From NCBI RefSeq assembly GCF_027625995.1, contig NZ_CP115396.1, positions 2,046,001 through 2,110,000 on the forward strand: DNA of 64,000 nt, given 5' to 3'. Below the pieces are notes generated by a model. That model ran no database searches and was not told the DNA's origin. It worked only from the letters and a program-made list of their open reading frames with translations. Position 1 is the first letter of the stretch. Each line of letters opens with the position of its first letter. This DNA is from Hymenobacter yonginensis. GTDB lineage: Bacteria > Bacteroidota > Bacteroidia > Cytophagales > Hymenobacteraceae. Below are positions 1-64,000 of this stretch, one piece after another. The position numbers and the translations under genes are program-made.

Positions 1-2
1 GG

Positions 3-1589
3 CCGCGCGACGTGGCGGTGCTGAGCCGCACGCGGCGGGGCAGCCGGCTGGTGGCCAAGTTCCTGAAAGAGCGCGGCTACGATATTATTTCGGCCGATTC
101 ACTGTCGTTGGAGTTTGCGGAGGTGGTGAATCTGCTGGTGGCCATCTACCGGGTGCTCAACCAGCCGGCTGACACGCTGGCGCGGGCCGAGGCCTTGCTG
201 CTGTTCGACAAGGTGGTGCGGCGCGTGCCCCCCACCCCGGCCCGCGTGCGCCACCTGGCGGCGCTGGCCAATGCGGAGTCGGCGGCCGAATTCTTCGAGG
301 AGTTCCGGACGCTGGGCTACGACCTGCAGGAGCAGGAAACCGGCAACCTGGGCCTGTATGAGCTGACCGAGCGCCTGATTGGGCTGTTTGGGCTGCTGGG
401 CCGCAACGGAGAAAGTGAGTATCTGTTTAGGTTTCTGGACCTCACGCTGGAATACAGTTTGCGCTACGGCAACAACCTCAACAATTTCCTGGCTTACTGG
501 GAGCAGCGCAAAAGCAACCTCAGCATCAACGCCCCCGCCGGCCGCGACGCCATTACCATCACCACGGTGCACAAGGCCAAGGGCCTGGCCTACGGGGTGG
601 TGATTGTGCCCTTTGCCGACTGGAGCCTGGAGCCGCACCGGGGCACGCTGCTCTGGGGCCGCCTCAGCGAGGACGACAAGCCGGTGGCCGACATGCCGGC
701 CGTGGCCGTGGTGCCGCTCACCAAAAACCTGAGCCGCACGGCGCTGGCCGGGCAGTTTCTCCAGGAGCGCGAAAAGACCTTCCTCGAAGGCCTCAACATG
801 CTCTACGTGGCTCTCACCCGGCCCCGGCACCGGCTCTACATCCTCAGCAAACAGCCCGAGCCACCCAAGAAAACCACCGACGACACCGCCCCGGAAGGCC
901 CCGCCAAAAACGTAGCCGAGCTGCTGCACAGCTACCTGAAGCAGCAGCAGCTATGGGCTGAGGAGCAGGTGTCGTTCGTGGTTTCGCAGGGCTCTGCCGC
1001 CAAAGCTGACCTGAAAAACGACCAGCCGACCACCCGCAACTTCGCACTTACCAACCTGGAAACCGCGCCCTGGGAAGAGCGGCTGCGTTTGCGTCGCCAC
1101 GCCACCACCGTGTTCGATTTCGACCGGCAGGAGCAGCTGGGCGAGTGGAACCGCAAGCTGCACTACGGCCTGCGCCGCCTGTTGCTGGCCGAGGACGTGG
1201 AGCGCGTGGGCCGGCAGCTGGCGGCTGAAGGCTTCATCAGTACCCGCGAGCGGCCGGCACTGGAGCAGCGACTGCAGCAGGTGGTGAAGCACCCCGAGCT
1301 GGCCCGCTACTTCAGCGCCGAGGTAAGCGTGGAAACGGAGCGCGAAATTCTGGTGGGCGGCGTGAAGCGTCGCTACTACAAGCCCGACCGGGTGGTGTTT
1401 GAAACCCTGCCCGGCGCCACCGGCCGCGGCGAGGTGCGCGTGACGCTGCTCGATTTCAAGGTGCCGCCACCCAGCCCCACTCACCGCCTGCCGCTGCAGC
1501 AGTACGCGCAGCTCTTCCGGCAACTGGGCTACCGCGAAGTAGTGTGCGTGCTGTACTATTTCGGGTCGGAGGAAGTGGTGGTGTTTTAG
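3..1589 (+). CDS. AddA-like UvrD-family helicase/nuclease, C-terminal part (5' truncated by window edge)
   Basis: The frame is open to the first base of the window, so the N-terminal Walker A half lies outside. What is visible is helicase domain 2 of a UvrD/Rep-type superfamily 1 helicase: TVHKAKGLAYGVV around nt 556-600 is the motif V region and LYVALTRPRHRLYIL around nt 801-845 is motif VI. The C-terminus has a RecB/AddA-like PD-(D/E)XK nuclease module, YKPDRVV and LLDFK (about nt 1378-1460), followed by a QQYAQL helix. Known members pair with an AddB-like subunit to resect double-strand breaks for recombination. The likely partner is at 4554-8135, separated here by three unrelated genes. 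It ends just before a dispersed repeat. Confidence 0.85.
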   Translation, partial: PRDVAVLSRTRRGSRLVAKFLKERGYDIISADSLSLEFAEVVNLLVAIYRVLNQPADTLARAEALLLFDKVVRRVPPTPARVRHLAALANAESAAEFFEEFRTLGYDLQEQETGNLGLYELTERLIGLFGLLGRNGESEYLFRFLDLTLEYSLRYGNNLNNFLAYWEQRKSNLSINAPAGRDAITITTVHKAKGLAYGVVIVPFADWSLEPHRGTLLWGRLSEDDKPVADMPAVAVVPLTKNLSRTALAGQFLQEREKTFLEGLNMLYVALTRPRHRLYILSKQPEPPKKTTDDTAPEGPAKNVAELLHSYLKQQQLWAEEQVSFVVSQGSAAKADLKNDQPTTRNFALTNLETAPWEERLRLRRHATTVFDFDRQEQLGEWNRKLHYGLRRLLLAEDVERVGRQLAAEGFISTRERPALEQRLQQVVKHPELARYFSAEVSVETEREILVGGVKRRYYKPDRVVFETLPGATGRGEVRVTLLDFKVPPPSPTHRLPLQQYAQLFRQLGYREVVCVLYYFGSEEVVVF

Positions 1590-1598
1590 CGCGAGCCA

Positions 1599-1683
1599 GT
1601 AGCGCGAACTTTGTAGTTCGCGTCCCCGAGTCGGTTGGGTAGTTATTGTGGCGCGAGGGCGCGAACTACAAAGTTCGCGCTAC
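1599..1683. repeat. 85-bp dispersed inverted repeat, copy 1 (GCGAACTTTGTAGTTCGC arms)
   Basis: Left arm 1599-1622 and right arm 1660-1683 are inverted copies. Each arm itself contains the short palindrome GCGAACTTTGTAGTTCGC. A second copy with the same architecture and length lies at 15460-15544. It sits between the helicase/nuclease gene and the MFS gene and overlaps no ORF that looks real. Confidence 0.85.
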
Positions 1684-1751
1684 CGCTGCCCGGCCTGGCT
1701 TGTGGCCGCGGCTGTATCCCGTACTTTCGCAGGGCTTAACCTGCTCTGCTT

Positions 1752-3011
1752 ATGTCTGCTGCCCGCAAGCCTGCCCTGGCCTTTATCTTTCTTACGCTGC
1801 TGCTCGATGTCATCGGGTTTGGCATCATCATTCCGGTGCTGCCCAAGCTGATTACGCACCTCACGGGCGGCACCTTGTCGGAGGCGGCGCAGTACGGCGG
1901 GTGGCTGCTGTTTGCATTTGCCAGCATGCAGTTCCTGTTTTCGCCTATCCTCGGCAACCTCTCCGACCAATACGGGCGGCGGCCGGTGCTGCTGTTCGCG
2001 CTGTTCGGCTTCGGCCTCGACTACCTGTTTCTGGCCTTCGCGCCGTCGGTGGCGTGGCTGTTTGTGGGGCGCATTATTGCGGGCATCACGGGGGCCAGCT
2101 TCTCCACGGCCTCGGCCTACATTGCCGACATCAGCACGCCCGAAAACCGGGCCCAGAACTTCGGCATGATTGGGGCCGCGTTTGGGCTGGGCTTCATCAT
2201 CGGGCCGGTGCTGGGCGGCAAGCTGGCGCAGTTCGGGCACCAGGCGCCGTTTCTGGCGGCGGCGGCGCTGTCGCTCATCAACTGGCTGTACGGCTTCTTC
2301 GTGCTGCCCGAGTCGCTGGCCAAGGAAAACCGCCGCCCTTTCGACTGGAAGCGGGCCAACCCCATCGGCTCGCTCCGGCAGCTGCGCAAGTACCCCGTGA
2401 TTCTGGGGTTGGTGGTGGCCATGGTCCCCATCTACATTGCCGCGCACGCCACCCAAAGCACCTGGTCGTACTTCACCATGTATCAGTTTCACTGGAACGA
2501 AGACCAGGTGGGCAACTCGCTGGGCGCCGTCGGGCTGCTTACGGGTTTGGTGCAGGGCGTGCTGATTCGCTACATCAACCCCTGGCTGGGCAACAAACGC
2601 TCGGTGCTTATCGGGTTGGGGCTGTACACACTGGGCTTTGCGCTGTTTGCGTTTGCCGGGCAGCCCTGGATGATGTTCGCTTTCCTGGTGCCCTACTGCC
2701 TGGGCGGCATTGCCATGCCGGCGCTGCAAAGCATCATGGCCGGGCAGGTGCCGCCTTCCGAGCAAGGCGAGCTGCAGGGCGCCCTCACCAGCCTCGTCAG
2801 CCTCACCTCCATCGTCGGCCCGCCGCTGATGACCAACCTGTTCTCGTTCTTCACCGGCCCGAAGGCGCCCGTGCATTTCCCCGGCGCGGCCTTCCTGACG
2901 GGCTCGGTGCTCACGCTCATCAGCCTACTACTGGTAATCCGCTCTTTGCGCCACTACGTGGCCCCGGTTGTGCCCGCTGCACCGATAGAGGAAGCCGCCG
3001 TCGGCCACTAA
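1752..3011 (+). CDS. TetA/TCR-family MFS efflux transporter
   Basis: 419 aa, twelve predicted membrane segments in two six-helix halves. The cytoplasmic loop 2-3 carries the MFS motif A signature [14 protein letters not shown], and the N-terminal half contains [21 protein letters not shown], the antiporter-type motif found in TetA-like proton/drug antiporters. Substrate cannot be told from sequence; many chromosomal Bacteroidetes homologues are of unknown specificity, so tetracycline resistance should not be assumed. A TActTTcG box at 1722-1729 lies about 22 nt before the ATG and supports this start. It converges on the VKOR-like gene, with a repeat element between them. Confidence 0.85.
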
Positions 3012-3016
3012 AAATT

Positions 3017-3091
3017 GTCATTCCGAGCGGAGCGAGGAACCTGGGTGAACCAACTATCGGTTTACCCAGATTCCTCCTGCGTCGGGATGAC
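3017..3091. repeat. GTCATTCCGAG-type intergenic inverted repeat
   Basis: Imperfect hairpin with arms starting GTCATTCCGAGCGGAGCGAG at 3017 and ending in the inverted, slightly degraded arm at 3091. It occupies most of the 96-nt gap between two convergent genes, where it may act as a bidirectional terminator. It belongs to the family described in the findings. Confidence 0.8.
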
Positions 3092-3107
3092 AGTGCTGAA
3101 ATAGCAA

Positions 3108-3608
3108 CTACCGGCCCAGCAGCTTCCGCAGGCCCTTCAGTGCCTCGGGCACGGCCAGCGCCAGGGAGGCCACGGTAGCCACGGTGGCTACCTGGCAGTA
3201 GAAGCACAGTGCCTTGTTGTCCTGCCATTCTTCCTGGCCCAGCTTCACGGTGGTGAGGGTGTCGAATAGGATTTTGGCGCCCATGGCCACGGGCAGCAGC
3301 GGCTGCTCGGTGGCGCGGTGCAAGCCGCCGGCCCCGGCCAGGCAAGCCGTGAGGCCGTAGGTCACCATCATAGGCAGAGCGTCGGGCGTATCCAGGCGCT
3401 TGTAGGCGTAGTCGGAGGCGTCTACCTTGTCGGAGTCAAAAGGGCCAATGGGCGGGTCGGGCAGGTGGTGGATGATGCCGGTCTGGTAGAGGCTCACGAT
3501 CTGGCCGGCGGCTACGCCCAGGATGGACAGGCCGATAATCCAGCGGCGGCGGGTGAGGTCGGGCGTGCGGCCGTGGCGCAGCTCCAAGCTGAGTTGGGTG
3601 GGGTTCAT
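3108..3608 (-). CDS. Vitamin K epoxide reductase-like membrane protein
   Basis: 166 aa from the ATG at 3608. The open frame continues to 3689, but the added residues look non-coding and would overlap the next gene. About four membrane segments are visible. The motif ALCFYCQVA near residues 137-145 matches the active-site CxxC of VKOR-family quinone reductases, which reoxidise thiol oxidoreductases at the membrane. The N-terminal stretch (YQTGIIHHLPDPP, then FDSDKVDASDYAY) resembles bacterial VKOR-like proteins as I remember them. The second loop cysteine pair of classical VKORs is not evident, so the redox partner arrangement is uncertain. Downstream of the DUF1963 gene in the same direction, 74 nt apart. 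Confidence 0.6.
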   Translation of the reverse strand: MNPTQLSLELRHGRTPDLTRRRWIIGLSILGVAAGQIVSLYQTGIIHHLPDPPIGPFDSDKVDASDYAYKRLDTPDALPMMVTYGLTACLAGAGGLHRATEQPLLPVAMGAKILFDTLTTVKLGQEEWQDNKALCFYCQVATVATVASLALAVPEALKGLRKLLGR

Positions 3609-3682
3609 CGTATGGTGGATGGCAGGTGAATGTCTGCCCTGAGGTACGACGGGCCTTCCGGCGGGGTTCCGGTGGCGGTTAA

Positions 3683-4450
3683 TCAGCAACAGTCCCAGTA
3701 AAAGTACGCTTTGTCGAACTCCCGGTTTTTCAGCGCCTCCTCGGTGATGAAGAAGTGCGCCACTCCAGAGTCACCGAACATAATCTGCTCGTCAATATCA
3801 ATTTGCAGCAGCTGCACTTCGGCCGCGCCCTTGCTGTAGGCATGCGGGTCGCCCTGCGTGAAGTATGCGTAGCCGCCAATCTTATGACCAGCGCCTGACA
3901 GCAGTTTGCTGAACGCCTCTTTATCTTTTTCCGGCAGGGTTTCCTCGAAGTCGTAGCCGTTCAGGCCATTGAAATTCAGAGCGAACCGCTCATCATCCAG
4001 CCCTCCGTATTCCAACGTAGCCTCGAAGGTCAGGTCGTGCTCACAATTGATGGGGCTTTCCTCGTCATGGTTTGCCGGCAGGAAGCTGAAGTCCTGCTGA
4101 TATTCCGCGCCTAGGTGCTCTGGGCCGATGTACCGGACCTGCGCCTCCTCCATATCGTACCAGTCCTGCGCCGGGATGTAGAACTGCAGCAGGCCGGCAG
4201 CCGGCAGCAGCGTGTTGGCGGGTAGCTCCGCCAGATTGATCTGCGCCAGCAGCAGCAGCGGCGTGCCGTTTTGCTGCCGCGGATAGGCCATCGAGAGAGG
4301 CAGCAGCGGCAGCCCCCGGAACTTGCTGGCCGCCGATGGTGGCCCCGGCGTCGGGCGGGGCCGCGCGGTTGCTTTGATGCTTTCCAGCGCGTGCCTTTCC
4401 AGCTCTGCCCTGAACGGTTGTAGAAAATCCGGGATTATGGGGTGCGTCAT
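3683..4450 (-). CDS. DUF1963 (YwqG-like) protein
   Basis: 255 aa. The layout fits the YwqG/DUF1963 family: SKFRGLPLLP near residue 42, LLLLAQINLAELP near 66-78, GLLQFYI near 86, and a C-terminal GDPHAYSKGAAEVQLLQIDI followed by FGDSGVAHFFITEEAL. The family has a compact beta-rich fold and no established biochemical role. No signal peptide or membrane segment is seen, so it is cytoplasmic. It is transcribed away from the AddB-like gene; the two share a 103-nt divergent intergenic region. Confidence 0.8.
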   Translation of the reverse strand: MTHPIIPDFLQPFRAELERHALESIKATARPRPTPGPPSAASKFRGLPLLPLSMAYPRQQNGTPLLLLAQINLAELPANTLLPAAGLLQFYIPAQDWYDMEEAQVRYIGPEHLGAEYQQDFSFLPANHDEESPINCEHDLTFEATLEYGGLDDERFALNFNGLNGYDFEETLPEKDKEAFSKLLSGAGHKIGGYAYFTQGDPHAYSKGAAEVQLLQIDIDEQIMFGDSGVAHFFITEEALKNREFDKAYFYWDCC

Positions 4451-4539
4451 GCTATACTACCGGGCTAAGAATGAGTGTACAGCCGGCAAGATTGCGGATT
4501 TACTCTGTTAAAAAACACGTTACCCGGGACAAGGCGCAG

Positions 4540-4547
4540 TATCTTTA
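4540..4547 (+). promoter_or_regulatory. -7 box (TAtcTTTa) of the AddB-like gene
   Basis: Matches the Bacteroidetes TAnnTTTG -7 element and ends 6 nt before the ATG at 4554, so the transcript would be nearly leaderless. No convincing -33 TTTG is seen 20 nt upstream. Confidence 0.45.
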
Positions 4548-4553
4548 CTATCG

Positions 4554-7500
4554 ATGAATTCGCTCCTGCCGCCTATCGTTTCGCCTGCTTCCGTTTCCAC
4601 CGAGTCGTTTCTGAGTCAGATGGCCCGCGACCTGACCGCGCGCTACTCGCCGGAAGAGCTGTCGGATCTGGTGGTGGTGGTGCCCACGCGGCGGGCCGTG
4701 GTGTACCTCAAAAACGAGCTGGCCATGGCCACCGACGCCGGCGAGGCCCTCTGGAGCCCGCGCGTGGCGGCCATGGAAGACTACATGGTGGAGCTGGCCG
4801 GCGTGCAGGTGGAAGAACCCATCACCCTGCAGCTGCTGCTCTACGACATCCTGCGCGACATCGACCCCAAGCTGGACTTCGACCGGTTTGTGAGCTGGGC
4901 CGGGCTGCTGCTCGAAGACTTCTCCAGCCTCGACCAGAACCTGGCCCCCGCCGACAAGGTGTTCGAGTACCTGTCGCAGGCCAAGGCACTGGAGCGCTGG
5001 GATTTGGGCGAGGCGCCCAAGCCGGAGTCGTTGACGGCCGGTTACTTCCGCTTCTGGGACGACCTGAGCAAGGTATACTACCGCCTGCGCCAGCGCATGC
5101 TGGCCCAGCACGTGGCCTACCCCGGCCTGGCGTATCGGCGCGCCGCTGAAAGGGTGGCCGAGCAGCTGGCGGCGGGCCAAGCGCTGCCGCGGCACGTATT
5201 TCTGGGGCTGGGCTTCCTCTCCAAGGCCGAGGAGCGCCTGATTCTGCAGCTGCTGAAAGCCGGTCTGGCCGAGGTGCGCTTCGACGGCGACGCCTTCTAC
5301 ATGGACGCCGACACGCCCAACCGCGCCGGCCAGCATCTGCGCCGCTACCTCAAAAACTGGGAGCTGCCGCTGGACGATTTCGGCGGGCCGGCCGAGCTGC
5401 TGCGCGGGCTGCCGCGCCACGTGCGCTTCGTGGGCGTGGCCAACGCCAGCATGCAGGGCAAGGTGGCCGGCCAGCTGCTGGCCGCCGCCCGCCTGGCTTA
5501 CCCCAGCGGCACGGTGGCCGTGGTGCTGCCCGACGAAACCCTGCTGCTGCCCGTGCTGCACGGCCTCCCGCCCGACGCCGTGCCCGATTACAACGTGACC
5601 ATGGGCCTCAGCTTCCAGAGCACGCCCCTGTTCAACCTCGTGGATCTGCTGTTTGAGGTGCATCTGACCGGCATCCGGGAGGGCTCCAGCGAAACCGGCT
5701 ACGGCGTGCCGCGCTACCACCACCTGGCCGTGACCAAGCTGCTGGGCCACCCATTTCTGCGCCGCTACCAGCAGTGGCTGGACAAGCAGCCCGATGTCGC
5801 GCACCACGGCCTGCTCGACCACATCTGCCGCGCCATTGTGAAGCGCAATGCCGTGCTGCTGCCGGCCACCGAGCTGCTGGAGCTGGGCAAGGAGCACGCG
5901 CTGATTGCGGCCCTGTTCAAAACCTGGGACACCTGCGACGACATTATTGCGGCCTGCTACACCCTCATTGACCTGCTGAAACAGGTGTACCAGGAGCAGC
6001 ATTCGGCCATCGAGGCGGAGTACCTGTACCTGTTCTACACGCTCGTCAAGCGCCTAGATTCGGTGTTCGACTGCCGGGAGCAGCGGCTGTCGGTGCGCTC
6101 GTTCCGACGGTTCCTCTACGAGCAGATGACGCGCACCCGCCTGCCGTTCTCGGGCGAGCCGATTGCCGATGTGCAGGTGATGGGTTTGCTGGAAACCCGC
6201 GCCCTCGACTTCGACCACATCATCCTGCTCAGCTGCAACGAAAACGTGCTGCCGGCCCCCAAGCGCCACACGTCGCTGTTCCCCTACGACGTGCTGACCG
6301 AGTTCCGCCTGCCCACCTACGCCGACCAGGAAGCCGCCACCGCCTACCACTTCTGGCGCCTGCTGCAGCGCGCCCGCCGCGTAGACCTGGTGCACGTGCT
6401 TCCCGGCGCCGAAGGCACCCGCACCGGCGAACGAAGCCGCTTCCTGCTCCAGCTCCAGAACGACCTGCTCCCCCAAAGCCCCCAGATGGTGCTGGAAGAT
6501 GTGGTGGCGGTGGTGACCGGCGCCAACGAAGGGCCTCACCCCCCGGCCCCCTCTCCCGTGGAGAGGGGGAGCCAGACGACTGCAACGCAGCCTGCTTCGG
6601 GGGCTTTCTCGCCGATTTCAGCTCGCGAAGGAGCAATAGCAGACCACGTGTTGATTGCTGCTGCAGCTACTTGGGGAAAAACCGCCACATTTTCCAAGGA
6701 GATGCGCAAACACCCAACTCCAGCCGAGGAATCCCTGTGGCAGGCTGTTCGCAATCAGAAGCTAGGCGAGAAGTTTCGGCGACAGCACGTTATCAACTCC
6801 TTTATAGTTGACTTCATCTGCATTGCCAAAATGCTCATTATTGAGGTGGATGGTGATGTTCATGCTGAAGCAGAACAAGCTGAATATGACGCGGGCCGCA
6901 CGCATGAGCTAAACGGGCTGGGATACCGGATTCTGCGTTTCTCGAATGAGGAAGTGCTTAACAACCTGACTACAGTACTTGAGCTGATCCAGGGAGTGCT
7001 ACAAAGTCTGCCACCACGCGTGCAGCCTGAAAATATCCCCAGCCCTTCACACACAGTGGTTGATTCACAAACCAAATTCCCCGACCAAACCGCCTACGTC
7101 AGCGAGTCGCTTGGCTCCCCCCTCTCCACGGGAGAGGGGGGCCGGGGGGGTGAGGCACCACCCGCGCCGTCCCTCAGCGACCTGACCCTCGACAAAGACG
7201 CCGGCATGCTCCAGGCCCTGCGCCTGCTGCTCGACAAAGGCCTCTCCCCCACGGCCCTCAACGAATACCTAGCCTGCTCGCTGAAGTTCTACTTCAACCG
7301 CGTGGCCCGGTTCCGCGAGGCCGACGAAGTGGAGGAAGCCCTCGGCGCCGACGGCTTCGGCACGGTGGTGCACGAGGCGCTGGAAGACTTGCTCACGCCG
7401 TTCCAGAAAAGCGGCCAGCCCCTCACCGCCGCCGACATTCCGGGCCTGGTGCAGCTGGCCCCCATGATGGTGCAGAAGGCGCTGCGCAAAGAGGAAAAAG

Positions 7501-8135
7501 ACCGCCACGCCCGCGCCGACGAAGGCCTCAACCACGTGCTAGGCCAGGTGGCCTCGCAGCTGGTGCGCCGCTACCTCGAAGGCCTGCTCACCGAAAAAGA
7601 CGGCCTACCGCTGCAGATTCAGGGTTTGGAAGAAGAGCTGCACGCCACGGTGTTTGTGCCGCTGCCTGATGGCGAGAAGCTGCCCGTGCGCCTCGTCGGT
7701 TTCGCCGACCGGGTCGACCAGCTGCCCGACGGCCGCCTGCGGGTGGTGGACTACAAAACCGGCCTCGTGCTGGCCCACGAGCTGAAGCTGCAGAAGCGCA
7801 ACGAAACCGCCGCCGAGGCCGCCGAGCGCCTCGTGCTCGACGCCACCTACTCGGCCGATAAGGTGCGCCAGCTGTGGCTCTACCGCTTCATGCTGGCCCA
7901 GAACGGCCGCCCCGCCGCCGATGCCGCCATCATCTCCTTGCGCAACCTGCCCGCCGGCCCCATGCCCGCCGACATGGGCTTTATCACCGCCGACGGCCAG
8001 GACTTCCTGCCCCGCAGCGAGGAGCTACTCGGCCGCATCATCCGCCGCATCCTCGACCCGCAGGAGCCCATCCGCAAAACCGACGACCTCGACAAATGCC
8101 AGTACTGCCCCTACAAAGGCATTTGCGCCAGGTAA
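4554..8135 (+). CDS. AddB-like PD-(D/E)XK nuclease, interrupted in frame by a DUF559 endonuclease element
   Basis: 1193 aa. The N-terminal half begins with a degenerate helicase-like domain (DLVVVVPTRRAVVYLKNEL, no Walker A lysine). The C-terminal nuclease has VVDYKTG (D1066, K1068) and the AddB-type iron-sulfur cysteines C908 in EYLACSLKFYF and C1182, C1185, C1191 in KCQYCPYKGICAR. Residues about 661-868 do not belong to this family: they form a DUF559 endonuclease domain framed by inverted repeats (nt 6534-7155). Without them the protein would be about 985 aa. The reading frame stays open throughout, and the insertion lies in the linker between the two halves, so the enzyme may still work. 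Expected partner of the AddA-like protein at 3-1589. Confidence 0.85.
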   Translation: MNSLLPPIVSPASVSTESFLSQMARDLTARYSPEELSDLVVVVPTRRAVVYLKNELAMATDAGEALWSPRVAAMEDYMVELAGVQVEEPITLQLLLYDILRDIDPKLDFDRFVSWAGLLLEDFSSLDQNLAPADKVFEYLSQAKALERWDLGEAPKPESLTAGYFRFWDDLSKVYYRLRQRMLAQHVAYPGLAYRRAAERVAEQLAAGQALPRHVFLGLGFLSKAEERLILQLLKAGLAEVRFDGDAFYMDADTPNRAGQHLRRYLKNWELPLDDFGGPAELLRGLPRHVRFVGVANASMQGKVAGQLLAAARLAYPSGTVAVVLPDETLLLPVLHGLPPDAVPDYNVTMGLSFQSTPLFNLVDLLFEVHLTGIREGSSETGYGVPRYHHLAVTKLLGHPFLRRYQQWLDKQPDVAHHGLLDHICRAIVKRNAVLLPATELLELGKEHALIAALFKTWDTCDDIIAACYTLIDLLKQVYQEQHSAIEAEYLYLFYTLVKRLDSVFDCREQRLSVRSFRRFLYEQMTRTRLPFSGEPIADVQVMGLLETRALDFDHIILLSCNENVLPAPKRHTSLFPYDVLTEFRLPTYADQEAATAYHFWRLLQRARRVDLVHVLPGAEGTRTGERSRFLLQLQNDLLPQSPQMVLEDVVAVVTGANEGPHPPAPSPVERGSQTTATQPASGAFSPISAREGAIADHVLIAAAATWGKTATFSKEMRKHPTPAEESLWQAVRNQKLGEKFRRQHVINSFIVDFICIAKMLIIEVDGDVHAEAEQAEYDAGRTHELNGLGYRILRFSNEEVLNNLTTVLELIQGVLQSLPPRVQPENIPSPSHTVVDSQTKFPDQTAYVSESLGSPLSTGEGGRGGEAPPAPSLSDLTLDKDAGMLQALRLLLDKGLSPTALNEYLACSLKFYFNRVARFREADEVEEALGADGFGTVVHEALEDLLTPFQKSGQPLTAADIPGLVQLAPMMVQKALRKEEKDRHARADEGLNHVLGQVASQLVRRYLEGLLTEKDGLPLQIQGLEEELHATVFVPLPDGEKLPVRLVGFADRVDQLPDGRLRVVDYKTGLVLAHELKLQKRNETAAEAAERLVLDATYSADKVRQLWLYRFMLAQNGRPAADAAIISLRNLPAGPMPADMGFITADGQDFLPRSEELLGRIIRRILDPQEPIRKTDDLDKCQYCPYKGICAR
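6534..7155 (+). mobile_element. DUF559 endonuclease element with 41/44-nt inverted termini, inserted in frame
   Basis: The left terminus 6534-6574 and the right terminus 7112-7155 are inverted copies. They differ only in the length of three homopolymer runs, each one base longer on the right. Each terminus contains its own hairpin (CCTCTCC, ACG loop, GGAGAGG). Between them is a DUF559/Vsr-like endonuclease domain: HPTPAEESLWQAVRNQKLG, FRRQHVINSFIVDFIC and LIIEVDGDVH, then YRILRFSNEEV. Internal base composition is visibly less GC-rich than the flanks. Both termini translate without stops (PPAPSPVERG on the left, PLSTGEGGRGGE on the right). No target-site duplication was recognised. No transposase is encoded. 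Confidence 0.85.
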
Positions 8136-8140
8136 ATGGT

Positions 8141-8257
8141 TTAATGGCTGCATTGTTAAATGGTTGACTGTTCAACGACTCCTTGCCCAGCCAACTATCT
8201 AACCATTCAGTCATCAAGCCATTCCAATCAACCTTTTAACAATTCAACCATTCAACC
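8141..8257. repeat. Word-repeat imperfect inverted repeat
   Basis: The 122-nt gap is made of variants of the words AATGGTTGA and TCAACCATT. ATTGTTAAATGGTTGA near 8152 pairs imperfectly with TCAACCTTTTAACAAT near 8228. The gap is much more AT-rich than its neighbours and directly precedes the deaminase start. Confidence 0.55.
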
Positions 8258-8701
8258 ATGCCAGAAATAGACGAATTCATGCAGGCCGCCATCGACGAGG
8301 CGCGCCAGGGCCGCAAGGAAGGCGGTATTCCGATTGGCTCGGTGCTGCGCCGCGGCAACGACATCGTGAGCCGCGGCCACAACAAGCGCGTGCAGGAGCT
8401 GGACCCCATTGCCCACGGCGAAATGGACGCCCTGCGCAACGCCGGCCGCCAGCGCACTTACCGCGACACGGTGCTCTACACCACGCTGATGCCCTGCTAC
8501 ATGTGCGCCGGCACCATCGTGCAGTTCAAAATCCCGAAGGTGGTGGTGGGCGAAGCCCGCACCTTCGGCGAGTCCAAGGCCTTCTTGGAAAGCCATGGTG
8601 TGGAAGTCGTGATTCTGGACTCCGAGGAGTGCGTGGAGATGATGCGCGAATTCATCGAGGCCGAGCCCACGCTCTGGAACGAGGACATCATGGAGCTGTA
8701 A
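8258..8701 (+). CDS. Nucleoside/cytosine deaminase, CDA superfamily
   Basis: 147 aa, typical size. Zinc-binding and catalytic residues are intact: H53 and E55 in AHGEMDAL, and C80 and C83 in MPCYMCAGTI. The closest match by eye is the cytosine deaminase/yeast Fcy1-like branch of nucleoside deaminases (MDALRNAG followed by LYTTLMPC) rather than the tRNA adenosine deaminase TadA branch, so the likely role is pyrimidine or guanine base salvage. Cytoplasmic. It is followed by a perfect 17-bp hairpin at 8744-8796. Confidence 0.85.
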   Translation: MPEIDEFMQAAIDEARQGRKEGGIPIGSVLRRGNDIVSRGHNKRVQELDPIAHGEMDALRNAGRQRTYRDTVLYTTLMPCYMCAGTIVQFKIPKVVVGEARTFGESKAFLESHGVEVVILDSEECVEMMREFIEAEPTLWNEDIMEL

Positions 8702-8743
8702 GGCACCGGTTGCTTTGCAACTGAACGCGCCATTGGCGGTTGT

Positions 8744-8796
8744 ATAGCGGCCGGGCTGGCTTTCGGAGGGTTTCCGACTGCCAGCCCGGCCGCTAT
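8744..8796 (+). terminator. Perfect 17-bp stem hairpin after the deaminase gene
   Basis: 8744-8760 and 8780-8796 are exact reverse complements around a 19-nt loop. It is very GC-rich with only a short T-containing tail (TTCTT), and it abuts the -7 box of the next gene, so it could end one transcript just before another begins. Confidence 0.6.
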
Positions 8797-8799
8797 TCT

Positions 8800-8807
8800 T
8801 ACCTTTG
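8800..8807 (+). promoter_or_regulatory. -7 box TACCTTTG, leaderless start at 8813
   Basis: TACCTTTGCCGGC runs straight into ATG at 8813. The identical 13-mer precedes the start codon of the lipoprotein at 40998. Transcription about 6 nt after the box would begin at or next to the start codon. Confidence 0.5.
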
Positions 8808-8812
8808 CCGGC

Positions 8813-9118
8813 ATGAACCAACCTCCGCTGATGGCCTCCAAGAAATGCCCGCATTGCGGGTTCTGGAGCCCGTGGCAGCAGCAGGCTACCGACCGTTGCG
8901 AGCGGTGCGGCCTCTACCTCGACGCGCCCCGCATGCGGAGCGAGCAGAAGCGGCAGGAGCTGGCCGACAAGCCGCTGCCGTCGTTTATGCGCCTGGAGCT
9001 CAAGCCCGACGACGGCACGGTGCTGCGCTTTTTCAAGCATATTGTCCGGGGCGGGCAGCTGGTGTTTGGCGCCATCGTTTCGTTTCTGCTATGGCTGGTG
9101 GCAATGCTCGCGGGCTAA
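8813..9118 (+). CDS. Small zinc-ribbon membrane protein
   Basis: 101 aa. Two CxxC pairs near the N-terminus, CPHCGFW (C17, C20) and CERCGLY (C34, C37), form a zinc ribbon. A single membrane segment occupies the last 25 residues (LVFGAIVSFLLWLVAML). The topology is that of a tail-anchored zinc-ribbon protein with a basic central stretch. No function is known to me. Its end overlaps the next gene by 28 nt, which suggests coupled translation. Confidence 0.7.
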   Translation: MNQPPLMASKKCPHCGFWSPWQQQATDRCERCGLYLDAPRMRSEQKRQELADKPLPSFMRLELKPDDGTVLRFFKHIVRGGQLVFGAIVSFLLWLVAMLAG

Positions 9119-9495
9119 GGTGGTGGCCGCCGGAGCTGCGCCACCCGCTGTTTCTAGCGCTGGCCGCCCTCTACCTGCTTGCGCGGCTCGCCCGCTACGG
9201 GCACACCTGGGCGCTGCCCGCCCCCCTCAACTCGCACTTCGCCGATGTGCTGGCGCTGCCGCTGCTGCTCACCGTGGCGCTCAGCTTCATGCGGCGCCTG
9301 TACTTCCGGCAGCCAACTTTCGTGCTGCCCGGCAGCTGGGTGGTGAGCACCTGGCTAAGTGTCGCTCTGGTTTTTGAGGTGCTGCTGCCGCGGTTTCGCC
9401 CGCGCACCTATACCGCCGACTGGCTCGACATAGTGGCCTACGGCCTGGGCGGGCTGATTTTCTGGCGCTGGCTCAACTGCCCGGCAAGCCGCTAG
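9091..9495 (+). CDS. Hypothetical small membrane protein, VanZ-like in outline
   Basis: 134 aa from the ATG at 9091, in a different frame from the preceding gene and overlapping it by 28 nt. About four hydrophobic segments. The C-terminal DWLDIVAYGLGGLIFWRWL resembles the last helices of VanZ-like proteins, which motivates the comparison, but I do not see the full family pattern. The upstream part of the same open frame (from 8740) is read only in the shadow of the zinc-ribbon gene and is not taken as coding. Confidence 0.6.
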   Translation: MAGGNARGLRWWPPELRHPLFLALAALYLLARLARYGHTWALPAPLNSHFADVLALPLLLTVALSFMRRLYFRQPTFVLPGSWVVSTWLSVALVFEVLLPRFRPRTYTADWLDIVAYGLGGLIFWRWLNCPASR

Positions 9496-9535
9496 CCGAA
9501 CCTGCCCCGCCCTCTTTTGCGTAGAACCACCCAAA

Positions 9536-9569
9536 CGCCCCGCCGGCCCGTGCCGCGGGGCGCTTGATT
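9536..9569 (+). terminator. Rho-independent terminator candidate
   Basis: CGCCCCG (9536-9542) pairs with CGGGGCG (9556-9562), followed by TTGATTTT. It lies 41 nt after the stop of the VanZ-like gene. Confidence 0.55.
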
Positions 9570-9573
9570 TTAA

Positions 9574-9690
9574 GTACCGAGTCAGAAGTATCGAGTAGTT
9601 AGATTCAGTTCAGCCACCTGATCATCAGGTGTTGATTATGGTCTCATTACTCAGTACTTGTGTCTTGGTACTTAGTTACTGACCGATTGT
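9574..9690. repeat. Word-repeat imperfect inverted repeat (AAGTACC/GGTACTT)
   Basis: Variants of AGTACCGAGTCAGAAGTAT on the left pair with the inverted set on the right (ACTCAGTACTTGTGTCTTGG, 9650-9669). The centre CACCTGATCATCAGGTG is a small perfect palindrome. It precedes the MscS gene. Confidence 0.55.
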
Positions 9691-9692
9691 AT

Positions 9693-10520
9693 ATGTTGAA
9701 TGATCTGAACCGGGTGCTGTCCTCGTACTGGCAGCAGTTTTTGTATGTACTGCCCAAGCTGGCCCTGGCGCTGGTGCTGCTGGTGGTGGCCATTTTCATT
9801 GCCAACCGCCTGAGCGGTTTGCTGGGCAGCCGCCTGCGCCGCCGCTCCCACGACCCGCTGCTGGCTGACTTCCTCACCCGCATCAGCAAATGGGTGTTTA
9901 TGCTGCTGGGGCTGCTGCTGGCCATGGAAGTGGTGGGTTTGTCGGGCATTGTGAGCGGGCTGCTGGCCGGTGCGGGGCTGTCGGCGTTCATCGTGGGCTT
10001 TGCCTTCAAGGACATTGCTGAGAACTTCTTGGCCGGCGTGATTCTGGCCTTCAACCGCCCCTTCCACATCAACGATACCGTGCAGATTAAAGACCAGGTA
10101 GGCCACGTGGAGGCCCTCAACCTGCGCACCACCCTCATCCGCTCCTTCGACGGCAAGCATGTATTTTTGCCCAACTCACTGGTGCTCAAGGAGCCGCTCA
10201 TCAACTTCACCCGCGACGGTAACCTGCGCCAGGATTTCCTGGTGAGCGTCGACTACGGCGCCGCCAGCAGCCCCGCCCGGGTGCAGGAGCAGCTGTTGGC
10301 TTTCCTGCGCCAGCAGCCCGAGGTGCAGGCCCTGGAGGGCCGGAAGCCCTACATCATCCTGGAGAAAACCGCCGGCACCGCCGCCGATTTGCGGGTGTAC
10401 TTCTGGACCTCGGCCGAGGAGTACCGCAGCGGCACGCTGCAGCAGAAAAGCCAGCTGATGCAGAAGGTGAAGGCAATGCTGCTGCAGGCGGGCTACCCGG
10501 CGCCCAACCTGGCGCAATAG
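9693..10520 (+). CDS. MscS-family mechanosensitive channel
   Basis: 275 aa from ATG 9693. The frame is open from a GTG at 9660, but that stretch lies in a repeat. Two or three N-terminal membrane helices are followed by the pore-lining helix rich in Gly/Ala (GIVSGLLAGAGLSAFIVGFAFKDIAENFLAGVI region) and the beta domain starting with FHINDTVQIKDQVGHVE. FLPNSLVLKEPLINFTR is the usual MscS beta-domain exit motif. Small-conductance class, acting in the inner membrane as an osmotic safety valve. Confidence 0.85.
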   Translation: MLNDLNRVLSSYWQQFLYVLPKLALALVLLVVAIFIANRLSGLLGSRLRRRSHDPLLADFLTRISKWVFMLLGLLLAMEVVGLSGIVSGLLAGAGLSAFIVGFAFKDIAENFLAGVILAFNRPFHINDTVQIKDQVGHVEALNLRTTLIRSFDGKHVFLPNSLVLKEPLINFTRDGNLRQDFLVSVDYGAASSPARVQEQLLAFLRQQPEVQALEGRKPYIILEKTAGTAADLRVYFWTSAEEYRSGTLQQKSQLMQKVKAMLLQAGYPAPNLAQ

Positions 10521-10697
10521 GCGGCGGTCAGCCAAAGCCGTTCGGGCAGCAGTGCCAACCAGTGGCGGCGCAAAACGCTTGGCGGCGGAATTTTTCCCTT
10601 TTTATGGGGCACTGACGCCGCTTTTTTACTATCCTGCGTTGTGATATTATTCCTGCCGGCTCTGTCGCTGGCAGGCTTCGCTTTTTGCTGCATAGCA

Positions 10698-12476
10698 ATG
10701 CCCAAGAATATTGTTCACCGGATTCTTAGCCCCTTGCTGCTGTGGCGGTTGCGCCATATCAACGACCGGGTGTACCTGATTCTGGTGAGCGTGCTAGTGG
10801 GCCTGATGGCCGGCCTGACGGCAGTGCTGCTCAAAAACTCGGTGCACCGCTCGCAGGAACTGCTGTACGCCTGGGTGCCGGAAGAAAAGCGGGTGTTTGC
10901 CCTGTTTCTCTATCCCATCATCGGCATTGCGCTGTCGGTGCTCTTCACGCGCTATTTTCTGGATGGCAACCTGAGCCGAGGGCTGGGGCCCATCATCTAC
11001 AACATTGCCCGGCAGGGCAGCATTGTGCCGCGCAGCAAGCTGTATTCGCAGTTTATTACCTCCTTCATCACGGTTTCGTTTGGCGGCTCGGCAGGTCTGG
11101 AGGCCCCGATTTCGGTGACGGGCGCGGCCCAGGGCTCCAACCTGGGGCGGCTGCTGCGCGTGGGCCGGCGCGAGCGGCGCCTGCTGGTGGGCTGCGGCGC
11201 GGCGGCCGGCGTGGCGGCCATCTTCAACTCCCCGATTGCGGGCGTGCTGTTTGCCGTGGAAGTGGTACTCTCCGAGCTGGCCGCGCCCTACTTCATTCCA
11301 CTTCTGATTTCCACGGCCACGGCCACGGTGGTGTCCAAGGCCCTGTTCGAAGGCCAGCCGTTCGTGCTCATCACCACCAGCTGGCCCGTGGACGCGGTGC
11401 CGTTTTACCTGATGCTGGGACTGTGCACAGCGCTGCTGTCGGTGTACATGATCCGGGTGTACTTCGCGGCCGACAAGTTTTTTGAGCGTTGGCCGGGCAC
11501 GTTCCGCAAGGTGGCGCTGGGCGGCTTGGCGCTAGGGGTGCTGGTGTTTCTGTTTCCGCCGCTCTACGGCGAGGGCTACAACATTGTGCAGCTGCTGCTG
11601 GCCGGCAAAGGCCAGGACCTGGTTGGCGGCTCCATCTTTGCCGTCTACCGCGACGAAAACGTGTGGATTCTGCTGGGCGTGGCGGCGGCCAGTATGCTGC
11701 TGAAAGTGTTCGCCACCACCATTACGGTGGGCGCCGGCGGCAATGGCGGCATGTTTGGCTCGTCGCTGTTTGCAGGGGCGCTGCTGGGCTTCGTGTTTGC
11801 CCGGCTCATCAACCTGAGCGGCCTGACCAGCGTCACGGAGGTGCATTTCATCGTGCTGGGCATGGCCGGCGTGCTGGCCGGCGTGGTGCACGCCCCGCTC
11901 ACGGCCATCTTTTTGATTGCGGAAATCACCGGCGGCTACGCCTTGTTTGTGCCGCTGATGGTGGTCACCAGCTCGTCGTACCTGATTACGCGCTACTTCG
12001 AGCCCTACTCCGTGTACACCCGCAAGCTGGTGCAGAAGGGCGTGTATGTGCACCAGGACCGCGACCGGAGCCTGCTTTCGCAGCTCGATCTGCACAACCT
12101 GGTGCAAACCGACTTCGTGCCCGTGCACCCCGACGACACGCTGGGCACGCTCGTGGACACGTTCCGCCACGCCACCCGCAACCTATTCCCGGTGGTGGAT
12201 GAGGCCGGCCTGCTGGTCGGCGTCGTGACGCTCGATACCGTGCGCGACGCCCTCTTCGACGACGCCCACTACGCCACCACCCGCGTGCGCGACCTGATGA
12301 CCGACCCGGCCGCCATCGTCAATTCCGACGACTCGCTGCTGGATGCCCTGCGCTGCATGGAGCAGCTCGGCGTGCCGGCACTGCCCGTGGTGGCGCAGGG
12401 CCGCTACGTGGGCTTCCTGCTGAAATCCAGCATCCTGGCCGGCTACCGCCGCCAGCTGCTCAAGGAAACAGAGTAG
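10698..12476 (+). CDS. ClC-family chloride channel/transporter with CBS pair
   Basis: 592 aa from ATG 10698; the 19 codons upstream to a GTG at 10641 are hydrophobic but poorly supported. The ClC selectivity-filter motifs are present in order: GGSAGLEAPIS (GxxGxEGP type, with Ala in place of Gly after Glu) and GAGGNGGMFGSSLFAG (GxFxP type). The gating glutamate is present in SAGLEAP. The last 130 residues form two CBS domains (PVHPDDTLGTLVDTF; DLMTDPAAIVNSDDSLLDAL) that probably sense adenine nucleotides. It converges on the antiporter at 12669. Confidence 0.85.
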   Translation: MPKNIVHRILSPLLLWRLRHINDRVYLILVSVLVGLMAGLTAVLLKNSVHRSQELLYAWVPEEKRVFALFLYPIIGIALSVLFTRYFLDGNLSRGLGPIIYNIARQGSIVPRSKLYSQFITSFITVSFGGSAGLEAPISVTGAAQGSNLGRLLRVGRRERRLLVGCGAAAGVAAIFNSPIAGVLFAVEVVLSELAAPYFIPLLISTATATVVSKALFEGQPFVLITTSWPVDAVPFYLMLGLCTALLSVYMIRVYFAADKFFERWPGTFRKVALGGLALGVLVFLFPPLYGEGYNIVQLLLAGKGQDLVGGSIFAVYRDENVWILLGVAAASMLLKVFATTITVGAGGNGGMFGSSLFAGALLGFVFARLINLSGLTSVTEVHFIVLGMAGVLAGVVHAPLTAIFLIAEITGGYALFVPLMVVTSSSYLITRYFEPYSVYTRKLVQKGVYVHQDRDRSLLSQLDLHNLVQTDFVPVHPDDTLGTLVDTFRHATRNLFPVVDEAGLLVGVVTLDTVRDALFDDAHYATTRVRDLMTDPAAIVNSDDSLLDALRCMEQLGVPALPVVAQGRYVGFLLKSSILAGYRRQLLKETE

Positions 12477-12499
12477 CCGAGGTGGTGGGTTGGTAGAAC

Positions 12500-12629
12500 G
12501 TCATGCAGAGCGAAGCGAAGCATCTCGCATGCTGACGTTGCCACACAATTGAACGGCAACCGATCCGTAGCCCAGGGTTTAAACCCTGCAACGTCAGCAC
12601 GTGAGATGCTTCGCTCCGCTCTGCATGAC
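12500..12629. repeat. GTCATGCAGAG-type intergenic inverted repeat
   Basis: Arms begin at 12500 and end at 12629 around a centre containing CCCAGGGTTTAAACCCTG, itself a palindrome. The outer flanks (GAGGTGGTGGGTTGG near 12479 and CCCACCACTCCGCC near 12640) also mirror each other. It fills the gap between two convergent genes. Confidence 0.8.
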
Positions 12630-12668
12630 ATTCTCATAACCCACCACTCCGCCAATCCACCACCCCAC

Positions 12669-13859
12669 CTAATACTCTCCTATCTGCGGGTCTTTCTTGG
12701 TGAGCTGCAGGCCGATCATCATCAGCACGCCAGTCAGCAGAATCACCACAAACAGCAGGCTTTCGCCTACTTCGCCAAGGTGGTGGCGGGCCGGGATGCT
12801 GTAGAACAGCAGCACCGTGATGAGGCCTTTGGGCGCAATGAATAACTCCGGAATCAGGTCGGACTTGGCGACGTAGCGCAGGTAGAGGAAGCGGATAACC
12901 GTAAGCATGCCCACAATCAGCAACCCCTGCAGCAGCAGCGTGCCGCTGATGAGCGTGCTGAGCGTGATGCTGAAACCGAACAGCAGGAAAAAGAACGTCC
13001 GGATCAGGAACGCCGATTCGGCGGTGATGCTTTTGAGCGGGTGCAGCTCGGCGGCCAGCTGCTCGGGGTGTAGCCACCGCTGCAGGCGCGGGCCGCGCAG
13101 AATCAGGGAGGCATTGTTCACAGCCAGCCCAAACACCAGCACCAGCACCAACGACGACAAATGCAGCTTCTTGGCCACGCTGTAAAGCAGCACCAGAAAC
13201 GCCAGAATCAGGAAAAACTTGACGTGCAGCCGGATGCGGCCCAGCAGAAACGCCAGCGCCGCCGTGCTCAGCACCGCCACCACTAGCACCGCCACCACGT
13301 CGCGCGAAAACGTGACCACCGAAATACCCTGCGCGAAGTTGTCCTGCAGCGCAAAGTTGAACAGCATGATGCCCAGGATGTCCGAAAACGTACTTTCGTA
13401 CACGATGAATTCCTGCTTTTCGCCCATCAGGTTGGCCACGCTGGGAATGGCAATGGCCGAGCTGATGACGGCCAGCGGCACGGCATTCACGAGGCAGGTC
13501 TGAAACGAGGCCCCCAGATAGCCCTGCAGCAGCAATGCAATGGCCACCGACTGCACTACCAGCATCAGCACCGCCGCCAGAAACGAGCGGCGGATCAGCG
13601 GGGCTTTTTCGCGGGTCAGCTCCAGATCAAGGGCGCCTTCCAGCACAATCATAATTAGGCCGATGATGCCGAATATTTCCAGCACCACCTTCGGAATGGC
13701 CAGCGTGAAGTCGAAGTAGTCGGCGGCTTGGCGCAGGGCAATGCCCGTGAGCAGCAGCATCAGCACCGACGGCACCTTGGTAGCCCGCGCAATCAGGTCG
13801 AAGAGGTAAGACAGGATGACGGCCGCACTGAGGCCGATGAGGATAGAATAAGAGCCCAT
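12669..13859 (-). CDS. Cation/proton antiporter, CPA family
   Basis: 396 aa with about twelve membrane helices and no soluble C-terminal RCK domain. The N-terminus (YLFDLIARATKVPSVLMLLLTGI) and IMIVLEGALDLEL are typical of Kef/NhaP-type sodium or potassium/proton exchangers, and AVISSAIAIPSV with ESTFSDILGIML carries the acidic residue expected in the ion-binding helices. The ion specificity cannot be read from sequence. It sits head-to-tail against the ClC gene, so a role in ion and pH balance is plausible but inferred. Confidence 0.8.
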   Translation of the reverse strand: MGSYSILIGLSAAVILSYLFDLIARATKVPSVLMLLLTGIALRQAADYFDFTLAIPKVVLEIFGIIGLIMIVLEGALDLELTREKAPLIRRSFLAAVLMLVVQSVAIALLLQGYLGASFQTCLVNAVPLAVISSAIAIPSVANLMGEKQEFIVYESTFSDILGIMLFNFALQDNFAQGISVVTFSRDVVAVLVVAVLSTAALAFLLGRIRLHVKFFLILAFLVLLYSVAKKLHLSSLVLVLVFGLAVNNASLILRGPRLQRWLHPEQLAAELHPLKSITAESAFLIRTFFFLLFGFSITLSTLISGTLLLQGLLIVGMLTVIRFLYLRYVAKSDLIPELFIAPKGLITVLLFYSIPARHHLGEVGESLLFVVILLTGVLMMIGLQLTKKDPQIGEY

Positions 13860-14228
13860 ACACGTAAGCCAAGGCCCCGCAGAACACCCGTCCCCGGCCC
13901 GACAATGCCGCTCTATACGGCAAAACCGCCCCCAACGCCGAATCGGCCCTACCTTTGGGTTTTAGAGTGAGACATGCTGAGGTTATGGGGTGATGAGGTG
14001 AAATGTCAGGTCGTCATTCCGAGCATGTGGCGCATCAAGCCAGTGACGAGGAATCTCGCCCGAGGCTTAACGGTCATTCCGAGTGCAGCGAGGAATCTCG
14101 CGTGCTGACGTATGAATAGCATTTCAACAGCAGCACGCGAGATTCCTCGCTGCACTCGGAATGACGTTCTCTCCCCATCACCTCATCACCCCATTACTTC
14201 ATCACTCCACCACCTCACCACCAAAAAA
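13860..14228. other. 369-nt divergent intergenic region filled with repeats
   Basis: Contains a TAccTTTG box at 13952-13959 that has no gene directly downstream, then a repeat block. GTGATGAGGTG words near 13990 mirror CACCTCATCACC words near 14175-14220, and inside them lie a single arm (14013-14058) and a full inverted copy (14073-14165) of the GTCATTCCGAG family. No coding potential was recognised. Confidence 0.6.
14013..14165. repeat. GTCATTCCGAG-type repeat: one lone arm plus one full inverted copy
   Basis: The lone left arm is interrupted by extra sequence (GCATCAAGCCAGT). The full copy 14073-14165 has the same centre as the copy at 55581-55673 but in the opposite orientation (GTATGAATAGCATTTCAAC here), showing that the whole 93-bp unit is dispersed and not only its arms. 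Confidence 0.85.
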
Positions 14229-15440
14229 ATGAGACACGTTGCCATCATTGGAGGCGGGCCGGCGGGGCTGCTGGCTGCCCAGCGGCTGGCGGAGGCCGGC
14301 TGGCAGGTGGCTGTGTATGAGGCGCAGGCCACGGTGGGGCGCAAGTTTCTGGTGGCCGGGCACGGCGGCTTCAACCTCACCAACTCCGAGGAAGCCGAGG
14401 GATTTGCCGCCCGCTACGGCCACAGCCACCCGGTTTTCCGGGAGCTGTTGGCGCACTTCTCTGCCGATGACCTGCGCCACTGGGCCGCCGACCTATGCAT
14501 TGCTACGTTTGTAGGCAGCAGCGGGCGGGTGTTTCCGCAGGAGCAGCACAAGCCCGCCGACCTGCTGCGGGCCTGGGTGGCGCGGCTGCGCGAGCTGGGC
14601 GTGGTGCTGCACCTGCGCCACCGCTGGCTGGGCTTCGTGGGCGAAACCGGTCTGCAGCTGCGCAATGAAGCCACCAACGAAACCTTTACCGTCAGCCCCG
14701 ACGCTACCGTGCTGGCCCTGGGCGGCGCCAGCTGGCAGAAAACCGGCTCCGACGGCCAGTGGGTGCCGGCGCTGCAGGCCGCCGGGGTGCAGTGCGTGCC
14801 GTTTGCGCCGGCCAACTGCGGGGCGGAGGTGGCGTGGTCGGAGTTCTTCCGGGCGAAAGTGGGCCGCACGCCCCTCAAGAACATTGCGCTGCGCTGCGGC
14901 AGCCACCTAGAGCGGGGCGAAATAATGCTGACCGACTACGGCGTGGAAGGCACACCCGTATACGCCCTAACGCCCACCCTCCGCGAGGCGCTAACCCTGG
15001 GCAGCCCGGCCCCGCTCCTGCTCGACCTCAAGCCCGACCTATCCGACGCCCAGTTGCTGCAGAAGCTCCAGAAGCCCCGCGCCGGCCGTTCCCTCCCCGA
15101 TTTCCTGCGCCAGACCCTGCGCCTCAGCCACCCCATCCCAACGCTGCTGCGCGAAACTGCCCCGCCCGACGCCACTGCTACGCCCGAGGACCTGGCCCGC
15201 CTGCTGCGCGCCGTGCCGTTGCCTGTGCACGCGTTGCGTCCGCTTGACGAGGCCATCAGCACGGCCGGCGGCGTAGCCTGGGCAGAAGTAGATGAGCACC
15301 TGATGCTGCGCCGCCGCCCCAGCACCTACGTGGCCGGCGAAATGCTGGACTGGGAAGCCCCAACCGGCGGCTATCTGCTGCAGGGCTGCTTCAGCACCGG
15401 CGCCTGGGTGGCCCGCAGCATTGCCCGGCGTATTGGCTGA
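14229..15440 (+). CDS. BaiN/HI0933-like FAD-dependent oxidoreductase (TIGR03862-type)
   Basis: 403 aa from ATG 14229; the open frame begins at 14112 inside a repeat and that part is not coding. The dinucleotide-binding GGGPAGLLAA lies at residues 8-17. GRKFLVAGHGGFNLTNSE is the signature of the HI0933/BaiN flavoprotein group, and VLALGGASWQKTGSDGQ and a C-terminal GGVAWAEVD/GGYLLQGCFSTGAW complete it. Members are flavoproteins of largely unknown substrate; some reduce conjugated steroid-like enones. Cytoplasmic. Confidence 0.8.
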   Translation: MRHVAIIGGGPAGLLAAQRLAEAGWQVAVYEAQATVGRKFLVAGHGGFNLTNSEEAEGFAARYGHSHPVFRELLAHFSADDLRHWAADLCIATFVGSSGRVFPQEQHKPADLLRAWVARLRELGVVLHLRHRWLGFVGETGLQLRNEATNETFTVSPDATVLALGGASWQKTGSDGQWVPALQAAGVQCVPFAPANCGAEVAWSEFFRAKVGRTPLKNIALRCGSHLERGEIMLTDYGVEGTPVYALTPTLREALTLGSPAPLLLDLKPDLSDAQLLQKLQKPRAGRSLPDFLRQTLRLSHPIPTLLRETAPPDATATPEDLARLLRAVPLPVHALRPLDEAISTAGGVAWAEVDEHLMLRRRPSTYVAGEMLDWEAPTGGYLLQGCFSTGAWVARSIARRIG

Positions 15441-15459
15441 CGGAAGTGACGCCTGCATC

Positions 15460-15544
15460 GTAACGCGAACTTTGTAGTTCGCGTCCCCGCGCCGGCAGCA
15501 TCGTTTCAACGGCGCGGAGGTGCGAACCGCAAAGTTCGCGCTAC
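15460..15544. repeat. 85-bp dispersed inverted repeat, copy 2
   Basis: Same arms, length and layout as 1599-1683; only the middle differs. It separates the flavoprotein gene from the convergent small membrane protein, whose stop is just outside the repeat. Confidence 0.85.
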
Positions 15545-15547
15545 TGC

Positions 15548-15808
15548 TTACTCGTTGACGGTTGCTTTGGCCGCGGCTTCCGCCAGAATGGTCTTGGCTT
15601 CGGCCAGCAGCCGCTCGCCGGGGTTGAGCTGGGTGCGGGCAATGAGGGCCACCAGAATAAAGAACGACACCACCGGCAGCGCCCATCCCAGCGCAAACCA
15701 CCCCCAAAATGAGCGTCCGTAGCTGACGGCGCAATAGCCCGTAACCAGTGGCAGCACCGTGAAGGCGCACAGAAACCCAATTCCGGATAAGATAAAGTAG
15801 GCAATCAT
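15548..15808 (-). CDS. Hypothetical 86-aa two-helix membrane protein
   Basis: Two strong membrane segments (about residues 3-27 and 38-60) and a short charged C-terminal helix (LLAEAKTILAEAAAK). No motif was recognised. The size and composition are protein-like, and no competing gene exists on the other strand. The function is unknown. Confidence 0.6.
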   Translation of the reverse strand: MIAYFILSGIGFLCAFTVLPLVTGYCAVSYGRSFWGWFALGWALPVVSFFILVALIARTQLNPGERLLAEAKTILAEAAAKATVNE

Positions 15809-16033
15809 GGCGGTGGCATCTACTCTTCAAGATACGCGTTCCGGCGGCGCTTTGCAACGCAAAATGCGGGCTTCCTGCTGCCTCAACCGCCCGTAGGCCC
15901 GAAAGTTGCTCTCCTGGCGGCAAGTTGTGCCCCGTCGGCCTATCTTCGGAATCCCTTTTCCCGTATCTACTCGCTCCCGCGTCTTCTGTTCCCTGCCTCT
16001 TTGCCACCTTCGCCCAGCCCTCTTCTCCCCTCG

Positions 16034-17485
16034 ATGTGGGACCACCAAAGCCTTTTCCGCGTGTCGGCCCAGCTGTTTGCGGAAGGCATCTTCAACCTGC
16101 TCGACCGCACGCTGAAACCGGAGGTGTTTCTGCTGGGGCTGGCCTCGGCCCGCGAAACCGATGAGCCGCAGGCCGTAGTGGTGGAGCCGGCAACTCTGCG
16201 CTACAAGCCCGCCGACTTTGCCGGCGTGAAAGCCCGCGCCTTTGCCCTGGAACCCGACGGCCCACGCGAAGTGGTGTACCATCTGCATCCCGCCGACCAC
16301 GACCGGTACGAGAAGCTGCGCTGGTATGAGCTGCTGCGCCGCGCTACCGAGCAGATTCTGGAAGACCTGACTGCTAGCCGCGGCGAAGAGCGCCTGAGCT
16401 TTTGCTCGCCGCCCGTGAGCCTCTACGGCTACCAGGTAGTCGTGATTCTGCAGCTCTCCGCCGAGGCCTACCAGGCCTATTACACGCTGCCCGTGCCAGG
16501 CCCCGGCAACCGCCCCACCTCCCTGGTGCACGCCGCCGTGCAGGAGTTTCTGCTCGACTGCAGCCGCGCCCTGCGCGAGTCCGACACCGACGACGACCGG
16601 CCCGTGCTGGACCGCGACTACAACGAGGTGCTGCGCGCCGCCGGCCGCAGCTTTATGCTGCGTGCCGCTGCCGGCACCCACGGCCTCTACGACGCCTGCA
16701 ACGGCGTAGCCGCCCTGCGCCACGAAGGCGACGAAGGCGTGGGCACCATGCTGGTGGCGCGCCGCCACCACCCGGCCATTGTGCCGGTGCTCACTCTGGA
16801 AAGCCCCATTCCGCTGCGCGACCACCGCCGCATCCGCAAGCTACTGGAGCTCAGCGAAGACCGCACCGCGCTGGTATCCGATGCCACCGACGTATTTGGG
16901 CTGGGCTACCTGGTGTCGCCGGAAGACCCGGCGTATGAGCCGCTGTTTACGGTGCACTTCACGCGCCACTACAGCTGGGAGCTAAGCCACAACGAGCAGG
17001 TGATGATGAAGGTGGTATCGAACACGCCGCGCCTGCCGCAGGGCCGCGTCGATGCCGAGAACTTTGCCCGCGCCGTGGAACGGATTTTCCCTCAGCTCGG
17101 CGCCGATGCCGTGTCGTATCTGTGGGAGCTGACGCAGCGCGCCACCGAGCAAACCAACGGCACCATTCTGGTGATTTCGGAAGGCGCGGCGCAGGAGGCG
17201 GTGCGCCTCACGCGCCAGTGCTTCCGGGTGGCCCCGCGCCTGATGACGCCCTCCGTGCTGCGCCTGGTCACCAACATCGACGGGGCCGTGTTCGTGGCGC
17301 CCGACGGCACCTGCCACGCCATCGGCGCCATCCTCGACGGCCTCGCCACCGAAAAAGGCGACTCCTCCCGCGGCTCGCGCTACAACTCGGCCCTGCGCTA
17401 CGTGGAAAGCAGCCGCTACGCCTGCCTGGCCGTGGTAGTCAGCGAGGACGGCCTGATTGATTTGCTGCCACCGATGCGGCGGTAG
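16034..17485 (+). CDS. DACNV-type sensor protein with diadenylate-cyclase-like C-terminal domain
   Basis: 483 aa from ATG 16034. The C-terminal 160 residues resemble the DisA_N/DAC fold: VAPDGTCHAIGAILDG (D424-G425-T426 where cyclases have DGA) and GSRYNSALRYV (residues 447-457, where cyclases have GTRHRAA), ending with AVVVSEDGLID. I believe this corresponds to the family annotated as putative sensor domain DACNV-containing protein, known from comparative studies of nucleotide signalling. The RHR histidine and second arginine are replaced (RYN), so c-di-AMP synthesis is doubtful. A TAtcTTcG box lies at 15942-15949. No phosphodiesterase or effector gene is adjacent. Confidence 0.6.
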   Translation: MWDHQSLFRVSAQLFAEGIFNLLDRTLKPEVFLLGLASARETDEPQAVVVEPATLRYKPADFAGVKARAFALEPDGPREVVYHLHPADHDRYEKLRWYELLRRATEQILEDLTASRGEERLSFCSPPVSLYGYQVVVILQLSAEAYQAYYTLPVPGPGNRPTSLVHAAVQEFLLDCSRALRESDTDDDRPVLDRDYNEVLRAAGRSFMLRAAAGTHGLYDACNGVAALRHEGDEGVGTMLVARRHHPAIVPVLTLESPIPLRDHRRIRKLLELSEDRTALVSDATDVFGLGYLVSPEDPAYEPLFTVHFTRHYSWELSHNEQVMMKVVSNTPRLPQGRVDAENFARAVERIFPQLGADAVSYLWELTQRATEQTNGTILVISEGAAQEAVRLTRQCFRVAPRLMTPSVLRLVTNIDGAVFVAPDGTCHAIGAILDGLATEKGDSSRGSRYNSALRYVESSRYACLAVVVSEDGLIDLLPPMRR

Positions 17486-17489
17486 TATT

Positions 17490-17651
17490 GTCATTGCGAG
17501 CAGAGCGAAGCAATCCTTTCTCTCGTGGCAGACACTTCCCTTATAGACAAGCCCTCCGGTAGTAGGTTATTGGCCTGCTGCCGGAGGGCTTTTCGCTTAG
17601 GGTTGCTCAGCTCTCAGAGAGGAAGGATTGCTTCGCTCTGCTCGCAATGAC
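17490..17651. repeat. Composite GTCATTGCGAG repeat with internal terminator
   Basis: Outer inverted arms (GTCATTGCGAG...GAAGCAATCC) enclose a second palindrome at 17549-17594. The same composite occurs at 45502-45685 and, with a damaged left arm, at 40808-40970. It lies between two convergent genes. Confidence 0.85.
17549..17594. terminator. Terminator-like hairpin inside the composite repeat
   Basis: AAGCCCTCCGG pairs with CCGGAGGGCTT, followed by TTTT. Read on either strand it would serve the two convergent genes that flank it. Confidence 0.65.
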
Positions 17652-17657
17652 AACCCC

Positions 17658-18647
17658 TTACCCGTTCACCGATTTCATCATCTGCTCGGGGTAGCGCTGG
17701 CCGGCGGCAACACCGCGGGGCGCAATGGCATCGAGCTGCGCCAGCTCGTCGGGGCTGAGCTGCACGTCGAGGGCGCCCAGGTTTTCTTCGAGGTACGATA
17801 CGCGCTTGGTGCCGGGGATGGGCACTACGTCGTCGCCCTGGGCCAGCACCCAGGCCAGGGCCAGCTGACCGGGCGTGCAGCTTTTCTGGGTGGCCAGCTC
17901 GTTGATGCGCGCCACGAGGTCCAGGTTTTTCTGGAAGTTTTCACCCTGGAAGCGTGGCGTGAAGCGGCGGTAGTCGTCGGGCGCCAGGTCTTCAAACTTC
18001 TGAATCTGGCCGGTGAGGAAGCCCCGGCCCAGGGGCGAGTACGGCACAAACCCGATGCCCAGCTCGCGGCAGGCTTGCAGCACGCCATCTTCTGGGTCGC
18101 GGCTCCAGAGTGAGTATTCGGTTTGCAGGGCCGCAATGGGGTGCACGGCGCAGGCCCGGCGCAACGTGTCGGGGGCGGCTTCGCTCATGCCCAAGTGGCG
18201 CACCTTGCCGGCCTTCACCAGTTCCGCCATAGCCCCAATGGTTTCCTCAATGGGCGTAGCCGGATCAACGCGGTGCTGATAGTACAGGTCGATGTAGTCG
18301 GTGCCGAGGCGGCGCAGCGAGTCGTCGCAGGCCTGGCGCACGTACTCGGGCCGTCCGCTGATGCCGCGCTTGCTGGGGTCACTAGGGTCGCGCAGGATGC
18401 CGAATTTAGTGGCAATGACCACCTGCTGGCGACGGTCCTTGAGGGCTTTGCCGACCAGTTCCTCATTTTTGTAGGGCCCGTACATATCGGCCGTATCGAA
18501 GAACGTGACGCCCAGCTCGGTGGCGCGGTGCAAAGTGCGGATGCTTTCGTCGTCGTTGAGCGGGCCGTAGAAATCCGACATACCCATGCAGCCGAGGCCC
18601 AGGGCAGAAACGGTGAGGCCGGAGCGGCCCAGTGTGCGGTGTTGCAT
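17658..18647 (-). CDS. Aldo/keto reductase
   Basis: 329 aa from ATG 18647; the longer open frame to 19007 runs antisense through the DUF4112 gene and is not coding. The AKR catalytic tetrad is visible: D51 and Y56 in [12 protein letters not shown]81 in VVIATKFGI, and H125 in DLYYQHRVD. The family fold is a TIM barrel that uses NADPH. It resembles the AKR12/13 group (YakC/PLDH-like) that reduces aldehydes, with substrate unknown. Confidence 0.85.
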
Positions 18648-18773
18648 AACGTAGGTAGTGTGGAGTGGAGAATCGGTACTACTTACCACAACGGCCGCCC
18701 GGCGGCAGGGTTGGCCCGCCGCCGCACAACCTGCGCGGGCGCAAGTTGCGTTTAACCCCCAAACTCTCTCCCC

Positions 18774-19289
18774 ATGACTTCCTCCCGCTACTCTCCGGCC
18801 CGCACTGCGGCCGCTACTACGCCTTTCGACCAGGATGAGCGCCTGCGTTGGGTGGAGCGCGTTTCGCGCCTGCTCGACAGCCAGTTCAGCGTCCCCGGCA
18901 CCGGCTGGCGCTTCGGCCTCGACCCGCTCATGAGCTTCATCCCGATTATAGGCGGCATTCCGTCGCTGGCCGTGTCGGGCGTGCTCATCCTCACCATGAT
19001 GCGCCACGGCGCCAGCGGCAACGTGGTGGTGCGCATGGTGCTCAACGTGCTGCTCGACACGCTGGTAGGCGCCATCCCCGTCCTGGGCACCATTTTCGAC
19101 TTCGCCTATAAAGCCAACGACCGGAACGTGCGCCTGCTACGCGCCCATTATCAGGAAGGCAAATACCAGGGCAGCGGCAAAGGGTTAATTGCGCTGATAA
19201 TCATCATCTTAGTAGTGTTTGGAGGGCTGGTTTTATGGGGTAGTTTTGAGCTTTTCAGAGCTATCTACCACTATATCCAAAACAGCTAA
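18774..19289 (+). CDS. DUF4112 membrane protein; C-terminus supplied by the genomic island
   Basis: 171 aa. The N-terminal half has [34 protein letters not shown] and a membrane segment, then [25 protein letters not shown], the DUF4112 core. Codons from about residue 109 onward (19099 and beyond) come from the integrated island: the end [20 protein letters not shown] is more AT-rich than the first half, and the chromosome's original 3' end is found 21.5 kb away at 40582-40779. Island and chromosome versions agree over [12 protein letters not shown] and QGSGKG and then diverge. The gene therefore stays intact after integration but with a new C-terminal membrane helix. The function of the family is not known. 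Confidence 0.85.
19099..19123 (+). repeat. attL: 25-bp direct repeat at left island boundary
   Basis: Identical to 40580-40604 over 25 bp (begins ACTTCGCCTATAAAGCC). Similarity continues at roughly 85 percent for another 60 nt to the right because the island carries a substitute for the coding sequence it displaces. The crossover lies somewhere inside the identical stretch. Confidence 0.85.
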
Positions 19290-19300
19290 ATTATACATAC

Positions 19301-19332
19301 TTTATACAGTATCATAAGCTTTATTATCTTTG
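19301..19332 (+). promoter_or_regulatory. Integrase promoter
   Basis: TTTA at 19301-19304, a 20-nt spacer, then TATCTTTG at 19325-19332: a good match to the Bacteroidetes TTTG/TAnnTTTG consensus. It lies in the first island sequence after the DUF4112 stop and gives a leader of about 40 nt to the integrase ATG at 19382. Confidence 0.6.
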
Positions 19333-19381
19333 TGTATCAACTGCGAATGAGATACTTACACAAGCTTAATAAAGTACTATT

Positions 19382-20875
19382 ATGGGCAAGATTACCTTCA
19401 AACCCAGAAACAACGCTAATGGTACACTAGGTGTATCGGTAAACCACTCCCACAAAGCTCAGCTAGACCCTGTACCGTTCCAAAGGAAAGTATCAGGTGT
19501 AACTGTCCTGCCAACTGAGATCAATCTAGCTACAGGTCGCATCATAGAGCGTAAAGACGCTGCGTCCCTTAATGAAAAGGTACAGCGTGTTCTATCAGAT
19601 GTAGAATACTGCATAGCCAAATGCAAAGAGAAGGGTGTAGAACCATTCAAGAAGCACTTAGATGCAGAATGGGAGACTCTACAGCATCTTAGAGCTATCA
19701 GAGAGACCACGGTACCACAGGCTAGGAATATTCTAGGTAGAATAGTTGATGTTCTCTATGTGGAGCTAGCAGAGTTGAGAGAGAAGGTTAGGCAGAAGGA
19801 AATAGAGATAGAAATAGAAGAGGAAAAGTTAGGGATCAATACTAATAAGCTATTCACCACACACATTGATCTATTCCTGAAGGAAAACAAGATTCTCAAG
19901 AAGAATAGTATCAAAAACTACACAGGGTTGAGGGATGCAGTAAAGGAGTGGAAACCTACCCTGAACATTACGGATATCAACAAAAAGACCCTGAATGATT
20001 TCAGGGATTGGTTAACCACTGAGAAGAAGATACTCAGTAGGAATGGCAACCCTCTTAAAGATGATGATGGTAACCCTATTCTTGGGTTGCGTAATTCCTC
20101 AGTACGGGAACTACTTCAGAAGATGAAGATAGTGTACTATGCCTTTGCTGATAAATTCGGGTATGATATCAGCACTGTTAAGAAGTGGAAATCTGGTTTA
20201 AAGAAGCTTGCTAATGATAAAGTGGTGTTCTTAAGCAAAGAAGAGTTACAAGCTGTAACTAATATGGAATATGAGACTGATCAGGAGCGTATACACAAAG
20301 ACTTCTATGTATTTATGGCTAATACTGGTTTACGCTTTATTGATGCTGTGAGAGTGCGGAAACACCACCTAGAAATGATTGATGGTACTCTTAAAATCAA
20401 GATACTTCAGCAGAAGACAACCAAACCAGTAGAGATACCACTAACAGCAGATGCTTTACGTGCTTTAGAATCTCATAACTACAACTTTGAGTTCAGTGAA
20501 GAGGCGGGTAAGGGTATCAAGTATACTGCTCAGGTTGGGTACTATATGAATAGGATGATGGAGAGAGCCAACATCTGTAACTATAAGCTGGTGAGAACTA
20601 ACTTCAAGAATAACATAGCTAAAGAAGATGGTAGCAAGATGAAACGAGAACTGATCTTGAGTCATACAGCGAGAAAGACCTTCATCAATGTTAGCCTGAA
20701 GAGTGGTATGGATATCACAGCTATCAGAAAGATTGTTGGTCACTCAGAACTAAATATGATTATGGAATACTATGGTGATGGTTCACTGAATACTGAAGAG
20801 ATGGGTAAAGCAGGTTGGGAAATGCCTAATCATACCGTAGTTGGCACCGTGACAGGCACTATGAAAATAGCTTAA
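19382..20875 (+). CDS. Tyrosine site-specific integrase
   Basis: 497 aa, long for the family because of an extended arm-binding and coiled N-terminal part (residues 1-160). A SAM-like core-binding domain occupies about 160-280. The catalytic set is complete: R318 in ANTGLRFID, a lysine in LQQKTTK, H428 and R431 in HTARKTF, H454 in IVGHSEL, and nucleophile Y463 in MEYYGD, nine residues after H454 as usual. It is the first gene of the island and points into it, next to attL, so it almost certainly catalysed the insertion into DUF4112. Codon use is AT-rich like the rest of the island. Confidence 0.9.
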   Translation: MGKITFKPRNNANGTLGVSVNHSHKAQLDPVPFQRKVSGVTVLPTEINLATGRIIERKDAASLNEKVQRVLSDVEYCIAKCKEKGVEPFKKHLDAEWETLQHLRAIRETTVPQARNILGRIVDVLYVELAELREKVRQKEIEIEIEEEKLGINTNKLFTTHIDLFLKENKILKKNSIKNYTGLRDAVKEWKPTLNITDINKKTLNDFRDWLTTEKKILSRNGNPLKDDDGNPILGLRNSSVRELLQKMKIVYYAFADKFGYDISTVKKWKSGLKKLANDKVVFLSKEELQAVTNMEYETDQERIHKDFYVFMANTGLRFIDAVRVRKHHLEMIDGTLKIKILQQKTTKPVEIPLTADALRALESHNYNFEFSEEAGKGIKYTAQVGYYMNRMMERANICNYKLVRTNFKNNIAKEDGSKMKRELILSHTARKTFINVSLKSGMDITAIRKIVGHSELNMIMEYYGDGSLNTEEMGKAGWEMPNHTVVGTVTGTMKIA

Positions 20876-20977
20876 ATTGTTACATGACTTTACCAAACAC
20901 TCAACTCTTAACGAGTAATATTCAAAATATTATCACTTAATTTGTGCAAACAAAAATACCTCATAACCCACAATAAT

Positions 20978-21202
20978 ATGGCAACACCAGACTTAAATAA
21001 GCTTCAGCAAATCTTGCAAAATGCAGAAGCTAATGATCAGCGTCTCAATGCTATTAAAAAAGCGTATAGCAAGGTAGAAGCTGCTATGAATGAGTTCTCT
21101 GCACTTCTAAGCGATGATTATCAACCTATTAAGAAGGAGCGCAAACCACGAGACCCAAACGCAAAGAAACCGGGAAGACCTCGCAAGCCTACCGCAGAAT
21201 AA
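20978..21202 (+). CDS. Small AT-hook protein
   Basis: 74 aa from ATG 20978 (the frame is open from 20942). An N-terminal helical or coiled segment (LNKLQQILQNAEANDQRLNA) is followed by a basic tail ending KKPGRPRKP, a canonical AT-hook that binds the minor groove of AT-rich DNA. It follows the integrase by 102 nt and ends at a strong terminator. It could be an architectural accessory factor for integration/excision (inferred) or a small regulator. Confidence 0.65.
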   Translation: MATPDLNKLQQILQNAEANDQRLNAIKKAYSKVEAAMNEFSALLSDDYQPIKKERKPRDPNAKKPGRPRKPTAE

Positions 21203-21208
21203 CTTGAC

Positions 21209-21246
21209 AAAAGCCCCTCTTATTATGATAAGAGGGGCTTTTTAAT
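21209..21246 (+). terminator. Strong rho-independent terminator
   Basis: AAAGCCCCTCTTA pairs with TAAGAGGGGCTTT (stem 12-13 bp, loop TTATGA), followed by TTTAATTTT. It ends the integrase/AT-hook transcript. Confidence 0.85.
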
Positions 21247-21281
21247 TTTGGCATATACTGCTGCTTTGATTTGTAACAGTG

Positions 21282-22064
21282 TTACTTCGGGCTTGTACCA
21301 TATCGGTTTGCTCCTTCGTCGCTGGGTGCCAATGCCATCCACAGAAAGTAAAACGGAATTAGTTGATACACTCCACTATTGCCACGGTCATGGCACCTTT
21401 TAGTTGCTTGAGCTAGGTTCATCCACCAAACTGGTGCCAGAACAGCAAAGGCGACCATTGTACATGTTGCTATATCATTCGGATCTTGTGAGATTCTATA
21501 CATAATGAATGCCGTTAAGCAAATAGATATTAGCATCGTGAGTAACATAGTAAGCCAGTATTCGGTACGACGTATTCTGCCTTTCAATGAGAAAGGAGTT
21601 GCGAACAACCTCTTCTTACCAGTATTATTGTCGACATCGTCGTCATCTACGTTCTCTAATGATTCCCTGAAACCATCAGGTAAGTCTGACTTATCGAGTA
21701 CATAGACTTCATCATTATCAGCGAACAAACACTTGGTGCTAAACAATGATATATTCAGGTTAATACATATTTCTATTGTTGCTATGTCACTTTTGTGTTC
21801 GGAAAGGTCCACCTCAACTTCATTACGCTCACCATCAGTCAACTCTATATCAATTTGGGTCTCATTCTGCGTGATCTGCCGAAGAATTATTTCAACGTTT
21901 ACATCGTCATAAGAGAATAAATACTTACACTCATTAGAACTTACTTCTTTATTCAAAAGCTCAAAATCTTCTCCCAGTGCAGGTAAATTTTCTACAGATA
22001 TACGCGCTACAATCAGTGCGTGTGAGGTATCTGTTTTGTGACGAAGGCTTTTTACTTTAAGCAT
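21282..22064 (-). CDS. DUF805 membrane protein with N-terminal soluble extension
   Basis: 260 aa. The last 110 residues match DUF805: SLKGRIRRTEYWLTMLL, then CHDRGNSGVYQLIPF, with three or four membrane segments. The first 150 residues are acidic and soluble and not part of the usual domain. They look beta-rich (ISVENLPALGEDFELL; VDLSEHKSDIATIEICI) and unfamiliar to me. DUF805 proteins are poorly understood inner-membrane proteins found often in prophages and islands. It is co-directional with the YwqK-like lipoprotein 45 nt upstream. Confidence 0.7.
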   Translation of the reverse strand: MLKVKSLRHKTDTSHALIVARISVENLPALGEDFELLNKEVSSNECKYLFSYDDVNVEIILRQITQNETQIDIELTDGERNEVEVDLSEHKSDIATIEICINLNISLFSTKCLFADNDEVYVLDKSDLPDGFRESLENVDDDDVDNNTGKKRLFATPFSLKGRIRRTEYWLTMLLTMLISICLTAFIMYRISQDPNDIATCTMVAFAVLAPVWWMNLAQATKRCHDRGNSGVYQLIPFYFLWMALAPSDEGANRYGTSPK

Positions 22065-22109
22065 CTTTATTCATTTTTGTTTTTTAAAATATTATAATCA
22101 CTTCTAAGA

Positions 22110-22961
22110 TTACAGGTCTTGATTTCCTATTATTTCATTCGAATCAGATATGTAAGTTATGTGGCTAATATTGTTTGCTCCAACTATAAGCTCCTTACCA
22201 ATCATCACTTTACGGGCTACTGCATCTGTATACTTGAACCTAACAAAGCGTACTTTCGGCAAATCAGGATTGGTTTGATGAAACTCTTCTACTAAGTCAT
22301 GCAACTTACTTACTGCTTCTCTTGATAATGACTTGACATTACTTATTCCATCAATTCCATCATGTTCCCTAGCACTATGATGATCGAGTATAGTGTACCG
22401 AACTTCACCTGATAACAATCCATTATCGCTACTACCTGTATATGGGTCATTGCCATTTGTAAAGTATTCTATTGTATTCTCATTCTCATCCATCTTTACA
22501 ATCTCCTCCACCACACCATTCTTATAATTTGTTTCCGTACGTAACACATCTTGGTAGTATTCCTGTATTTGTGAGACATCACCATAAACATCATATCGTG
22601 TCCATTCCCCTACTCGTGCTCCATGTTCGTATTGACTTTTAAGCTCCGTTATTCCATCTCTATAGTAGTCATAGACAACTCCATGTAGTTTATTATTCAC
22701 CAATGAGTAACGTCTTTTCACAGTTGGTCCATCACCGTAATACTCTTCTAGGTGACGAGTGGGCAGATCCTCTTCTTGCTGCTCTACTCCTCCCATATCA
22801 GCACTTTCCGAGTACGCTTCGAGATCAGCATCTCGCTCCCCACCATCTTCGCTGTTGTTCTGTTGAGTGGTTTCCGCTAGCTCCTTAATAGATGACTCAA
22901 CATTGTCACATCCAAAGAGAACTATAACAGAAAATAGGGTACTTAATGTCTTCATTTTCAT
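22110..22961 (-). CDS. YwqK-like (MORN-type) lipoprotein
   Basis: 283 aa. The N-terminal signal ends in the lipobox LFGC (cysteine near residue 18), so it is a lipoprotein. Residues about 70-165 contain the repeated pattern of YwqK/MORN-variant proteins: EYYGDGPTVKRRYSLVNNKLHGV, YYRDGITELKSQYEHGARVGEW, EYYQDVLRTETNYKNG. Such proteins are annotated as toxin-antitoxin YwqK antitoxins, but here there is no LXG toxin, so that label should not be taken over. The C-terminal 110 residues are unassigned. Its neighbour is the DUF805 gene, probably in one transcript. Confidence 0.6.
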   Translation of the reverse strand: MKMKTLSTLFSVIVLFGCDNVESSIKELAETTQQNNSEDGGERDADLEAYSESADMGGVEQQEEDLPTRHLEEYYGDGPTVKRRYSLVNNKLHGVVYDYYRDGITELKSQYEHGARVGEWTRYDVYGDVSQIQEYYQDVLRTETNYKNGVVEEIVKMDENENTIEYFTNGNDPYTGSSDNGLLSGEVRYTILDHHSAREHDGIDGISNVKSLSREAVSKLHDLVEEFHQTNPDLPKVRFVRFKYTDAVARKVMIGKELIVGANNISHITYISDSNEIIGNQDL

Positions 22962-23065
22962 GAATCAATCTTTCAATGATTAATAGATGTTGGGGAAAAA
23001 ATGATGTGAAGTATCGAAGCAGGCTGTTGCATAAGCCCCTGCTCATAATACAAATCTAACGAGCT

Positions 23066-23087
23066 TTGGGTGCATTTATGCGCCCAA
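23066..23087. promoter_or_regulatory. 22-bp palindrome upstream of XRE regulator
   Basis: TTGGGTGCAT, two T, ATGCGCCCAA: a 10-bp half-site repeated in inverted orientation with one mismatch. It lies 32 nt before the regulator's start codon and fits an operator for autoregulation (inferred). Confidence 0.45.
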
Positions 23088-23118
23088 CATCCACTTTTGG
23101 GGTGGGGAGCTTGCTGGG

Positions 23119-23364
23119 GTGAAGAATCCAGCAGGCGTTAAACTTTTCGGGGCTCACCTACGCTCCTTGCGGGTGACTAAAGGATGGAGCCAGCAAATGT
23201 TAGCTGATGTCGCTAACGTGGAGAAATCCACCATCAAGCGCATCGAAACCGCAGCGTTCAGTCCTACGCTAGATGTACTGATTTCCTTGTGTCGGGCACT
23301 TGAGCTGGAAATGGGCGACTTTATGAGTTGCGCTGATATCACACAAGTGGATTCTAGCATATGA
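23119..23364 (+). CDS. XRE-family helix-turn-helix regulator
   Basis: 81 aa from GTG 23119. A single HTH_3/XRE domain: HLRSLRVTKGWSQQMLADVANVEKSTIKRIE, then PTLDVLISLCRALELEMGDFM. It is similar in size to phage C1/Cro and plasmid control regulators. It is the first rightward gene after the leftward lipoprotein gene, with a palindrome directly upstream. Confidence 0.8.
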   Translation: MKNPAGVKLFGAHLRSLRVTKGWSQQMLADVANVEKSTIKRIETAAFSPTLDVLISLCRALELEMGDFMSCADITQVDSSI

Positions 23365-23542
23365 TATAGTGATGTGCATGGTCACATTATTATTATAGCA
23401 AGCTTCGCAGCAAGTATAGAGCAATACTAACACAAATTCTACTTAGCAACATACTATTTTTACACCGATTACTGTTAGCATCAGTTGCCGTGAACCCCAT
23501 AGCGGGCGATCAGCTGGTAGCACATCCCAATCATCCATCGTC

Positions 23543-24217
23543 TTGAATTACAACATCTATTGCGCTACGTTGTCAATATCATTGATCACTTCATCAATAC
23601 TGTTGCTATCTGGTTGCTCACCCAAAGGTCCTCTCCCGAAACATGAAAGTGTTTTGCGGGCACTTACCGAAAAGCGCTACGAAGCAGCCATTAGCAAGCT
23701 GGACAGCCTGATTGCTCACCAGCCAGACAGTATGCAACACTACATGCTCAGGGGGTACGCTCAGGACGAGTTGCAGAACTATGCAGCGGGAATTGCCGAT
23801 TTCACCACTGCCATCCAACTAGATTCATCATCAGCGACAGCCTACAACAACAGGGGGTATGCCTACTACCTGTCAGACCAGCCTCAGCTAGCTGAACAAG
23901 ATTACACTCGTGCTATCCGTATAGACTCTACCTTCTCTCCTACCCTTGGTAGCCGAGCGCTGTTGTATGTAGCTCAAAGCAAATACTCACTAGCTATACA
24001 AGATCTAGACTGTGCGCTAACCCTTGGAGATACCCTAAACTCAACTTACTATAACCTAAAAGGATACAGCGAATTGCAGTTAGGAAACCTCAATGCTGCT
24101 GTCCAATCTTTAGACAAAGCATTGATGCTGGATCCTGCTTATACTGATGCTCGCATTCACCGACAAGTAGCTGTCTTTCAGATACAGGAAAATCTTCGGC
24201 ATCAAAGGTCCCGATGA
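23543..24217 (+). CDS. TPR-repeat lipoprotein
   Basis: 224 aa read from a TTG at 23543. This start is chosen because it gives a signal peptide with lipobox LLSGC; the next ATG (23644) would remove it. About four tetratricopeptide repeats are visible from residue 45 on, for example AAISKLDSLIAHQPDSMQHY, AAGIADFTTAIQLDSSSATA and LAEQDYTRAIRIDSTFSP. TPR lipoproteins act as protein-protein scaffolds in the periplasm or outer membrane. The 5' part of this gene is duplicated at 25249-25447 as a broken copy. Confidence 0.65.
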   Translation: MNYNIYCATLSISLITSSILLLSGCSPKGPLPKHESVLRALTEKRYEAAISKLDSLIAHQPDSMQHYMLRGYAQDELQNYAAGIADFTTAIQLDSSSATAYNNRGYAYYLSDQPQLAEQDYTRAIRIDSTFSPTLGSRALLYVAQSKYSLAIQDLDCALTLGDTLNSTYYNLKGYSELQLGNLNAAVQSLDKALMLDPAYTDARIHRQVAVFQIQENLRHQRSR

Positions 24218-25248
24218 ACGTATACACAGGAATAGTACAATGGTCGAGTGATGGTGATAGGATTCTACACACTGGGGTGTAACCTATCAATCTTCACAAC
24301 TCGTGATATAGCCTTGCTCATGAATACTCAGCTGGCTACATCACTATTTTCATCCCTGCACTCGAACCCCACCAGATCGTATAGTTCATGGTAGACTACC
24401 TCGCTTAGATCAAAATTTTTCAATCCTCTGAATAAAAGCAGTCGTGATGAGTGAGCCTTGGTGCTCATTTATGGTAGCCGGTAAGTAGATAGCCAAAATG
24501 ATGTAGAGAATATCAAATGCTACACTATGTCCCGGAATTTAACATCCATAGCAATCTATGGTGCTTTTCATCATCGTAGTAGTTGCAATAATCAACATCA
24601 TAAATATAATTATTTCACGTTTGGAGGTACAGGTGGCTTACCTTGTACCTCCAAACGTACATTTTGTACCTCCAAACGGACATTCTGTACCTCCAAACGG
24701 ACATTCTGTACCTCGACCACGTACATTCTGTACCTCCAAACGTACATTCTGTACCTCCAAACGTACATTTTGTACCTCGAAAACCGCATAACACATTTAC
24801 AATCAATTAGTTATTGCAACCGTAATAACTATAAGAAGATAAGTAAGTATAACAGCTACAATCTCCGCAGTCGTTTTTTTGATTTTTGATTTTTATTAAA
24901 AGATAGTTAAGCCTTCATACGACAAGGCTTGCCTAATGCTTGTTTTTAGCATCTTTTAAGCCCTCTGTTGACAGATCTCGCCCTTGGGCTAGTCCTCGCC
25001 TAGGCAAATACTATTGGTGCCTACACAACGCAAATATTCAACTATTCGGAAAGACGGTTAATTATTCTTATCACACCTTATAGTATAGCATGGTGCCTTA
25101 TCCTGACTGGTTCTGCTTTATCAAGCGTTGACATCAAAACTTCAGCGGGTTATCGCTAAATATTCTATATGATTATTCCAAGCAATAAGTGAGAATACAT
25201 TTCTCAAATCAGTTGCTTGTTGTGTAACTTCAATCATTCTACAATCAT
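24218..25248. other. 1-kb non-coding region with iteron array (candidate replication origin)
   Basis: No believable gene. It contains the tandem repeat at 24617-24790 and, right after it, a very AT-rich stretch (24791-24910, with T runs near 24876-24895) that could be a DNA-unwinding element. I did not find a DnaA box matching TTATNCACA. The short open frames through the array are read from the repeat itself. Confidence 0.5.
24617..24790. repeat. Iteron-like tandem repeat: six 21/22-bp units plus inverted and partial copies
   Basis: Direct units start at 24644, 24665, 24686, 24707, 24729 and 24750, with a partial unit at 24771. The core is GTACCTCCAAACG followed by T or G and ACATT. The fourth unit is one base longer and has CGACCAC in the middle. 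An inverted half unit lies at 24617-24632. Most units contain GTAC, eight bases, GTAC. The spacing of two helical turns, the absence of spacers and the adjacent AT-rich DNA resemble plasmid iterons. Confidence 0.75.
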
Positions 25249-25447
25249 TCATCGTCTTGAATTACAACCGCCATTTCACTTCGGTATCAACATTATTGAT
25301 TACTCTGTAAATACTCCTACTATCTGGTTGCTCACCTAAGAGTCTTCTCCCGAAACATGAAAGTGTTTTGCGGGCACTTACCGAAAAGCGCTACGAAGCA
25401 GCCATTAACAAGCTGGATATCCTGATTGCTCACCAGCCAGACAGTGT
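25249..25447 (+). pseudogene. Truncated second copy of the TPR lipoprotein gene
   Basis: Aligns with 23532-23730. The stretch from GAAACATGAAAGTG through GCCAGACAGT is nearly identical, while the signal-peptide part has diverged and contains an in-frame TAA after about 17 codons. The copy stops abruptly and is followed within 30 nt by the end of the convergent polymerase-like gene. A short open frame survives (from 25368) but is only a remnant. Confidence 0.75.
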
Positions 25448-25474
25448 ATTCAATAGTATTATTGTCGTGTTTTT

Positions 25475-27040
25475 TTATTTAAATATTGGTTTTAAGCCCA
25501 AATCAGCAAAAGCTTTCAAGATTATCTTTTTAGCCTCTTGTTCTTCGCGTCTGAGGACCATAAAAGAATCATGGATCGTTACTACTTGAGTGATACCGTT
25601 GGCTTTAAGGGCTTTTATTACAACGCCGTAAACCACATTGGCTTCTAGACGCTGCGCTAGCAATGCATTGTTAGCGTAATATTTAATCTTTTTTGACTTA
25701 TCTGCACCTCTTGGAAAGTCCCACTTCAACTGCTTGATGTTGCGGAACAGTTTATACAGATTAGGAAATTCTGTTTTAAACATCTCAAAGCACTGCTGTG
25801 TGAATAACCTTGTTTCAACACGCTTCAACTTTTGTTCAGCTACTGCAACTGCCTCCACTGCATTATTCGACTCACATTGCTGCCCATTAACTAGCAAAGT
25901 TTCGCATTTATTCTTTATCCGCGTCAATTCCTTTTGATGACGCACAACAGAACGCTCGCATTTCGCCAAGCTCAACTTTTCTTTCTTTTCGTAATCAGAA
26001 AAAAAGGCACGGTAGCAGATTCGTTTTGCTTGGTCTCTCGTGAAAGAAGCGTTATACCTCTTGTTATATGCATCTGCGAGGTACTCATAGATACCGTAAC
26101 GATCAGCAGTGTTATGCTTTTCATCAGCACACAACTGGCGAAACTTGATTACATCATCCTCGTATTCTACCTGTTGGAAAAACGATATCGCTTCATGACA
26201 CTCGGGTACAAACCGCTTGATTAGATATGCATTCACAATGCTCAGGAACCACGGCTGTGAACTGACTATATCTAACTCAGCTAATTCCTCCTCGGGCTCC
26301 CCATCGAAACGCACCCGTTTGCGTAAGTTTTTGATAATAGTGGTAATGAGTCCATGTAAACGTCCTGCAAACAAGCAGACGGTGGGTTCCAGTACAGGCG
26401 AGTAGTTAAACCGATCAATGATGGCGGAAGCAAGTGCCTCTGAATAGATATCACCCCTTCTCTCGCAGTCATTCTTGATGATTTCACGCGTAACAGCATC
26501 GTCTACCAACATCAGCTTATCCATGTTATCAATTACTAGCTGGCGGTATTCATCTATGACGCTATTCTTATAATTGATGCGATTCAATGCACCAATTTTG
26601 GTATAAACTACTTTACTAGTTTTCTTATCAACACTTTCTATATGTTTCTTAACAAATAGCTTATCATTAGATAGGAGTCTTTTGGGTATACGGTAAGATT
26701 TTGCTGTTTTAGCTGTTTTTGAGTAGAAACCATACTCTTTAAACACCCCTTCTGGCGATACCTGATTTACCTCTAACAATTCCGCATTTATCAATAAATC
26801 AATCACCAACTTATATCGGTTGCCGAAAATTGATTCTAATTTAAGAGAATGTATCTGTGTATAACCGTCAGGATTATTAGCCAACTTCAATCTAATCAAA
26901 TCTTGACACAATACAGTATAAAGGATAGCAACGTAATGTGTTACCTTTGCTATTGGCTTGTTACAACCTACTAGTGAATAGTTTAGGTGATCAATACTCA
27001 GATTAGGAGGCATGAAATAGTACTTACGGTTCGTTATCAT
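25475..27040 (-). CDS. Stand-alone palm-domain protein related to family-A DNA polymerases/T7-type RNA polymerases; candidate replication protein
   Basis: 521 aa. Three motifs occur in the order and spacing of the Pol A/T7-RNAP palm: motif A ELDIVSSQPWFLSI (D257), motif B RDQAKRICYRAFFSDY (R335, K339, F346; R-x3-K-x6-F/Y), and motif C VVTIHDSFMVL (H490, D491), preceded by a Q-rich helix LAQRLEANVVYGVVIKAL as in Pol A. No exonuclease or primase domain is seen; residues 1-200 look like a helical DNA-binding part with a winged-helix flavour. I do not recognise the exact family. With iterons 700 nt past its 3' end and an XRE regulator nearby, a role as replication polymerase/initiator of a plasmid-like element is the best guess (inferred). 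Confidence 0.55.
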   Translation of the reverse strand: MITNRKYYFMPPNLSIDHLNYSLVGCNKPIAKVTHYVAILYTVLCQDLIRLKLANNPDGYTQIHSLKLESIFGNRYKLVIDLLINAELLEVNQVSPEGVFKEYGFYSKTAKTAKSYRIPKRLLSNDKLFVKKHIESVDKKTSKVVYTKIGALNRINYKNSVIDEYRQLVIDNMDKLMLVDDAVTREIIKNDCERRGDIYSEALASAIIDRFNYSPVLEPTVCLFAGRLHGLITTIIKNLRKRVRFDGEPEEELAELDIVSSQPWFLSIVNAYLIKRFVPECHEAISFFQQVEYEDDVIKFRQLCADEKHNTADRYGIYEYLADAYNKRYNASFTRDQAKRICYRAFFSDYEKKEKLSLAKCERSVVRHQKELTRIKNKCETLLVNGQQCESNNAVEAVAVAEQKLKRVETRLFTQQCFEMFKTEFPNLYKLFRNIKQLKWDFPRGADKSKKIKYYANNALLAQRLEANVVYGVVIKALKANGITQVVTIHDSFMVLRREEQEAKKIILKAFADLGLKPIFK

Positions 27041-27381
27041 ACATATTATATATGTTGATCATATAATAGTTTTAATTAATTCATCTTTTTCTTTATAATT
27101 AGCTCACACCCGACACCACTACGCTGGTACTGCGTAGTGTCGGTGATACATTTACATTGTATGTAAGTTATACAGTGACTAGTAGAACAGTATACATTCT
27201 TACACTATGTCCGATAAAATGATGCCTGTAAAAACGAAGCAATCTTACAAACCCAGATCATACTTTATGTGAGAATATTTTTTGTTTATAATATTATTTT
27301 ATCCCACTATCAGTAGTTAAGCCAGATTAGGCTTCTCAATTCAACTCTAATGCAGATCAATCAAATTAATGAAAATATTTA
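27041..27381. other. Intergenic region between divergent genes
   Basis: AT-rich, no gene recognised. It contains an imperfect hairpin near 27109-27146 (CCGACACCACTACGC against GCGTAGTGTCGG), possibly a regulatory site for the leftward polymerase-like gene. Confidence 0.35.
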
Positions 27382-27413
27382 TTTGCATTGTAGATAACAT
27401 TATAATACCTTTG
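27382..27413 (+). promoter_or_regulatory. Consensus Bacteroidetes promoter
   Basis: TTTG at 27382-27385, a 20-nt spacer, TACCTTTG at 27406-27413: an exact fit to both elements. Transcription would start near 27420, after the GTG at 27413, which favours ATG 27434 as the true start of the next gene. Confidence 0.75.
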
Positions 27414-27433
27414 TGAAAAATATCTACAAAATC

Positions 27434-27970
27434 ATGAATATTGAACAAACAACAATCATTTCTCTAAACGAGTTATTTACCTTTCTAGTTACTGCTCAAC
27501 TGTCAGTTGATGACGATCCTACTATCTATGTAACCAAAACGGATGATGTATATAATTTAGCAACTGAATACGCTACTGCACAGCTCGATATGTATGATGC
27601 AGAAGATGTGCTTTACAATTTATGTGCATTACCCCAATGCCTTGAAGACGAAGAGTTTGGCTACTGCCTCTGGGATATAATGTTTGCTTTTGAGGATGAG
27701 TATCCACAGATTCAACCAAATCTTCCTATTAAAATAGTAGAGACCCTGATTGATTGGATAAAAATGAGGAGTGAAGCGCCGTTTGTTTTTAAAAAAAACA
27801 AGAAAATCCATGCAGTTGTGCTTGGCAAGCAATCTTCCAGCTCTTTCTTCATACCAATAACCATGTCAACATGGTTAAATGACAACTTTCTAAAATTTAA
27901 TAAATCGTATCCTTACGAAAGCGCATTTGGCTTGATGCGTTCTCATAAAATTTCATCGGTATTAGGTTAA
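27434..27970 (+). CDS. Hypothetical acidic protein, 178 aa
   Basis: Not recognised. Soluble, acidic and rich in aromatic residues (EDVLYNLCALPQCLEDEEFGYCLWDIMFAFEDEYP region), with a basic patch FKKNKKIH about two-thirds along. It has its own consensus promoter and a strong terminator, so it is a monocistronic island gene. No catalytic motif seen. Confidence 0.6.
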   Translation: MNIEQTTIISLNELFTFLVTAQLSVDDDPTIYVTKTDDVYNLATEYATAQLDMYDAEDVLYNLCALPQCLEDEEFGYCLWDIMFAFEDEYPQIQPNLPIKIVETLIDWIKMRSEAPFVFKKNKKIHAVVLGKQSSSSFFIPITMSTWLNDNFLKFNKSYPYESAFGLMRSHKISSVLG

Positions 27971-28055
27971 CATAAGATAATTCATCTTCGCTTTGATGCA
28001 TATTAAAGACACAATTTTTGCATATATCATTGCAGCGATTTGACCAGTATTTTAC

Positions 28056-28093
28056 AAACCCCAACACCAGAAATCCTACTGGTGTTGGGGTTT
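28056..28093. terminator. Perfect 15-bp stem terminator
   Basis: AAACCCCAACACCAG (28056-28070) pairs exactly with CTGGTGTTGGGGTTT (28079-28093) around an 8-nt loop. A/T runs on both sides allow action in both directions between convergent genes. Confidence 0.85.
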
Positions 28094-28157
28094 CTCTCTG
28101 TAGCGGGCTCTTTGCTAGTTATCCTAATCAAGTAAATACTGCACAGGACGATTGAGT

Positions 28158-28631
28158 CTAGTAGCCATACATCACCGGAATAGGCTGCATCCGTACCACA
28201 AAGTATTTCTGGCTACAACTTATTGCGACTCGGTATCTCTCACCATCCTCCTGAGCCTCACAATGCCCCTTTACCGAACTATTAAACATAGACCAGATAT
28301 ACATTGCAATCCGTTTAGGATCACGTTGAAGGTTGATGAGTTCAGTACTCATCCCTATTAGTTCAATACTTTGTGCTTGGTCGGAGTGATAGAGTTTATC
28401 CCTCTCATCCATTGCCTTATTATGCAAAGTGGCATCCAGCAACATTGCAACATCAAGCACTACTGGCTGAACCTTGGGATTGGTTACTCTCCGTTTTTCG
28501 TAGAGTAATTTTGCATATTCCTCATTCAACCGTTTCAAGTCACATGCTGGCTTGAATGCAGGTGAAGGTCTTTGGCTGTAAGCATCTACTGCGAACAATA
28601 GAATACCAATCAGTAATAAAGATTTAGGCAT
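28158..28631 (-). CDS. Secreted CAP/SCP-like protein (tentative)
   Basis: 157 aa from the ATG at 28631. An internal start is chosen because it begins a clean signal peptide (SLLLIGILLFAVDAYS). The mature part has HNKAMDERDKLYHSDQAQS near the middle and MYIWSMFNSSVKGH followed by YRVAISCS and a final KYFVVRMQP. This is the HN...HS...W...S...H pattern of CAP-superfamily domains in shortened form. Function unknown. It lies 16 nt downstream of the ADP-ribosylglycohydrolase gene in the same direction, so the two probably share a transcript. Confidence 0.5.
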   Translation of the reverse strand: MPKSLLLIGILLFAVDAYSQRPSPAFKPACDLKRLNEEYAKLLYEKRRVTNPKVQPVVLDVAMLLDATLHNKAMDERDKLYHSDQAQSIELIGMSTELINLQRDPKRIAMYIWSMFNSSVKGHCEAQEDGERYRVAISCSQKYFVVRMQPIPVMYGY

Positions 28632-28647
28632 AAACCAACAACGTTGA

Positions 28648-29613
28648 TCATGCCCATATTCTTGCGATGAACCGATCCGCCAAATCTTCAATATCATCAC
28701 GTCTAGCTACTACTTGCAGCCATGCTGGAATGATGATATCAATTTCGTTTGCGGCAAGCACACTTAACGGCGCTACCACAGCTGCTGTGGTGTCGGTATC
28801 GTTCCCAAGATTCACGGCTGCCAGCGCTGTGTCGGTAAACCCTACATGCTTCAGCAAGCACCAGACTGACGCTTCTAAGGTGTGAATCACATAGCCTGAT
28901 GATTGGATCTGGCTTACTGGCAATAGATGTAAGTTTCCATCCAGCACTTGGGTGAAGTGCTCTAACTCGTGTGTCAACTCATGCGAAAGCGTTGACGAAA
29001 TGCTATCACAAACATGTGTGTACGCTTGCATCTTATCTACTCCCTGCAAGAGTTGGTCTGCGAGTTCAAGGTAGATGAAACAGGCTAGCGCAGAACGAGG
29101 GTGCCGGTGGGTCACACTGGCAACCTGACCGATGAGCTTTTGCCGTTCTGATGCGTTTCCTGCTTGATACAAGGGGTGCAGCAGCAGCGGCAGGATTCTC
29201 ATCAGAGCCCCATTGCCATTGTCATACTCACCAGAGCCACCAGCTTCTTCAGCACGACACCCTTCCCGCATTCGCTCAATAGCAGCACGAGTGGCGATAC
29301 CCACATCGAATACCCCATCAACGGTCCAGTAATCAAAGTCGAGCCAATTCTGGAAGCGCCTACCTAGATCATCTACATCAATATGATCAGGTCCAGCATG
29401 GATGAAGGATTCTATGGTCGCAGCGGTGAGCGAAAAATCATCACTCCATGTGCCAGCTGGTTGATCAAACGTCCCATGCCCCCTCATGCCAGTAACAGGA
29501 TCCATCTCTCGCGCATACCGTGGCTCAAATTCTACTGGTACTCCTAATGCATCAGCAGTAGCAATGGCTAGTAGCAATCGCTTGGTTACCGTGGTGATCC
29601 TGTCTTTGTTCAT
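28648..29613 (-). CDS. ADP-ribosylglycohydrolase (DraG/ARH family)
   Basis: 321 aa, full family length. Metal-binding motifs are all present: ADALGVPVEFEPR, GTWSDDFSLTAA (S57, D58, D59), DNGNGALMRILP (residues 131-142), and NLGNDTDTTAAVVAPL (D272, D274, T275). These bind two magnesium ions and remove ADP-ribose from proteins or nucleic acids. No ADP-ribosyltransferase gene was recognised nearby, so the substrate is unknown. It could counter an island or phage ADP-ribosylating toxin (inferred). Confidence 0.85.
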   Translation of the reverse strand: MNKDRITTVTKRLLLAIATADALGVPVEFEPRYAREMDPVTGMRGHGTFDQPAGTWSDDFSLTAATIESFIHAGPDHIDVDDLGRRFQNWLDFDYWTVDGVFDVGIATRAAIERMREGCRAEEAGGSGEYDNGNGALMRILPLLLHPLYQAGNASERQKLIGQVASVTHRHPRSALACFIYLELADQLLQGVDKMQAYTHVCDSISSTLSHELTHELEHFTQVLDGNLHLLPVSQIQSSGYVIHTLEASVWCLLKHVGFTDTALAAVNLGNDTDTTAAVVAPLSVLAANEIDIIIPAWLQVVARRDDIEDLADRFIARIWA

Positions 29614-29729
29614 ATCAAAGTTTAAAGTTCTCCTTCTATACCCATCTCACCAGATTAAGGCATTATTCAATAGACAATGGACTGAAACAGACCTTATACA
29701 TTATATATATAGGTAAACTGTATCAATCA

Positions 29730-29921
29730 ATGTCTTATAAAGTTAAGCACTATTATAATAATGAAGAATATATTACGCGCAAGCAAATAGCCGAATTATA
29801 CAATATCTCTTTAACCCGACTACAACGCTTACTGGCGAAAGCCAATCTTACTGTTATCGTTGAAGGCACCCGCTTTTACTTCCTTCTACGCGACGTACAG
29901 ACTCTATTTTTAAAAAAATAA
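29730..29921 (+). CDS. Small MerR/excisionase-like HTH protein
   Basis: 63 aa. ITRKQIAELYNISLTRLQRLL is a helix-turn-helix, followed by a short beta wing (NLTVIVEGTRFYFLLRDV), the layout of MerR-type/excisionase proteins. It overlaps nothing and lies 9 nt before the next gene. It could be a recombination directionality factor or a regulator; the sequence does not decide. Confidence 0.55.
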   Translation: MSYKVKHYYNNEEYITRKQIAELYNISLTRLQRLLAKANLTVIVEGTRFYFLLRDVQTLFLKK

Positions 29922-29930
29922 TTCCTATCA

Positions 29931-30437
29931 ATGAATCATACATCCATATCATCGCTCACATCTACTATGCAACACCTAAAAACGTATGAAGCTTATGAAG
30001 CGGAAGTTGCCCTCCAAAACATTTCACAGCAGGATCTTGCTGCGTTGGCTGTTGCCCCTGAAGATACTCCCGTAATAAATGCGGAAGCCTTCTTTTATTA
30101 TCTGCATGATGTTTATGGTATCAGCTTAGCTAAACTACCAGCAGGGTTTGGCTTCACTCAGCAGGGAGCCAAAATCTCCTTGGTCTTCGGTGGCATCCCT
30201 GATCTTACGACTCTGCTTATCTTCTTCTCCGTGGTTCAAACAAAGCTCACAGCACTCAAGCTAGAAGGAATTAACCAAGTTACATTCAATGCTGGTACAC
30301 CAGATGAAGTAGTATACTATAATGTATCATCAATACTGAAACCTCATGCGACCCTTATACCAACTATCCTTGATCATGTTCAGACCATCCATACCCACAT
30401 GCTGAAAGATGAGCTCGATAATGGTAAGGTGAGCTGA
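29931..30437 (+). CDS. Hypothetical 168-aa protein
   Basis: Not recognised. Soluble, mildly acidic, with an alpha-helical N-terminus (MQHLKTYEAYEAEVALQNIS) and a hydrophobic stretch near residues 90-105 (LTTLLIFFSVVQTKLTAL). It follows the small HTH gene by 9 nt, which suggests a two-gene operon. Confidence 0.5.
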   Translation: MNHTSISSLTSTMQHLKTYEAYEAEVALQNISQQDLAALAVAPEDTPVINAEAFFYYLHDVYGISLAKLPAGFGFTQQGAKISLVFGGIPDLTTLLIFFSVVQTKLTALKLEGINQVTFNAGTPDEVVYYNVSSILKPHATLIPTILDHVQTIHTHMLKDELDNGKVS

Positions 30438-30532
30438 TCACCACTACAAGTTGTTAAGAAGCGAGTGGCACTAATGCAGGCTTGTTCCCAATACCTACAA
30501 TGCCGACAATGGTATGTTGCCTATTCAACGTA

Positions 30533-31225
30533 TTACATAGGCAACGTACTCACGCTTCTACCCGCAACTAAAAGCCTTTGTACAGCAGAGTGATAAAATG
30601 GTTTACCACGTCGAGTTCTAAACCCAGCTTCATTCAACTCGCTGACGATTTGCTGTAGAGAGCACCCTTGGGCTTGAAGCAATGAGCAAAGTTTTGCTGC
30701 CTGTTTGTTCTGAGGATTTTCGCGAGCATTCTTTTGGCGTACCTCTTTCCCCTTGTTACGGGCAGCGTCAGTTAGATTTTGAGAGGTACCAAGCTTGGCA
30801 CCACGGGCTTTTTTTGCCGCAAGTGCATCCTTGGTTCGTTTGCTGATAGTTTCACGCTCGTGCTGAGCAATCACAGCAAACAGTCCAACTGTGAGTGTGT
30901 TCGCATCCGGCATGTCGCAGCACACGAAATCAACCCCAGCGTCGCGAAGTGCGAAGATGAAGCCAGCATTACGGGACAGACGATCTAGCTTGGCAATAAG
31001 AAGGGTAGCCTTTTGAGACTGCGCAGAAGCGATGGCAGCTTGCAGCTGTGGTCGAGAATCCTTCTTTCCGCTCTCAATCTCCACGTACTCTTCAATTACT
31101 TGAGATTGGTCATGCACAAAAGATCGCACCGCTGCTTGTTGGGCTTCTAATCCCAAACCTGAATTGCCCTGCTTTTGAGTGGACACTCGGTAGTAAGTAA
31201 TATATCTTCTTGCGTGATTAATCAT
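30533..31225 (-). CDS. Serine recombinase (resolvase/invertase family)
   Basis: 230 aa. Catalytic S15 lies in ITYYRVSTQKQG; LIAKLDRLSRN and TVGLFAVIAQHERETISKRTKDAL are the conserved resolvase core motifs. The C-terminus contains an HTH of the Hin type (GCSLQQIVSELNEAGFRTRRG). Small serine recombinases of this size resolve multimers or invert DNA. In a plasmid-like island it may serve multimer resolution (inferred). An inverted repeat at its promoter could be a binding site. Confidence 0.85.
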   Translation of the reverse strand: MINHARRYITYYRVSTQKQGNSGLGLEAQQAAVRSFVHDQSQVIEEYVEIESGKKDSRPQLQAAIASAQSQKATLLIAKLDRLSRNAGFIFALRDAGVDFVCCDMPDANTLTVGLFAVIAQHERETISKRTKDALAAKKARGAKLGTSQNLTDAARNKGKEVRQKNARENPQNKQAAKLCSLLQAQGCSLQQIVSELNEAGFRTRRGKPFYHSAVQRLLVAGRSVSTLPM

Positions 31226-31244
31226 GTATCAGTTAATGCTCACA

Positions 31245-31295
31245 CAAAGATACGTCGAATGCGCATTACTTAAACGTGCATCTATGTAATGCGCA
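31245..31295 (-). promoter_or_regulatory. Resolvase promoter overlapped by a 10-bp inverted repeat
   Basis: On the minus strand TATCTTTG (31245-31252) is the -7 box. The inverted repeat TGCGCATTAC (31260-31269) / GTAATGCGCA (31286-31295) with a 16-nt gap brackets the -33 position, so a bound dimer would block transcription. Confidence 0.5.
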
Positions 31296-31373
31296 CAAAT
31301 GTACTTTATCAATATATCGCTATAATCGCGTCTTTTTAGTAAACCTACTGTGGGCTTGATCTCAAAATTTAAT

Positions 31374-31592
31374 TCATTCGCTGTCGAACACCCTGTTAAC
31401 CTTCATTCTCCTGATCAAAGATGCCACAGAGATCTTTACCTCTCTCCCAAATGCAGCAGAAATTTCACTGTAACGCTCCTTGCTAATGGCAATTTCAATA
31501 TCCCCATCAATAATAAGCCACCACCCAGAATCACTAGATCGTAGTGAACAGTCACGATCTGAATAACTCTTTATAGTATCTATAATGTTCAT
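31374..31592 (-). CDS. Hypothetical 72-aa protein
   Basis: Small soluble protein with a W-rich beta segment (SGWWLIIDGDIEIAIS) and a basic C-terminal part. Not recognised. The size and isolation leave some doubt that it is translated. Confidence 0.4.
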   Translation of the reverse strand: MNIIDTIKSYSDRDCSLRSSDSGWWLIIDGDIEIAISKERYSEISAAFGREVKISVASLIRRMKVNRVFDSE

Positions 31593-31898
31593 GTATTGTT
31601 TATGTTTTTTTGGACTAGTATTTTCATTCAGCAGTTAAAGTAGATAAATATACTTATTATATATTCTTTAAGCCCCTGCCCCTAATCAACTATCATTTTG
31701 ATTTGCATCTGCCATTAGAATACAGCTAAATAACGCTTTCATAGTCGCTGACAATATTGATGGATGGATGAGTATGAAACTTTTGCTACATACTGACAAA
31801 GCTCATTTCTAACGTGTAAAAGTTCTAGCACGACATGTACTAACCAGTCAAATCCCAAAAGCTACAAGCTTCTATATTATTTTGAGTGTTGCCGACTC
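31593..31898. other. 306-nt region without a recognised feature
   Basis: AT-rich, between the 72-aa gene and the end of the McrC-like gene. I see no gene, clear hairpin or repeat. Confidence 0.4.
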
Positions 31899-33524
31899 TC
31901 ATTTAAGCATTTCTTCTACTACAGCAGAATAGTATCCATCATCTAACCCTGGCTTAAATGAGTAAATACCAAAATCAAAATTACTTTTATATGATGTCAT
32001 TAATAATCTATCAGGCATTTTGTCGATATCTTTCCAATCATCGGATCTCAACCCACCTATCACATATGGACTCAGTATAAATGCTTTTTTATTAATTTCT
32101 ACCTCAGTACTTATGATTGAATCTTTATACTTATGTAGATCCGCAATTGCTTCGTTCAAAGATGAGGCAACCCTATATTTGGCGTCTAGAATCACAAGCA
32201 CCAGTGATTTATTGCCTTTGTTTTCCTCAAGCGTAATATCTGGTCTCATTTCAACAGAATAAGATATAATACTATCTGCCCTTGATACAGAGAATGGCTT
32301 AAATGTTCTTTGAAATGAAATAGATTTTCCTGAGGCAATATTTATTGTTATAGAAAGATTATCTTTTAATCTAGGAATTATTCCCTTATCGTCTCTTACA
32401 AATAATGAAGAGAGGTCAGGTATACTATAGCCAAAATTATTTGTCAAAACAGACAATATCTTAACAAAACACCATACCTCATATAAATCATATGTTCGAG
32501 CTACAGGTATACCTACATCAGCTTTTAGATGAAAGTCCACCCCGGCAAAAAATCTTTTTAACAAAGAATATGATTCTTTGTACCCATTAGCTTTTTGAAA
32601 TATAGAAGTCAGTCCTCTATCTTCTTTAGAAGGCGTGACATTTTGAAACATATGCAATCTAGTTAGAGAAGACAATACAGATTTATATTGCTCAGCGCGA
32701 AGTATCCATAATTCGATATCCCCTTCCCCTTCAGCTACCTTTGAGCCAGCACGACGTTTACTTAGATTAAGTTCATTGAGCTTATTCTTGCAACGGTTAA
32801 TAGCACTAATGATAACAATGATTTTACCTAACAAATAACGATGTTCGTAAATGTTATGAACATCCTGATAGGGTGATTCCCATACCTTGGAAGGAATATA
32901 CCTACCATGCTTATCAATAGCTACACCTCTTCTAAAAGAAGAATTAAGGTCTCCAGGAGTTATTCTTCTCGCCTTTGAAACATCGATTTGGCGCTTTTCA
33001 TTCAAATCTAAGTTAGTCTTAGCATTTTTTGAAATCAACATTATACTACTTTGCAATGCAGACAAATATTGTTTGCAATTAGCCAAAAATAAAAATGGAA
33101 AGCGCTCTGCATTAAATGAGTGCGACATTGATTTGTCAATATTTGACAAAGAATATATCGTTTTAATTGCACTAAATATATCCTTAAGCATGACATCATA
33201 TTCTTTCCTGATCAGCTTACTAACCGATGTATTAATATATATTTTTGATAAAACAACTTGCTTATTGTTGACAGTTAGCTCAATTGCAACTTCACCTGAA
33301 TAGAAACCAGTCGACCAAACCCACTTAATTATGGAATCAGACAAAATATCTCTTGACTGTCTGTAACCATTCACATAAAGCTCCATCGAGAGGAGCGAAT
33401 GCTTTGATGAGTTTTCTAGAATAAATGTATATTCATCTGATTCCCTAAAGAAGTTGGAATCATAGTCGTATGAGCTAATCATTAATAATTGCCCATCACT
33501 TGTCCGTTTGACTGTTAATTCCAA
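31899..33524 (-). CDS. McrC-like DUF2357 PD-(D/E)XK nuclease subunit
   Basis: 541 aa. The N-terminal beta-rich domain and central helices fit DUF2357 (KVWESPYQDVHNIYEHRYLLG near 213; YDLYEVWCFVKI near 345). The nuclease core is at the C-terminus: EMRPDITLE (D429), VLVILDAKYRV (D447, K449) and DLHKYKDSI (462-470). It is translated 10 nt inside the end of the AAA+ gene, so expression is coupled. In McrBC-type systems this subunit docks on the McrB hexamer and cuts DNA. Last gene of the methyltransferase-McrB-McrC operon. Confidence 0.8.
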   Translation of the reverse strand: MELTVKRTSDGQLLMISSYDYDSNFFRESDEYTFILENSSKHSLLSMELYVNGYRQSRDILSDSIIKWVWSTGFYSGEVAIELTVNNKQVVLSKIYINTSVSKLIRKEYDVMLKDIFSAIKTIYSLSNIDKSMSHSFNAERFPFLFLANCKQYLSALQSSIMLISKNAKTNLDLNEKRQIDVSKARRITPGDLNSSFRRGVAIDKHGRYIPSKVWESPYQDVHNIYEHRYLLGKIIVIISAINRCKNKLNELNLSKRRAGSKVAEGEGDIELWILRAEQYKSVLSSLTRLHMFQNVTPSKEDRGLTSIFQKANGYKESYSLLKRFFAGVDFHLKADVGIPVARTYDLYEVWCFVKILSVLTNNFGYSIPDLSSLFVRDDKGIIPRLKDNLSITINIASGKSISFQRTFKPFSVSRADSIISYSVEMRPDITLEENKGNKSLVLVILDAKYRVASSLNEAIADLHKYKDSIISTEVEINKKAFILSPYVIGGLRSDDWKDIDKMPDRLLMTSYKSNFDFGIYSFKPGLDDGYYSAVVEEMLK

Positions 33525-35494
33525 AAGTGAAACCCCCCAATTTCTGATTGCTGTTTAAAATTATCTACCACATCATGACTTTCACTGTAGGGTTTGAGTA
33601 ATTCACTCAATTGTTCCACCATATCACGGTGTTTTTCGTCACCTTTTATTTTCGGCAGCACTTTTTGCATGATGTTAATATCAATGCATTCATTTATTGA
33701 AAAGCCTAAACCTTCTTTGTTGTTATAAACAATGTACTCATATATTTCTTTGAATGTCCTGTATCCAAACTGCATATGATATCCCGCGAGTATATTGTAT
33801 AAATTCTCGAGTATATTATATACCTCATCAAAATCTTCAGCAGTTAAATACTCACCTACGAAAACCTTTCCTAATCTTGATCGATGCTCGGACAAATTTA
33901 TATTACTCATTGTTATAACATCAACTCTGTCAAGAACTTTATCTGAAAACATTTTTACTGTATCGTCTACATTTATTGTTCCGATTATAAATAAATTTGA
34001 TGGAAATACAATGGCTTTAAGAACACCACTCTTCTCTAGTTCCGCATCATTATGAAGCATTATAGGTTGTTTAGATTCAATACTACTTAATACTTCCGCA
34101 AAATAGTATTCGACTCTTTGTAGATTCATTTCATCTAAACACATCACAAAAATAGCATCCGGCTCTTTTCTAGCTTTTAAAATAAATTCTAGAAGAGGTC
34201 CATTAACCCACTTTCTATCAATTATATTATAATAACCTAATAAATGAGAACTATCCATCCAATCAGGTTTGACAGCAACCATCATGTAATAAGGGTTCTC
34301 TTTCTCCAACTTGAATCCTCCTAAATGCTCCTTATAAAGAGCATCTGCATATACTTTAGAAAACATACTTTTGCCAGTCCCAGAAACACCAGCTAAAACC
34401 ACAAAGTGTTTATAACCTCTAGAATTTAGAGATGCATGTATTTTCTTAATTTGAAGATCAGAACAAGTATACTCACTATCATTAAAATAATCCAGTATAC
34501 TGTTTATATTTTTATTAGGAATCCATTTCACGCTTTCATCAAATTCTGCATCCAATGCTTCGCCATACTGCTCCCGCCACTCAGCAGCAGATAGATTTTC
34601 GTCAAAAGCTGGCTTTTGTGAAAGCAAGGCATCAACCATACCATTGTAGGCAGGATTTAACTTATATGTATTACTGCCACCAGCATCCTCAATAAGGGCA
34701 GGAAATATATTCAGCTTATCACTAAAATGAACACCCGCTCTTCCAATAAAATATTTAGCTGACGCTTGCACTTTTCTATCGTCTTCACCATATTCCTCAA
34801 TTAACTTAGCAGGATCTTCTGACTTTTGTTTTTTCCTAAATGACAATATTTCACGCACGCAATCATCTATGTTGTCCATAGACTTAACACGGAAAACAAA
34901 TCTTCTTATTTCCTCAGCAGTTATATAATTTCCAACCCCTCTAAATATTTTCAAAAATGACCAATAAGGAAACACTTTAAAATCACTACCCTCTCTAGCA
35001 AACAGAGCATTTTGAGGATTGTCAATATAATATTGCATCAAACTTTCCACTAAAAATTTAGGAAGAGTTTGAAGAAATCCTGGAGCACTATTTAGTAACG
35101 CATATACTTGTCGACCTTTCGGAGTCACTGTCAGTATAGTGTCTGCCCCTGTTTTTTCTCTAAATAACCAACCAGCTTCTTCATATACCTTTATAGCAGT
35201 CTGGAATTTACCTCCATTCCGCTCAGAAGTCTTCTTTGTGATATCAGCATATGCTTGATCAATGAGCACTTTACTTTTATCAAAATCTTTACCATCGTAT
35301 TGACAAGCAATCATAAACATGTTAATAGCCAACTGGGTCAGTAAGCTATCCTGAGCAAATCGCCAATAATCATCAGAAGCACTCGTGGATTGGACTGTAT
35401 CATTAGAGGCACTTTTTACTTCACTAGCCTGCTCTGTGGCTACGCCAGAAGCCGTAGCAAAAATCGTCTCCTTTTGCGTTTCTTGTGTGCTCAT
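33515..35494 (-). CDS. McrB-like AAA+ NTPase
   Basis: 659 aa. Walker A GVSGTGKS (369-376), Walker B FVMCLDEMN (449-457), and a sensor region IGTINVDDTVKMFSDKVLDR (504-523) where E. coli McrB has the GTP-specific NTAD. The first 330 residues are an unassigned specificity part with helical and winged-helix-like character (AYADITKKTSERNGGKFQTA; VYEEAGWLFREK). As in McrB, the AAA+ ring probably translocates on DNA, with the N-terminal part reading the target. It starts 25 nt after the methyltransferase stop. Confidence 0.8.
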   Translation of the reverse strand: MSTQETQKETIFATASGVATEQASEVKSASNDTVQSTSASDDYWRFAQDSLLTQLAINMFMIACQYDGKDFDKSKVLIDQAYADITKKTSERNGGKFQTAIKVYEEAGWLFREKTGADTILTVTPKGRQVYALLNSAPGFLQTLPKFLVESLMQYYIDNPQNALFAREGSDFKVFPYWSFLKIFRGVGNYITAEEIRRFVFRVKSMDNIDDCVREILSFRKKQKSEDPAKLIEEYGEDDRKVQASAKYFIGRAGVHFSDKLNIFPALIEDAGGSNTYKLNPAYNGMVDALLSQKPAFDENLSAAEWREQYGEALDAEFDESVKWIPNKNINSILDYFNDSEYTCSDLQIKKIHASLNSRGYKHFVVLAGVSGTGKSMFSKVYADALYKEHLGGFKLEKENPYYMMVAVKPDWMDSSHLLGYYNIIDRKWVNGPLLEFILKARKEPDAIFVMCLDEMNLQRVEYYFAEVLSSIESKQPIMLHNDAELEKSGVLKAIVFPSNLFIIGTINVDDTVKMFSDKVLDRVDVITMSNINLSEHRSRLGKVFVGEYLTAEDFDEVYNILENLYNILAGYHMQFGYRTFKEIYEYIVYNNKEGLGFSINECIDINIMQKVLPKIKGDEKHRDMVEQLSELLKPYSESHDVVDNFKQQSEIGGFHFWN

Positions 35495-35519
35495 GACTGA
35501 ACTTATGATTTATGACAAA

Positions 35520-38210
35520 TTATTTCTTTACCACGATCACATAGTCATCGTGGATGATCCCACCATTGCCTTTACGAGGAAATCTCATATGCCTATTTCT
35601 TATCTCATACTTCCAATTGCATTCTGATTTGAATCCTATGCTCTTCATAATCTCGAGTAGAATTTCGGGTGTATCAACTACTATTCCTCTTACGGTCGAA
35701 GCACCTATGACGAGAACATAATGTCCACAATGCTTTAGTTTATCATAAGCTATGCGCAGATGACATTCCATCATAGAAAAATAATTATGTATAACCTTGG
35801 CTTCCTTTGAATCTTGATCAAAATTCGTCAATACAGAAGACCAAGCTTTATCTGACACATTGGCAACAACATTTTTCAATCCCTTCTCTGTGCCTATATA
35901 CTTTTTCTTGTGTTCATTTTGCATTGACGGCAGTTCTAACCCAAATATCTCACCTAACCAAAAATATTCAACTAATTGATTATATAAATAGTCGATTGAT
36001 TTTAAATATGGAGGACTAGTTACGATTAGATCAATATTATTTACCCATCCAATTTCTTTGGACGCATCAAACTCATCAATAATATGCACAGGCTCAGGCA
36101 ACATAGCATTGTATTGCTTTAACCTTAGTGCATAATCCCCCAAATTATTTGCAAACAAATCTATTGCACTTTGAGGAATTTTCTCTTTTGTATGGCTTAT
36201 GTATGTTTTCAAAGATTGATCATCCGCATTTGAGGCTTTTCTCAATATAGATGACATAACAACTTTTAAAAATAGATTGACTTCATATCCTCTAGATTTC
36301 TCAATGAAATATTTTATGGAAGACAGCTGATCAATTGCAGATTCTGTAAACCAAACATTTATGTTTTTTATTTTAGGAACAAATTCCTCTCTTCTAATTG
36401 TCCAATCATTTTCAGCAGCAAAAATTACCCATTCTTGCATTACAGCATTAACTACTGTATCTGATATTTTTAGACACTTTGATTTTGCTATCATGCATGA
36501 GAGGGGGTCGATATCACCACCAAAGCATTTTCGACCTAGCAAACTCCCTTCAACTAGTGTTGTTCCTGATCCAAGAAAAGGCTCGAATACCGTATCACCC
36601 TTTTTTGAATAGTTCTCTATCGCCCACTTCGGAATATGTGGAATGAATTTACCTGCATACTTATGAAACAAATGTGTACCTGATCTCAGTCCAGTATTTG
36701 AAATTAAGTATGTAGTCTCAGAGTCAATCTTTGATGCCTCAGGCAGAGAATCAACTTTTGTCAACTCCCTTTTAGTACCAGGTAGTGAGAAATGCCAGTT
36801 GGTATCTGGTTTAGTAAAAACAAGGATTGACTCTCTCACAAGCTCTCTATCTTGACCAAGTGTAGCAGCTTGCTGAGCAACAACAGGAAGTTTACGAGTT
36901 TCAATTATTCTATCAACTTTAAAGCCCAATTCTTCGCCTATTTTTGAAAGAATAACATCTGTTGGAATAACAACATTATCGTAACAGCTATTTCCAACTA
37001 CGCATACGCTTTTACCATTAGGCTTAAGCGAATAGATAAGCCCCCTAAGCACTTCTCTCATGTCGATGAAATAGCCTTTGATGGCATCAATGATTCTTTT
37101 GTCCCAAAGATTATCTACGTTTATTTTAGCGAGATAAGGATCCAAGATAGAGACATCATCGTCATAGGCACGCTTTAACTTCGTCTCTACATGAGACCGC
37201 AAACTTTTGTCGTTATCATATTTTAGAACACCATAGTCTTCAATCCAACCTCCCATCCACAGCTCGACTTTATATATCTTGAAATAATTAAAACAATTAA
37301 TATATGGCGGCGAGTATATAGCCAAATCTACGCTATTGCTACCTATTTTATCCTTTATAGACAACGAAGTGTCTTCAATTATAACAGCATCATATTTCCC
37401 ACTATTATTGTGCTCAACATCATTTAACATGACGTTAAGTTTATCAACAAGCTTGTTTATGACAAAGGCATGCTGATCATCACCATAATATTTATTAGCC
37501 CATTCAGAAAAATCATTAGTTATATATTTCCCCTTACTTCTCTTAGCATTACGGTACTTTATTCCATTTCCCTCCTTGAATGTAGCTGAGCATACTTCTA
37601 GTATGCTTAACCAAGCCACAAACACAAAATCTCTATATTTATCCTCTTCAATAGAAGATATTTTCTTCTTTAATTGCAAAAGCAGTGTTAAAACATCGAC
37701 CGGATATACTTTTCCGATAATCTTAAGCTTTGGAACCGGAGCAGCCTCATCAAATTCTGATATTGACGCTACTTTCTTCACCAAATCTTTAAGCTTCTTA
37801 ATATCTTTTGCATTATATGCCCTTCCCTTAACTTGGCTAACCAAGACGCTTATTGGATTTACATCAAACCCTATGCTCTTGTGCCCAGCAAGCTTTGCCG
37901 TTGTAGTTGTAGTCCCACATCCCACAAAAGGATCTAAAACAACACTACCTGGGCTCAGAGAAGCCATAAATCTATTAACAAGCTCAGGACTAAATCCCTC
38001 ACGGTACTTAAACCACTGGTGGAAGGGAAGCTCTTCTTTAGAGAAGTTTACCAGAGCAGCGAAAGAACTATCATGCTCTATGTTGAAGCCAAGATTATGA
38101 TCCTCATTAGCCAAGGCGGTGGTATTCGAACTTGCTTCAATTACTGAGCTAAACAGGTCGAACGCTGAAGATGAGGCACTTAAGTTCACAGGGGCGATTT
38201 TTGAAGGCAA
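35520..38210 (-). CDS. Bifunctional amino-methyltransferase with two complete SPPY modules
   Basis: 896 aa, about twice a single methyltransferase. Module 1: DPFVGCGTTTTTA (SAM motif at residues 95-100) and AIYSPPYINCFNYF (catalytic SPPY at 300-303). Module 2: EPFLGSGTTLVEG (545-550) and IVTSPPYLKSIDYL (SPPY at 732-735). S/TPPY indicates N4-cytosine or N6-adenine methylation. Two active modules in one chain suggest that each methylates one strand of an asymmetric site. First gene of the operon with McrB- and McrC-like subunits, so it presumably protects host DNA from them. Confidence 0.8.
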   Translation of the reverse strand: MPSKIAPVNLSASSSAFDLFSSVIEASSNTTALANEDHNLGFNIEHDSSFAALVNFSKEELPFHQWFKYREGFSPELVNRFMASLSPGSVVLDPFVGCGTTTTTAKLAGHKSIGFDVNPISVLVSQVKGRAYNAKDIKKLKDLVKKVASISEFDEAAPVPKLKIIGKVYPVDVLTLLLQLKKKISSIEEDKYRDFVFVAWLSILEVCSATFKEGNGIKYRNAKRSKGKYITNDFSEWANKYYGDDQHAFVINKLVDKLNVMLNDVEHNNSGKYDAVIIEDTSLSIKDKIGSNSVDLAIYSPPYINCFNYFKIYKVELWMGGWIEDYGVLKYDNDKSLRSHVETKLKRAYDDDVSILDPYLAKINVDNLWDKRIIDAIKGYFIDMREVLRGLIYSLKPNGKSVCVVGNSCYDNVVIPTDVILSKIGEELGFKVDRIIETRKLPVVAQQAATLGQDRELVRESILVFTKPDTNWHFSLPGTKRELTKVDSLPEASKIDSETTYLISNTGLRSGTHLFHKYAGKFIPHIPKWAIENYSKKGDTVFEPFLGSGTTLVEGSLLGRKCFGGDIDPLSCMIAKSKCLKISDTVVNAVMQEWVIFAAENDWTIRREEFVPKIKNINVWFTESAIDQLSSIKYFIEKSRGYEVNLFLKVVMSSILRKASNADDQSLKTYISHTKEKIPQSAIDLFANNLGDYALRLKQYNAMLPEPVHIIDEFDASKEIGWVNNIDLIVTSPPYLKSIDYLYNQLVEYFWLGEIFGLELPSMQNEHKKKYIGTEKGLKNVVANVSDKAWSSVLTNFDQDSKEAKVIHNYFSMMECHLRIAYDKLKHCGHYVLVIGASTVRGIVVDTPEILLEIMKSIGFKSECNWKYEIRNRHMRFPRKGNGGIIHDDYVIVVKK

Positions 38211-38590
38211 AACAAGCCTAAAAGTAACGACATTAATCTAGATAGAGGTACAAGATCAGTCGATTTCGCTAATATAGTTAGCAACAACCTGGGCTACTCT
38301 CGGAAAACTACTAGCTTCAAAACGCTCTTGCTATCAAAATGCATCAATATTATTATATTGACAATCAGTATAATAACAGTAAAAAGTTATTTCTATCCAA
38401 ATTAATAACTGTGATGCCAAACTATATTTCTGACTAAAATTCATAGACATTCTAGTCATACAGAAGATAACGGCATCTATTGTTTTCCTTAATACGTGCC
38501 CGTATTACTCCCTAACAGTTGAGTTGATACATGCTAGTACCAAGAATGGTAAACCATGGGCGAATGATACTATCAAGTAAACTCCTTTAG
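38211..38590. other. 380-nt intergenic region upstream of the restriction operon
   Basis: AT-rich; presumably holds the promoter of the leftward methyltransferase gene, but no convincing -33/-7 pair was picked out. No repeat or hairpin of note. Confidence 0.35.
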
Positions 38591-39586
38591 CTATAGCTGT
38601 TGATCGACTCTCTTCAAAAAGTCTTCATATTCAAGCCCAATTTTTGAAAGCTCGCGAGTCAAAAACATCCTTAGCCTTTCGCATTCTGATAAGATTAGGG
38701 ATTTCTTCTTCGATAGCGTTGACAAGTCCCCTGCTATCCAGAGTTTCTCTAATTCTGCGGTGAATACTGGATGATCCTTGAGAATCTCTGTTCTTAATAG
38801 AGTCAGTTGATTGTCTTCCAGCTCTTTCAAAGTCATTTCGCATTCCTGCTTCACTTGCTTCAAATTGTTGTTGAAGCCGCTCTGCATCTGACTTAAACGT
38901 GAGTTCAAGGTTGATCTCAATTTGTCGATACCGATTAGGTAGTTCTGCTCTTCCTTGTTCAAGTCGCTCTGCTTCTTCTTGTTCTCTTCTCGCAGCGCTT
39001 TCAAAAGCTGATTGTTCGTTGTGTAGATCTTCTCTAACTCGATCTTCTTCTCTTGCAATCTCTTCTTCTCGCTCTTCAAGTGTAGCGCTACCTGCTCCCA
39101 ATTCTGCCAAGTCAGCTGTAACTCGGTCAATCTCTGCTTGGCACTCTGGTTGATAGTTTGCTTGTGCTGCAATAAGCTCTGCTCTTTTTCCAAGATATCG
39201 CTCTTCCAAGTGGCTACCTTGTTCTGCAAGCTCTCTGTCTTGCTCTTTAAGTTTTTCTGCTTCTCGTGCAATTCGCTCTGCTTCTGGTCTAAGCTCTTCT
39301 GCAATTGCTTTTTCGTATCCAGCCTGAACTGCTCGCACTTCTGCTCTAGCTCTTTCTGCATTGAGCGTAACTCGCTGGATTTCTCCAACAAGTGATTGGT
39401 AAGCGGTTCGGTACTGCTCCGAGTCCACGCACTTTCCAATTGCTCGTAAAAGGTTTCCAATTTGCGACGCTCGGCAGTGGTAAGATTCGACTGACTTAAG
39501 AAGCTGTCTTTGGAACTCATCAAGAGGTGGTATTCCCTCTCCACCTCCCTCGGGAAGTTGTAGGTAGTCAGCTTGCTCTTGCTCAT
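38591..39586 (-). CDS. Nested coiled-coil ORF overlapping the CoiA-like gene in the +1 frame
   Basis: 331 aa from ATG 39586 (the frame is open from 39679). It lies on the same strand as the 542-aa gene, shifted by +1 relative to it, and runs 40 nt past that gene's stop. The sequence reads as protein: a compact start (MSKSKLTTYNFPREVEREYH), a long Lys/Gln/Leu/Ser coiled coil, and a structured end (FTAELEKLWIAGDL; LSKIGLEYEDFLKRV). The +1 frame of a Glu/Ala/Arg-rich coiled coil tends to give Lys/Ser/Gln codons and fewer stops, so it may be a by-product. Its third codon positions equal the first positions of the other gene, which weakens the case. Confidence 0.35.
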   Translation of the reverse strand: MSKSKLTTYNFPREVEREYHLLMSSKDSFLSQSNLTTAERRKLETFYEQLESAWTRSSTEPLTNHLLEKSSELRSMQKELEQKCEQFRLDTKKQLQKSLDQKQSELHEKQKNLKSKTESLQNKVATWKSDILEKEQSLLQHKQTINQSAKQRLTELQLTWQNWEQVALHLKSEKKRLQEKKIELEKIYTTNNQLLKALREENKKKQSDLNKEEQNYLIGIDKLRSTLNSRLSQMQSGFNNNLKQVKQECEMTLKELEDNQLTLLRTEILKDHPVFTAELEKLWIAGDLSTLSKKKSLILSECERLRMFLTRELSKIGLEYEDFLKRVDQQL

Positions 39587-40259
39587 CGTTATAAAGCCAC
39601 TTGGTGCGAAGGGTTCTGTAAAAGGTGCTTTGGATTTCAGTTGGCGAATCCTTGGGTACTGATACCTGCACGGTATCAATTCCTAGACGCCTAATCTTGA
39701 TTAGCTTTTCTCGATCAACTTTGTGAGTTGCGACAATCTCAATCAAGAGAATAGGCTTGCCAGAAGCATCAAAAAAGGCAACATCAGGTTGAATCAGTAG
39801 ATGCCTGCCTTTACCTTCCCCTAGTTCAACATTTCGCCCCCACATTACAACACCGTCTTCATTCTCAAAGAAAGGAAGCTCGTTTTCAACTCGGTGAGCC
39901 GATACTACCCATGAATCCCTGATTTTCCTCGGCTTACCGTCTTGTTGTCTAACATACTTGTATAAAGCAGGTACTTTGATCTGCTTGATTATCTGTAGCA
40001 CATCTTTCGCTAACCCATGACGATAAGTCTCATCAGAGAAGGTGCACTTACCCTTGAGAGCAATATCCTTGGGATCATGAGCAAAGTGTTGTGCGTATAC
40101 CTCTCCCTTCTTAGCCTGCATCTCGCGCCCACAGCCCATACAATAGTAGCCTTTCCTACCACTTTGCACCTCAGATATGTGCTTGATTGTATTCTTCAGG
40201 TCACGAGCGTAAACATTGTTCTCATGACCACTATTTCCGGTAGCTACTTCACTATGCAT
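38631..40259 (-). CDS. CoiA-like nuclease with C-terminal coiled coil
   Basis: 542 aa. The N-terminal zinc site YYCMGCGREMQAKKG with QHFAHDP (C40, C43, H58, H61) is followed by a restriction-endonuclease-like core, LIQPDVAFFDASGKPILLIEIVATHKV (residues 156-181; D159, E174), as in competence protein CoiA relatives. Residues about 290-480 are a long Glu/Arg/Ala coiled coil; the end is FDSRAFKNWA. Third codon positions are AT-rich like other island genes, so this frame is probably the main one. CoiA-type proteins act on incoming or damaged DNA; a defence or DNA-processing role is inferred. A second open frame covers residues 225-542. Confidence 0.7.
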   Translation of the reverse strand: MHSEVATGNSGHENNVYARDLKNTIKHISEVQSGRKGYYCMGCGREMQAKKGEVYAQHFAHDPKDIALKGKCTFSDETYRHGLAKDVLQIIKQIKVPALYKYVRQQDGKPRKIRDSWVVSAHRVENELPFFENEDGVVMWGRNVELGEGKGRHLLIQPDVAFFDASGKPILLIEIVATHKVDREKLIKIRRLGIDTVQVSVPKDSPTEIQSTFYRTLRTKWLYNDEQEQADYLQLPEGGGEGIPPLDEFQRQLLKSVESYHCRASQIGNLLRAIGKCVDSEQYRTAYQSLVGEIQRVTLNAERARAEVRAVQAGYEKAIAEELRPEAERIAREAEKLKEQDRELAEQGSHLEERYLGKRAELIAAQANYQPECQAEIDRVTADLAELGAGSATLEEREEEIAREEDRVREDLHNEQSAFESAARREQEEAERLEQGRAELPNRYRQIEINLELTFKSDAERLQQQFEASEAGMRNDFERAGRQSTDSIKNRDSQGSSSIHRRIRETLDSRGLVNAIEEEIPNLIRMRKAKDVFDSRAFKNWA

Positions 40260-40579
40260 CCGAGCCCTTAAGTATATGTGTTTATAATAGCTAGTGTCGA
40301 GCCTAGTATTTGCTTAACTGAGGAGTTAGCGTAAGTCACCGCTTCAACTTTATAGCGTCTACTCTCTTAATAGATGATTGACTACACTCAAAGCTACTTT
40401 AAAGGCTGTTTAATACAATAAGCATGTGATTTTACCTTGTATCAACCTATACATGAGATGTATACAATCAAGCGCTACTATGTATGATTTTTTAGGCATA
40501 AAGTTAATACATGACTCATTTACCCATAAGCAAAAACCCCATACAAGGCTTTAAACACATATTTATTAGCAAAATATAT
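40260..40579. other. Right end of the island, non-coding
   Basis: 320 nt of AT-rich DNA between the CoiA-like gene and attR. It probably carries integrase arm sites and the promoter of the leftward gene, but no specific motif could be assigned. Confidence 0.35.
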
Positions 40580-40604
40580 ACTTCGCCTATAAAGCCAACG
40601 ACCG
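40580..40604 (+). repeat. attR: 25-bp direct repeat at right island boundary
   Basis: Exact copy of 19099-19123. To its left is AT-rich island DNA; to its right the reading frame of the original DUF4112 3' end continues without a break. Confidence 0.85.
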
Positions 40605-40779
40605 AAACGTGCGCCTGCTGCGCGCCCACTACCGGGAAGGCAGGCACCAGGGCAGCGGCAAAGGCCTGCTTTTTGTGGCGCTACTGGGTCTGCTGGCCCT
40701 GTTTGGCCTCATAATCTGGGGCCTGTGGGCGGCCGGGGTCTGGCTCTGGCACTTTGGCGAAACCCAGCAATGGGTGTAG
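40582..40779 (+). pseudogene. Stranded original 3' end of the DUF4112 gene
   Basis: 65 codons starting [17 protein letters not shown] and ending HFGETQQWV, then TAG. It is homologous to residues 110 onward of the DUF4112 protein at 18774 but has a different membrane segment (LLFVALLGLLALFGLIIWGL). GC content is that of the host. Precise excision through the 25-bp repeats would rejoin it to 18774-19100 and restore the ancestral gene. Confidence 0.85.
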
Positions 40780-40807
40780 CCCAGCGGCCAGTACGAGCGG
40801 CGCGGTA

Positions 40808-40970
40808 CAATCCTTCCGGTGTCTGAGCCAGACACTTCATTAGAGCAAAGCCCTCCGGCAGCAGGTTGCTAACCTAGTGCCGGAGGGCTTTCTGCTTAGG
40901 AAAGTTTAAAGCACGCAGAGGAAGGATTAGCTTCGCTGTCCTGCGGGTGCTTCGTTTCACTCGCAATGAC
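40808..40970. repeat. Composite repeat with internal terminator (left arm decayed)
   Basis: The centre (AGCCCTCCGG / CCGGAGGGCTT, 40849-40891) and the right arm ending in GCAATGAC at 40970 match the composite copies at 17490 and 45502. Only fragments of the left arm (CAATCCTT, GCCAGACACTT) remain. It would have ended the uninterrupted DUF4112 transcript. Confidence 0.75.
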
Positions 40971-40984
40971 AACGGCTTACACGC

Positions 40985-40992
40985 TACCTTTG
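40985..40992 (+). promoter_or_regulatory. -7 box TACCTTTG, leaderless start at 40998
   Basis: TACCTTTGCCGGC runs straight into GTG at 40998. This is the same 13-mer and spacing as at 8800, and it supports the GTG start that gives the lipoprotein signal. Confidence 0.55.
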
Positions 40993-40997
40993 CCGGC

Positions 40998-41396
40998 GTG
41001 AAAAACCTCCGCTTATTTCTGCTGCTACCCGTAGTAGCCTGCCTTTCCTCCTGCCTCTCGCTCAACAGCGACGAGCAGCAGGCCGAAGCCGCCGAAAAGG
41101 CAGTGCTGGCCAAACACGACGAGCTGATGGCCCAGATGGACCAGCTCACCACCCTGCGCCAGCAGCTCCAGAAAACGCCCGGCCCCGACACCGTAGCTGC
41201 CGGCCGTCACCGCCGCGCCCTGCTCGCCGCCGATGCCGCCATGATGGACTGGATGCACCGCTACCAGAAGCCCGCCGATACCGTGGCCGTGGCCCAACGG
41301 CTGGCTTATTTCGCCGCCCAGCAGCAGCGCATGGATTCCGTAGCCGGTTTGTTTCGAACCAGCCTCGACTCGGCCCGGTTAGTACTGGGTAAGTAG
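40998..41396 (+). CDS. Small lipoprotein with helical hairpin
   Basis: 132 aa from GTG 40998. The signal peptide ends in a lipobox (ACLSSC). The mature part is helical: AEAAEKAVLAKHDELMAQMDQL and LTTLRQQLQ, then RRALLAADAAMMDWMHRYQKP. Not assigned to a family. It precedes the SCO1 and cytochrome c genes by 136 nt, and all three are exported, so a shared role in the respiratory envelope is plausible. Confidence 0.65.
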   Translation: MKNLRLFLLLPVVACLSSCLSLNSDEQQAEAAEKAVLAKHDELMAQMDQLTTLRQQLQKTPGPDTVAAGRHRRALLAADAAMMDWMHRYQKPADTVAVAQRLAYFAAQQQRMDSVAGLFRTSLDSARLVLGK

Positions 41397-41532
41397 CCGG
41401 GAGTAGTTAAATAATGAGCAAGCAGGAGTTTTCTGCCAGGAAACGGCTGGCGCAGCCCGCGCCAGACAACCTGAACTCATTACTTACCACCCGCTACTGA
41501 ATACTCCACAAGCACTCCTTTTCGCATTGATA

Positions 41533-42231
41533 ATGCTGTTTTCGAACCTGCGCCTTTCTTTCGGCCGCGCCGCCGCTGCCAGCCTGCTGGCGGCCGGGGC
41601 CCTGCTGCCCCTCGCCTGCTCCTCCCCCGATACGGCCGCCACGCAGCCGGAGCGCCTGCCCATCCAGGGCCTCAAATACTCCGAGCCGACTTCGCCCTCC
41701 GATACGCTGCCCGACCCGGTGCCGGCGTTCCGGCTGACCAACCAGGAAGGTCAGATCATCACCAACCAGACGTTTGCCGGCAAGGTCTACGTCACGGATT
41801 TCTTCTTCGCCACCTGCCCCAGCATCTGCCCCAAAATGCAGAGCGAACTGCTGCGCGTGTATGAGCAGTTCAAGGGCAACCCCGACGTGCTGTTCCTGAG
41901 CCACACCATCGACCCGGCCCACGACTCCATTCCGGTGCTGCGCGACTACGCCGAGCGGCTGGGCATCAAGGACGCCTCGCGCTGGCACTTCGCCACGGCC
42001 CCCCACGACACCATTTTCGCGCTGGCCAAGGCCTACATGACCGGCGCCCAGAAAGACTCCACCGTGCAGGGCGGCTACGCGCACAGCGGCACCTTTGCCC
42101 TCATCGACTCCAAGCGCCGCATCCGGGGCGTGTACGACGGTATGGAGAAAAGCCAGGTGGATCAGCTGATCAAGGACCTGCCCATCCTGCTGAAAGAGGA
42201 AGCCGAAACCCGCCAGACGGCTGCCAAATGA
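41533..42231 (+). CDS. SCO1/SenC-family protein
   Basis: 232 aa from ATG 41533. Lipoprotein (lipobox LPLAC, C29). Thioredoxin fold with the copper-binding CxxxC, FFATCPSICPKM (C95, C99), and the distal histidine in YAHSGTFALI. SCO proteins deliver copper to the CuA site of cytochrome c oxidase or reduce its thiols, on the periplasmic face of the membrane. The stop overlaps the cytochrome c start by 4 nt (ATGA). Confidence 0.9.
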   Translation: MLFSNLRLSFGRAAAASLLAAGALLPLACSSPDTAATQPERLPIQGLKYSEPTSPSDTLPDPVPAFRLTNQEGQIITNQTFAGKVYVTDFFFATCPSICPKMQSELLRVYEQFKGNPDVLFLSHTIDPAHDSIPVLRDYAERLGIKDASRWHFATAPHDTIFALAKAYMTGAQKDSTVQGGYAHSGTFALIDSKRRIRGVYDGMEKSQVDQLIKDLPILLKEEAETRQTAAK

Positions 42232-42662
42232 GGCCGCTGCTGCCTTTGCTGCGCCTGAGTGCGGCGGTGGCCGTTGGTGCGGTGCTGGCGACGGCCACGG
42301 CCGGCTGCTTTTCCAACCGCCAGAACGAAGGCGCCACGCTCTACCAGAACCACTGCTCCAGCTGCCACGGCGAGCAGGGCGAAGGCCTGCGCCGCCTGAT
42401 TCCGCCCGTGGCCGCCTCCGACTACGTGGCCCGCAACCGCGCCGCCCTGCCCTGCCTGATCCGGCGCGGCATGAAAGGCGACGTGGTGGTGAATGGCATC
42501 CACTACAACCAGGTGATGCCCGGCCACGAAGACCTCACCGACTCGCAGATCACCAACCTGCTCAACTTCGTGCAGCGCAGCTGGGGCAACCAGAACGAGC
42601 CCTACACGGTGCGGGAAGTATCGGAACTGCTGCAGCCCTGCCACGGCTCCGACGGCCAGTAG
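42228..42662 (+). CDS. Class I cytochrome c, membrane anchored
   Basis: 144 aa. Lipobox-like TAGC at residue 27, the haem-binding CSSCH at 43-47 and an axial methionine in NQVMPGHEDL (M97). A single-haem electron carrier on the periplasmic side. Translationally coupled to the SCO gene (4-nt overlap). The pair resembles accessory genes for aa3/cbb3-type terminal oxidases, but no oxidase subunit is in the window. Confidence 0.85.
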   Translation: MRPLLPLLRLSAAVAVGAVLATATAGCFSNRQNEGATLYQNHCSSCHGEQGEGLRRLIPPVAASDYVARNRAALPCLIRRGMKGDVVVNGIHYNQVMPGHEDLTDSQITNLLNFVQRSWGNQNEPYTVREVSELLQPCHGSDGQ

Positions 42663-42804
42663 ATGACCAGCGCTGAGGTGGTGATATAGTGCGCCTTACG
42701 CGCTGGCAACGGGATTTTCGTCGCTGAAAGCCAAAACTCCGGGCTTCACTATTTCCCCACCTCACCACTTCTGAGTAGATTGCACTTTCATCTTTCGTAT
42801 TGAT
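42662..42804. repeat. Word-repeat imperfect inverted repeat
   Basis: TGAGGTGGTGATATAGTG near 42675 mirrors CACTATTTCCCCACCTCACC near 42747. It lies between the cytochrome c and SseB genes. Confidence 0.5.
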
Positions 42805-43794
42805 ATGGGTCTGTTTGACTTTCTGAAAAAGAAGCCGGAAACACCGGAAACCTTCTCCGCTCCGTCGGCCTCGCCGGCTGCCCCCGCCGCCGATTCTGCT
42901 GCTGCTGCGCCAGCCCCGGCCGGCCCACGCTACAAAGGCTCCAACTACACACTACCCGTAGAGGAAGCCCCCGCGGCCCCCATGATGCTGATGATGCCCA
43001 TGATGCCCGACGACGAAGCCGGCGACGAGCAGATGATGGAATTCCCGTATCAGCCTACCAATATTCTGGAAGAGCTGCTGATGCGCGCCGTGCATGAGCC
43101 CAACCTGCGGCCCGCCTTTTACCAGGCGCTGCTGCACGAGCAGCTCTACGCCGTAACGCTGCCCCAGGAAGGCCAGCCCGGCGGCGAAGTACAGATCGAG
43201 CCCGGCATGGAAATCCAGCTGCAGGTGCTGCACGACGGCAACATTCCGCTGTTTTCGTCGGCTGAGCGCATTTTTGAGGGCGGCGTGACGCCCGAGTCGG
43301 TGTCGTACATCCACGTGCGCGGCCTCGACCTGCTGCAGATGGTGCAGGCTACCAACTGCGTACTCAACCCCTTCTCGCCCGCCGGCAAGCTTCTCACCAG
43401 CCAGGAAATCCAGGATCTGCTGGTGTCTGACCTGGTGAACCTGCCCGCCGGCCCCGAAGGCGACCAGGTGCCAGTACAGCTGGGCCCGCCTACCACCGAG
43501 CCCACCGAGCTTCTGGCCGCCCTGCGCGAGTTCTGCGCCGGTAAGGAATTCCTGGAACAGGCCTACCTGGCCGAAATGCGTATCGAAAACAGCGAAGTAC
43601 CGCCACGCCTGCTGCTGGCTTTCCAGGCCGACAGCCCCGAGCAGAACCCGGAGTTCCTGCAGGAGCTGGGCCCCGTGATTGAAGGCCGCCTCGAAGGCTA
43701 CCAGTTCGTGGATATGATGCTGCTCAACCCCGCCAGCGACGAGCCGCTCAACCAGTACTTCATCCACCAGGAGCCGTTCTACAAACGCGGCTAG
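42805..43794 (+). CDS. SseB-family protein
   Basis: 329 aa. The N-terminus MGLFDFLKKKPETPE is followed by a Pro/Ala-rich linker, then the SseB domain (NILEELLMRAVHEPNLRPAFY, LLHEQLYAVTL, GMEIQLQVLHDGNIPLFSSAERI) and an SseB_C-like end (LLAFQADSPEQNPEFLQELG). The family takes its name from enhanced serine sensitivity in E. coli; no enzymatic role is established. A Met-rich stretch (APMMLMMPMMPDDEAGDEQMM) is unusual. It converges on the DUF2062 gene. Confidence 0.8.
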   Translation: MGLFDFLKKKPETPETFSAPSASPAAPAADSAAAAPAPAGPRYKGSNYTLPVEEAPAAPMMLMMPMMPDDEAGDEQMMEFPYQPTNILEELLMRAVHEPNLRPAFYQALLHEQLYAVTLPQEGQPGGEVQIEPGMEIQLQVLHDGNIPLFSSAERIFEGGVTPESVSYIHVRGLDLLQMVQATNCVLNPFSPAGKLLTSQEIQDLLVSDLVNLPAGPEGDQVPVQLGPPTTEPTELLAALREFCAGKEFLEQAYLAEMRIENSEVPPRLLLAFQADSPEQNPEFLQELGPVIEGRLEGYQFVDMMLLNPASDEPLNQYFIHQEPFYKRG

Positions 43795-43812
43795 GTTATA
43801 AGAGAATTACCT

Positions 43813-43912
43813 GTCATCCTGAGTGCAGCGAAAGATCTTATCACGCTGGAACGATGCTTCTAACAACGGCTCGTTCCAGCGTGATAAGATCCTTCGCTGC
43901 ACTCAGGATGAC
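43813..43912. repeat. GTCATCCTGAG-type intergenic inverted repeat
   Basis: 100-bp hairpin whose arms (GTCATCCTGAGTGCAGCGAA and its inverse) continue inward as GATCTTATCACGCTGGAACGA. It lies between convergent genes and is the ATCCT/AGGAT pairing variant of the family. Confidence 0.85.
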
Positions 43913-43920
43913 ACGTTTTA

Positions 43921-44487
43921 TTACATAGTCACCTCATTCCTCTTTTGCTTGGCCAGCAGGCGCCGGAACACTGGGCGCAGCGCGAAGTTCAGGATTAGCC
44001 CTACCGGCACTGAAGCCAGCGCCCAGAGTAACAGGGCGCCCAGCATGGCATGCCAGAGCAGGTGCAACGCCGCCAACCAGTCGTGCCCGAACAGGTACTG
44101 CAGCTGCGCCAGTGTCAGCTCGGGGCCGGTGTTGCCGCCCAGTAACTCGGCGCCTGCGTGCATGGCCGGAATGATGAGCAGCAGTTGCAACGGGCTTAGC
44201 AAATGGCTCACCAGCAGCAGCGCGGCCACGTTCAGGCGCAGGCGCACGGCGGCCACGCTGCACAGCAGCGTAGTGACGCCCAGCGTGGGCACCAACCCGA
44301 AAATCACGCCCAGCGCTACCGTCAGCGAGAGTTGGGCGGGCGTGAGGCCCTGCCGGAGCACGTTCAGCACGGGCCCCACGATGCGGCGGCGCCACCAGCT
44401 GGCGGGCGCTGACGGCGGGGCGGCTACGGGCTCTGGCAAATCGGACGGCTTGGAAACAGGCACGGGCAAACAAAAACAGACGTACAC
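43921..44487 (-). CDS. DUF2062 membrane protein
   Basis: 188 aa with a Pro-rich N-terminus and about four membrane segments. VALGVIFGLVPTLGVTTLLCSVAAVRLRLN followed by LSPLQLLLIIPAMHAGAELLG is the DUF2062 signature. The family is of unknown function. It diverges from the BrkB gene with 71 nt between them, and ends just inside the repeat at 43912. Confidence 0.8.
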   Translation of the reverse strand: MYVCFCLPVPVSKPSDLPEPVAAPPSAPASWWRRRIVGPVLNVLRQGLTPAQLSLTVALGVIFGLVPTLGVTTLLCSVAAVRLRLNVAALLLVSHLLSPLQLLLIIPAMHAGAELLGGNTGPELTLAQLQYLFGHDWLAALHLLWHAMLGALLLWALASVPVGLILNFALRPVFRRLLAKQKRNEVTM

Positions 44488-44558
44488 GAATCAGGACGGG
44501 GCGCTACCTTCGTACGTTGCCCATCGGCCTTCGGCCACAGAACCAGTACGCAGGCCAG

Positions 44559-45494
44559 ATGACAAAAGTACACGCGCCGGGCCCAACGCGCCGCCGCCTC
44601 TTCCTCGATATCCTGATTCTGCTGCGGCGGGCGGCCCGCGAGCTGGCCGCCAACGACCCGCTGCGGCTGGGCGCCGCCACGGCGTTTTTCACCACGTTTG
44701 CCCTGCCGCCCATCTTCATTATCCTGATTCAGGGCCTCAGCTCCCTGTATCCAGCCTCAGCGGTGCGCGTGATGCTGCTGGGCAAGCTTTCCAACCTGCT
44801 GGGCGCAGCCGCCGCCGGCCTGGTCGAGCAAATCCTGCAGAACGTCACCAACGTGGAGCGCAGCCGCCTGGTCACGTGGTTGGGCTTTGGCTTTCTGCTG
44901 TTTATCTCCACCACTCTGTTCGTGGTGATTCAGAACTCGCTCAACCAGCTCTGGCAGATCCGGCCGCGGCGCAGCGCGGGGCGGCTGGGCAAGGTCCTGA
45001 AGGAGCGCAGCCGCTCACTGGGCGTGCTGGTGGCCACCGGCGTGCTGTCGTTGCTGGCGTTTCTGACCGACGCGGTGCTGGCCTTCCTCGGCGACTACGT
45101 GCGCGACTTCGACGTCGACTTCAGCTACTACCTGTTTCAGTTCTTCAACCAGTTCACGTCGCTGCTGATTCTGGCGGCCTGGTTTGCCGTTACGTTTCGC
45201 AACCTGAGCGCGGCCCGGGTACCCTGGCGGGCGGTGCTGCGCGGAGCGGCCCTCACCGCCATCCTCATCGACCTGGGCGAGTTTGTGCTGGGCTACCTGC
45301 TGGTGCCGCGCAACCTGGGCCCCATCTACGGCCCGGCCTCCAGCATTGTGCTGGTGCTGCTGTTCGTGTTCTATTCGGCCATGATTTTCTACTTCGGCGC
45401 CTGCTTCACCAAAGCATACGCCCACTACGCCGGCATGGACATCAAGCCCAAAAAGTCCGCCGTGCGCTACCGGCTGGTAGACGTGGAGGAGTGA
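44559..45494 (+). CDS. YihY/BrkB-family membrane protein
   Basis: 311 aa from ATG 44559. A TTG at 44517 sits only 4 nt after a TAccTTcG box and could be an alternative leaderless start. Six membrane helices. ANDPLRLGAATAFFTTFALPPIF at the start and ILIDLGEFVLGYLLVPRNLG with IYGPASSIVLVLLFVFYSAMIFYFGA at the end are the conserved YihY regions. Formerly annotated as RNase BN, which is incorrect for this family. The transport or envelope role is unproven. Confidence 0.85.
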   Translation: MTKVHAPGPTRRRLFLDILILLRRAARELAANDPLRLGAATAFFTTFALPPIFIILIQGLSSLYPASAVRVMLLGKLSNLLGAAAAGLVEQILQNVTNVERSRLVTWLGFGFLLFISTTLFVVIQNSLNQLWQIRPRRSAGRLGKVLKERSRSLGVLVATGVLSLLAFLTDAVLAFLGDYVRDFDVDFSYYLFQFFNQFTSLLILAAWFAVTFRNLSAARVPWRAVLRGAALTAILIDLGEFVLGYLLVPRNLGPIYGPASSIVLVLLFVFYSAMIFYFGACFTKAYAHYAGMDIKPKKSAVRYRLVDVEE

Positions 45495-45501
45495 GCCGCC
45501 T

Positions 45502-45685
45502 GTCATTGCGAGGACGCAGGGCATTCCGCGCATCAAGCTGCGTCAATCTTTCCTCTTGTAGCAGACACCTTGCTAAGCAGAAAGCCCTCCGGCAAAAGGT
45601 TACTAACCTAATGCCGGAGGGCTTCACTGTGAATTGACGCGCACATTTTTTAGAGGAAGGATTGCTTCGCTCTGCTCGCAATGAC
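45502..45685. repeat. Composite GTCATTGCGAG repeat with internal terminator
   Basis: Arms start at 45502 and end at 45685. The internal palindrome AAGCCCTCCGG / CCGGAGGGCTT at 45579-45625 is the same as in the copies near 17549 and 40849. The left arm contains an extra insertion (GCATTCCGCGCATCAAGCT) similar to the one in the lone arm at 14013. Between convergent genes. Confidence 0.85.
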
Positions 45686-45693
45686 AATAAACG

Positions 45694-46038
45694 CTACCCC
45701 AGATACGCCCGGCAGGCGTCGGCGCAGGCTTTGCAGGCGGCGGCACACTGCTGGCAATGGTCGTCGTTGTGCTTGCCGCACTCGTTCTGGCAGAGCTGGC
45801 ACACCTCAATGCATTCCTTCATGATGTGCCGGGCGTGCTCCGAGCCGCGGGCCACTAGGCGGGCCGTGAGGGCGCAAATGTCGGCGCAGTCCCGGTCGAG
45901 GCGGATGCAGCCCACCATGTGCTGCACGTGCTCTTCGGCGAGGCAAGAGGTGGCGCAATGCTCGCAGGCCGCCACGCAGCGGTTGAGGGCGTCGAGCAGC
46001 AGTTGTTTGTCGAGGGCGGAAATGGTGGACTGGCTCAT
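45694..46038 (-). CDS. Four-helix-bundle copper-binding protein (Csp/DUF326-like)
   Basis: 114 aa from ATG 46038. Cys-rich helices with the repeated CxxC pattern: NRCVAACEHCATSC, MVGCIRLDRDCADIC, CIEVCQLCQNECG, CQQCAAACKACADAC. This is the layout of copper storage proteins, in which thiols lining a four-helix bundle bind many Cu(I) ions. No signal peptide, so it is probably the cytosolic type. SCO1 nearby also handles copper, but the two are not in one operon. Confidence 0.85.
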   Translation of the reverse strand: MSQSTISALDKQLLLDALNRCVAACEHCATSCLAEEHVQHMVGCIRLDRDCADICALTARLVARGSEHARHIMKECIEVCQLCQNECGKHNDDHCQQCAAACKACADACRAYLG

Positions 46039-46189
46039 AGTAAGTGGAGGTAGGAAGGAATGAACGGATACTGATACCGCAGTGTACGCGCGTCTGGCCC
46101 GGATGGCCATGCAGAAGTTGGCCGGAACCCGGCACCTTGCCGGCCGGGTTATGGTTACGTCTCTGCTTTCACCCCGCTTGGTTTCGCCC

Positions 46190-46197
46190 TATCTTTA
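46190..46197 (+). promoter_or_regulatory. -7 box TATCTTTA of recQ
   Basis: It lies 4 nt before ATG 46202, with TTTC at 46167-46170 as a weak -33 element (19-nt spacer). It fixes the start of the RecQ gene and implies a leaderless or nearly leaderless mRNA. Confidence 0.55.
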
Positions 46198-46201
46198 CCC
46201 C

Positions 46202-48457
46202 ATGTTATTTGCCGCCGAACCCCTCGCCCCCACGCTCGAATCTGCCCGTAAAGTCCTCAAGCAGTACTACGGCTACGATACCTTCCGGCCCATGCAGGAA
46301 GACATCATCGAGAACATTCTGGGCGGCCGCGACACGGTAGTGCTCATGCCCACCGGCGGCGGCAAATCGGTGTGCTTCCAGGTGCCGGCCGTGGTCAGTG
46401 AGGGCGTGTGCGTGGTGGTGTCGCCGCTGATTGCGCTGATGAAAGACCAGGTGGAAGCCCTGAAGGCCAACGGCATTTCGGCGGCCTACATCAACAGCAG
46501 CGTGGGCCAGAGCGAGCAGAACGCCATCTGCGGCGACTGCCTCAACGGCTACATGAAGCTGCTCTACGTCAGCCCCGAGAAGCTGCTCTCCGAGGGCTTC
46601 CTGCAGTTTCTCAAGCGGCTTCGCATCAGCATGTTCGCCATTGATGAGGCCCACTGCATCAGCTCTTGGGGCCACGACTTCCGGCCCGAGTACACCCAGC
46701 TGCGGGTGCTGCGCGAGCAGTTTCCGCAGGTGCCCATCATTGCCCTCACCGCCACCGCCGACCGCCTCACCCAGCGCGACATCCAGCAGCAGCTGCGCAT
46801 GCACGAGCCGCAGGTGTTCCTCTCCAGCTTCGATAGGCCTAACCTCAACCTCATCGTGCGGCCCGGCCAGGACCGCGTGGGCGGCATCCTCGACTTTCTG
46901 GGCCGCCACCCCGGCGAGGCGGGCATCATCTACTGCCTCTCGCGCAAGCAGTGCGAAACCCTCACCCAGAAAATTCAGGCAAAGGGCATCAAGGCCGGCT
47001 TCTACCACGCCGGCCTCACGCCCAACCAGCGCAGTGCGGTGCAGGAAGGCTTCCTGAAAGACGATCTGCAGGTGATTGTGGCCACCATTGCCTTCGGTAT
47101 GGGCATCGACAAGAGCAACGTGCGCTGGGTGATTCATTACAACATCCCCAAGAACATCGAGGGCTACTACCAGGAAATCGGGCGCGGCGGGCGCGACGGC
47201 AGCCCGGCCACGGCCGTGCTGTTCTACAGCTTCGCCGACGTGATGCAACTGCGCGAGATGCTCTCCAAGGACAATCCGCAGCTCACCCAGCTCAACCTCA
47301 CCAAGCTGGAGCGCATGCAGCAGTTTGCCGAGGCCGCCAGCTGCCGCCGCAAAATCCTGCTCAACTACTTTGGCGAAACCCTGGCCACCGACTGCGGCAA
47401 CTGCGACATCTGCCGCAACCCGCCCACCACCTTCGATGGCAGCCTCATTGCCCAGAAGGCATTGTCGGCGGTGGTGCGCATGCGCGAGCGGGCCGGTATT
47501 GGCCTGCTGATTGACGTGCTGCGCGGCATGCGCAACCAGGCCGTGCTGTCGGGTGGCTACGACCAAATCAAGACCTACGGCGCCGGCTCCGACTTGCCCT
47601 ATCTCGACTGGTACAGCTACATCCACCAGATGCTGAACGACGGGCTGCTCTACATTGCCTACGAGGAAGGCTATGCCCTGAAAATCACAGACCTGGGCCG
47701 CGAGGTGCTGCAGGGCCAGCGGCCGCTGGCGCTCAAGAAGTTTCAGCCCTCCGAGAAAGCCGAGAAGCCCGCCCGGGGTCGCAAAGCTGCTGCCGCAGCC
47801 GCCGCACCGGCCAGCCGCGAGGCGCAGCTGTTCGAGGCCCTGCGCGGCCTGCGCAAGCGCATCGCCGACGAGCAGGGTGTGCCGCCGTACGTCATCTTCA
47901 CGGATGCCACGCTGCAGGAAATGGCCCAGGAGCGCCCCATCAACCGGGTGGCCATGCTGGGCATTTCGGGGGTGGGCATGAAGAAGTTCGACACTTACGG
48001 CGAGGCCTTTATCCGCGAAATCATGGCTAACGGTGGCAACCCCGCCGCCCTGGCCGAGCTGGACGAGGACGCGCTGCCACTGGCCGGCCTCGACCCCGAC
48101 GACCCGGGCGCCCCCCGCCCGGCCCGCAAGCGCGAAGCCAACACCGAAGCCGGCAGCACCGCCGAAACCTCGTTTCAGCTGCACCGCATGGGCCTGAGCG
48201 TGGAAGCCATTGCCGAGCGCCGCGGCCTGGCCGTGTCGACGGTACAAACCCACCTGACCACCTGCTACGCCAGCGGCCAGGATTTGCGCATCAGCGACTT
48301 TCTCACGCCCGAGGCGCTAGCCGAAATCCAGACGGCGCAGGCCCAGCTCGGCGGCGGCCCCATGCTCCGCGACCTGTTCGACCACCTGCGCGAGAAGTAC
48401 GACTACTTCCGCCTGCGCCTGGCTCTGATGTACTTCAAGAAGTTGAAAGGCGAGTAG
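46202..48457 (+). CDS. recQ: RecQ-family ATP-dependent DNA helicase
   Basis: 751 aa from ATG 46202. Walker A MPTGGGKSVCFQ, Walker B IDEAHCISSWGHDFRPEY (DEAH plus the RecQ aromatic loop), and motif VI EIGRGGRDG. The RecQ-Ct zinc site is C-RRKILLNYF with CGNCDIC. An HRDC domain follows (LFEALRGLRKRIADEQGVPPYVIF), and the last 110 residues hold a RecQ-associated HTH (MGLSVEAIAERRGLAVSTVQTHL). Unwinds 3'-5' in recombination repair. Start chosen by the promoter box and the family N-terminus. Confidence 0.93.
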   Translation: MLFAAEPLAPTLESARKVLKQYYGYDTFRPMQEDIIENILGGRDTVVLMPTGGGKSVCFQVPAVVSEGVCVVVSPLIALMKDQVEALKANGISAAYINSSVGQSEQNAICGDCLNGYMKLLYVSPEKLLSEGFLQFLKRLRISMFAIDEAHCISSWGHDFRPEYTQLRVLREQFPQVPIIALTATADRLTQRDIQQQLRMHEPQVFLSSFDRPNLNLIVRPGQDRVGGILDFLGRHPGEAGIIYCLSRKQCETLTQKIQAKGIKAGFYHAGLTPNQRSAVQEGFLKDDLQVIVATIAFGMGIDKSNVRWVIHYNIPKNIEGYYQEIGRGGRDGSPATAVLFYSFADVMQLREMLSKDNPQLTQLNLTKLERMQQFAEAASCRRKILLNYFGETLATDCGNCDICRNPPTTFDGSLIAQKALSAVVRMRERAGIGLLIDVLRGMRNQAVLSGGYDQIKTYGAGSDLPYLDWYSYIHQMLNDGLLYIAYEEGYALKITDLGREVLQGQRPLALKKFQPSEKAEKPARGRKAAAAAAAPASREAQLFEALRGLRKRIADEQGVPPYVIFTDATLQEMAQERPINRVAMLGISGVGMKKFDTYGEAFIREIMANGGNPAALAELDEDALPLAGLDPDDPGAPRPARKREANTEAGSTAETSFQLHRMGLSVEAIAERRGLAVSTVQTHLTTCYASGQDLRISDFLTPEALAEIQTAQAQLGGGPMLRDLFDHLREKYDYFRLRLALMYFKKLKGE

Positions 48458-48466
48458 CAGGTGTGA

Positions 48467-48609
48467 GTACTGCGAAAGTCCGTTTTGCAACGAACACGGT
48501 GATTTTCCACGCGTCCGTGCACAGCTACGCGGCACTGGATACTCGCTGTACTTGTCGCGAAACGGACTTTCGCGGTACTGGGGTGGCGTGAAACGGACTT
48601 CCGCGGTAC
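48467..48609. repeat. Three copies of an AAACGGACTTTCGCGGTAC element
   Basis: One inverted copy at 48467-48488 and two direct copies at 48557-48578 and 48588-48609. The direct copies differ by one base in the core. They lie between RecQ and the XRE/S24 regulator and may be a dispersed repeat or binding sites for that regulator. Confidence 0.6.
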
Positions 48610-48728
48610 GCTAAAAAATTACTAAAAAATTTCAGCTAATTGAATTAGTATTCGCGTAGATGGGTTCGTATCTTCGTGAGCCGGTAATTCTTTACCGTTG
48701 AAGCCTTTTACCTGGCTCCCCCTGCGAC

Positions 48729-49535
48729 ATGATTAACACGAACCTCAAATTCTGGCGGCGCGAACTGGCCCTGACGCAGGCCCAGATGGCCGAAAAACTA
48801 GGTATCAAACGCTCCCTGGTGGGTGCCTACGAGGAAGGCCGCGCCGAGCCCAAGCTGGCTACGCTCGTGAACATGGCCCGCCTGTTTGGCATCTCCCTTG
48901 ACCAGCTGGTCACTACCGACTTTAGCAAGAAGAAGAACGCCAAAGCCGCTGTCCGTCAGCTGGAAGCGGCGGGCACGCCCGGCACCACGCCTACGCGTCC
49001 CGGCGGCAGCCTGCGCATTCTGGCCCTTACCGTTGATAAAGACCAGAACGAGAACATCGAGCTGGTGCCGCAGAAAGCCGCGGCCGGCTACCTCAACGGT
49101 TACGCCGACCCTGAGTACCTAGAAGAGCTGCCCAAGTTCCGCCTGCCCATGCTGGGCAGCACCGGCACCTACCGCGCCTTCGAAATTGCCGGCGACTCCA
49201 TGCTGCCCATTGCCAGCGGCACCGTCATCGTGGGCCGCTACATTGATGACTGGATGAGCCTCAAGGACGGCACACCATGCATCGTGGTGAGCAGCAAGGA
49301 AGGCATCGTGTTCAAGCGCGTCTTCAACCGCCTCAAGGAAGGCGCCATGCTGGCCCTGCACTCCGACAACCCGGTGTACTCACCCTACGAAATCGACGTG
49401 GAGGACGTGGTGGAAATCTGGGAGGCCAAGGCCTATATCAGCAGCACCTTCCCCATTGCCGATCTGTCGCTGAGTCGCTTGGCCAGCATTGTGCTGGATC
49501 TGCAGCAGCAGGTGAGCACCATGAAGAAAGTGTAA
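48729..49535 (+). CDS. XRE regulator with S24/LexA-like C-terminal domain
   Basis: 268 aa. N-terminal HTH (LALTQAQMAEKLGIKRSLVGAYEEGRAEPKL) and a C-terminal peptidase S24-like domain: IAGDSMLPIASGTVIVGR (S157) and GIVFKRVFN (K196). The Ser-Lys spacing of 39 is close to that of LexA, so self-cleavage is possible, although no Ala-Gly cleavage site was evident. A -7-like TAtcTTcG at 48669-48676 lies 52 nt upstream of the start. Ends at a terminator (49566-49602). Confidence 0.85.
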   Translation: MINTNLKFWRRELALTQAQMAEKLGIKRSLVGAYEEGRAEPKLATLVNMARLFGISLDQLVTTDFSKKKNAKAAVRQLEAAGTPGTTPTRPGGSLRILALTVDKDQNENIELVPQKAAAGYLNGYADPEYLEELPKFRLPMLGSTGTYRAFEIAGDSMLPIASGTVIVGRYIDDWMSLKDGTPCIVVSSKEGIVFKRVFNRLKEGAMLALHSDNPVYSPYEIDVEDVVEIWEAKAYISSTFPIADLSLSRLASIVLDLQQQVSTMKKV

Positions 49536-49565
49536 GGCGCTGCCTGCGGATAAGCGTGTTACTGC

Positions 49566-49602
49566 AAAGCCCATCCGGCCCGGCGCCGGATGGGCTTTTT
49601 GT
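49566..49602 (+). terminator. Rho-independent terminator
   Basis: AAAGCCCATCCGGC pairs with GCCGGATGGGCTTT, followed by TTG; a 13-14 bp stem 30 nt after the regulator stop. Confidence 0.85.
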
Positions 49603-49702
49603 TGTTCGGTCCTGAGCTTGGCGACATGCTTCAGTACACCGGAAATCTAACTTCGCCGCCGGTTAGCGCGTAAAGCCCCTACATCTCCAACTACGCCCTG
49701 CC

Positions 49703-50422
49703 ATGCTCCAGGTTATTCCCGCCACCGACCGCCACCACGCTGCCCCGGTACAGTGGCTCAACAGCTACTTCCTCTTCAGCTTCGCCGACTACTACGATCC
49801 GCAGAACGTACATTTCGGGCCGCTCCGGGTCTTCAACGACGACACCATCCAGGGTAATTCCGGCTTTCCGCAACACCCGCACTCCGAAATGGAAATCGTG
49901 ACGCTGGTGCTGGAAGGCGAGCTGCAGCACGAGGACACGATGGGCAACAAGGCCACCATCAAGACCGGCGAAGTGCAGCGCATGACGGCAGGCACCGGCC
50001 TGGCACACTCCGAGAAAAACGATGGTGCCACCCAGGCCCACATCTACCAACTCTGGTTTCTGCCCAACCAAAAGGGCCTGGCGCCCAGCTACGAGCAGAA
50101 GGACGTAGACTTTCTGGACTCGAAAAACGAGCTCGTGCCGCTGGTGTCGGGGCAGAAAGTGCTGGAAGACGTGGTGTACATGAATTCCAACACTACGATC
50201 TACTGGTGCAATCTGCGCGAGGATAAAACGGTTACGTTCAAAACCTTTCCCATCCGCAACACTTTCCTTTACGTAAAAGAAGGTATGCTGTACATCAACG
50301 GTGTTGATGTCGGCCCCAACGACCAGGTACGTTCTACCGGCGAGCATGTCCTAGAAATCCGCGCTTCCAAAGACGCGCAGTTTATCCTGATTGATTTGCC
50401 TGCCAGTGAAGCCAACTACTAA
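49703..50422 (+). CDS. Pirin-family protein
   Basis: 239 aa. N-terminal cupin metal site: H58 and H60 in QHPHSEMEIVTLV, H102 and E104 in GLAHSEKND. The arrangement NVHFGPLRVFNDDTI plus HPHSEMEI is that of YhhW-type pirins, some of which have quercetinase activity. A TAacTTcG box at 49648-49655 precedes it. It is followed after 9 nt by the GAF gene, probably in the same transcript. Confidence 0.85.
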   Translation: MLQVIPATDRHHAAPVQWLNSYFLFSFADYYDPQNVHFGPLRVFNDDTIQGNSGFPQHPHSEMEIVTLVLEGELQHEDTMGNKATIKTGEVQRMTAGTGLAHSEKNDGATQAHIYQLWFLPNQKGLAPSYEQKDVDFLDSKNELVPLVSGQKVLEDVVYMNSNTTIYWCNLREDKTVTFKTFPIRNTFLYVKEGMLYINGVDVGPNDQVRSTGEHVLEIRASKDAQFILIDLPASEANY

Positions 50423-50431
50423 CGCTTCGGC

Positions 50432-51151
50432 ATGTCTTTAGAATTTCCCAAGTCCCTGATTCCTGAGAATGAGGCGACGCGCCTGCGTACGCTACACCAT
50501 TACCAGATTGTCAATACCACCGCTGAGCCAATTTTCGACGATTACGTGGCGTGGTCGGCACAGCTGTTCAACACGCCTATTTCGCTGATTTCGCTGGTCG
50601 ATGATGACTACGTGCACTTCAAGGCCCTGACCGGGGCCGAGGGTGTGCCCGGCCTTGTGCGCGGCGACAGTATGTGCTCGGCGGCTATTCTGCTGGATGA
50701 GCCCGTTGTGACAGGCGACTACTCGGCCCAGAGCTGCAGCCTCATCAGTACTGATGTGGCCCAGACGCTGGGGTTGAATTTCTATGCCGGCTCGGCCCTG
50801 CGCATGCCCGATGGCTCCCGCATCGGGATGCTGGCCGTCATTGGGCGCGAAGCCCGCGGCTTATCGCCGGTGGAAACCGGGGTGCTCAGCCAGTTGGCCG
50901 GCCTGGTGAGCCGCACCATTGAGCTGCGGCTGGCCTACCTCAACTCGCAGCAGCCCGACACTTGGGATGCCGCCCAGCAGGAGCTGGCCGAAAACCTCGA
51001 CGAAAACGCCGCCCTGGCCCGCTACCTCACCACCCGCAACGGCAGCATCAACCTCGACGACGACGACGTGCTGGCGCTGGTGGAGCGCCGCCTGAAAAGC
51101 GTAGCCAAGGTGCTGGACCGCCGGATGGCCGAGCTGCCGGCCGCCGCTTAG
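50432..51151 (+). CDS. GAF-domain protein
   Basis: 239 aa. Residues 30-170 form one GAF domain (ISLISLVDDDYVHFKALTG, DSMCSAAILLDEPVVTGDY, FYAGSALRMPDGSRIGMLAVI). It is followed by a helical C-terminal part (DAAQQELAENLDENAALARYL; RRLKSVAKVLDRRMAEL). No kinase, cyclase or output domain, so it is a stand-alone sensor or adaptor; the ligand is unknown. Confidence 0.8.
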   Translation: MSLEFPKSLIPENEATRLRTLHHYQIVNTTAEPIFDDYVAWSAQLFNTPISLISLVDDDYVHFKALTGAEGVPGLVRGDSMCSAAILLDEPVVTGDYSAQSCSLISTDVAQTLGLNFYAGSALRMPDGSRIGMLAVIGREARGLSPVETGVLSQLAGLVSRTIELRLAYLNSQQPDTWDAAQQELAENLDENAALARYLTTRNGSINLDDDDVLALVERRLKSVAKVLDRRMAELPAAA

Positions 51152-51163
51152 GCACTTTTCGGC

Positions 51164-52024
51164 CTACTTGGCCGGCACCGCTGGCCGGGGCTTGAACACG
51201 GCCCTGAACGCCTGGAGGGCCGCCGGATGATAGATCGTCTGGTGCGTTTCCTGGGGCATGGGTGTGTACTGCCAGCTGATGACACGGTTGGCAGGCGCCT
51301 GCAGGGCACGCGCTAGGCGGACGGTGGCGGCGGCAATTTCGGGCTCATTGCTGGTAGCCAGAAACAGCGTTTTCGGGGTACCCTTATAGGCCGCCAGCTT
51401 CTCCAGCGCCTGCTGCACCAGCAGCTCATTGTTCCACCACAGGCTGGGGTCGAAGGCTAGGTAGGTATCGAACAGGTCGGGTTCCAGAAACAGGGTTTCC
51501 ACTACAAACAGCCCCGCCAACGACTCGCCTACCAGGGCCTTTTCCTCGGTGGTGCGGTAGCGGCGCCTGATTTCGGGCATCAGCTCGGTGCGCATGAACT
51601 GGCGGAAGGCCGCCGAGCCGCCTACGCGGGGGGCTATCTGCCTGTCTTTGGGGTTAGTGGTGGGGCCGGTCAGGTCGCGGCGGCGCTCGGTGTTTTCCAC
51701 GCCGACCAGCAGAAACGGCCGCATCGTTCCGTTGCCCACCAGTACCTGCAGCAGCCCGGCCACGTGCAGGAAATCCTCCCCTATTCCCCCGTCGGGCATA
51801 TACAGCACCGGCAGCTTCTCCGTGTCCTGCTCCGTATAGCCGGCCGGCAGATACACGTTGATACGGCGCGTTTCGCCCAGCACGCGCGAACTCAGCGTAA
51901 ACGTATGGCCGATAGTGAGGGCGCTGCTGGCCGTGGCGGCGTTTTGGGCGGAGGCGGCCGGTACGGCGCACGCGACCAAGGCTACCGCCAGCATCAGTCG
52001 GGTGGCGCTTGCGAGAAAAGTCAT
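51164..52024 (-). CDS. Secreted esterase-family alpha/beta hydrolase
   Basis: 286 aa. Signal peptide (LMLAVALVACAVPAASA). Esterase D/Fes-type core: RRINVYLPAGYTEQDTEKLPVLYMPDGG, FLLVGVENTERRRDLTG, and the nucleophile elbow GESLAG (S168). The family includes enterobactin esterases and acyl esterases; the substrate is not predictable. It converges on the GAF gene with only 12 nt between the stops. Confidence 0.8.
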   Translation of the reverse strand: MTFLASATRLMLAVALVACAVPAASAQNAATASSALTIGHTFTLSSRVLGETRRINVYLPAGYTEQDTEKLPVLYMPDGGIGEDFLHVAGLLQVLVGNGTMRPFLLVGVENTERRRDLTGPTTNPKDRQIAPRVGGSAAFRQFMRTELMPEIRRRYRTTEEKALVGESLAGLFVVETLFLEPDLFDTYLAFDPSLWWNNELLVQQALEKLAAYKGTPKTLFLATSNEPEIAAATVRLARALQAPANRVISWQYTPMPQETHQTIYHPAALQAFRAVFKPRPAVPAK

Positions 52025-52097
52025 AGAAGTTGATAATTACACACTGCAGCCAAGGAAAGGCCGCACAAAAAGGAATAACGCAGCGCGTTGTGCTGCC

Positions 52098-52133
52098 AAA
52101 AAATGGCGTTGGACTAAGTCCAACGCCATTTTT
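52098..52133 (-). terminator. Terminator of the M2 peptidase gene
   Basis: AAAAATGGCGTTGGACT pairs exactly with AGTCCAACGCCATTTTT (17-bp stem including the A/T ends). On the minus strand it lies 33 nt after the peptidase stop and is followed by a T run. Confidence 0.85.
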
Positions 52134-52165
52134 CTTACCGAGTATCGAATGATGCCGGCCACTGG

Positions 52166-54022
52166 CTACATCGTGTACTTACGGCCTTTGTTCTGCTCTT
52201 TCAGGTAGGCCATCAGGGGCTGGAAGTACTCCACCATGGCGCGGGCCGAAAGGTCTTCGCCAGTTTTCTCCTTCAGCACGGTGCGCCAGTCTTTGCTGGC
52301 GCCGGGCCGCATGATGTCGGCTAGGAAGGCGCCCACTTCCTTGCTGCCGTAGTAGTTGGTGGCGTGCGGGTCCTGCTTGAGGATGTTTTTGCTGATGTGG
52401 TCGTGGAGCTGGAACAGGATGACGTAGCTCAGGGCGTAGTCGTAGTACTGCGCGGGGTCATCGTTGATGTGGGTTTTGGTGGCCGGATCGAGGTACTGCT
52501 CGCCGCGCGTGGTGGGCGGCACGATGCCCTGGTACTTTTTGGCCAGCTCCCACCACTTGGCGTTGAGCTGGTCGGCGGGCAGTTTGTCGGCATAGAAGCT
52601 GTTTTCCCACTCGCTCATCACGCCCGAGGCAAACGGAATGAAGGTGGCGTAGTTGAGGGCTTCCTTGAGCAGCGTCTGGGTCTGATCGGTTTTCGACTTG
52701 GCATCTACCAAGCCCAAACCGGCCAGGAAGGGCTTCTGGGTGGCGGCAAGGCCCATCAGGCTGCCCATGGCTTCGTGGTAGGCGCGGTTGGCGCCGCCGC
52801 GTAGCAGCACCGGCACGTCGGGGTTGGTGTAGGTGAGGTAGTAGTAGATGTGGCCCAGCTCGTGGTGGGTGGTTTCGTACCACTCGGTGTTGCCCTCCAC
52901 GCTCATCAGGCTGCGCACGTCCTGGTTGAGGTCCATGTGCCAAGCCGAGGCGTGGTTATTCTTCTTATAGGCCACCCCCTTAGGCAACGGATAGAGGCTG
53001 GATTTCTCGTAGAACACCGGCGGCAAAGCCGGGAAGCCCAAGCTCTGGTAGAACCGCTCGGCCTGCTTCACCTGCCACTCCGCTCCTTTTTTGGCCAATA
53101 CCGGGTTGAGGTCGAGGCCTTTCACGTCGACCATGGCGCTCCAGTCCTGGCCCCAGCGGTTGGGCAGCCAGGAGGCCGGCAAGTAGTCGGGCACCTGCTT
53201 CTGGCCGTACTTTTTGGCCAGCTCGTAGCGGGCATAGGTGTGCAGCTCGCGGTAGAGCGGCCGCAGCTCGTCGTTGAGCTTGCGCACCAGCGTCAGCATT
53301 TCCTCGCGGCTCAGGCCGTAGTCGGAGGCCTGGTAGGTGAAGTAGTCGGGGTAGCCGAGGGCCTGCACGGTCTGGTTGCGCAGGTCGCGCAGGTTGAGCA
53401 GACCATCTTTAAGCGTGGGGCCGATGGCCTTGCTGGCTTCCCAAATCTGCTGGCGCTTCAGCGGGTTCTTCTCCTTGCGCAGCAGCTCATCCAGGTCGTT
53501 GGTCGTCACCGACTTGCCGGCGTACTTGTAGTCGAAGCCGTAGAGCTTCTCGGTCTGAGCGGCCTCGGCCTTGATGCGGCGCTTCACCACGTCGGCAATG
53601 GTCTGGGGCGAGTTGGCGGCGTTGTAGAGGGCCGTTTGCAGCTGCTTCACCTGCAGCTCCGTGAGCTGGTCTTTGTGGTCGAGCAACTCGCGTAACTCCT
53701 TGATGTTGGCCGCTGAGCCCGTGAAGGCTGCCATCCGCTCATTGGCGCGGGCCGTGGCGCCGGCGTTGCTGGTGTCGCCGGGCACGATGCGGGTGTTGGA
53801 GCGCCATTCGGCTTCCGTGGCCTGGGTGTAGAGGCGCTGGTACTCGGCAGAATAGGCCTTGAGGAAGGTTTCGGCGCGCTCGTCCCAGCGGGGGGCGGCG
53901 GGCTGGGTGGCCGGCTCGGGCGCGGCGGTGGGGGCTGTAGTGGCCGTGGGCGTTTTGGCGGTGGGCGCGCAGGCCGTCAGCAAGGCCGCCGCCGTGAGGG
54001 TGGGCAGGAAGTAGCGTTTCAT
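52166..54022 (-). CDS. M2-family (ACE-like) dipeptidyl carboxypeptidase, lipoprotein
   Basis: 618 aa. Signal with lipobox (LLTACAPTA), then a Thr/Ala/Pro linker. Zinc-site helix ETTHHELGHIYYYL (H387, H391) and the third ligand in HEAMGSLMGLA; NQDVRSLMSVEGNTEW and YDYALSYVILFQLHDHI also match peptidyl-dipeptidase A. Cleaves dipeptides from C-termini, in the periplasm or on the cell surface. Full length for the family. Confidence 0.9.
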   Translation of the reverse strand: MKRYFLPTLTAAALLTACAPTAKTPTATTAPTAAPEPATQPAAPRWDERAETFLKAYSAEYQRLYTQATEAEWRSNTRIVPGDTSNAGATARANERMAAFTGSAANIKELRELLDHKDQLTELQVKQLQTALYNAANSPQTIADVVKRRIKAEAAQTEKLYGFDYKYAGKSVTTNDLDELLRKEKNPLKRQQIWEASKAIGPTLKDGLLNLRDLRNQTVQALGYPDYFTYQASDYGLSREEMLTLVRKLNDELRPLYRELHTYARYELAKKYGQKQVPDYLPASWLPNRWGQDWSAMVDVKGLDLNPVLAKKGAEWQVKQAERFYQSLGFPALPPVFYEKSSLYPLPKGVAYKKNNHASAWHMDLNQDVRSLMSVEGNTEWYETTHHELGHIYYYLTYTNPDVPVLLRGGANRAYHEAMGSLMGLAATQKPFLAGLGLVDAKSKTDQTQTLLKEALNYATFIPFASGVMSEWENSFYADKLPADQLNAKWWELAKKYQGIVPPTTRGEQYLDPATKTHINDDPAQYYDYALSYVILFQLHDHISKNILKQDPHATNYYGSKEVGAFLADIMRPGASKDWRTVLKEKTGEDLSARAMVEYFQPLMAYLKEQNKGRKYTM

Positions 54023-54120
54023 CGGAGCTGGAAAGGCAGGAAAACGAACGAAGATAGAACAACGCTCCCGTTCAGGCTGGCCGCGGCCTCAGCAGGCCGG
54101 CTCCGCCACTGCCGGCGCCG

Positions 54121-55068
54121 TTACGCAGCCTGCGCTTCGTGCTGCTCCAGGTGGCATTCCTTGTACTTTTTGCCGCTGCCGCATGGGCACGGGTCGTTGC
54201 GGCCGAACTTGCGGCGGCTACGCAGGCGCTTGAGCCACTCGCGCGGATCGACGGCCCAGCGCTGGAAGCGGCTCTTGGGGTTCTGGCGGAAAGCCAGTAG
54301 CAGCAGGCCGTACAGCTCCGGATGGTGCTGCTGCAGCTTCTCCGGTTTCTCAAAGAAATACTCCGTCACGACGGCAAAGAACTCGGCCTCGTTAGTGCCC
54401 GCGTAGTCGTTGATTTCCGAGTTTCCGGCCCGGATAGCCGCGATTTCGCGAGCCATGACGGCCTCCCACTCGGGGCGCAGCGCCGCCGGGAATACCGTGG
54501 CGGGCACGCCGTCAATCACGCCATCGGCCTCATCCAGCAGGTGCGCAAACTCGTGGATGCCCACGTTCTGCTTGTCCAGCGAATCCTGAAAGCCGCGCTC
54601 CAGCGATGCCTTCGAGAGGTGCATGTAGTGGGAAGTCTGGAAGTTGCGCACCGAACCCAGCAGCGTGCCGGCCAGCGGCGCGGTTTCCTTGTTGGGATCC
54701 TGCTGCTCCTTCCAGGCGTCGGGCACCACCAGCACCTCACTCAGATTGGCATACTCCCAGTCGGGAAAGCCAAACACCGGTATGACCGCCGAAGCTGCTA
54801 CCAGCACCCGCGTGGTATCGTCGATGTCGGTCTGGATGCCGGTGATGAGCGTCTGGGCCAGAAACACCTGCACCCGCTTCTCGAACCGGCCTTTCTCCAC
54901 GGGCGTGAGCGAGCCGTAAAAGGCCACCCGGTCGGTGAGAATCTGCCGCCATTCCGCCAGAAAATCCTCGGCCAGGGCAGCCTTTGTGCGGCGCGAATCG
55001 GCGGTGAGGTAGCGGTAGAACAGAAACAGCACCACGGCCACGATGGCCGCAAAAATCAGGTAAGGCAT
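54121..55068 (-). CDS. MtfA-like zinc peptidase with SEC-C tail
   Basis: 315 aa from ATG 55068 (the frame continues to 55125). N-terminal membrane helix (YLIFAAIVAVVLFLFYRYL), then the MtfA/DUF980 domain with HEFAH (172-176) and the downstream acidic ligand in EADGVIDGVP and DYAGTNEAEFFAVVTEYFFE. The end FGRNDPCPCGSGKKYKECH is a SEC-C zinc motif, an extra not present in E. coli MtfA. MtfA binds the Mlc repressor in enterobacteria; no Mlc gene is in the window. Confidence 0.85.
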   Translation of the reverse strand: MPYLIFAAIVAVVLFLFYRYLTADSRRTKAALAEDFLAEWRQILTDRVAFYGSLTPVEKGRFEKRVQVFLAQTLITGIQTDIDDTTRVLVAASAVIPVFGFPDWEYANLSEVLVVPDAWKEQQDPNKETAPLAGTLLGSVRNFQTSHYMHLSKASLERGFQDSLDKQNVGIHEFAHLLDEADGVIDGVPATVFPAALRPEWEAVMAREIAAIRAGNSEINDYAGTNEAEFFAVVTEYFFEKPEKLQQHHPELYGLLLLAFRQNPKSRFQRWAVDPREWLKRLRSRRKFGRNDPCPCGSGKKYKECHLEQHEAQAA

Positions 55069-55106
55069 GCCTGAGTAAACGACCAGAAGGTCGTTTGGTT
55101 GTGCGA

Positions 55107-55193
55107 TGTAGTGACGCGTATTCACGTCGCGTCGTTGGTTAGCTGGCGCGGTTACGGTCGTTCACTGACGAGACGCGAATATGCGTCTCTACA
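55107..55193. repeat. GTAG(T/A)GACGCGTATTCACG-type inverted repeat
   Basis: GTAGTGACGCGTATTCACGT near 55107 mirrors ACGAGACGCGAATATGCGTC near 55167. It lies in the gap between the MtfA-like gene and the phosphatase gene. Confidence 0.6.
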
Positions 55194-55227
55194 CTGTTCA
55201 GCGCCTACATACTGCTTGTGGATGCTG

Positions 55228-55560
55228 CTACAGCTCCGGCAGGTGCTCCCGTAGCCGCTCGCGCAGCAGGTCCTGCAGAATGTGGTCCATGAACTGAAAT
55301 TTGTCGGGGATGCGCAGCACCACCAGCGGCTTACCGGCCAGCTCCGGCCCAAACTTCTGGCGCAGGATATCGGCGTGTTTGCGCTCCATCACAAATACCG
55401 CATCGGCCCAGCCCAGGTGCCCCGCCGTGACCCGCACCCGCGCCCCCGGCTCGGTACCGGCCGAGCGGGCGTCGTAGGTTGGGTGCCCGTCGAACAGCCG
55501 CTCCGCCGTGAGGCTGCGCCACCGGTTCTGGCTGCAAATGAAGAGGAGCTGGCGGGGCAT
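55228..55560 (-). CDS. Low-molecular-weight tyrosine-phosphatase-like protein, short form
   Basis: 110 aa, shorter than the usual 150. The P-loop LFICSQNRWRSLTAE is C9-x5-R15-S16. FVMERKHADILRQKF follows as in LMW-PTPs, and the general-acid loop appears as RIPDKFQF. The truncation removes the usual C-terminal helix pair. It may act on phosphotyrosine or be an arsenate-reductase-like relative; substrate unknown. Confidence 0.75.
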   Translation of the reverse strand: MPRQLLFICSQNRWRSLTAERLFDGHPTYDARSAGTEPGARVRVTAGHLGWADAVFVMERKHADILRQKFGPELAGKPLVVLRIPDKFQFMDHILQDLLRERLREHLPEL

Positions 55561-55580
55561 AGCTGGTATATAACTAGAAC

Positions 55581-55673
55581 GTCATTCCGAGCGGAGCGAG
55601 GAATCTCGCGTGCTAACGTTGAAATACTATTCATACGTCAGCACGCGAGATTCCTCGCTCCGCTCGGAATGAC
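55581..55673. repeat. GTCATTCCGAG-type intergenic inverted repeat
   Basis: 93-bp near-perfect hairpin with arms of about 34 nt. The centre (ACGTTGAAATACTATTCATACGT) is the reverse complement of the one at 14073-14165. Between two leftward genes. Confidence 0.9.
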
Positions 55674-55694
55674 GTTCAAATAGACCTTTCGCGG

Positions 55695-57077
55695 CTACCG
55701 AACCTCGGTTACGCGCACTTTCTTGCCTTTCACCTTGGCGCCCAGCAGGCGTTGCACCACGTCCTGCACCTGGCCGCGCGGCACGGCCACGTAGCTGTAG
55801 TAGTCGAACACCTCGATGTGGCCGACCTGCTCGCGGGCCACGCCGCCCACGTTCACGAAGGCGCCTACCAGATCGTGGGCACTGACTTTGTCTTTCTTAC
55901 CGGCCGTGACGTGCAAAGTCACGTTTTCGGGCTTGGGAGCTTTGGGGGCGGCGGGCGGCAGCTTGGGCGCCTTCATATCGCTCCATTTGATAGTTTCCGC
56001 CACGGGCCACTTCTTCACGTGGGCCTGCTCTTTGAGCGTGGCCAGGATGTGGGCCGTACCGGCCGCGCCGGCGCGGGCCGTACGGCCCGCACGGTGCTGG
56101 AAGCCGTCGGCCTTGTCGGGGGCGTCGTACTGCACCACGGTGTCGAGCAAGGTTACGTCGAGGCCACGGGCGGCTACGTCGGTGGCTACCAGCACCTGGC
56201 TGGAGCCGTTGCGCAGCTTCAGCAAGGCCTTATCGCGCTCGGGCTGGGGCATTTTGCCGTGCAGCACCTCGGCCGCCACTTCGCGGCCCTGCAGGAAGCG
56301 GGCCAGCTCCATGCACCGGTCGCGGGTGTTGCAGAAGATGAGGGCGCGGCCGGTTTCAGGCTGGCGCAGGATGTGCAGCAGAGCCGCCGGCTTCAGCTCA
56401 ATCGGGCCGACGTGGCCGATCAGGGTGAGATTTTCGGGCAGTTGGTCGTCGTCCTGGCCCAGATTGATGACGCGGGGCCGGGTGAGGTTTTTGCGGATCA
56501 GCTCCAGCACCTTGTCCGACATAGTAGCCGAGAACAGCAGCGTCTGGCGGCGGCGCGGCAGGCGCTTCACAATCTCCACCAGCTCGTCCTGGAAACCCAG
56601 CTCCAGCAGCTTATCGGCTTCATCGAGCACGAGGCTTTTGAGCTGGTTCGGGATGATGGTGCGGCGTTCTAGGTGGTCGAGGAAACGGCCGGGCGTGGCT
56701 ACCACAATGTGCGGAGCCTGCGTGAGGGAGGCTTTTTCCTCGCCGAAGGCGTGGCCGCCGTAGAAGGCCGCTACGCGCAGGTTGGGCAGAAACTTGCCCA
56801 TTTTCTTGAGGGCGTCGCGCACCTGCAGGGCCAGCTCGCGGGCGGGCACCAGCACCAGCATCTGCACGGCGTCGTTTTTCACGTCTACCTGTTGCAGCAG
56901 GCCGAGGCCATAGGCCGCGGTTTTGCCGGAGCCGGTGGGCGCCTGCCCGGCCACATCTTGGCCGTCGAGGGTGAGGGGCAGCACCTGCTCCTGCACGGGC
57001 GTAGGCTGGGTGAACTGCAGCTCTTCGAGGGCTTGCAACAGAAAGGGCGCGAGGCCGAGGTCGGCGAAGGAGGTCAT
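55695..57077 (-). CDS. dbpA: DEAD-box RNA helicase, DbpA type
   Basis: 460 aa from ATG 57077. Q motif and F upstream (FTQPTPVQEQVLP), Walker A APTGSGKTAAYG, DEAD in VLDEADKLLELG, SAT in LLFSATMS, and HRAGRTARAG. The last 75 residues form the DbpA RNA-binding domain (KVSAHDLVGAFVNVGG; IEVFDYYSYVAVPRG), which in the model enzyme targets hairpin 92 of 23S rRNA during large-subunit assembly. Confidence 0.88.
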   Translation of the reverse strand: MTSFADLGLAPFLLQALEELQFTQPTPVQEQVLPLTLDGQDVAGQAPTGSGKTAAYGLGLLQQVDVKNDAVQMLVLVPARELALQVRDALKKMGKFLPNLRVAAFYGGHAFGEEKASLTQAPHIVVATPGRFLDHLERRTIIPNQLKSLVLDEADKLLELGFQDELVEIVKRLPRRRQTLLFSATMSDKVLELIRKNLTRPRVINLGQDDDQLPENLTLIGHVGPIELKPAALLHILRQPETGRALIFCNTRDRCMELARFLQGREVAAEVLHGKMPQPERDKALLKLRNGSSQVLVATDVAARGLDVTLLDTVVQYDAPDKADGFQHRAGRTARAGAAGTAHILATLKEQAHVKKWPVAETIKWSDMKAPKLPPAAPKAPKPENVTLHVTAGKKDKVSAHDLVGAFVNVGGVAREQVGHIEVFDYYSYVAVPRGQVQDVVQRLLGAKVKGKKVRVTEVR

Positions 57078-57208
57078 AAACTTGGAATTAGCCTGCAAAG
57101 GTACGGCGGGAATGTAGCATAAGCTTCAGCTTGTGCCGGATAGCGCCTGGTAGCATGGCGCACAACCTATCAGAAGCCAGCCTGGCGCTGTACGGCTCAG
57201 GCTGAAGC

Positions 57209-58393
57209 CTATGCTACATTGGGGGTCCGGCGCGAGCCCTGGTACAGCTCGTACTTCAGCAGGCGGCAGTCAATGGGGCCGTTGTAGAGCGGGATGCGGC
57301 GCGAGGTTTTCAGGCCCACGCGCTTGGCGGCCTCCAGGTTGCCGGTGAATATGTAGGCGTCGTAGCCCTGGAAACCGGTTTTGAGTGTGTCGCCGATGGT
57401 TTTGTAGAGGGCGTCCATCTCGGCTTCCTCCCCGATTCGCTCGCCGTAGGGCGGGTTCATCACCACGAGGCCGGGCTCGCCCTTGGGGGCGGTGGCGTCC
57501 TTCACGTCGCGCACGGCGAAGCGGATGAAGTCTTCGAGGCCGGCAGCTTCCACGTTTTCGCGGGCCAGCTCGATGAACTCGGGCGAGAGGTCGGAGCCGT
57601 AGAGCATAGCCTGGGGCTTGTCGAGGCGGGCCTGCTCGGCGTCGAGGCGCACCGATTCCCAGAGCGCCTTGTCGAAGTCCTGCCAGTTCTCGAACCCGAA
57701 CTTGCCCTGGTGGTAGAGGCCGGGCGCGATGCGCTGGGCGATGAGGGCGGCCTCGGTGAGCAGCGTACCGGAGCCGCACATGGGGTCCACGAGGGTCTTT
57801 TTGCCATCCCAGTCGGCCAGCAGCAGGATGCCGGCGGCTAGGGCTTCGTTGAGTGGGGCCACGTTGGTTTGCTGGCGGTAGCCGCGCTTGTGCAACGACT
57901 CGCCCGACGAATCGAGGCTGAGCACCACCTCGTTGTCGAGCATGTGCAGGTGCAGGCGCACGTCGGGGTTTTTCACGTCCACGCTCGGGCGCTGGCCGGT
58001 CCGGTCGCGGAACTGGTCGACGATGGCGTCCTTGGTGAGCTGGGCCACGAACAGCGAGTGCTCGAACGTGGACTTGTTGACGACGGCCGTGATGGCAAAC
58101 GTCTGGTCGGGCAGGATGTAGTCGGCCCAGTCGATGCGGCCTACCTCGCGGTAGAGGCCCTTTTCGTGGGGGGCGTAGAAGCCGGCGAAGGGCCGCAGGA
58201 TGCGCACGGCGGTGCGGCACCACAGGTTGGCCTCGTAGCACAGCTGCATGTCGCCGACGAACTCCACGGCCCGCTGGCCCACCTTCTCAATCTTGGCCCC
58301 GAGCTGGTAGAGCTCTTCGGCCAGAATCTCTTCCAGCCCGAACTGGGTGGTGGCGGTCATGTAGAACGGGGCGGAGCGGCGGGCCTGGGCCAT
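57209..58393 (-). CDS. THUMP-domain class I rRNA/tRNA methyltransferase (RlmL/TrmN-like)
   Basis: 394 aa from ATG 58393; the longer frame to 58669 overlaps the divergent gene and is not coding. N-terminal THUMP region (FGLEEILAEELYQLGAKIEKV; RILRPFAGFYAPHEKGLY), then the SAM-binding domain (LVDPMCGSGTLLTEAALIA) and the NPPY catalytic motif in LVVMNPPYGERIG. It transfers methyl to N2 of guanosine, most likely in 23S rRNA (RlmL-N type) or tRNA. Adjacent to DbpA, another large-subunit rRNA factor. Confidence 0.85.
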   Translation of the reverse strand: MAQARRSAPFYMTATTQFGLEEILAEELYQLGAKIEKVGQRAVEFVGDMQLCYEANLWCRTAVRILRPFAGFYAPHEKGLYREVGRIDWADYILPDQTFAITAVVNKSTFEHSLFVAQLTKDAIVDQFRDRTGQRPSVDVKNPDVRLHLHMLDNEVVLSLDSSGESLHKRGYRQQTNVAPLNEALAAGILLLADWDGKKTLVDPMCGSGTLLTEAALIAQRIAPGLYHQGKFGFENWQDFDKALWESVRLDAEQARLDKPQAMLYGSDLSPEFIELARENVEAAGLEDFIRFAVRDVKDATAPKGEPGLVVMNPPYGERIGEEAEMDALYKTIGDTLKTGFQGYDAYIFTGNLEAAKRVGLKTSRRIPLYNGPIDCRLLKYELYQGSRRTPNVA

Positions 58394-58517
58394 AAGGGGG
58401 GTGTTGGTAAGGGGTGAAGGTGCAAAGGTCGGGAAAGTAATGGGCTTCGGCCGCACCCACTCTATCTTTACCCGCCGCCCGCCGCGGCCGGCGTGCTGGC
58501 CGATTCCATTTATCTCA

Positions 58518-59066
58518 ATGAAAGAACTATTACGCCGGATCCGGCTGATTACGCCATTTGCGCTGGAATTCCCAATTGAGGCGGCCCAGTTTGTCGAGCG
58601 GCTGCAACCGCACGTAGCGCCACCCCACCTGAATCCGTTTGGCCGGCTGGGCCGCATCTTTTCTCCCACGGTAGCACCCTACAGCGGCGTGGTGCGGGCC
58701 GACTATGTTCTCCTCAAGCCGCGCCCCGATGGCAACCAGCTGTTCTTTCCTGCTTTCAACGGCACCGTATTGCCCACACCTGCTGGCACACGTCTGGAAG
58801 GTGAGTTGAACGGAGCTTCCGGTATGTTCTTGTTTCCTGCTCTCTTCTATCTGGTTTTCGTACTCGTTGCGCTTACTTCTCTTCTGATGCGCGATGACAC
58901 AACTTTGGTAGACGCACTGATTATGATGGCTATGATCTTGTTACAGGGACTTTTAATCGTGGGGATTCCGTACGTAATAGCCCGCCGACGCATGCAGAAA
59001 GTAGCGTTTGAGCTGGAGCGAAACCTGTTTTATTTTATGCAGAAGCCCGTTACCGAGTTACGCTAA
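58518..59066 (+). CDS. Hypothetical two-helix membrane protein
   Basis: 182 aa from ATG 58518, with a TATCTTTA box at 58463-58470 upstream. Two membrane helices near residues 95-120 and 128-150 (FLFPALFYLVFVLVALTSLL; ALIMMAMILLQGLLIVGIPYVIA). The N-terminal half is soluble (LRRIRLITPFALEFPIEAA). Not recognised. Less GC-rich than its neighbours in the second half. Confidence 0.55.
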   Translation: MKELLRRIRLITPFALEFPIEAAQFVERLQPHVAPPHLNPFGRLGRIFSPTVAPYSGVVRADYVLLKPRPDGNQLFFPAFNGTVLPTPAGTRLEGELNGASGMFLFPALFYLVFVLVALTSLLMRDDTTLVDALIMMAMILLQGLLIVGIPYVIARRRMQKVAFELERNLFYFMQKPVTELR

Positions 59067-59126
59067 GCCATTCGGCAAGCTTGTCGGTTACCCGCGCCAT
59101 CAACCTCCCCTACCCGCCCCGCTCCC

Positions 59127-60176
59127 ATGGCCCGCCATTCTTTCCTCTTCGACCCCAACAAAAACTCTCTGTTCTATCTGGCCCTGTTTGTGGCGCTGGC
59201 GCTGCTCGGGCACACCTCCTACCAGGCCCTCAACGGCGACTACTCCATTATCGGCAGCGTGGCCTCGTTTCTGGGGCTGTTCGTGGCGTTTCAAAGCTGG
59301 AAGGCGGCTGATGAGGCCTCCCGCAACTCCGACCAGGCCATGCAGCAGATGCACGCGCTGGCCCGCGAAACCCAGCAGCTGGCCGCCGAAACCCGGCAGC
59401 TGGTGGAAAGCTCCAACGCCGTGGAGCAGCAAATCAAAAGCGCCGTCGTGACTATCAGCGACGCCACGCGGGAGCTGTACAAGGGCTTTCAGCCGATTAT
59501 GGTGCGCATGGCCGAGTTTCTGGAAGAGTCGGCCGGCAGCGAGTACCTGGCCCTGATGACCGACTCGGCCGCCATTGGCACCTTCTATGCCCGCCACCAC
59601 CGCCCCGAGCTCAACCAGCGCGAGATGCGCGCCCTCACCGACCGCATCCACGACCTGCTGCTGGACCGCGCCCGCGACGCCCGCGAGTTCTACCTGGCCA
59701 CGCTGGCCGCCGACGAAACGCCCGAGGCCCTGCCGCCCACCGCCGACCAGCACGGCCGCCTACACCACTTCGTGCAGGGCGTGTGGCAGCAGTTTCATCC
59801 CGAGGCCGACACTATTTCGACAGAGCACTGGCAGGAGCACCGCAACCAGCACCAAGCCACTTTGCGCCAGCTCGAAGACGCTTTCCAGACCTTATCCGAA
59901 CACCCCGAGCAACGGACCGCCGGCCTGGGCATCCATCAGCTGGTGCCGGTGCTGCCTTTGCAGCTGCTACTGCGCTTCGATGCTGAGGCCAAGGAGCCGT
60001 TTCGGGCGCTGGTGGTGTTTCTGGGCCAGTATAACCTGGATCGGGTGGCCGAGGCCCGGGCCCTGCAAACCACCGACCCCGAGCTGGTGCGCACCTTCAT
60101 CAGTATGTTTGAGAGCCTCACCAGCCTCGACGACCACCCTGGCTACCAGCAGCTGCGCCGGCAGTTTCCGCTGTAA
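59127..60176 (+). CDS. Hypothetical membrane-anchored coiled-coil protein
   Basis: 349 aa. One or two N-terminal membrane segments (LFYLALFVALALLGHTSY; IIGSVASFLGLFVAFQSW), then a coiled coil (SDQAMQQMHALARETQQLAAETRQLVES), then about 200 helical residues with YARHHRPELNQREMRALTDRIHDLL and DAREFYLATLAADE. The arrangement resembles signalling or septation scaffolds, but no family was recognised. Confidence 0.6.
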   Translation: MARHSFLFDPNKNSLFYLALFVALALLGHTSYQALNGDYSIIGSVASFLGLFVAFQSWKAADEASRNSDQAMQQMHALARETQQLAAETRQLVESSNAVEQQIKSAVVTISDATRELYKGFQPIMVRMAEFLEESAGSEYLALMTDSAAIGTFYARHHRPELNQREMRALTDRIHDLLLDRARDAREFYLATLAADETPEALPPTADQHGRLHHFVQGVWQQFHPEADTISTEHWQEHRNQHQATLRQLEDAFQTLSEHPEQRTAGLGIHQLVPVLPLQLLLRFDAEAKEPFRALVVFLGQYNLDRVAEARALQTTDPELVRTFISMFESLTSLDDHPGYQQLRRQFPL

Positions 60177-60264
60177 GCCGGAAAATCCGTTTGTTTGCGT
60201 TGGCCGCCCCAATCCGGCGCGCACCGGCAGGCCGTATGCCTGGCTATCCTACTTATTCCGATAT

Positions 60265-60930
60265 ATGCAGCGGTACGTTTCTGAGGTTCTGGGCACCTTC
60301 GCCATTGTGTTTTGTGGCACCGGCGCCATCATCATCAACCAGGAAACGCACGGCGCCATCACGCATGTGGGCGTGGCCATGACGTTCGGGCTCATCGTGA
60401 GTGCCATGATTTACGCGCTGGGCAACGTGTCGGGCGCCCACTTCAACCCGGCCGTGACGGTGGCTTTCACCATTGCGGGGCGGTTTGCGGGGCGGCAGGT
60501 GCTGCCCTACATCGTTAGCCAGCTAACCGGGGCCGTGCTGGCCAGTGCGGTGCTGCGCTACCTGTTTCCGGCCAACGCGCTGCTGGGGGCCACGCTGCCG
60601 ACCGGTGCCGAGGGGCAGTCGTTTGTGTTAGAATTCATCCTCACCTATTTCCTGATGCTCGTGATTCTGAACGTGGCCTGTGGCTCCAAGGAGCAGGGCT
60701 TGTTTGCGGGGCTGGCCATTGGGGCGGTGGTGCTGCTGGAAGCTATGTTTGCGGGGCCCATCTGCGGGGCGTCCATGAACCCGGCCCGCTCGGTGGCGCC
60801 GGCGCTGGTGTCAGGGCACCTGGAGCATCTGTGGCTGTATCTGGTGGCGCCTACCGTGGGCGCCATTGCGGCCGTCTTTACCTGGCAGTTCCTGACGCGG
60901 CCGGCGGTGCCGGTGGAAGAGTGCGAGTAG
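60265..60930 (+). CDS. Aquaporin/glycerol facilitator (MIP family)
   Basis: 221 aa from ATG 60265. Both pore motifs are intact: HFNPAVT (N61-P62-A63) and MNPARSVAP (N172-P173-A174), with the selectivity arginine R175. Six membrane helices and two half-helices. The position before the second NPA and the short loops fit the aquaporin rather than the GlpF type, but water versus glycerol cannot be settled by eye. Confidence 0.88.
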   Translation: MQRYVSEVLGTFAIVFCGTGAIIINQETHGAITHVGVAMTFGLIVSAMIYALGNVSGAHFNPAVTVAFTIAGRFAGRQVLPYIVSQLTGAVLASAVLRYLFPANALLGATLPTGAEGQSFVLEFILTYFLMLVILNVACGSKEQGLFAGLAIGAVVLLEAMFAGPICGASMNPARSVAPALVSGHLEHLWLYLVAPTVGAIAAVFTWQFLTRPAVPVEECE

Positions 60931-60950
60931 GCCTTAAAAGCTCGTGCTCC

Positions 60951-61268
60951 ATGAAAGACACAATCAAGTTCCTCAATAGCTCCTTTGGCGTTGCAGTAGC
61001 AGCATTGCTACTGTATTTCTCCTGGTGGCTTTTCGTTGTGCATTTTCTCTACTGGAAGGAATACTCTGAGGATAGTGGCAACGCAGCTGGTACCGCGGCT
61101 CTATTCATGGATTATGTTACAATTGCGTTGCTGGTTATGTATGAAATCGGCTTCCTCATAGCGGCTATTCAGGCCACGTCTAAACGACCTTTTTATCTGG
61201 TTATATCCTTCGTTTTACTACTGCCAATGGTTGGCATTTGGCTATTCGAAACCTATGGCCGGAAGTAG
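60951..61268 (+). CDS. Hypothetical 105-aa membrane protein
   Basis: Three membrane segments (GVAVAALLLYFSWWLFVVHF; YVTIALLVMYEIGFLIAAI; FYLVISFVLLLPMVGIWLF). Starts 20 nt after the aquaporin stop. Noticeably AT-richer than its neighbours. Not recognised. Confidence 0.55.
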   Translation: MKDTIKFLNSSFGVAVAALLLYFSWWLFVVHFLYWKEYSEDSGNAAGTAALFMDYVTIALLVMYEIGFLIAAIQATSKRPFYLVISFVLLLPMVGIWLFETYGRK

Positions 61269-61391
61269 CAGGAAGTGAAAAACATGTAGAATACGCTATA
61301 ATTCGTTGCAGGCAGAGGTCTGTTGCGGGCTATTCATTCAGCTATGCTTGCCTCCCGCTGCACTTCTGCCAAAAACTCCGTAGCATTGCTT

Positions 61392-61417
61392 AGCCGGCCC
61401 CGGGCCGGCTTTTTTTC
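61392..61417 (+). terminator. Terminator just upstream of the sugar transporter start
   Basis: AGCCGGCCC and GGGCCGGCT (9-bp perfect stem) followed by seven T residues. It is only 19 nt before ATG 61436, so it either ends read-through from upstream or works as an attenuator in the leader. Confidence 0.75.
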
Positions 61418-61435
61418 TTTCTACCCCGCCCCTGC

Positions 61436-62839
61436 ATGGCTGCTCCCGTTACGTCCTCCACCCCGCTTGCCCCTGTCGGCACCACCCGCTCCTACGCGGG
61501 CCCGATGGTGCTGATGACCACCCTGTTCTTTCTATTCGGGGCCGTCACCAACTTCAACGACGTGCTCATGCCCTACCTCAAGGACGTGTGCCAGCTCACC
61601 GATTTCCAGTCCACGGCGGTGCAGTCGGCCTTCTTCGGGGCATATTTCCTGATGTCGTTGCCGGCGGGCAAGCTGCTGGAGCGGATGGGGTTCAAGCGCG
61701 GCATTGTGCTGGGGCTGCTGATTATGGCCTGCGGGGCGCTGCTGTTCGTGCCGGCCGCCAACTCGCGCACGTTCGGGCTGTTTCTGCTGGCGCTGAGCTT
61801 TTTGGGCGCCGGCATCACGCTGCTGCAGGTGGCGGCCAACCCCTACGTATCGGTGCTGGGGCCAGCGCGCACGGCGGCCAGCCGGGTGAGCATCGTGGGC
61901 GTGGCCAACGGGCTGGGCGGCACCATTTCGCCGCTTATCGGGGGCCTGATTCTGTTCGGAGGCTCGGCGGTGCTGAAGGCCCAGCTGGCGCAGCTGCCGC
62001 TGGAGCAGCGCCTCACCCAGGAAGCCACGCTGGTAAAGCCGCTGTATCTGGGGCTGGCCGTGTTTCTGGCGGTGCTGGCGGCGCTGTTTTTCCTGGTGCG
62101 CCTGCCCGAGGTGGAAAGCCTGCCCGCCGATGAGGAAGCTGCCGCCGCGCAGGCCGCCGCCGAAACCGGCCGCCGCTCCGCCCTCGACTTCCGCCACCTG
62201 GCCCTGGGCGTGGTGGCCATCTTCACCTACGTGGGCGTGGAAGTGGGCATCGGCTCGTTTATCATCCGCTACGGCGAAAGCCAGAACATCAGCCAGCTCA
62301 GCGGCTTCACGCAGGAGCTGGTGCGCGGCCTGAGCGTGGCCACCAGCTGGGCCGCCGCTTTGTTCGGCAACACCCCCGACCCGATTGATACTAGCGGCGG
62401 CTTCACTAAGGCCGTGGGCGCGGTGCTGGTGTCGTCGTACTGGTTTGGGGTGATGGTGGGCCGCATTGTCGGTATTCCGCTACTCACCCGCTTCGATGCC
62501 CGCAAGCTGCTGGCCGGGGTTTGCGCCGCCGGCACGCTGTTCGTGCTGCTCTCCATCCTGAGCTCCGGCGAAACCGCGCTGTGGCTGGTGGTGCTGTGCG
62601 GCCTCTGCAACGCCATCATCTGGCCGGTGGTGTTTCCGCTGGCCATTACGGGCCTGGGCAAATTCACCAAGCAGGGCTCGTCGTACCTGATTATGGCCAT
62701 CGTGGGCGGGGCCATTATTCCGCCGCTGATGGGGCTGCTGGCCACGCACGGCGGCGGCATCCGGGTGGCGTTTGTGCTGCCGGCCCTCTGCTATGCCTAC
62801 CTGCTGTTCTACGCCCTGAACGGCTACCGGGTGCGGTAA
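61436..62839 (+). CDS. FucP-like sugar MFS transporter
   Basis: 467 aa. GAVTNFNDVLMPYLKDVCQLTDFQS at residues 34-58 and SLPAGKLLERMGFKRGIVLGL are characteristic of the fucose/glucose-galactose permease (FucP/GluP) family, as are QVAANPYVSVLGP and GVEVGIGSFIIRYGES. Twelve helices. The sugar is probably a hexose; no catabolic genes are adjacent. Ends at a strong terminator. Confidence 0.88.
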   Translation: MAAPVTSSTPLAPVGTTRSYAGPMVLMTTLFFLFGAVTNFNDVLMPYLKDVCQLTDFQSTAVQSAFFGAYFLMSLPAGKLLERMGFKRGIVLGLLIMACGALLFVPAANSRTFGLFLLALSFLGAGITLLQVAANPYVSVLGPARTAASRVSIVGVANGLGGTISPLIGGLILFGGSAVLKAQLAQLPLEQRLTQEATLVKPLYLGLAVFLAVLAALFFLVRLPEVESLPADEEAAAAQAAAETGRRSALDFRHLALGVVAIFTYVGVEVGIGSFIIRYGESQNISQLSGFTQELVRGLSVATSWAAALFGNTPDPIDTSGGFTKAVGAVLVSSYWFGVMVGRIVGIPLLTRFDARKLLAGVCAAGTLFVLLSILSSGETALWLVVLCGLCNAIIWPVVFPLAITGLGKFTKQGSSYLIMAIVGGAIIPPLMGLLATHGGGIRVAFVLPALCYAYLLFYALNGYRVR

Positions 62840-62869
62840 CCTGAGTATCTCGCTGGAATCTCGCTTCAG

Positions 62870-62917
62870 GCGGGTCAGAAAACGGCAGCCGGCCGGTTTC
62901 TGACCCGCTTTTTTTTT
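62870..62917 (+). terminator. Rho-independent terminator of the transporter gene
   Basis: GCGGGTCAGAAA (62870-62881) pairs exactly with TTTCTGACCCGC (62897-62908), followed by nine T residues. Confidence 0.9.
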
Positions 62918-63077
62918 GGCCCGATATGCCACCCCCAGCACCTGAGGGCACATTGCCGGGTAGGCCGGAAGCCGGCGGCTGTTTTTGTTGAACTTTTCCT
63001 TATCAAAAGCTAAACATTGAAACATATTAATTCTTTAATCAAGTGTAATTTCATTCTCACCCCCAACTCCTTACCTC

Positions 63078-63851
63078 ATGAAAACGGTATTACTCGACAT
63101 CATGCGTATTCCGGTTGACGACCCAGTGGCGTTTACCTTTTTCACGGGGTATATGGCCATGGCCGCTGCCTCCGTCTTCTTTCTGTTTGAGCGCAGCACC
63201 GTGGCCGACAAATGGAAAACTTCCCTGTTGGTTTCGGGCCTGATTACGGGCATTGCGGCCGTGCATTACTACTACATGCGCGACTACTACGTCAGCACCA
63301 ACGAAACCCCCATTGCCCTGCGCTACATCGACTGGACCCTGACCGTGCCGCTGATGGTGGTGGAATTCTACCTGCTGGTGCGGGCGGCGGGGGCCAAGGC
63401 GTCACTGCTCTGGAAGCTGATTCTGGCGGCCGTCATTATGCTGGTCTTCGGCTACATCGGCGAGGCCTTTACGGATGGCTCCATGGGCCACTCGGTGCTG
63501 TGGGGCTCCCTTTCCACGCTGGGCTACGTGTACATTCTGTACTCGGCCTGGATGGGCGAAGTAGCGCAGCTGGCGGCGGCCTCCAACTCGGTGGCCGTGC
63601 AGAAGGGCGTACGGGCGCTGGCCTGGTTTATCCTGGTCGGGTGGGCCATCTACCCCATCGGCTACATGGCCATGCCCGGCGGCTGGCTCGGTCCGGACGG
63701 AGCCGGCCTGCTCCGCCCCCACGACCTCGACCTGCTCTATAACATTGCCGATGCCATCAACAAAATCGGCTTCGGCTTGGTGGTCTACGGCATTGCCCGC
63801 AGCGAATCGGCGGTGAAAGTGGCGCCGGCCAACGCCGCTTCGGTGGTGTAG
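63078..63851 (+). CDS. Proteorhodopsin/xanthorhodopsin-type light-driven proton pump
   Basis: 257 aa, seven helices. Helix C reads RYIDWTLTVPLMVVEFYL: R82, proton acceptor D85, T89 and donor E96, the DTE pattern of outward proton pumps. H63 in AAVHYYYMRD corresponds to the acceptor-partnering histidine of proteorhodopsin, and K229 in DAINKIGFG is the retinal lysine. M93 at the spectral-tuning site is the residue seen in green-absorbing Bacteroidetes rhodopsins. A 238-nt leader after the preceding gene includes an AT-rich promoter region (63000-63055). Confidence 0.93.
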   Translation: MKTVLLDIMRIPVDDPVAFTFFTGYMAMAAASVFFLFERSTVADKWKTSLLVSGLITGIAAVHYYYMRDYYVSTNETPIALRYIDWTLTVPLMVVEFYLLVRAAGAKASLLWKLILAAVIMLVFGYIGEAFTDGSMGHSVLWGSLSTLGYVYILYSAWMGEVAQLAAASNSVAVQKGVRALAWFILVGWAIYPIGYMAMPGGWLGPDGAGLLRPHDLDLLYNIADAINKIGFGLVVYGIARSESAVKVAPANAASVV

Positions 63852-63959
63852 CTCCGGCAGGCCTTCCCGGCAAATCCCGCTTTTTGGAATTCACCGGCCG
63901 GCAGGCTGAGTTGCCCGACCCCGGCCAGCTCAGCCTGTTTGCCTTTCCACCCGTTTCCT

Positions 63960-64000
63960 ATGCGTCCTTTCCTTCGTGCCAGCACCGCCGCCCCCGCCTG
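63960..64000 (+). CDS. Start of a gene downstream of the rhodopsin (partial)
   Basis: ATG at 63960 opens 13 codons (MRPFLRASTAA) to the window edge. In related genomes a Brp/Blh-type carotene dioxygenase, which makes retinal, often follows the rhodopsin gene; that identity is a guess from context only. Confidence 0.3.
   Translation, partial: MRPFLRASTAAPA

Follow-up and report, generated by a model that had tools for sequence, protein, structure and literature searches.

How a nuclease domain bounded by two inverted palindromes comes to lie in frame inside an AddB-like gene, and what kind of repeat those palindromes represent, are the questions raised by this locus of Hymenobacter yonginensis (GCF_027625995.1, NZ_CP115396.1). 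The window, i.e., the whole stretch of 64,000 nt that was analysed, spans positions 2,046,001-2,110,000 of the forward strand, and its features are collected in Table 1. A Pfam search with the 1193-aa ORF returned only DUF559 (PF04480; E 4e-33, 113.9 bits against a curated cut-off of 20.6), PDDEXK_1 (E 3e-32) and a weak match to MTES_1575. AddB-type models matched the C-terminal half of the host protein with scores below their cut-offs. The DUF559 domain sits in frame between the helicase-like and nuclease halves of the protein, and the arrangement given in a preliminary description of this DNA, an in-frame DUF559 between two inverted palindromes in an AddB-like gene, was confirmed by Pfam and alignment. 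Hint and splicing domains, which would mark an intein, were absent around the nuclease in the Pfam search of the ORF, as was any transposase domain, in agreement with the earlier claim that neither splicing nor a transposase is encoded. The same search found no extra DNA-binding domain in the ORF, and Rfam at its gathering thresholds returned no RNA family in the window. The neighbouring AddA/UvrD-like gene carries a related DUF559 element at site s4 (seven loci, three of them checked with Pfam), and the s4 insertion point, judged by locus L092, would fall just left of the window.

Table 1. Positions in the window of the host gene, its nuclease domains, the palindromic arms and the neighbouring gene.
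Feature	Position	Strand	Remarks
Neighbouring AddA/UvrD-like gene, 3' part	12..1589	+	
Host ORF, AddB-like helicase-nuclease protein with in-frame insert	4554..8135	+	unbroken, 1193 aa
Left palindromic arm	6533..6581	+	head CCTCACCCCCC outward, tail AGCCAGACG inward; local alignment
Left-arm hairpin	6547..6569	.	
Conversion-like tract	6635..6740	+	23/37 differences between the window and G080, mostly at third codon positions
DUF559 domain, Vsr/EDxHD-type PD-(D/E)XK nuclease	6681..7001	+	Pfam, aa 710-816
Right palindromic arm	7105..7156	-	inverted copy of the left arm, net +3 nt in three runs
Right-arm hairpin	7118..7140	.	loop same as that of the left, read head to tail
C-terminal PDDEXK_1 nuclease domain of the host protein	7242..8126	+	Pfam, aa 897-1191

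The two arms, put at 41 and 44 nt in the preliminary description, indeed differ only by one additional base in each of three runs (C6/C7, C5/C6 and G5/G6), and because the net difference is 3 nt the reading frame is kept. The inverted-repeat score of the element was 76. Among 5000 placements with its geometry drawn at random within the window, a single one reached this value, without exceeding it, and most likely fell on the element itself. The hairpin pattern occurs twice in the 64 kb against 0.00 expected. That each arm folds as its own hairpin agrees with DNA folding energies of -11.6 and -13.6 kcal/mol (z -2.05 and -1.76), the folding excess being only modest because the arms are G+C-rich. 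The view of the arms as private termini of the element had to be given up, since the hairpin belongs to a dispersed REP/REPIN-like family.

A scan of genome contigs with the N-terminal half of the AddB-like protein yielded 75 Hymenobacter loci with 74 readable junctions. DUF559 was present at two of these junctions (L001 and L005), a short palindrome pair of the family alone at 10, and neither at 62. Inverted repeats without DUF559 were found in 19 of the 74 linkers, which manual sorting divided into the 10 with the window's palindrome family and nine of other kinds, and the linker gap measures at most 60 nt at 33 of the 74 junctions. In H. duratus (L002), with a protein 91% identical, the linker has neither DUF559 nor an inverted repeat. 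The range of states at this junction, occupied by DUF559, by other repeats or by nothing, indicates that the linker tolerates insertions. In L019-L022, L048 and L063 it is filled by other repeat-like peptides, e.g., QLSV...QQLTT in L021, and several repeat kinds thus seem to use the site. The DUF559 unit is probably not ancestral to the AddB-like gene. The junctions support the proposed insertion in the helicase-nuclease linker and the existence of empty orthologues, and the contrary outcome named beforehand, in which all orthologues carry DUF559 and lack the repeats, did not occur. The suggested comparison of occupied and empty sites succeeded in part: empty AddB orthologues were found, but no clean junction was obtained, and the altered linkers of the close relatives lacking DUF559 kept the exact insertion point from being fixed. 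Six pairs of occupied and empty sites likewise gave neither a clean junction nor a target duplication, the junctions being too diverged to show one.

PF04480 is present in 103 of the 120 genomes of the Hymenobacter genus group, with 241 matches in total and at most six per genome. From 117 fetched loci, mostly the best-scoring of the 241 matches, we analysed 113 DUF559 copies, leaving out four loci (L090, L098, L099 and L100) with weak partial DUF559 and no tblastn match. A copy was counted as flanked when an inverted repeat across the domain scored at least 46, and 600 random positions in loci L001-L075 served as controls. Strong flanking inverted repeats were found at 105 of the 113 copies, against one of the 600 control positions. 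Flank comparison assigned the 113 copies to 31 sites, of which 27 are flanked when judged by their typical copy.

Beyond the genus, DUF559 occurs in 170 of 296 Bacteroidota genomes. Ten of 29 fetched Bacteroidota copies outside Hymenobacter reached a flanking score of at least 46, and several in-frame copies below that score have translated palindromes near the domain. From 39 plasmid matches, 24 were fetched, i.e., the 23 analysed and one from E. coli. On the plasmids of Cyanobacteria, Deinococcota and Pseudomonadota, 13 of the 23 copies were flanked, against five of 520 control positions from 13 of the plasmid loci; the 10 copies that miss the score include those of Photobacterium, Methylobacterium and Shinella, which are at chance level. 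The expected co-occurrence of palindromes with DUF559 was thus borne out in the genus and, in part, on plasmids, and repeats spread genome-wide with no association to DUF559 and no empty sites, the other outcome that had been named as contrary, were not what we found. In the single E. coli copy examined (L297), no flanking inverted pair was detected; a long near-perfect palindrome lies just upstream of it and a G-rich hairpin downstream, mutually unmatched.

Pfam placed DUF559 in one open frame with a variety of host proteins. The Bacteroidota partners were LeuRS (two cases), HsdR (three), an HsdM-type methylase, a Type ISP enzyme, two other DNA methylases and MetH, and those in Hymenobacter were AddA/UvrD, AddB, RecQ, MetH and a glutamine amidotransferase (GATase_5), which we take to be of the PurL/PurQ type. 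The fused domain lies between host domains in several of the proteins and at an end in others, and copies in frame would be expressed as part of the host gene. On a Pseudanabaena plasmid, DUF559 and a methylase domain share a 1621-aa ORF situated between BREX genes. One Bacteroidota HsdR ORF (L254) holds GIY-YIG (aa 251-317) and DUF559 (aa 443-547) in one frame, i.e., two kinds of homing-type nuclease domain within one restriction gene. On Deinococcus plasmids of three species (L264, L267 and L268), DUF559 is found among hpa genes at three different points, and a Sphingomonas plasmid (L266) has a palindrome-flanked DUF559 between sufB and sufC. A phage origin of the DUF559 unit was rejected, as one scan of viral contigs returned only three weak relatives.

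The palindromes themselves are dispersed through the genomes, with 1-167 family heads per Hymenobacter genome (0-3 in the reversed control), and in most of these genomes they exceed the DUF559 copies many-fold. The family head is present at 97 of the 113 DUF559 loci, against 55 of 2000 background windows. Many of the repeats are REPIN-like, that is, head-out pairs spanning about 100-160 bp with no space for DUF559; at least eight such pairs were seen among the 33 places listed for G018. Repeat count and DUF559 count per genome are correlated (rho 0.54, uncorrected for kinship), and G076 and G051 are repeat-rich (79 and 71, respectively) without any DUF559 match. The left and right hairpin cores are identical in 42 of the 66 elements with both arms typed, against 5.8% between elements, suggesting that the arms evolve together. 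Among 209 inner arm tails, read outward, 75 have CGTC near the stem, 48 have CTAG, 30 have ACGGC and 56 have none of these. The CGTC tail suggests a possible link of the arms at DUF559 loci to CGTC-tagged REPs. An insert holding GCTTGATGCGCA lies within the hairpin of single arms in L080, L093 and L176, with a related form in L150; in L093 the two hairpins of the upstream pair each contain it, in inverted orientation, which marks copying between arms. At site s2, L106 has a palindrome pair and L109 a single compact palindrome, as if the pair had collapsed.

Hairpin type and nuclease clade proved to be matched. The DUF559 copies with type-B hairpins (stem CCCCTCCT) form one clade of 22 rows with support 100/100; two of these rows had first been labelled A1 owing to outer hairpins and four were unlabelled, and all were rescored by nearest hairpin. 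In this typing of the Hymenobacter loci, all 41 typed flanks of clade B proved to be type B and all 147 of the remaining copies type A; flanks were typed by regex, which covered 188 of 226 and missed 38, with both sides typed in 80 of the 113 loci. Site s1 is occupied by both DUF559 kinds, each with its own hairpin type. The number of type-B stems per genome has a median of 23 in the 54 clade-B carriers and of 2 in the 66 other genomes (p 4e-11, uncorrected for kinship); 55 genomes had matched as carriers, of which G115 was left out (108 bits, the level of other clades) and G100 was kept with a partial match. We turned to the stem pattern only after the head pattern of type B had shown a weaker association, with an odds ratio of 2.3 for clade B (p 0.047) at three or more copies and p 0.20 at one or more. 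Type-B stems are absent from 27 genomes, and clade-B DUF559 is absent from all of these. At least 10 type-B stems occur in 18 of the 66 genomes without clade-B DUF559, the largest exception being G020, which has 117 such stems and, between two type-B hairpins, a clade-B gene split over two frames. This is as expected if repeats outlive their enzyme; an assembly error is also possible. Matched gene and arms would also arise from co-inheritance within an element.

On the DUF559 tree the 31 site labels require at least 37 changes, against a theoretical minimum of 30 (the protein is short, and many forks are unresolved). The AddB-site copies, including that of the window, and the AddA-site copies from the neighbouring gene form one group with support 95/81, and insert-free AddA orthologues were found among more distant species, with flanks 70-82% identical. 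The dN/dS of DUF559 has a median of 0.09 over 156 pairs, with none above 1, indicating that the protein is kept by purifying selection; a stop codon was found in two of the 113 domains. The nearest relative compared, G080, shares 96% identity over 3.3 kb (L121) and likewise has the DUF559 unit at the AddB site; one extra G in its right loop, relative to the window, breaks the frame there. Of the 37 differences between the two, 23 fall within 106 of 629 bases (p 1.6e-10, for a tract picked after viewing the alignment), and 18 of these 23 are at third codon positions. From its pattern of substitutions, the tract resembles a gene conversion whose donor would be a different DUF559 copy outside the sample.

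As to the enzyme, a profile of 11 DUF559 domains matched two PDB entries, the endonuclease-like protein 3hrl (E 6e-32) and 3r3p, entered as "Mobile intron protein" (E 4e-5), the latter of which we take to be I-Bth0305I. The 3r3p match supports the previously suggested kinship to homing-type nucleases, and the PADLOC homing endonuclease model, HEase, also matches DUF559 (E 6e-5). Five columns are invariant in the 11 aligned domains, i.e., E22, D50, E61, D63 and H67. According to the accessible text of PMC3943268, I-Bth0305I belongs to the EDxHD enzymes and forms a dimer on a target almost 60 bp long, a length that, by analogy, is comparable to the 44-52 nt palindrome.

We consider it fairly likely that a DUF559 gene and the REP-like palindrome matched to it make up a single genetic unit, which is moving or has recently moved. 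The units are bounded by hairpins of matched type, occupy many sites with absences elsewhere, are under selection and include in-frame copies. From these features we infer that the unit is mobile and that the palindrome is cleaved: the nuclease would recognise its own palindrome, folded into a hairpin or cruciform, and nick or cut there. Hydrolytic nucleases of the Vsr fold cut and do not join, and we know of no strand-transfer activity of a PD-(D/E)XK nuclease of its own, so joining would be left to host repair via the homologous arms. Repair of the break may use a second copy of the unit as template, the palindromic arms supplying the homology, and would thereby bring the nuclease gene to further places that bear palindromes. 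Cutting and repair would keep both arms alike and probably spread palindrome pairs too, while copies landing in frame, either at the end of a protein or in a loop that tolerates them, would survive and be translated with the host protein. Such a model would explain the homogeneity of the arms, the conversion tract, the reuse of sites by different clades and the tie between enzyme type and repeat type. The unit is probably to RAYT-less REP-like repeats what RAYTs are to REPs, acting by break and repair; its nuclease would be the counterpart of the RAYT for repeats lacking one, and is a candidate for the enzyme, so far missing, behind their spread. A broader reading, offered tentatively, is that a Vsr-fold nuclease spreads both its own gene and gene-less hairpin pairs by palindrome cutting and host repair, hiding unspliced and in frame in conserved proteins (LeuRS, MetH, AddA, AddB, RecQ and restriction enzymes), and that it represents a widespread class of mobile element with no described counterpart.

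DUF559 might, alternatively, only home, copying itself into dispersed palindromes already present while something else spreads the pairs. The kinship to the mobile-intron nuclease 3r3p points in this direction, as does a DUF559 gene discussed in association with Thermosynechococcus inteins in the accessible part of PMC9403480. Clade-B DUF559, moreover, never occurs in a genome without type-B stems, whereas the stems occur without clade B, and family pairs stand alone in some AddB linkers (10/74). Homing by itself, however, leaves the spread of the palindrome pairs unexplained. The linker of L061, a 95% relative, holds a short palindrome pair of a subtype different from the window's arms and is therefore not simply the empty form of the window's element, and we regard an explanation by homing only as unlikely. 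If instead a transposase or RAYT acted on the palindromes, DUF559 would be cargo caught between two of them. Y1 (RAYT-type) transposases are present in 83 of the 120 genomes of the genus group, and repeats are more numerous in genomes with Y1 than in those without (median 42 versus 19, p 0.004, uncorrected for kinship). However, heads of the DUF559-associated repeat family were found at none of 40 Y1 loci in the genus within 900-nt flanks (20 of the best-scoring and 20 weaker matches, hand-picked from the list), and a RAYT was rejected on this ground as the first choice of driver for these repeats. Other inverted repeats were found at 25 of the 40 loci, in the same flanks and without a matched control. 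Genomes without a Y1 match can hold many repeats (140 in G014, 104 in G064 and 53 in G018), and chance cargo is unlikely to be the same gene family across phyla, or to be matched in hairpin type as in Hymenobacter. The probability that DUF559 is a passenger of this kind seems to us low.

DUF559 could also be a domesticated Vsr-like repair nuclease with a role in the host, the palindromes marking places that tolerate insertions. The strong purifying selection agrees with this, as do sites common to many species, such as s0 with 26 DUF559 copies, and a Vsr-like DUF559 protein has been reported in Caulobacter (PMC12907096, accessible text). Its patchy presence, the occupation of at least 31 sites, the repeated site changes on the tree and the strict match of DUF559 clade to hairpin type all argue against a host function, which we therefore judge very improbable. 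The matching of nuclease clade to palindrome type makes the question of the missing enzyme for REP-like repeats testable. If spread by palindrome cutting and host repair is indeed what the DUF559 unit does, a domain of unknown function would gain a role, and the RAYT-less REP-like repeats of several phyla would be accounted for. In-frame parasitic insertion without splicing would be an added route by which domains enter proteins, one in which frameshifts in the nuclease parasite also harm the host gene.

REP-like palindromes are among the commonest bacterial repeats; a RAYT is known for the GTAG kind, and in RAYTs the enzyme type goes with the repeat type. The DUF559 unit resembles such a REPtron in having one enzyme gene between inverted palindromes, with many gene-less pairs elsewhere in the genome, and in the agreement of enzyme type with repeat type. 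It differs in the flanked gene, which encodes a DUF559 PD-(D/E)XK nuclease and not an HUH/Y1 tyrosine transposase. With the Vsr-fold (EDxHD) homing endonucleases, such as I-Bth0305I, it shares a homologous nuclease domain and the location of the nuclease gene within other genes; unlike these, it has no surrounding intron or intein, is bounded by palindromes and occupies many sites. In the literature surveyed, which was mostly that available without subscription, we found no description of DUF559 flanked by REP-like repeats. For CGTC-kind REPs, no dedicated enzyme was found by Di Nocera et al. 2013, who also noted untagged kinds (PMC3733652, accessible text). The CGTC-tagged REP described there has a CGTC tag, an 8-9 bp stem starting with AT and a CCA tail, and the arms at DUF559 loci differ from it in stem and tail. 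The Rickettsia RPE and intragenic REPs covered in the same text are likewise in-frame palindromes within proteins, many of them in DNA-repair genes. Their inserts measure 20-30 and up to 82 aa, and the accessible text mentions no enzyme inside them, whereas the DUF559 unit has a nuclease between its palindromes. Because both the defining enzyme of a REPtron and the splicing context of an intein are lacking, we file the unit under neither; it may work like both a REPtron and an intein nuclease.
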